Below are positions 1 to 19,226 of a stretch of 19,226 nucleotides of DNA, piece after piece (within the stretch, counting starts at the first letter, position 1; the number at the start of each line of letters is the position of its first letter). The notes below the pieces were generated by a model, which saw only the letters and a list, made by a program, of their open reading frames with translations, was not told where the DNA came from and did not search any database. The stretch covers positions 1 to 19,226 of the forward strand of contig SLPP01000250.1 of assembly GCA_007131945.1 (NCBI GenBank), in the 5' to 3' direction. Origin of the DNA: Paracoccaceae bacterium (GTDB taxonomy: Bacteria; Pseudomonadota; Alphaproteobacteria; Rhodobacterales; Rhodobacteraceae). Both the position numbers and the translations under genes were made by a program.

Positions 1-305
1 CGCCTGCCCGCCTCGGTCTCGAAGACGCCGATCACCCGGCTGCCGGGACCGAAGCCCTCGCGCGACGACAGCACATGCACCACCTCGCCGGTATGGCGGC
101 CATCGACCGTGACCGGGCGAAAGCGGTCCGTCGCGGCATCGGGATCGGCCGGCAGCGGCCTCGGCACGTCACCGATCCGCGCCTCGATCGCGGCGATCTG
201 CCCCAGCTTCTCGTCAAGCCGGGAAAGCTGCCAGAAGCCGAGCGACATCAGCACCGCGACGCCGACGAGGCCGAGAAGCAGGGACGGGATCATCCGGGCG
301 AGCAT
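1..305 (-). CDS. SURF1 family cytochrome oxidase assembly protein (partial, N-terminal part)
   Basis: The gene is read from an ATG at 305 to the left edge, giving about 101 codons with no stop; the C-terminal half lies outside the window. The protein opens with MLARMIPSLL and one hydrophobic segment at about residues 6-23. Next comes GFWQLSRLDEK, the post-helix FWQxxRxxxK pattern of SURF1/Shy1, and later TGEVVHVLSSREGFGPGSRV. SURF1 is an inner-membrane protein that helps insert haem a into subunit I of aa3 oxidase. Its place as last visible gene of the cta cluster, 81 bases after ctaE, fits that role. A second in-frame ATG at 293 is an alternative start. Recognition is good, though only a third to a half of the usual length is present. 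Confidence 0.85.
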   Translation of the reverse strand, partial: MLARMIPSLLLGLVGVAVLMSLGFWQLSRLDEKLGQIAAIEARIGDVPRPLPADPDAATDRFRPVTVDGRHTGEVVHVLSSREGFGPGSRVIGVFETEAGR

Positions 306-327
306 CGCGAAGCTCCGAAACGGGCGA

Positions 328-351
328 CGCGCGCCCCGCGAAGGGCGCGCG
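328..351. other. Intergenic stem-loop between ctaE and SURF1
   Basis: A 9-base perfect inverted repeat (328-336 with 343-351, arm CGCGCGCCC) encloses a 6-base loop. It sits in the 81-base ctaE-SURF1 gap with no T-run on either strand. It is therefore more likely an mRNA processing or stability hairpin, or a partial attenuator, than an intrinsic terminator. Self-complementary runs are common in such GC-rich DNA. Confidence 0.35.
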
Positions 352-386
352 CCGAATCATGCGCGGGCGCGCGTCAGACCCGCGGT

Positions 387-1193
387 CTACTGGCCCCAGA
401 CATAGATCGAGGCGAAGAGGAAAAGCCAGACCACATCGACGAAGTGCCAGTACCAGGCCGCGGCCTCGAGCCCCACATGTCGTTCCTGGGTGAAATGCCC
501 GGCCCTCGCCCGCAGGTAGCAGACGAAGAGGAAGATCGTGCCGATGATGACATGCGCGCCGTGAAAGCCCGTCGCCATGAAGAAGTTCGCGCCATAGATG
601 TTGCCGGCGAAACTGAAGCCCGCATGCGTGTACTCGTAGGCCTGCATCCCGGTGAAGATCACGCCGAGGATCGCCGCGAGCAGAAGACCCGTCTGCAGAT
701 CCTTGCGGTTGTTCTCGTGCACGATGGCGTGGTGCGCCCAGGTCGCCGCGCAGCCCGAAAGCAGAAGGATCAGCGTGTTGATCAGCGGCAGGTGCCAGGG
801 GTCGAAGGTCTCGACCCCGGCGGGCGGCCAGGGACCGTCGAGCAGCGGGCTCAGCCCCTCGGGGTGCATCGGGTAGAGCGCGTGCTTGAAGAACGACCAG
901 AACCAGGCCGAGAAGAACATCACCTCGGAGATGATGAAGAGCACGTAGCCGTATTTCAGCCCGATCACCACCACCGGCGTGTGATCGCCCGAATGGCTTT
1001 CGATGACGATGTCGGCCCACCAGGCGTACATGACGTAGAGCACGCCGACGAGGCCCATCAGAAACAGCCACGGCCCCGAGCCGTGCATCCAGAAAACGGC
1101 CCCGACCAGCATCACGAAGCCCGAAACCGCCCCGATGAAGGGCCAGATCGACGGCGGCAGGATATGGTAGTCGTGGTTCTTCGCGTGCGCCAT
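387..1193 (-). CDS. ctaE: Cytochrome c oxidase (aa3) subunit III
   Basis: The 268-residue protein has the seven hydrophobic segments of COX3 and is full length for the family. It starts [18 protein letters not shown], a typical alphaproteobacterial COX3 N-terminus. Other family landmarks are the acidic residue E90 in [12 protein letters not shown], the [13 protein letters not shown] segment, and [13 protein letters not shown] near the C-terminus. Subunit III is an integral membrane protein that stabilises subunit I and keeps the oxidase active over many turnovers. A GAGGAAA ribosome-binding site lies about 6 bases before the start. It follows ctaG by 47 bases in the cta operon. Identification is firm. 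Confidence 0.96.
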
Positions 1194-1240
1194 GTGGGTT
1201 TCCTCGGCTTGCCCCTCGCCCCCTGTCCGGGGGTCTGATG

Positions 1241-1831
1241 TCAGTTCGTTTGCTTATCCGCGTCCTCGTCGAGCGCGGCCAAGTCCTCGGGGCGCAGAGG
1301 CGCCCGGTGGAAGGTATAGGAGAGCGTGATCGTGTGCGTCCCGCGCGCCTCGCGGTCGTCGAGGATGTCGGGATCGACGTAGAAGGTCACCGGCATCTCG
1401 ACCCGCTCGCCCGGCTGCAGCACCTGGTGCTGGAAGCAGAAGCAGTCGATCTTGGTGAAGTAGAGCCCGGCGTCGTAGGGCGTCACGTTGTAGCTTGCCG
1501 TGCCGGCGACGGGTTCGTCGGTCGGGTTGTAGGCCTCGTAGAAGGCGATCCCGGTCTCGCCCAGGCGGATCTCCATCGTCCGTTCGACCGGGCGGAACTC
1601 CCATGGGAAGTCCCGCGCCTTCGAGGCGTCGAATCGCACGCGGATCGTCTGGTCGAGCACCCGGTCCGAACCGGTGCCCACCTGCGTCGTGCCGCCATAA
1701 CCGGTGACCCGGCAGAAGAGGTCGTAAAGCGGCACCGCCGCCCAACCCATCCCGGCCATGAAGGCCACGACCGCGCTCGCCTGCAGCGCTGTGCGATGCT
1801 TGCCTTCGAGCCGGTTCCAGAAGCCGATCAT
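1241..1831 (-). CDS. ctaG: Cytochrome c oxidase assembly protein CtaG (Cox11), CuB copper chaperone
   Basis: The 196-residue protein has one N-terminal membrane segment (about residues 17-36), a conserved cysteine at C40 ([14 protein letters not shown]), and the copper-binding CFC motif C130-F-C132 in [10 protein letters not shown]. These are the hallmarks of Cox11/CtaG, which delivers copper to the CuB site of subunit I from the periplasmic side. Later family segments include [10 protein letters not shown] and TLSYTF. The start overlaps the stop of the small upstream ORF by ATGA (1828-1831), implying translational coupling. It lies directly before ctaE. Confidence 0.95.
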
Positions 1832-2046
1832 TCGCCCCTCCCAGGATTGACGCCAAGATTACGGTTGACCGCCGGGTCGAGCGCCGGGCGATAGGTGTGA
1901 TCGAAGGCCTGGATCATGCCGCCGCCCGAGATCTTGGCGATGGTGAGCCCGAAGACCAGCGCGATGAAGGCCACCAGCGTCAGCCCGACGCCCAGGTTGC
2001 GGCCCAGGCGCCGGCGGTGCAGTTCGTGATCGCGCGCGAGTGCCAT
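1828..2046 (-). CDS. Small single-span membrane protein of the cta operon (CoxF-like)
   Basis: This is a 72-residue ORF starting MALARDHELHRRRLGRNLG, with one strongly hydrophobic segment (about residues 20-37) and a polar tail ending [12 protein letters not shown]. Its ATG shares one base with the ctaB stop (TGATG), and its stop overlaps the ctaG start by ATGA, so the three genes look translationally coupled. Small membrane ORFs at this spot occur in alphaproteobacterial cta clusters and are sometimes called CoxF. I infer a role in oxidase assembly from position and topology only; no catalytic or metal-binding motif is visible. Coding status is well supported by the tight overlaps on both sides. 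Confidence 0.8.
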   Translation of the reverse strand: MALARDHELHRRRLGRNLGVGLTLVAFIALVFGLTIAKISGGGMIQAFDHTYRPALDPAVNRNLGVNPGRGE

Positions 2047-3008
2047 CAGAGCCCCCAGAAGGTGAATTGCGCCCGGAACGCGGCGGCCCAGGGCGTCGCC
2101 TCGGCCAGGAAGGCGGCGAAATGGCCGAAGAGGTAGAGAAGCGAGAAGGTGAAGAACCGCTTCTCGGCGCGGTAGCGGTCGGCCTCGGCCTGCGCCTCGT
2201 CGCGGCGCCAGAGCCGCAGCGCGCCGGCGACGAAGACCGCGTTGAGCGCCAGCGCCACGGCCAGGTAGACCGGCCCGCCGATCGAGGTGAGCCCGGCGCC
2301 CAGCGCCACCGGCACCAGCGCCAGCGTGTAGACGATGACATGCGCCCGCGTCACCCGGCGGCCATGGGTCACGGTCAGCATCGGCACCCGGGCGCGGGTA
2401 TAGTCGTCGTTCATGAAGAGCGCCAGCGCCCAGAAATGCGGCGGCGTCCACATGAAGATGAGCGCGAACATCAGCACCGCCTCGATCCCGACATGGCCGG
2501 TGGCGACGACCCAGCCGATCATCGGCGGAAACGCCCCGGCGGCGCCGCCGATGACGATGTTCTGCGGCGTCGCGCGCTTGAGCCACATCGTGTAGACGAC
2601 GGCGTAGAAGAAGATGGTGAAGGCGAGAAGCCCCGCCGCCAGCCAGTTCGCGGCGAGCCCGAGCATCGCGACCGAGATCAGCGAGAGCCCCAGCCCCAGC
2701 GCCAGCGCCTCGCCCGGCGCGACGAGCCCCGCCGGCACCGGGCGGCGCGCGGTCCGCCGCATCTGCCGGTCGATATCGGCGTCCCACCACATGTTCAGCG
2801 CCCCCGCCGCCCCCGCGCCGAGCGCGATGAAGACGATCGCCGCCAGCGCCTCGACCGGGTGCAGCGCGCCCGGCGCGACCAGAAGCCCGACGAGCGCGGT
2901 GAAGACGACGAGCGACATCACCCGCGGCTTGAGCAGCAGCACGTAGTCGCCGAAGCCGGCCTCGGCGGGCTGGGTCTGTTGGGCGATCTCGGCGCGGATG
3001 TCGCTCAT
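2046..3008 (-). CDS. ctaB: Protoheme IX farnesyltransferase (haem O synthase, Cox10)
   Basis: The 320-residue polytopic membrane protein has the UbiA-type prenyltransferase signature NMWWDADIDRQMRRTARRP (D76 and D80 in the first aspartate-rich motif). A second acidic loop, NDDYTRARVP, holds D201/D202. PQNIVIGGAAGAFPPMIGW and WTPPHFWALA are characteristic of haem O synthase. The enzyme transfers farnesyl from farnesyl diphosphate to protohaem, giving haem O, the precursor of the haem a used by this oxidase. It lies 34 bases after ctaC and overlaps the next small ORF by one base. Length and motifs match the family. Confidence 0.96.
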   Translation of the reverse strand: MSDIRAEIAQQTQPAEAGFGDYVLLLKPRVMSLVVFTALVGLLVAPGALHPVEALAAIVFIALGAGAAGALNMWWDADIDRQMRRTARRPVPAGLVAPGEALALGLGLSLISVAMLGLAANWLAAGLLAFTIFFYAVVYTMWLKRATPQNIVIGGAAGAFPPMIGWVVATGHVGIEAVLMFALIFMWTPPHFWALALFMNDDYTRARVPMLTVTHGRRVTRAHVIVYTLALVPVALGAGLTSIGGPVYLAVALALNAVFVAGALRLWRRDEAQAEADRYRAEKRFFTFSLLYLFGHFAAFLAEATPWAAAFRAQFTFWGL

Positions 3009-3042
3009 GCGGTCCTCTTGCCGGCCCGGTCAGGCCGTCGGG

Positions 3043-3921
3043 TCATTCGCTGGCGGCGAGTTGCCGGCGATGCTCGGCATAACCCGGCGCGGCGGCGAGG
3101 TTCGTCGCCCCCTGCTCCTCGAGCCAGGCGATATAGGCCGCCTCGCTCACCGCGTGGACGGTGATCGGCATGTAGGCATGGGCCTGGCCGCAAAGCTCGG
3201 AACACTGGCCGAAATAGATGCCTTCCTCGTCGACGTTGAACCACAGCTCCGCCAGCCGCCCCGGCACGCCGTCCTGCTTCACCCCGAAGGCGGGAATGGT
3301 CCAGGAATGGATCACGTCGGCGGCGGTGACCTGCATGACGATGTCGCGGCCCACCGGAACGACGACGGCGGTGTCGGTCGCCAGCAGGAAGTGACGGTCC
3401 TCGTAGCCATGCTCGGCCAGCTCGTCGCGCTGCAGCATGAAGCTGAGGAACTCGACGTCATGGTCGACATATTCGTAGCCCCAGTGCCACTGGTAGCCGG
3501 TCACCTTGATGGTCACCTCGGCCTCGGGCATGATCTGCTGGCGGAAGAGCGCCGGCACGGTGAACGAGCCGATGAAGATCAGGATGAAGATCGGCACCAC
3601 CGTCCAGGCGACCTCCAGCGGCGAGTTGTGGCTGAACCGCGCCGGCGTCGGGTTGGCACGGCTGTTGTGGAAGACGATCACCCAGATCAGCAGCACCGTC
3701 ACCAGAAGCGTGATCGGAACGATGATCCACAGCAGCATGTTGTCGAGCCAGACCACCTCGGCCTTGAGCGAGGTGGCGGGCGTCTGCATGCTGGTTCCGC
3801 GCGGCAGCGGCTCGCCGCGGAAGGGCAGATCCTGCGCCAGTGCCGCTCCGGCCGCGGCCACCGCCATCGCCCCGGTCGCAAGCCCCGCCCCAAGACGCCC
3901 GTATTCGCGAATGAATGTCAT
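3043..3921 (-). CDS. ctaC: Cytochrome c oxidase (aa3) subunit II
   Basis: The 292-residue protein has a signal-like N-terminus (hydrophobic stretch ending AALAQ, about residue 30), two transmembrane hairpin helices (about 58-84 and 104-125) and a periplasmic cupredoxin domain. All CuA ligands are visible: H205 (VIHSW), C240, E242 and C244 in GQCSELCGQAH, H248 and M251. The aromatic electron-entry patch YQWHWGYEY is at 143-151. Subunit II takes electrons from cytochrome c and passes them to subunit I. It is first in its operon, with a leader of about 100 bases and a GAGGAACGGGAA purine-rich site before the ATG. Subunit I (ctaD) is not in the window. Confidence 0.97.
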   Translation of the reverse strand: MTFIREYGRLGAGLATGAMAVAAAGAALAQDLPFRGEPLPRGTSMQTPATSLKAEVVWLDNMLLWIIVPITLLVTVLLIWVIVFHNSRANPTPARFSHNSPLEVAWTVVPIFILIFIGSFTVPALFRQQIMPEAEVTIKVTGYQWHWGYEYVDHDVEFLSFMLQRDELAEHGYEDRHFLLATDTAVVVPVGRDIVMQVTAADVIHSWTIPAFGVKQDGVPGRLAELWFNVDEEGIYFGQCSELCGQAHAYMPITVHAVSEAAYIAWLEEQGATNLAAAPGYAEHRRQLAASE

Positions 3922-3938
3922 CGTCGGTTCCCGTTCCT

Positions 3939-3975
3939 CGCCGCGGCCTCAGGCCGTCGTTTTCGTGCCGCGGCG
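3939..3975 (-). other. Overlapping hairpins in the ctaC leader
   Basis: Just upstream of the ctaC ribosome-binding region, a perfect 8-base inverted repeat (3939-3946 with 3968-3975) overlaps a smaller hairpin (3944-3948 with 3952-3956, loop of 3). Both use bases 3944-3946, so the two folds exclude each other. They could affect translation start or mRNA stability. GC-rich leaders often show such structures by chance. Confidence 0.25.
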
Positions 3976-4026
3976 GGCGGCTGCCCGGTATTCGGGTGTT
4001 GCAGCTGGCCGCGGAATCCCTGCATC

Positions 4027-4055
4027 CTAAAACCACATTAGCATCGGGGGGACAA
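4027..4055 (-). promoter_or_regulatory. Candidate promoter of the cta operon
   Basis: On the minus strand, TTGTCC (4050-4055, 4 of 6 to the -35 consensus) is followed after 17 bases by TTTTAG (4027-4032, 3 of 6). This would start transcription near 4020 and give ctaC a leader of about 100 bases. The site lies in the AT-richer part of the divergent ctaC-tldD region. The match is moderate. Confidence 0.4.
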
Positions 4056-4083
4056 GACTGCGGATGCGTCATCGCGCCGCGTC

Positions 4084-4097
4084 TTGATCCCGGTCAA
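4084..4097. promoter_or_regulatory. FNR/FnrL-type binding site between ctaC and tldD
   Basis: The sequence is TTGAT-CCCG-GTCAA, a good match to the FNR/FnrL consensus TTGAT-N4-ATCAA with one change in the second half. Its centre is about 70 bases upstream of the candidate ctaC start point and about 36 bases before the tldD ATG. FnrL is the oxygen-sensing Fe-S regulator of Rhodobacteraceae. Since aa3 oxidase is a high-oxygen enzyme, repression at low oxygen is the natural reading, but that is inferred. Confidence 0.6.
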
Positions 4098-4126
4098 CGA
4101 CACCGCCGCCCAGCGAAAGGTCCGTC

Positions 4127-5581
4127 ATGTCCACCGCCTCCTCCTCCGCCGCCGCCCCGCGCGCCGAAGCCGAGCCCTTCCGCCCCTTCGACACCGCCTT
4201 CGACGAGCACCGCGCCCGCGCGATCCTGCGCGACGCCGTCGCCGGTGCCGAGGATGGCGAACTCTTCCTCGAACGGAAGCATTCCGAATCGCTCGTGCTG
4301 GACGACGGGCGCATCCGCTCGGCCGGTTTCGACGCGGCCGAGGGATTCGGGCTGCGCGCGGTGCGCGGCGCGGTGATCGGCTACGCGCATTCGACGCATA
4401 TGGACGAGCCTGCGCTGCGGCGCGCGTCCGAGACCGCGCGGCTGGCCGTGGCGGCGGGCGGCGGCACGCTCGCCGATCCGCCGGCGGGGACGAATCGGCG
4501 CCTCTACACCGATGCCGACCCGATCCTCGACGCGCCCTTCGCGCTGAAGATCGAGACGCTGCGCGCGATCGACGACTTCCTGCGCGCGCGCGATCGCCGC
4601 GTCGTGCAGGTCACCGCCTCGCTCGCCGCCTCGCTGCAGCAGGTCGCGATCCTGCGCCCCGAGGGGCAGGTCCTGACCGACACAAGGCCGATGGTGCGGC
4701 TCAACATCTCGGTCATCGTCGAGGCGGGCGGGCGGCGCGAGAGCGGCTCGGCCGGCGGCGGCGGGCGGATCGGGCTTTCCGGGCTCCTCGCGCCCGGACA
4801 CTGGCAGACGGTCGCGCTCGAGGCGCTGCGCATCGCCACGGTCAACCTCTCCGCCGAGCCGGCGCCGGCGGGCGTGATGGACGTGGTCCTCGGCCCCGGC
4901 TGGCCGGGGATCCTGCTGCACGAGGCCGTTGGCCACGGGCTCGAGGGCGATTTCAACCGCAAGGAAACCTCCGCCTTCGCCGGGCTGATGGGCAAGCGGG
5001 TGGCCGCGCCGGGCGTCACCGTCGTCGATGACGGCACGCTGCCCGACCGGCGCGGCTCGATCTCGATCGACGACGAGGGCACGGCAAGCTCGCGCACCGT
5101 GCTGATCGAGGACGGGATCCTCGTCGGCTACATGCAGGACCGGCAGAACGCGCGGCTGATGGGCATGGCGGCGACCGGCAACGGAAGGCGCGAGAGCCAT
5201 GCCCATGCGCCGATGCCACGGATGACCAACACGATCATGGAGGCCGGCGACGCCGAGCCCGGCGCGCTCGTGGCCGAGATGAAGGACGGCATCTACGCCG
5301 TCGGCTTCGGCGGCGGGCAGGTCGACATCACCAACGGCAAGTTCGTCTTCTCCTGCACCGAGGCCTACCGGGTGCGGGACGGCAGGGTCGGCGCGCCGGT
5401 CAAGGGCGCGACGCTGATCGGCGACGGGCCGACGGCGCTGCAGCACATCCGCGGGATCGGCAACGACATGGCGCTCGATCCCGGCATGGGCACCTGCGGC
5501 AAGCAGGGCCAGTGGGTGCCGGTCGGCGTCGGCCAGCCGAGCCTCCTGATCGGCGGGCTGACCGTGGGCGGGGTCGCCTGA
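4127..5581 (+). CDS. tldD: TldD family zinc metallopeptidase
   Basis: The 484-residue protein is of normal TldD length (PmbA/TldD, modulator of DNA gyrase family). The zinc motif HExxxH is clear in HEAVGHGLEGDFNRK (H265, E266, H270). Family segments around it include GWPGILLHEAVGHG, SISIDDEGT, GYMQDRQNARLMG and C-terminal GTCGKQGQWVPVG. TldD with TldE/PmbA forms a cytoplasmic heteromeric protease that degrades unfolded peptides and takes part in maturation of some peptide products. The ATG at 4127 follows GAAAGG by about 6 bases. It is divergent from ctaC, an arrangement seen in related bacteria, and convergent with the next gene 25 bases away. No tldE is in the window. Confidence 0.95.
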   Translation: MSTASSSAAAPRAEAEPFRPFDTAFDEHRARAILRDAVAGAEDGELFLERKHSESLVLDDGRIRSAGFDAAEGFGLRAVRGAVIGYAHSTHMDEPALRRASETARLAVAAGGGTLADPPAGTNRRLYTDADPILDAPFALKIETLRAIDDFLRARDRRVVQVTASLAASLQQVAILRPEGQVLTDTRPMVRLNISVIVEAGGRRESGSAGGGGRIGLSGLLAPGHWQTVALEALRIATVNLSAEPAPAGVMDVVLGPGWPGILLHEAVGHGLEGDFNRKETSAFAGLMGKRVAAPGVTVVDDGTLPDRRGSISIDDEGTASSRTVLIEDGILVGYMQDRQNARLMGMAATGNGRRESHAHAPMPRMTNTIMEAGDAEPGALVAEMKDGIYAVGFGGGQVDITNGKFVFSCTEAYRVRDGRVGAPVKGATLIGDGPTALQHIRGIGNDMALDPGMGTCGKQGQWVPVGVGQPSLLIGGLTVGGVA

Positions 5582-5606
5582 GGCGCGCCCCGCCGCCCGC
5601 GGCCGG

Positions 5607-6032
5607 TCAGTCCGCCTGCAATGTCGAGATGTATTCGACGAGTGCCAGGATCCGCCCGCGAACGAAGGCTTCGCGGTCGCCCGGCGACCACATCTCGCCC
5701 ATGAGCCCCGGCGCATCGCGGTCGTATCGCCGTCCCCAGGCGGGCATCTCCCGGGTGCCATGGGCGCCGACATCGACGCGACCATCGACCACCTCGTAGA
5801 GCCGGGCAAAGGGGAAAACCCCGCCGTTGTCGCGCTGCAGCGTCGTGAGATCGGGCATCGCCGTGTTCAGGTAGCCGGCCAGCGGCCCCTGTCCGCGCCC
5901 GTCGGCACCGTGGCAGTGCGCGCAGCTGTTCATGTATTCGTGCTGTCCGAGACTGAATCCCTCGGCGGTTGCCGAGGATGCCGACACGCCAAGGCCCGCG
6001 GCGAAAACGACTCCGACCAAACTGCGTTTCAT
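5607..6032 (-). CDS. Exported mono-haem class I cytochrome c
   Basis: This 141-residue protein carries a signal peptide (MKRSLVGVVFAAGLGVSASS, cleavage probable after ATA, residue 23). It has one haem-binding motif, C37-A-H-C40-H41, and a likely axial methionine, M96 in REMPAWG. After the signal it is a single small cytochrome c domain, so it should be periplasmic. The start at 6032 was chosen over upstream in-frame ATGs because GGGAGG lies 6-7 bases before it and the signal peptide follows at once. Its partner is unknown. It could feed electrons to an oxidase such as the aa3 enzyme encoded about 2 kb away, but nothing in the sequence proves that. It is convergent with tldD and divergent from dprA. 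Confidence 0.9.
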   Translation of the reverse strand: MKRSLVGVVFAAGLGVSASSATAEGFSLGQHEYMNSCAHCHGADGRGQGPLAGYLNTAMPDLTTLQRDNGGVFPFARLYEVVDGRVDVGAHGTREMPAWGRRYDRDAPGLMGEMWSPGDREAFVRGRILALVEYISTLQAD

Positions 6033-6080
6033 GATGATCCTCCCTAGATCACGCCGGACAGGCGGCCCGACGGCGGTCGA

Positions 6081-6109
6081 AGAATGTCCCCGATTCGAAA
6101 TGCTGACAA
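6081..6109 (-). promoter_or_regulatory. Candidate promoter of the cytochrome c gene
   Basis: On the minus strand TTGTCA (6104-6109, 5 of 6) and CATTCT (6081-6086, 3 of 6) are separated by 17 bases. Transcription would start near 6074, about 40 bases before the ATG. Spacing and the -35 are good; the -10 is weak. Confidence 0.4.
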
Positions 6110-6202
6110 GCGAATATGGCAATCTCGGAGATTGTTTGGCCGCAGCGGAGGAAGATGGCGACTTTCTGTCGATTTCAGGGCGCCGTTTATCTCTCGTTAA
6201 TC

Positions 6203-6217
6203 CTTTTCGCGCAAAAG
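6203..6217. other. Short palindrome upstream of dprA
   Basis: CTTTT-CGCGC-AAAAG is a 15-base inverted repeat 26 bases before the dprA ATG, inside an AT-rich patch of the 211-base cytochrome c-dprA gap. It could be an operator, but it matches no regulator site I can name. I found no convincing dprA promoter hexamers nearby. Confidence 0.25.
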
Positions 6218-6243
6218 TTGACTCGAATGAGACGAGGTCGGGG

Positions 6244-7404
6244 ATGGTCGGGGAATTGCTTTCTTCTCCCACACCCTTCACCCCACCCACCACGGAAGAA
6301 GACCGGCTATACTGGCTTCGTCTCATTCGCTCCCGCCGCGTCGGGCCGACGACCTTCCAGCGCCTTCTGACCGATCACCGCAGCGCCGAGGCCGCGCTCG
6401 CCGCGCTCCCCGAAATCGCCCGGGCGGCCGGGATCGACGATTACGAACCCTGCCCCGCCGACACCGCCCGCCACGAGATCGACGCCGCCCTGCGCGCCGG
6501 CGCGCGGATGCTCTGCCTCGGCGCCCCCGACTATCCCGAGGCCCTCGCCGGCATCGCCGATCCGCCGCCGGTCCTCTGGGCCGTCGGGCGCCCCGAGCTT
6601 GCGCAGCGCCCCGCCGTCGCGCTGGTCGGTGCGCGCAACGCCTCGAGCCTCGGCCAGCGGATGGCGCGCAAGCTCGCCGAGGGGCTTGGGCACCACGGTT
6701 TCACCCTCGTTTCGGGGCTGGCGCGCGGGGTCGACGCGGTCGCCCATGCCGCGACGATCGGGACCGGCACGATCGCGGTGCTCGCCGGCGGGGTCGACGT
6801 GCTCTACCCGACCGAGAATGCCGAACTCGGCCGCGACATCGGCCGCCGCGGGCTCAGGCTGTCGGAACAGCCCATCGGCCTGCAGCCGCAGGCGCGCCAC
6901 TTCCCGCGCCGCAACCGGATCATCGCCGGCCTCGCCCGCGCCGTCGTCGTCGTCGAGGCGGCCGAGGGCTCGGGCAGCCTGATCACCGCCCGCGACGCGC
7001 TCGAACAGGGCCGCGAGGTGCTCGCCGTGCCGGGCCATCCGCTGGATGCCCGCGCCGCCGGCTGCAACGCGCTGATCCGCGACGGCGCGCGGCTGGTGCG
7101 CGACGTCGCCGACATCCTCGAGGCGCTGGAGACGACGCTCGAACTGCCCCTGCCCGCCCCCGGACCGCGCCCGGCGACGGCCCCCGCCGCGCTGCCGCCG
7201 AAACCCGCGCGCCCCGCCGCCGTCCCCGACACGCTGGGCCTGCACCGGATGATCCTCGACCGGCTCGGCCCCTCACCGCTCGCCGAGGACCAGCTCATCC
7301 GCGACCTCGCCCTGCCCGCCGCGACGCTGGCCCCCGCGATCCTCTTTCTCGAGCTCGAGGGCCGGATCGAGCGCCAGCCCGGCGGCCTCCTCGCCCGCCT
7401 CTGA
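6244..7404 (+). CDS. dprA: DNA-processing protein DprA (Smf), RecA loader in transformation
   Basis: With the ATG at 6244 the protein has 386 residues, usual for DprA. An N-terminal helical region (RLYWLRLIRSRRVGPTTF) is followed by the Rossmann-like DprA domain: VALVGARNAS (126-134), VSGLARGVDAVAH (156-168), IAVLAGGVDVLYP, RNRIIAGLA and EGSGSLITARDALEQGR. A proline/alanine-rich linker and a C-terminal winged helix (about residues 330-386) follow. DprA binds incoming single-stranded DNA and loads RecA. The frame stays open upstream of 6244, but that DNA is AT-richer and does not look coding. The start is backed by alignment of GxxxxRLYWLRLI to the normal N-terminus; its ribosome-binding site is weak. 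The dprA-topA order is common in alphaproteobacteria. Confidence 0.93.
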   Translation: MVGELLSSPTPFTPPTTEEDRLYWLRLIRSRRVGPTTFQRLLTDHRSAEAALAALPEIARAAGIDDYEPCPADTARHEIDAALRAGARMLCLGAPDYPEALAGIADPPPVLWAVGRPELAQRPAVALVGARNASSLGQRMARKLAEGLGHHGFTLVSGLARGVDAVAHAATIGTGTIAVLAGGVDVLYPTENAELGRDIGRRGLRLSEQPIGLQPQARHFPRRNRIIAGLARAVVVVEAAEGSGSLITARDALEQGREVLAVPGHPLDARAAGCNALIRDGARLVRDVADILEALETTLELPLPAPGPRPATAPAALPPKPARPAAVPDTLGLHRMILDRLGPSPLAEDQLIRDLALPAATLAPAILFLELEGRIERQPGGLLARL

Positions 7405-7475
7405 CGCGCCGCCACCTGCGGCGATCGGCCCCGCCTGACGCCGCCCCCCTTGCAGCGTCGGTTTGCAAGCACAGA

Positions 7476-7504
7476 TTGACAGCACCGGCCGCTGCTCGCA
7501 TCTA
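7476..7504 (+). promoter_or_regulatory. Candidate topA promoter
   Basis: A perfect TTGACA (7476-7481) is followed after 17 bases by CATCTA (7499-7504), a poor -10. It lies in the 168-base dprA-topA gap, about 70 bases before the topA ATG. A small 6-base-stem hairpin right after the dprA stop (7407-7412 with 7418-7423) has no T-run, so readthrough from dprA is also possible. Confidence 0.35.
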
Positions 7505-7572
7505 TGCGCCGCGCGAGCGAGGTCGCGAGAGCGCCGCAATTCCGCGTTTGACGTGTTTGATCAGAGGCTTGC

Positions 7573-10173
7573 ATGGCTGTCGTCGTCGTCGAGTCGCCCG
7601 CAAAGGCGAAGACCATCAACAAGTATCTCGGCCCGGGCCACACCGTGCTCGCCTCCTTCGGCCATGTCCGCGACCTGCCGCCGAAGGACGGCTCGGTCGA
7701 TCCCGAGCAGGATTTCGACATGAAATGGGAAGTGGCCTCGGACAGCCGCAAGCATGTCCGCGCCATCGCCGAGGCGCTGAAATCCGACCCCGACTTGATC
7801 CTCGCCACCGACCCCGACCGCGAGGGCGAGGCGATCTCCTGGCACCTGACCGAGGCGCTTGCCAAGTCGCGCGCGCTGAAGAAGGACACGCCCGTAAAAC
7901 GCGTCGTCTTCAACGCCATCACGAAAGACGCGGTGACCCAGGCGATGAAGGCCCCGCGCGAGGTCGACATGGAGCTCGTCCGCGCCTATCTCGCCCGCCG
8001 CGCGCTCGACTACCTCGTCGGCTTCAATCTCTCGCCCGTCCTCTGGCGCAAGCTGCCCGGCGCCAAGTCCGCCGGCCGCGTCCAGTCGGTCTGCCTGCGC
8101 CTGATCGTCGAGCGCGAGATGGAAATCGAGGCCTTCCGGGCGCAGGAATACTGGACCGTCACCGCCGAGCTCGCCACCCCGCGCGGCCAGCTCTTCACCG
8201 CCCGCCTCGTCAGCCTCGCCGGCGAGAAGCTCGACAAGTTCGCGCTGAAGGACTCCACCGCCGCCGAGATGGCCGTGCAGGCGGTCACCAGCCGCGCGCT
8301 TTCGGTCCGGTCGGTCGAGGCGAAGCCCGGCAGCCGCAGCCCCGCCGCCCCCTTCATGACCTCGACCCTGCAGCAGGAAGCCAGCCGCAAGTTCGGCATG
8401 GGCGCCAAGCAGTGCATGTCAACCGCCCAGCGGCTCTACGAGGCCGGGCACATCACCTACATGCGCACCGACGGCATCGACATGGCGCCCGAGGCGGTGA
8501 TGGCCGCGCGCGACGAGATCAGGCGCCGCTACGGCGACGCCTACGTTCCGAAATCGCCGCGGATGTACAAGAACAAGGCCAAGAACGCGCAGGAAGCGCA
8601 TGAATGCATCCGCCCCACCGACATGGGCGCGGACCCCGACCGCCTGCGCCTTGCTGACGCCGACCAGCGCAAGCTCTATGACCTGATCTGGAAGCGCACC
8701 ATCGCCTGCCAGATGGAGGCGGCGCGGCTCGAACGCACGACGGTCGAGATCGGCTCCAGGGACGGCCAGGTCGGGCTGCGCGCGACCGGGCAGGTGGTGC
8801 TCTTCGACGGGTTCCTCAAGGTCTACGAGGAGGGCCGCGACGATGTCGAGGGTGACGACGACCGCCGCCTGCCGCAGATGGCCGAGGGCGACGCGCTTGA
8901 GAAGCGCAATGTCACGCCCGAACAGCATTTCACCCAGCCGCCCCCGCGCTACACCGAGGCGACGCTGGTCAAGCGGATGGAGGAGCTTGGCATCGGCCGG
9001 CCCTCGACCTATGCCTCGATCGTCACCACGATCCAGGACCGCGGCTACGTCCGGAAGGAAAAGAACCGCCTGATCCCCGAGGACAAGGGAAGGCTGGTGA
9101 CGATCTTCCTCGTCAACTACTTCCGCAAATATCTGGAATACGACTTCACCGCCGATCTCGAGGAACAGCTCGACGACATCTCGGCCGGCGAGCGCGACTA
9201 CAGGGAAGTGCTGGACCGCTTCTGGCGCGACTTTTCGGCGCATCTGGCCGAGACCTCGGATCTGCGCATCTCGGAAGTGCTGGAGAAGATCGACGAGATC
9301 CTGGCGCCGCATCTCTACCCGCCGCGCGAGGACGGCTCCGACCCGCGCCTCTGCCCGGGCTGCGGCAAGGGTCGGCTCAACCTGAAGACCGCGCGCTCGG
9401 GCGGGGCCTTCATCGGCTGTTCGAACTACCCCGACTGCCGCTACACCCGCCCGCTGGGCGCCGAGGAGGGCGATGCCGCCCTCTCGGGCGACGGCAGGCT
9501 GCTGGGTCACGACGCCGGCGATCCGATCTATCTGCGCACCGGCCGCTTCGGCCCCTATGTCCAGCGCGGCGAGGCGACCGAGGACAATCCCAAGCCCCCG
9601 CGCGCCAGCCTGCCCAAGGGCTGGACGCCGGACGAGTTGACGCTGGAGCGCGCGGTGACGCTTCTTGCCCTGCCGCGCAAGGTCGGCGACCATCCCGAGG
9701 ATGGCGAGCCGGTCGAGGCCGGCATCGGCCGCTACGGGCCCTACGTGAAACACGGCCGCATCTACGCCAACCTGCCCGAGGTCGAGGATGTCTTCACCGT
9801 CGGCATGAACCGGGCGCTGGACCTGATCGCCGCCAAGGCCAGCCGCGGCGGGCGCGGCTCGACAGCCGCGCCCCTGCGCGAACTCGGCGAGCACCCCGAG
9901 GGCGGCAAGGTCGCCGTCATGGCCGGCCGCTACGGCCCCTACGTGAAATGGGAAAAGGTCAACGCGACGCTGTCGAAGGGCATGGAACCCGAAACGGTGA
10001 CGCTGGAGCAGGCGCTCGAGCTGATCGCCGCCAAGGGGGGCGCGAAGGGCAAGAAGAAGGCCGCCGCGCGCGGCAAGACCGCCGCCAAGCCGAAAAGCGC
10101 AGGCAAGTCCAAGACCGCCGCAAAGCCCGCGACGGCGAAAAAGACCGCACCCGGACGCAAGGCCACGGGCTGA
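7573..10173 (+). CDS. topA: DNA topoisomerase I (type IA)
   Basis: The 866-residue enzyme relaxes negative supercoils through a 5'-phosphotyrosyl intermediate. The N-terminal Toprim domain begins VVVVESPAKAKTINKYLG and holds the acidic DxDxE triad (D80, D82, E84 in ATDPDREGEA). The catalytic tyrosine is Y296 in GHITYMRTDG. One four-cysteine zinc ribbon is visible at about residues 594-617 (CPGCGKG...GCSNYPDC). It is followed by repeats built on GRFGPYVQRG, GRYGPYVKHG and GRYGPYVKWE, the alphaproteobacterial topoisomerase C-terminal repeats, then a lysine/alanine-rich tail of about 50 residues. AGAGG precedes the ATG. Identification is secure. Confidence 0.98.
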   Translation: MAVVVVESPAKAKTINKYLGPGHTVLASFGHVRDLPPKDGSVDPEQDFDMKWEVASDSRKHVRAIAEALKSDPDLILATDPDREGEAISWHLTEALAKSRALKKDTPVKRVVFNAITKDAVTQAMKAPREVDMELVRAYLARRALDYLVGFNLSPVLWRKLPGAKSAGRVQSVCLRLIVEREMEIEAFRAQEYWTVTAELATPRGQLFTARLVSLAGEKLDKFALKDSTAAEMAVQAVTSRALSVRSVEAKPGSRSPAAPFMTSTLQQEASRKFGMGAKQCMSTAQRLYEAGHITYMRTDGIDMAPEAVMAARDEIRRRYGDAYVPKSPRMYKNKAKNAQEAHECIRPTDMGADPDRLRLADADQRKLYDLIWKRTIACQMEAARLERTTVEIGSRDGQVGLRATGQVVLFDGFLKVYEEGRDDVEGDDDRRLPQMAEGDALEKRNVTPEQHFTQPPPRYTEATLVKRMEELGIGRPSTYASIVTTIQDRGYVRKEKNRLIPEDKGRLVTIFLVNYFRKYLEYDFTADLEEQLDDISAGERDYREVLDRFWRDFSAHLAETSDLRISEVLEKIDEILAPHLYPPREDGSDPRLCPGCGKGRLNLKTARSGGAFIGCSNYPDCRYTRPLGAEEGDAALSGDGRLLGHDAGDPIYLRTGRFGPYVQRGEATEDNPKPPRASLPKGWTPDELTLERAVTLLALPRKVGDHPEDGEPVEAGIGRYGPYVKHGRIYANLPEVEDVFTVGMNRALDLIAAKASRGGRGSTAAPLRELGEHPEGGKVAVMAGRYGPYVKWEKVNATLSKGMEPETVTLEQALELIAAKGGAKGKKKAAARGKTAAKPKSAGKSKTAAKPATAKKTAPGRKATG

Positions 10174-10200
10174 GGCGGGCCGGCCGGCAAGGCAATGAAT

Positions 10201-10278
10201 CCGGGTTTAAATCCGGTTAAATTGTTATGGGCAACATAGCTTTTTCAAAAGCTTGCGCGTTTGTGCACGCGCGCACAC
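10201..10278. other. AT-rich palindromic cluster between topA and scoA
   Basis: The topA-scoA gap (225 bases) holds three adjacent symmetric elements. CCGGGTTTAAATCCGG at 10201-10216 is self-complementary if one G-T pair is allowed. AGCTTTT-TC-AAAAGCT at 10238-10253 is perfect apart from its two-base spacer. TGTGC-ACGCGC-GCACA at 10263-10278 is near perfect. No T-run follows in a place suited to a terminator. They may be operators for scoAB, whose candidate promoter starts 65 bases downstream. The binding proteins are unknown. Confidence 0.35.
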
Positions 10279-10342
10279 CTGCCCCCCTCCACCGCCGGCA
10301 ACGCCGCGTCCGCCCCCTGCCCGCCGCGTCCCGCGCCGCTTG

Positions 10343-10371
10343 TTGACTTCGCTGCATCGCCGCGCCAGAAC
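10343..10371 (+). promoter_or_regulatory. Candidate scoAB promoter
   Basis: TTGACT (10343-10348, 5 of 6) and CAGAAC (10366-10371, 3 of 6) have 17-base spacing. The implied start near 10378 leaves a short leader with GGGGGAG just before the scoA ATG at 10399. Confidence 0.4.
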
Positions 10372-10398
10372 GGGGGCGGACAATCTGCGGGGGAGCGC

Positions 10399-11094
10399 AT
10401 GCACAAGATCTACGGCTCGGCGACCGAGGCCCTGGACGGGCTTCTCTTCGACGGAATGACCATCGCCGCCGGCGGCTTCGGCCTCTGCGGCATCCCCGAG
10501 CTTCTGATCGCGGCCATCCGCGACGCGGGCGTGAAGGACCTGACCATCGCCTCGAACAACGCCGGCGTCGACGATTTCGGGCTCGGGCTGCTCCTGCAGA
10601 CGCGGCAGGTCAGGAAGATGATCTCCTCCTATGTCGGCGAGAACGCCGAGTTCATGCGCCAGTACCTCTCGGGCGAGCTGGAGCTGGAATTCAACCCGCA
10701 GGGCACGCTCGCCGAGCGGATGCGCGCGGGCGGCGCCGGCATCCCCGGCTTCTACACCAGGACCGGCGTCGGCACGGTGATCGCCGAGGGCAAGGATCAC
10801 AAGGAATTCGACGGCGAGACCTACATCCTCGAGCGCGGCATCGTCGCCGACCTCGCCATCGTCAAGGCCTGGAAGGCCGACGACACCGGCAACGCCGTCT
10901 TCCGCAAGACCGCGCGCAACTTCAACCCGCCGGCGGCGACCTGCGGGCGTGTCTGCGTGATGGAGGTCGAGGAGATCGTGCCGCGCGGCTCGCTCGACCC
11001 CGACTGCATCCATCTGCCCGGCATCTACGTGCACCGCCTGATTCAGGGCGAGCACGAGAAGCGGATCGAACAGCGCACCGTGCGCAAGGCTTGA
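10399..11094 (+). CDS. scoA: 3-oxoacid (succinyl-CoA:3-ketoacid) CoA-transferase subunit A
   Basis: The 231-residue protein is of usual size for the A subunit of a two-gene family I CoA-transferase. It carries the glycine-rich [10 protein letters not shown] segment (25-34), [26 protein letters not shown] and [13 protein letters not shown], all typical of SCOT/ScoA. With ScoB it moves CoA between succinate and acetoacetate (or a related 3-keto acid), linking ketone-body or polyhydroxybutyrate breakdown to the TCA cycle. The in-frame upstream ATG at 10261 was rejected: the ATG at 10399 has GGGGGAG about 6 bases before it and gives the normal N-terminus. scoB follows after 13 bases. Exact substrate preference cannot be read from sequence. 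Confidence 0.93.
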
Positions 11095-11107
11095 GGAGGG
11101 CACGACC

Positions 11108-11737
11108 ATGGCATGGGACCGCAACCAGATGGCCGCCCGCGCGGCGCAGGAACTCGAGGATGGGATGTATGTCAACCTCGGCATCGGCATCCCGACGCTC
11201 GTTGCCAACTACATCCCCGACGGCGTCGACGTGACGCTGCAGTCCGAGAACGGCATGCTCGGCATCGGCCCCTTCCCGACCGAGAACGAGGTCGATGCCG
11301 ACCTGATCAACGCCGGCAAGCAGACGGTGACCGAGCTTGCCCGCACCGCCTATTTCGACAGCGCGCAGAGCTTCGCGATGATCCGCGGCGGCAAGATCGA
11401 CATGGCGATTCTCGGCGCGATGGAAGTGGCCGAGAACGGCGACATCGCCAACTGGATGATCCCCGGCAAGCTCGTCAAGGGCATGGGCGGGGCGATGGAT
11501 CTCGTCGCCGGGGTCAAGCGCATCGTCGTGGTGATGGACCACACCAACAAGGCGGGCGACTCGAAGGTGCTGAGGGAATGCACCCTGCCGCTGACCGGCA
11601 AGGGCGTCGTCAACCGCATCATCACCAACCTCGGCGTGATGGACGTGGTCGCTGGCGGGCTGAAGATCGTCGAGCTGGCCGACGGCGTCTCCGAGGAGGA
11701 GCTGCGCAACGCGACCGAGGCAACGATCGTCGGCTAG
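11108..11737 (+). CDS. scoB: 3-oxoacid (succinyl-CoA:3-ketoacid) CoA-transferase subunit B
   Basis: The 209-residue B subunit carries the catalytic glutamate, E47, in the family I signature [13 protein letters not shown]; this residue forms the enzyme-CoA thioester. Other family segments are [30 protein letters not shown] and [26 protein letters not shown] lies about 7 bases before the ATG, directly after the scoA stop, so the two subunits are co-transcribed. A strong intrinsic terminator lies 54 bases after the stop, closing the operon. Confidence 0.95.
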
Positions 11738-11750
11738 CGCGGCGCGCAGC

Positions 11751-11779
11751 TTGACATGCGCCCCCCCGCACCGCATGAA
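11751..11779 (+). promoter_or_regulatory. Candidate promoter of lepB-rnc-era, overlapping the scoB 3' region
   Basis: A perfect TTGACA (11751-11756) is followed after exactly 17 bases by CATGAA (11774-11779, 3 of 6). Transcription would begin near 11786, just before the terminator hairpin at 11792, and run into lepB at 11844. A promoter is needed here because the terminator cuts lepB off from scoAB. Confidence 0.45.
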
Positions 11780-11791
11780 GCCTGCCACATC

Positions 11792-11819
11792 GCGCCGTCC
11801 CCGGGGCGGCGCTTTTTTT
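11792..11819 (+). terminator. Intrinsic terminator of scoAB
   Basis: GCGCCGTCC (11792-11800) pairs with GGGCGGCGC (11804-11812): 9 pairs including one G-T, with a 3-base loop. Seven T residues follow at 11813-11819. This is the clearest rho-independent terminator in the window. It lies 54 bases after the scoB stop and only 24 bases before the lepB start. Confidence 0.85.
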
Positions 11820-11843
11820 CGACCCATCCACGACAGGCCCCGC

Positions 11844-12632
11844 ATGAGCAGCGCAAGCGAGAAGAAGGACGGCTGGTGGGAGACGGTGAAGACCGTCTTC
11901 TGGGCGCTGGTGATCGCGGGCATCTTCCGCACGCTCTTCTTCCAGCCGTTCTGGATCCCCTCGGGTTCGATGAAGGAGACGCTGCTGATCGGCGATTTCC
12001 TCTTCGTCAACAAGATGGCCTACGGCTATTCGCGCTATTCCTGCCCCTTCGCCATGTGCCCCTTCTCGGGGCGCGTCTTCGCCACCGAGCCCGAGCGCGG
12101 CGACATCGTCGTCTTCCGCCACCCGGTGACCGGCGCGGACTTCATCAAGCGCGTCATCGGCATGCCGGGCGACCGCGTGCAGATGCGCGACGGCATCCTG
12201 CATCTCAACGACCAGGCGCTGCCGCAGGAACCCGCCGGCCAGTTCGCCGAGATCTACGAACGCCAGGGCTCGGTCGGCCAGTTCCCGCGCTGCGCCAACG
12301 CGCCGGTGGGGCAGGGCGGCACCTGCCTGAAGGATCGCTACATCGAGACGCTGCCCGGCGGGCGCTCCTTCCCGGTCCTCAACATCGAGGATGGCGGCTT
12401 CGGCGACAACACGCCCGCCTTCACCGTCCCCGACGGGCATTTCTTCTTCATCGGCGACAACCGCGACAACTCGGTCGACAGCCGCGTGCCGCAGAACGCC
12501 GGCGGCGTCGGCATGGTGCCCTTCGATCACCTCATCGGGCGGGCGAACATGGTCATGTTCTCCTCGGCCGGCCGCTCGATGCTCGCCTTCTGGACCTGGC
12601 GCTCGGACCGGTTCTTCCACCGGCTGCAATGA
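11844..12632 (+). CDS. lepB: Signal peptidase I
   Basis: The 262-residue type I signal peptidase is anchored by one N-terminal membrane segment (about residues 17-35) with its active site on the periplasmic side. The catalytic serine is S42 in [10 protein letters not shown] and the general base lysine is K102 in [11 protein letters not shown]; the C-terminal box [11 protein letters not shown] is present. It removes signal peptides from exported proteins such as the cytochrome c in this window. C67 and C72 (SCPFAMCPF) lie close together and could form a disulfide. The ATG at 11844 was chosen because longer versions would read through the scoAB terminator. Its stop overlaps the rnc start by ATGA, and lepB-rnc-era is a conserved order. 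Confidence 0.96.
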
Positions 12633-13336
12633 TGGCGGCGCGCGCGGCAGGGCGGCTCTCGGCCGAGATGGCGGCCTTCGCCGCGCGCCTCGGCCACGAT
12701 TTCGCCCGCCCCGAACTCCTGCAGCGCGCCCTCACCCATGCCTCGATCGGCTCCAAGACCCGGCCCGACAACCAGCGGCTGGAATTCCTCGGCGACCGGG
12801 TTCTGGGGCTGATCATGTCCGAGGCGCTGCTCGCCGCCGACCGCGAGGCGACCGAGGGACAGCTTGCGCCGCGCTTCAACGCGCTCGTCCGCCGCGAGAC
12901 CTGTGCCGAGATCGCCCGCGAGATCGATCTCGGCGCGGTTCTGCGCATGGGCCGGTCCGAAATGCTGACCGGCGGCCGGCGGAAGGAGGCGATTCTCGCC
13001 GACGCGATGGAGGCGGTGATCGCCGCGGTCTATCTCGACGCCGGGATCGAGGCCGCCCGTAAGATGGTGCTCCGGCTCTGGAAGGACCGGCTGAGCGGCG
13101 TCGAGGCCGATGCGCGCGACGCCAAGACGATGCTGCAGGAATGGGCCCAGGCGCGCGGCGCCCCGCCCCCGGACTATGCCGAGGTGGCGCGCGAGGGCCC
13201 GCCGCACGCGCCGCGCTTCACGATCGAGGTGCGGCTCGCCACAGGCGAGGCCGCCCGCGCCAGCGCCGGTTCCAAGCGCCAGGCCGAGCAGGCGGCGGCC
13301 CGTGCGCTCCTCGACACGCTGGAGGGCGCGACATGA
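12629..13336 (+). CDS. rnc: Ribonuclease III
   Basis: The 235-residue enzyme cleaves double-stranded RNA in rRNA and mRNA processing. The signature [13 protein letters not shown] (48-60) carries catalytic acidic residues E52 and D56; the second pair is D125 and E128 in [15 protein letters not shown] double-stranded RNA-binding domain fills about residues 158-232 (KTMLQEWAQ...[18 protein letters not shown]). The start could be either of two adjacent ATG codons (12629 or 12632); the first gives an ATGA overlap with lepB. The stop overlaps the era ATG in the same way, so lepB, rnc and era are translationally coupled. Confidence 0.96.
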
Positions 13337-14247
13337 CCGAGACCCGCGCCGGTTTCGTGGCCCTGATCGGCGAGCCCAATGCCGGCAAGTCGACGCTTCT
13401 CAACCGCATGGTCGGGGCCAAGGTCTCGATCGTCACGCACAAGGTGCAGACCACGCGCACGCGCATCCGCGGCGTCGCCATCGAGGGCCGGGCGCAGATC
13501 GTCTTCGTCGACACGCCCGGCCTCTTCCGACCCCGCCGCCGGCTCGACCGCGCCATGGTCGCCGCCGCCTGGGGCGGGGCCGCCGATGCCGATGTCGTCG
13601 TCCTCCTGATCGAGGCGCATCGCGGCCTGACCCCCGGCGTGCAGGCAATCCTCGACACCCTGCGCGACCGCTTCCCCTCCGGCCGCACCGTGGCGCTCGC
13701 CATCAACAAGATCGACAAGGTCAGGGCCGAGGCGCTGCTGGAGCTGTCGAAAGCCCTCAACGACGCCTTCCCCTTTGCCCGCACCTTCATGATCTCTGCC
13801 GAGAAGGGCCACGGCGTCGAGGATCTGAAACGCTGGCTCGCCGAGAGCCTGCCCGAGGGTCCCTGGCTCTATCCCGAGGACCAGATCGCCGACCTGCCGC
13901 TGCGGATGATCGCCGCCGAGATGACGCGCGAGAAATGCACGCTGCGGCTGCACCAGGAACTGCCCTACGAACTCACCGTCGAGACCGAGAGCTGGCAGGA
14001 GCGCAAGGACGGCTCGGTGCGCATCGACCAGCTCATCTATGTCGCCCGCGACGGCCACAAGGGCATCGTGCTCGGCCACAGGGGCGAGACGATCAAGGCG
14101 ATCAGTCAGGCGGCGCGGGCCGAGATCGCCGCCTTCCTCGACCGCCCCGTGCATCTCTTCCTGCAGGTCAAGGTGCGTCCGAACTGGCTGGAGGAGGCCG
14201 AGCGCTACGGCGAGATGGGGCTCGACTTCCGCGACGGCGATGCCTGA
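13333..14247 (+). CDS. era: GTPase Era, 30S ribosome assembly factor
   Basis: The 304-residue protein has the N-terminal GTPase motifs G1 GEPNAGKST (13-21), G3 DTPG (60-63) and G4 NKID (125-128). A C-terminal KH domain carries the loop [15 protein letters not shown], which binds the 3' end of 16S rRNA. Era acts late in 30S subunit maturation, next to RNase III both in function and on the chromosome. It overlaps rnc by ATGA. Length and all motifs are normal. Confidence 0.97.
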
Positions 14248-14322
14248 ACTCGCATCGTCTCGAACCGGCCGGGCGATGCCGGGCGGCCAGTCCGGCGCGC
14301 CCGAAGGACAGGGCCACGGCCG

Positions 14323-14658
14323 ATGACGCCGCGGCTGACCGCGAGCTTCTGGGTGCGGGCCTATCTCAACCGGCTGCGGCTGGCGAACATCCCGGCCTAT
14401 GTCCTCGCCCGCGGCGATGCCTCGGCCGGCGCGGTGATGGTGAAGCTCGCCACGCTCGACGGGCAGGCGCGGCTTTTCCAGCGCATCTTCGATCCGATGG
14501 CCGATCGCCGCCGCTGGATCGAGCTTGCCGCCGGACCCGAGGCCGAGATCGACGCCCGCATCGCCCGCGACCGGGCCCGCGACCGCGACCTCTGGGTGAT
14601 CGAGGTCGAGGACCGGCAGGGCCGCCACCTGCTCGAGGAACCGGGCCTCGACGAATGA
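14323..14658 (+). CDS. DUF1491 family protein, function unknown
   Basis: The 111-residue protein contains FWVRAYLNRLRLANIPAYVLARGDASAGAV, DGQARLFQR and DRDLWVIEVEDRQGRHLLEEPG. I recognise this as the alphaproteobacterial DUF1491 family, which often lies between era and recO. No signal peptide, membrane segment or catalytic motif is visible, so it is probably a small cytoplasmic protein. It follows era by 75 bases, close enough to be co-transcribed. Its usual downstream neighbour recO is missing here; the next gene is convergent. No function is assigned. Confidence 0.82.
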   Translation: MTPRLTASFWVRAYLNRLRLANIPAYVLARGDASAGAVMVKLATLDGQARLFQRIFDPMADRRRWIELAAGPEAEIDARIARDRARDRDLWVIEVEDRQGRHLLEEPGLDE

Positions 14659-14665
14659 TACCAAA

Positions 14666-14733
14666 TCCGGTTGATCCGTTCGGCAACATCTGCGGCGTTG
14701 TTCCGCCCGTGCTTGCCGAAGGGATCAAGCGGA
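14666..14733. repeat. 68-base imperfect inverted repeat after DUF1491
   Basis: Bases 14666-14686 pair with 14713-14733 at 19 of 21 positions (two G-G mismatches), around a 26-base loop that itself holds a 4-base stem (14692-14695 with 14703-14706). No T-run follows, so it is not a standard terminator. The element begins 8 bases after the DUF1491 stop. It may be a dispersed palindromic repeat or miniature element, or a bidirectional mRNA 3'-end structure. The left flank shares AAATCCGGTT and GGCAACAT with the topA-scoA gap (10209-10237). Confidence 0.6.
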
Positions 14734-14785
14734 AGCCGTATGACCGGGGCTTTCCGGGCCACCTCCGGCACCCACCGGCTGCCGG

Positions 14786-14801
14786 CGTGCAAATTTGCAC
14801 G
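14786..14801. promoter_or_regulatory. 16-base perfect palindrome, possible operator
   Basis: CGTGCAAATTTGCACG is a perfect palindrome, flanked further out by GCCGG (14781-14785) and CCGGC (14804-14808), which also pair. The TGCAAATTTGCA core resembles a homodimeric regulator site. TTTGCAAA half-sites are known for short-chain acyl-CoA regulators of Rhodobacter, but the match is loose. No gene start lies within reach on either strand, so its target is unclear. Confidence 0.4.
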
Positions 14802-14893
14802 AACCGGCAAAATATTGAGATTCAATGCATAAATACCTTCCGTTAACCACATTGAAAGGTCCCGCTCCATGCGCCCCGGTCGCACCCCGAGCG

Positions 14894-14911
14894 CCCGGCG
14901 CCTGCGCCGGG
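14894..14911. other. GC-rich stem-loop in the convergent gap
   Basis: CCCGGCG (14894-14900) pairs perfectly with CGCCGGG (14905-14911) around a CCTG loop. Only two T residues follow on the plus strand. It could be part of a structured RNA or a weak transcription stop. Confidence 0.25.
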
Positions 14912-15095
14912 TTCCCCCGCGGCACGCCCGGGCGGGAAAGTTTCATTGCGGTCAACGGGATCGATTTCCTGCCTTATATCAGATAGTTGCGAAGATGTGC
15001 GCATGCGCGCACCGCCTCCCGGCGGGTCGCCTCGCGGGTTCGGGGAGGAAAGGACGGAGACCGCCTCGGCCAGGCGCCCCGCGATCGCGGCAGGC

Positions 15096-15923
15096 TCAGG
15101 GCCGGACGAGCCGGTAGCCCTGCCCCTTGCGCTCGACCCGGTGGAAGGCCGGGTGCAGGAAATGCCCGCCGGTGAACAGCGCCCCATCCGCGGCGAGTTC
15201 GTCGAGCAGCCGCTTGCGCGTGTCCCGCGCGGTCGGAATGTCCATGTCGAAGGCGATCGCGACCTCGGGATCGGCCGCCTGCAGCGCCGGCGCGTGGATG
15301 ATGTCGCCGACATGCAGCAGCTGCGCCCCGCCCGAGGCGAGCCGCCAGCCGCTGTGGCCCGGCGTGTGTCCCGGCAGGGTGATCGGCGTGAGCCCCGGCG
15401 CGATCTCGTCCTTCGGGCCAAAGAGCTTCAGCCGGTCGCCATAGGCCGCCAGCACCGCCCGCGCGAGCTTGCCCCAGTCGCTGATCGGGTCCCCGGTGGT
15501 CTTGCTCTCGTCGCTCCAGAAGGCGTGCTCGGCCTCGGGCACATGGAGCGTCGCATTGGGAAAGACCGCCTTTCCCTCGGCGGTGATCATGCCGGCGATG
15601 TGGTCGGGATGCAGATGCGTGGCAACCAGCGTGTCGACCTCCTCGGGGGCAACGCCGGCCTCCCTCATCGCCTCGGGAAGAAAACCGCAGGTCGGCCCGA
15701 AAAGGTCGCGCGGGCCCGAATCGGTCAGGATCACGCGCCCGCCGGTGCGGATCAGCATGGCGTTGAAATTCGTCTCGATCTCGCTCCGGCCCGCCTCCCG
15801 GAGCAGTTCCCGGATATGCGCCTCGTCGGTCTCGGGAAAGTATTCGGCCGGAAAGCTGATCCCCCCGTCGGTCAGGATCGTAACTTCGGCCTCGCCGATG
15901 GTCCGTGTCGCCGTCCGGCTCAT
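15096..15923 (-). CDS. Metallo-beta-lactamase-fold hydrolase, substrate unknown
   Basis: The 275-residue protein has the metallo-beta-lactamase-fold signature HxHxDH at H103-L-H105-P-D107-H108. A later metal histidine lies in TLPGHTPGHSGW (H186), the bridging aspartate D207 in LLHVGDIIH, and a C-terminal histidine in TGGHFLHPAF. No signal peptide is seen (start MSRTATRTIG), so it is probably cytoplasmic. AAAGGGAG precedes the ATG at 15923; longer in-frame versions would read through the divergent promoter region. The family includes lactonases, thioesterases and sulfur-transfer enzymes, and no subfamily can be fixed. It is divergent from the arsenate operon with 121 bases between starts, so the two may share control. 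Confidence 0.85.
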   Translation of the reverse strand: MSRTATRTIGEAEVTILTDGGISFPAEYFPETDEAHIRELLREAGRSEIETNFNAMLIRTGGRVILTDSGPRDLFGPTCGFLPEAMREAGVAPEEVDTLVATHLHPDHIAGMITAEGKAVFPNATLHVPEAEHAFWSDESKTTGDPISDWGKLARAVLAAYGDRLKLFGPKDEIAPGLTPITLPGHTPGHSGWRLASGGAQLLHVGDIIHAPALQAADPEVAIAFDMDIPTARDTRKRLLDELAADGALFTGGHFLHPAFHRVERKGQGYRLVRP

Positions 15924-15951
15924 GTCGCGCTCCCTTTCGCTGTTCGAGCGG

Positions 15952-15980
15952 ATGCTAGCCATGCTGCAAGGTGTCGGCAA
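15952..15980 (-). promoter_or_regulatory. Candidate promoter of the metallo-hydrolase gene
   Basis: On the minus strand TTGCCG (15975-15980, 4 of 6) and TAGCAT (15952-15957, 4 of 6) are 17 bases apart. The implied start lies about 20-25 bases before the ATG, leaving room for the ribosome-binding site. Confidence 0.45.
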
Positions 15981-16031
15981 GTCTCCGCCGCGCGGCCGAA
16001 GATGCCTCTTGCTGCGGCGCAGAATATATGC

Positions 16032-16045
16032 TGTTTTGAAAAACA
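16032..16045. promoter_or_regulatory. Candidate ArsR operator overlapping the start of the ArsR-ArsC gene
   Basis: TGTTTT-GA-AAAACA is a perfect inverted repeat (6-base arms, 2-base spacer). Its last base is the A of the ATG at 16045. Just upstream is TATATG (16025-16030), a fair -10. ArsR-family repressors often bind dyads that overlap their own promoters, so autoregulation is likely. It also lies upstream of the divergent hydrolase gene. Confidence 0.45.
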
Positions 16046-16836
16046 TGGAACAACAGGTCGCCCGGCTCTCCGCCCTCGCCCACCCGCAGCGGCTCTCGGT
16101 CTTCCGGCTGCTCATGCGCCGTTATCCCGCCCATGTCCCGGCGGGCGAGATAGGCGCAATCCTGAACATCCGCCCCTCGACGCTCAGCGGCTATCTGTCC
16201 GACCTCGCCGAGGCCGGGCTGATCGAGCAGCAGCGCCGCGGTACCTCGCTGCGCTACGCCGCCGTCCTCGACGCGGCCGAGGGGCTGACCGACTATCTCT
16301 GGCGCGACTGCTGCCGCGCCCGCACGCTGCCGCCCGCGCCGGCCCGGACGGGGCGCGTGCGCAACGTCCTCTTCCTCTGCGCGGCCAATTCCGCCCGTTC
16401 GCTGATGGCCGAGGCGATCCTGCGCGAGGTGGCCGGCCGCCGGTTCGAGGCCTTCTCGGCAGGCACATCGCCGCGCGCCGAGCCGAACCCGCAGGCCATC
16501 ACCATGCTGCGCGAACTCGGCCACGAGACCGACACGCTGTATTCCAAGCCGGCGAGCGCCTTCCATGATCCCGACGCACCGCAGATGGATTTCGTCATCA
16601 CCGTCTGCGACCGCGCCGCCAGCGTAGACCTCCCGGTCCTGCCCGGCGCTCCGGTGGCGGCGCACTGGCCGGTTCCCGACCCGGTCGAACTGGCCACGCC
16701 CGAAGCCTATGCCGATGCCTACCTGACGTTACGCGCGCGGATCGAGGCGCTGGCGGATCTGCCCGCCGACCTGCCGAGACCGGAGCTGCAGCGCGCGGTC
16801 GACCGCATCGCCCGTCTCCACCCCGAAACAGCCTGA
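16045..16836 (+). CDS. ArsR-family regulator fused to an ArsC/LMW-phosphatase-like domain
   Basis: The 263-residue protein has two parts. Residues 1-90 are an ArsR winged helix ([16 protein letters not shown], recognition helix near [18 protein letters not shown]). Residues about 105-258 are a low-molecular-weight phosphatase/arsenate reductase fold with the oxyanion loop C112-AANSA-R118 and a likely acid, D212, in HWPVPDP. The helix-3 CxC arsenite site is absent, but C89-C90 follow the winged helix. A second ArsC-domain cysteine, C188, is in ITVCD; the third, resolving cysteine expected about seven residues later is missing (SVDLPVLPG there). It leads the GAPDH-arsJ operon, 8 bases before the next gene. 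No ribosome-binding site precedes the ATG, so a leaderless or nearly leaderless mRNA is possible. Whether it reduces arsenate is doubtful. Confidence 0.88.
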
Positions 16837-16844
16837 GGCCCGCC

Positions 16845-17840
16845 ATGACCCGCTACGCCATCAACGGTTTCGGCCGGATCGGCAAGCTCATGCTTCGCCC
16901 GCTCCTCGAACGCGGCGCCGAGGTCGTCTTCGTCAATGACGCCGAGGGCGACCCGGCGATGCATGCGCATCTCATGGAATTCGACTCGGTCCATGGCCGC
17001 TGGCCCGCGCGATTCGAACACGATGCCGAAAGCATCTCGATCGACGGCACCCGGATCGCGGTGACGAAGTCGCGCAAGCTCGAGGAGTTGCCGCTTGCCG
17101 GCGTCGATGTCCTGATCGACTGCACCGGCGTGCACAAGACCGCCGCCAAGCTTGCCCCCGCCTTCGCCGCCGGCGTCCGGCGCGTCGTCGTTTCGGCCCC
17201 GGTGAAGGAGTCCGAAGCGGCGAACATCGTCTGGGGCGTCAACGAGGGCATCTTCGACCCGGCACGCCACCGGATGATCAGCGCGGCGAGTTGCACCACC
17301 AACTGCGTCGCCCCGGTGGTCAAGGTCCTGCACGAGGCGATCGGCATCCGGCACGGATCGTTCACCACGATCCACGACGTCACCAACAGCCAGACGATCA
17401 TCGACCGCCCGGCGAAGGACCTGCGCCGCGCGCGCTCGGCGCTTCTGAACCTGATACCGACGACCACCGGCTCGGCCACCGCGATCGTGCAGATCTACCC
17501 CGAACTCGAGGGCCGGCTGGACGGGCATGCCGTGCGGGTGCCGCTTCTGAACGCCTCGCTGACCGACTGCGTGTTCGAGCTGGAGCGGCCGACAAGTGTC
17601 GAGGAAGTCAACGCGCTGTTCCGCGCCGCGGCCGGGGGCTCGCTTGCCGGCATCCTCGGCTACGAGGACCGGCCGCTGGTCTCGACCGATTTTCGCAGCG
17701 ACACCCGCTCGTCGATCATCGACGGGCCCGCAACCATGGTGGTGAACGGCACGCAGGTGAAGGTCTACGCCTGGTATGACAACGAGATGGGCTATGCCCA
17801 CCGGCTCGTCGACGTGGCGCTGATGGCAGGCGCGGCGTGA
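16845..17840 (+). CDS. ArsJ-associated glyceraldehyde-3-phosphate dehydrogenase
   Basis: The 331-residue protein is of normal GAPDH length. The NAD-binding loop is NGFGRIG (7-13), with N31-D32 for the adenosine ribose region. The catalytic cysteine is C150 in SAASCTTNC and the catalytic histidine H177 in [14 protein letters not shown]; housekeeping enzymes usually read TTIHSYTNDQ. That variant and the position next to arsJ mark it as the arsenic-operon paralogue. In the GAPDH/ArsJ pathway it uses arsenate in place of phosphate to make 1-arseno-3-phosphoglycerate. It lies 8 bases after the ArsR-ArsC gene and overlaps arsJ by GTGA, so it is firmly in the operon. A general glycolytic role cannot be excluded. 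Confidence 0.92.
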
Positions 17841-19090
17841 CCGACCGGCCGCTCGCCGCCTATGCGGCGGTGACGGCGGCCTACTGGGCTTTCATGCTCT
17901 CGGACGGCGCGCTCAGGATGCTGGTGCTCCTGCATTTCCACGTCCTGGGCTTCTCGCCCGTGCAGCTTGCCTACCTGTTCCTGCTCTACGAGCTCGCCGG
18001 GATCGTCACTAACTATTCCGCCGGCTGGATCGCCGCGCGCTACGGCCTGACGCGCACGCTCTATGCCGGGCTCGGGCTTCAGGTGGCGGCGCTTCTTGCG
18101 CTGGCGCTGCTGGACCCGGGCTGGGCGATCGGGCTTTCGGTCGCCTATGTGATGGCCGTGCAGGGCGCCTCGGGCGTGGCCAAGGATCTCGCCAAGATGT
18201 CTTCGAAAAGCGCGGTGAAGCTGCTCGCGCCGGCCGAGGGCGACGGGCTCTTCCGCTGGGTCGCGGCGCTCACGGGCTCAAAGAACGCGGTCAAGGGGAT
18301 CGGTTTCCTGCTGGGCGCCGGGCTGCTGGCGACGGTGGGCTTCGTGCCGGCGGTGCTGATCATGGCCGCGGTCCTCGCGGTGATCCTCGTGGCGGTCCTG
18401 GTCGGCATGCCCGAAGGCCTGCCCGCCGGCCGCAAGGGGGTGAAGTTCACCCAGGTCTGGTCGCGCGAGCCCGACATCAACCGCCTGGCCTTCGCCCGCG
18501 TCTTCCTCTTCGGCGCCCGCGATGTCTGGTTCGTCGTCGGCATCCCGATCTACTTCTACGCCGTCCTCTCGGACGGGACGGCCGAGGGCAACCGCGCGGC
18601 CTTCTTCCTCATCGGCAGCTTCATGGCGATCTGGATCATCCTCTACGGCGCGGTGCAGGCTGCCGCCCCCCGGCTTCTGCGCGCGTCTCGCCGCCCCGCC
18701 CCCGACCTCGTCACCGGGGCGCGGCACTGGGTGTTGGCGCTCGCCGTAGTACCAGCGGTGCTGGCCGCCATCGTCTGGGCAGCCGGCGCCCCGGCGCCCT
18801 GGCTGACGGCGGTTCTCGTTGCCGGGCTTCTCGTCTTCGGCGCGCTCTTCGCCATCAACTCGGCGCTGCATTCCTGGCTGATCCTCGCCTTCGCGCAGGA
18901 AGCGCGGGTGACGATGGATGTGGGCTTCTACTACATGGCCAATGCCGCGGGCCGGTTGCTGGGCACGCTGCTCTCGGGTCTGAGCTACCAGGTCGGCGGG
19001 CTTGCGCTGTGCCTGGTGACGGCTGCGGCGATGCTCGGGCTGAGTGCTGTCGGCGCGGGGCGGTTGCGGGGGCGTGTGCCGACCGGGTGA
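17837..19090 (+). CDS. arsJ: ArsJ organoarsenical efflux permease (major facilitator family)
   Basis: The 417-residue polytopic protein has about 11-12 hydrophobic segments. Its start [20 protein letters not shown] and the cytoplasmic loop [17 protein letters not shown] are features I recognise as ArsJ. It exports 1-arseno-3-phosphoglycerate made by the adjacent GAPDH, which then breaks down outside to arsenate and 3-phosphoglycerate, giving arsenate resistance without reduction. The start is a GTG at 17837 sharing bases with the GAPDH stop (GTGA), implying tight translational coupling. No terminator is visible in the 59 bases before the tRNA gene. The assignment rests on both sequence and context. 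Confidence 0.92.
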
Positions 19091-19109
19091 TGGGTGGCGC
19101 GGATTGGAC

Positions 19110-19138
19110 TTGCAAAACTTCCAGCCGCAGGATACCAG
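19110..19138 (+). promoter_or_regulatory. Candidate tRNA-Pro promoter
   Basis: TTGCAA (19110-19115, 4 of 6) and TACCAG (19133-19138, 3 of 6) are 17 bases apart. Transcription would begin about 5 bases before the mature tRNA. Readthrough from arsJ is also possible. Confidence 0.35.
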
Positions 19139-19149
19139 CCGCGTCGGGA

Positions 19150-19226
19150 CGGAGTGTAGCTCAGCCTGGTAGAGCACTGTCTTCGGGAGGCAGGGGCCGG
19201 AGGTTCGAATCCTCTCACTCCGACCA
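19150..19226 (+). tRNA. tRNA-Pro, anticodon CGG
   Basis: A full cloverleaf can be drawn. Acceptor arms CGGAGTG/CACTCCG pair at all seven positions, the D-arm is GCTCAGCCTGGTAGAGC, and the anticodon stem CTGTC/GGCAG encloses the loop TTCGGGA, giving anticodon CGG for proline codon CCG. The T-arm has GGAGG-TTCGAAT-CCTCT with one G-T pair. C1-G72 and A73 are typical of bacterial tRNA-Pro. The encoded CCA is the last three bases of the window, so downstream context is not visible. CCG is expected to be a common proline codon in such GC-rich genes. Confidence 0.96.

Follow-up and report, generated by a model that had tools for sequence, protein, structure and literature searches.

The protein encoded at positions 16045 to 16836 (forward strand) of the analyzed DNA is best explained, with a probability that we put at roughly 45%, as a repressor of the adjoining gapdh-arsJ genes, and probably also of a divergent MBL-fold hydrolase gene, in which a fused ArsC domain would serve as an arsenate input module rather than as a cycling detoxification enzyme. 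On our best reading the domain would work by binding or by a single turnover. This explanation builds on the domain make-up, the gene order, residue conservation across contexts, the pattern of losses, and the predicted fold; the ligand, the chemistry, the allostery, and the targets are what we infer. The DNA that was analyzed (19,226 nucleotides; referred to here as the window) makes up one whole contig in the fragmented genome of a Paracoccaceae bacterium.

Translation, domain matches, and an AlphaFold2 model (mean pLDDT, 93.7) describe a 263-amino-acid protein with a winged helix of the ArsR type, the DNA-binding domain typical of ArsR/SmtB proteins, over roughly its first 100 residues (Pfam HTH_20, 29.5 bits with a cut-off of 27), followed by an LMWPc/ArsC domain with the ArsC/LMW-PTP fold (residues 104 to 240; 54.1 bits, cut-off 23.2). 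Among named proteins, its closest relatives belong to Pararhodobacter. The complete set of cysteines is C89, C90, C112, and C188. The vicinal pair C89-C90 in the ArsR domain (16309 to 16314, forward strand) aligns with the CC of AfArsR (6j05), corresponding to C95/C96 of an AfArsR-type As(III) site, and no cysteine lies between C90 and C112 to provide the third ligand, C102. The CX5R oxyanion loop extends from C112 to R118 (16378 to 16398, forward strand), and C188 (16606 to 16608, forward strand) is the equivalent of the second catalytic cysteine, C82, of arsC_pI258-type enzymes. The position of their resolving cysteine (C89 of pI258 ArsC) is occupied by L196 (16630 to 16632, forward strand), with no other spare cysteine in the ArsC domain. 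The alignment thus bears out the initial annotation, which had reported that the CX5R loop and C188 are kept and the third cysteine is missing. L196 faces a leucine of 1lk0, which is titled as a C89L form; the C89L change served to trap S. aureus ArsC as a disulfide (1lk0). The score of the fusion against TIGR02691 (47.7 bits) was under the curated cut-off of 174.3, which carries little weight because four fusions with all three cysteines also fell short (85.3, 78.3, 50.3, and 63.1 bits). The glutaredoxin-type arsenate reductase model TIGR02689 gave 34.8 bits, under its curated cut-off of 157.6.

The dN/dS ratio between the query fusion and that of locus L092 was near 0.11 in both domains, and ArsC-domain ratios over the 13 pairs run ranged from 0.107 to 0.462, all of them rough at dS values of 0.9 to 1.25. 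These ratios place the ArsC domain under purifying selection, which fits any function. The possibility that it is a decaying piece of pseudogene was rejected on the rough query-L092 ratio. With the loss of the third cysteine common to three relatives of the same clade and purifying selection acting on the ArsC domain, the loss is more than chance.

Behind the fusion gene are an ArsJ-associated GAPDH gene (16845 to 17840, forward strand; NF033735, 527.2 bits, cut-off 450) and arsJ (17837 to 19090, forward strand; NF033734, 524.6 bits, cut-off 400), as previously annotated. Both exceed the curated cut-offs, and they adjoin on the same strand as in a GAPDH/ArsJ arsenate export operon. Such operons are thought to deal with arsenate without the formation of arsenite. 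A tRNA-Pro (CGG) lies directly behind arsJ at the contig end (19150 to 19226), and the genes upstream (5932 to 14658) include dprA, topA, lepB, a DUF1491 gene, and a gene for a GTPase with a KH domain, which we read as Era-type. In a search of plasmids, relatives of the fusion in the 250 records listed were all under 60% identity.

The genome has another arsenic system besides the operon of the window. The initial annotation had found no arsenite efflux gene, which holds for the window but not for the whole genome (92% complete), in which no ArsB was found but ACR3 occurs once, on contig C405 (387.9 bits, cut-off 282.8). It belongs to an arsenic island (L116, G000:C405, 2579 to 14851) that also encodes an ArsR, an ArsC-like protein (95.4 bits, below the threshold of 174.3), a phosphate/phosphonate-type binding protein, a sensor kinase, a protein that we read as universal-stress-type, and a TAT-type molybdopterin oxidoreductase whose closest counterpart is ArrA (419.8 bits, below the threshold of 1600; E of 1.5e-113 with 6cz7). 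We presume that this oxidoreductase could be of the Arx type.

The GAPDH/ArsJ context had been offered as the reason for the missing cysteine, with an alignment of fusions from arsJ and acr3 operons proposed as the check. Fusions were gathered by similarity to P0001 in the genus and family, by searching named genomes with alignment A1 (the top 80 among 268 confirmed loci), and outward from arsJ (the first 84 loci listed for ArsJ, of which 80 were added and 4 were already in the set). The three samples are all drawn from a single bacterial family or its vicinity, and deduplication gave 164 distinct fusions, query included. The third cysteine was present in 139 of 144 arsJ-linked fusions (102/107 without acr3 and 37/37 with it) and in 4/4 acr3-only fusions. 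These counts contradict the proposed explanation, and the idea that arsJ context accompanies loss of the third cysteine was rejected. The one fusion with gapdh only, on a cut contig, had the cysteine, as did five of the six with none of arsJ, gapdh, acr3, or MBL as neighbors. It was absent from all nine MBL-only fusions and from all four with both MBL and gapdh-arsJ (the query, L092, L093, and L094); the sole other arsJ-linked loss was in L320 (Ser). Absence of this cysteine is characteristic of a single Pararhodobacter clade, whose fusions are divergent to an MBL gene, and arsJ context is not the correlate.

A fused regulator was present at 63 of the 80 arsJ loci. The 17 without a full fusion included 3 cut by contig ends and 6 with an unfused ArsR, and all six unfused proteins keep CC...C. 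At 8 of the 80 loci no ArsR was recognized within about 3.5 kb upstream of gapdh-arsJ; pairs without a recognized adjoining ArsR are those of L372, L273, L282, L292, L299, L315, L323, L324, and L342. The acr3-only fusions include L109 (genome G409, 6012 to 6896), which lies beside ACR3 with an in-frame stop between its ArsR and ArsC parts; no arsJ was found in that genome.

Six positions of the ArsC domain, C112, N115, R118, S119, C188, and D212, were invariant in 144/144 arsJ-linked fusions. The linker cysteine was absent in 16 and C196 in 5 of the 144, and the C89-C90 pair was incomplete in 9, all of which kept the ArsC pocket. For example, the fusions of L099, L100, L101, L104, and L107 have C112, C188, and C196 as their only cysteines, and with a cysteine-free ArsR part they lack an AfArsR-like As(III) site, yet they head gapdh-arsJ. 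This pattern is what would be expected if the signal enters via the ArsC domain, and we infer that the invariant residues are those required for arsenate binding and a single turnover. The earlier suggestion that the domain is a sensor gains indirect support from the invariance of C112, R118, and C188, set beside a reset cysteine and an ArsR As(III) site that can be lost, and from the loss of the pocket in clade members no longer beside arsJ; arsJ context as the cause of the missing cysteine is not supported. Absence of the third cysteine alone does not exclude reduction (ArsC2, 3rh0).

The divergent gene (15096 to 15923, reverse strand) encodes a 275-amino-acid MBL-fold hydrolase (Pfam Lactamase_B, 63.8 bits) that scored 209.3 bits against the NCBIfam AidB lactonase model NF047979, under the cut-off of 360 for an AidB assignment. 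Divergent homologues also flank the fusion at L092, L093, L094, L098, L102, L103, L105, L106, L108, L112, L113, and L115. The 14 members of the MBL clade form one group in the tree (support, 99), including L114, at which the MBL gene was not found. The query clade also lacks the linker cysteine, which sits where AfArsR has its third ligand. At 29 loci of MBL homologues elsewhere (L213 to L241, flanks of about 1.5 kb), no fusion was found beside the gene. Clade members no longer next to arsJ had lost R118 and C188 in 10/10 cases and C112 in 9/10. Nine of these degenerate fusions (L098, L102, L103, L105, L106, L108, L112, L113, and L115) are divergent to the MBL gene in the absence of gapdh-arsJ, and may be repressors whose reductase domain is dead. 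On the tree, C196 was lost once in connection with MBL, and the pocket once together with arsJ; a sign test on these cannot reach significance, and the case as a whole is one of sequence inference in which the key events occurred once.

Among the query and its 119 nearest metagenomic relatives (120 sequences), the third position was C in 68, L in 39, and another residue in 13, and position 112 was G in 18 and S in 1. In a set of 218 sequences, C112, R118, and C188 were all kept in 156 of the 157 with the third cysteine versus 27 of the 61 without it. Among the latter, 17 had lost C112 and kept R118, 7 had kept C112 and lost R118, and 10 had lost both. A subclade among P0032 to P0057 has C112G with R118 kept, an oxyanion loop without its nucleophile. 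Replacement of Cys by Gly with Arg kept was considered as a general rule and is weakened, being true of one metagenomic subclade in a mixed set of 61. The close query relatives P0006, P0011, P0013, and P0014, with an intact pocket, retain the third cysteine, as does P0010, a close relative without C112 and R118. Because P0006 and P0011/P0013/P0014 group near the query and retain C196, losses of the third cysteine were recurrent or partly reversed; C196 changed at least 6 times on the tree with the metagenomic sequences added and 2 times without them.

The MBL and fusion genes have in common the intergenic region between them (15924 to 16044), which contains an operator-like palindrome, CTGCGGCGCAG (16012 to 16022). 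Its form, CTGC-N3-GCAG, is not above chance in the window alone (1 found versus 0.68 expected), and it occurs upstream of 8/14 MBL-clade members (the query, L092, L098, L102, L105, L106, L112, and L115), compared with 0/140 other arsJ-linked, 0/4 acr3-only, and 0/6 other fusions. It is not found at L093, L094, and four degenerate clade members. The usual motif of the family, A(A/T)TTC-N7..12-GAA(A/T)T, is upstream of 103 of the 140 other arsJ-linked fusions (101 with 20 bases; shuffle expectation, 0.15), 3/4 acr3-only fusions, and 4/6 other fusions; in the MBL clade it was found at 2/14 (L094 and, perhaps by chance, L114) and not at the query. The CTGC-N3-GCAG palindrome is likely a new, shared operator. 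A scan for sigma-70-type promoters from 15850 to 16120 found no match.

In the proposed mechanism the CX5R loop would take in arsenate, C112 would attack it, and C188 could free arsenite in one turnover, leaving a C112-C188 disulfide. This would parallel B. subtilis ArsC, for which PMC6193951 describes arsenate binding by the P-loop, attack by C10, and resolution of the C10-C82 disulfide by C89, with trapping only when C89 was mutated. Because it has no third cysteine, the query should stop at the disulfide and be stuck there unless reset by a different thiol, for which glutathione/glutaredoxin is one candidate; the more typical fusions of the family would have the same switch reset by thioredoxin through their third cysteine. 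The bound or oxidized ArsC domain would loosen the DNA-binding part, and we propose that induction is triggered by the disulfide state or by bound arsenate. A bolder extension, which we regard as somewhat unlikely, is that the arsJ-operon fusions are single-turnover sensors that signal by carrying the reductase chemistry as far as the C112-C188 disulfide, the As(III) site and reset cysteine having accessory roles. The query would then be a natural C89L-like form, and a side branch would have lost the chemistry and become a regulator of the MBL hydrolase with a new operator.

The persistence of C89-C90 in the query counts against an arsenate input. According to PMC8470949, AfArsR needs Cys95/Cys96, and not strictly Cys102, for As(III) binding, a C102S form still binding As(III) less tightly; therefore the query may sense arsenite. 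As a less probable alternative, the fusion could respond to As(III) in the manner of AfArsR, with C89/C90 binding arsenite from the fused domain, reset by glutathione/glutaredoxin, or from the ArsC-like protein on C405. The alignment of the pair with AfArsR, its retention in all four fusions with MBL and arsJ, and the presence of ACR3 and an ArsC-like protein in the genome agree with such a sensor. However, the vicinal pair is broken in arsJ-linked fusions that keep the ArsC pocket, and the linker cysteine is gone from the query clade. Further points against the arsenate-input reading are that the C112G metagenomic relatives (18/120) cannot carry out the proposed chemistry, that other thiol-coupled ArsCs of the same fold exist, and that TtSmtB shows another route to arsenate preference in an ArsR.

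The ArsC domain might instead be on its way out, the repressor having been recruited to control the MBL gene in response to a different signal, with the query representing early decay of the active site. We consider this improbable, though several observations favor it: 34 of the 61 sequences without the third cysteine had lost another of C112, R118, and C188 versus 1 of 157 with it, MBL-only relatives lack the pocket, ArsC-domain dN/dS exceeded that of the ArsR domain in 4/5 degenerate pairs (rough ratios), and CTGC-N3-GCAG is found at the query in place of the usual motif. It is very unlikely that the ArsC domain is a VarH-like phosphatase or arsenatase (VarH being encoded in the V. cholerae var operon) that hydrolyzes 1-arseno-3-phosphoglycerate. 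In its favor, the CX5R loop and D212, presumably the general-acid position, are kept. However, such Cys-based phosphatases are not known to need an equivalent of C188, and hydrolysis would leave both its invariance and the fusion to a repressor unexplained. Precedents do exist in the phosphatase activity reported for T. thermophilus ArsC (PMC8949286) and in VarH, a Cys-based phosphatase of an arsJ operon described as a proposed arsenatase (PMC9601151).

The query shares its gene order and domain make-up with the arsRC-gapdh-arsJ(-acr3) operons of Rhodobacteraceae, and differs from them in lacking the linker and third cysteines, in being divergent to MBL, and in its operator-like palindrome. 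Unlike the thioredoxin-coupled ArsCs of S. aureus pI258 and B. subtilis (1ljl, 1jl3, and 1lk0), it has Leu for the third cysteine and is fused to a repressor; unlike AfArsR of Acidithiobacillus ferrooxidans, it lacks the third cysteine and has an added C-terminal ArsC domain. Corynebacterium glutamicum ArsC2 (3rh0), by its structure title a mycothiol/mycoredoxin-coupled arsenate reductase, and Synechocystis ArsC (2l17), named a glutaredoxin arsenate reductase, have the same fold and, unlike the query, a single domain. ArsR-ArsC fusions are already on record (PMC6205960 and PMC6514093), and ArsRM of Brevundimonas sp. M20, reported to bind its own promoter (PMC10190100), is likewise an ArsR fused to an arsenic enzyme, with a methyltransferase where the query has ArsC. 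In the V. cholerae var operon (arsR-varG-varH-arsJ), arsenate resistance through GAPDH/ArsJ is likewise under ArsR control and is accompanied by a protein of the Cys-phosphatase type, but this protein, VarH, is unfused and resembles dual-specificity phosphatases; the authors call for more work on ArsR induction in arsJ operons (PMC9601151). An arsenate-preferring ArsR is already known by a route other than a fused ArsC domain: TtSmtB of Thermus thermophilus responds to arsenate better than to arsenite and is reported as the first ArsR with that preference, with no fused ArsC domain in the description given (PMC5658604), on which our comparison is based. Our search of open-license papers, in the portions retrieved, did not bring up any functional work that treats an ArsR-ArsC fusion as an arsenate sensor.

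The comparison of relatives suggests, short of proof, that the ArsC domain serves to feel arsenate and not to detoxify it. The conservation pattern makes a clear test feasible with a handful of point variants, and the fusion could give a direct arsenate biosensor part. The lineage would show an enzyme domain turning regulatory, with several stages still alive.
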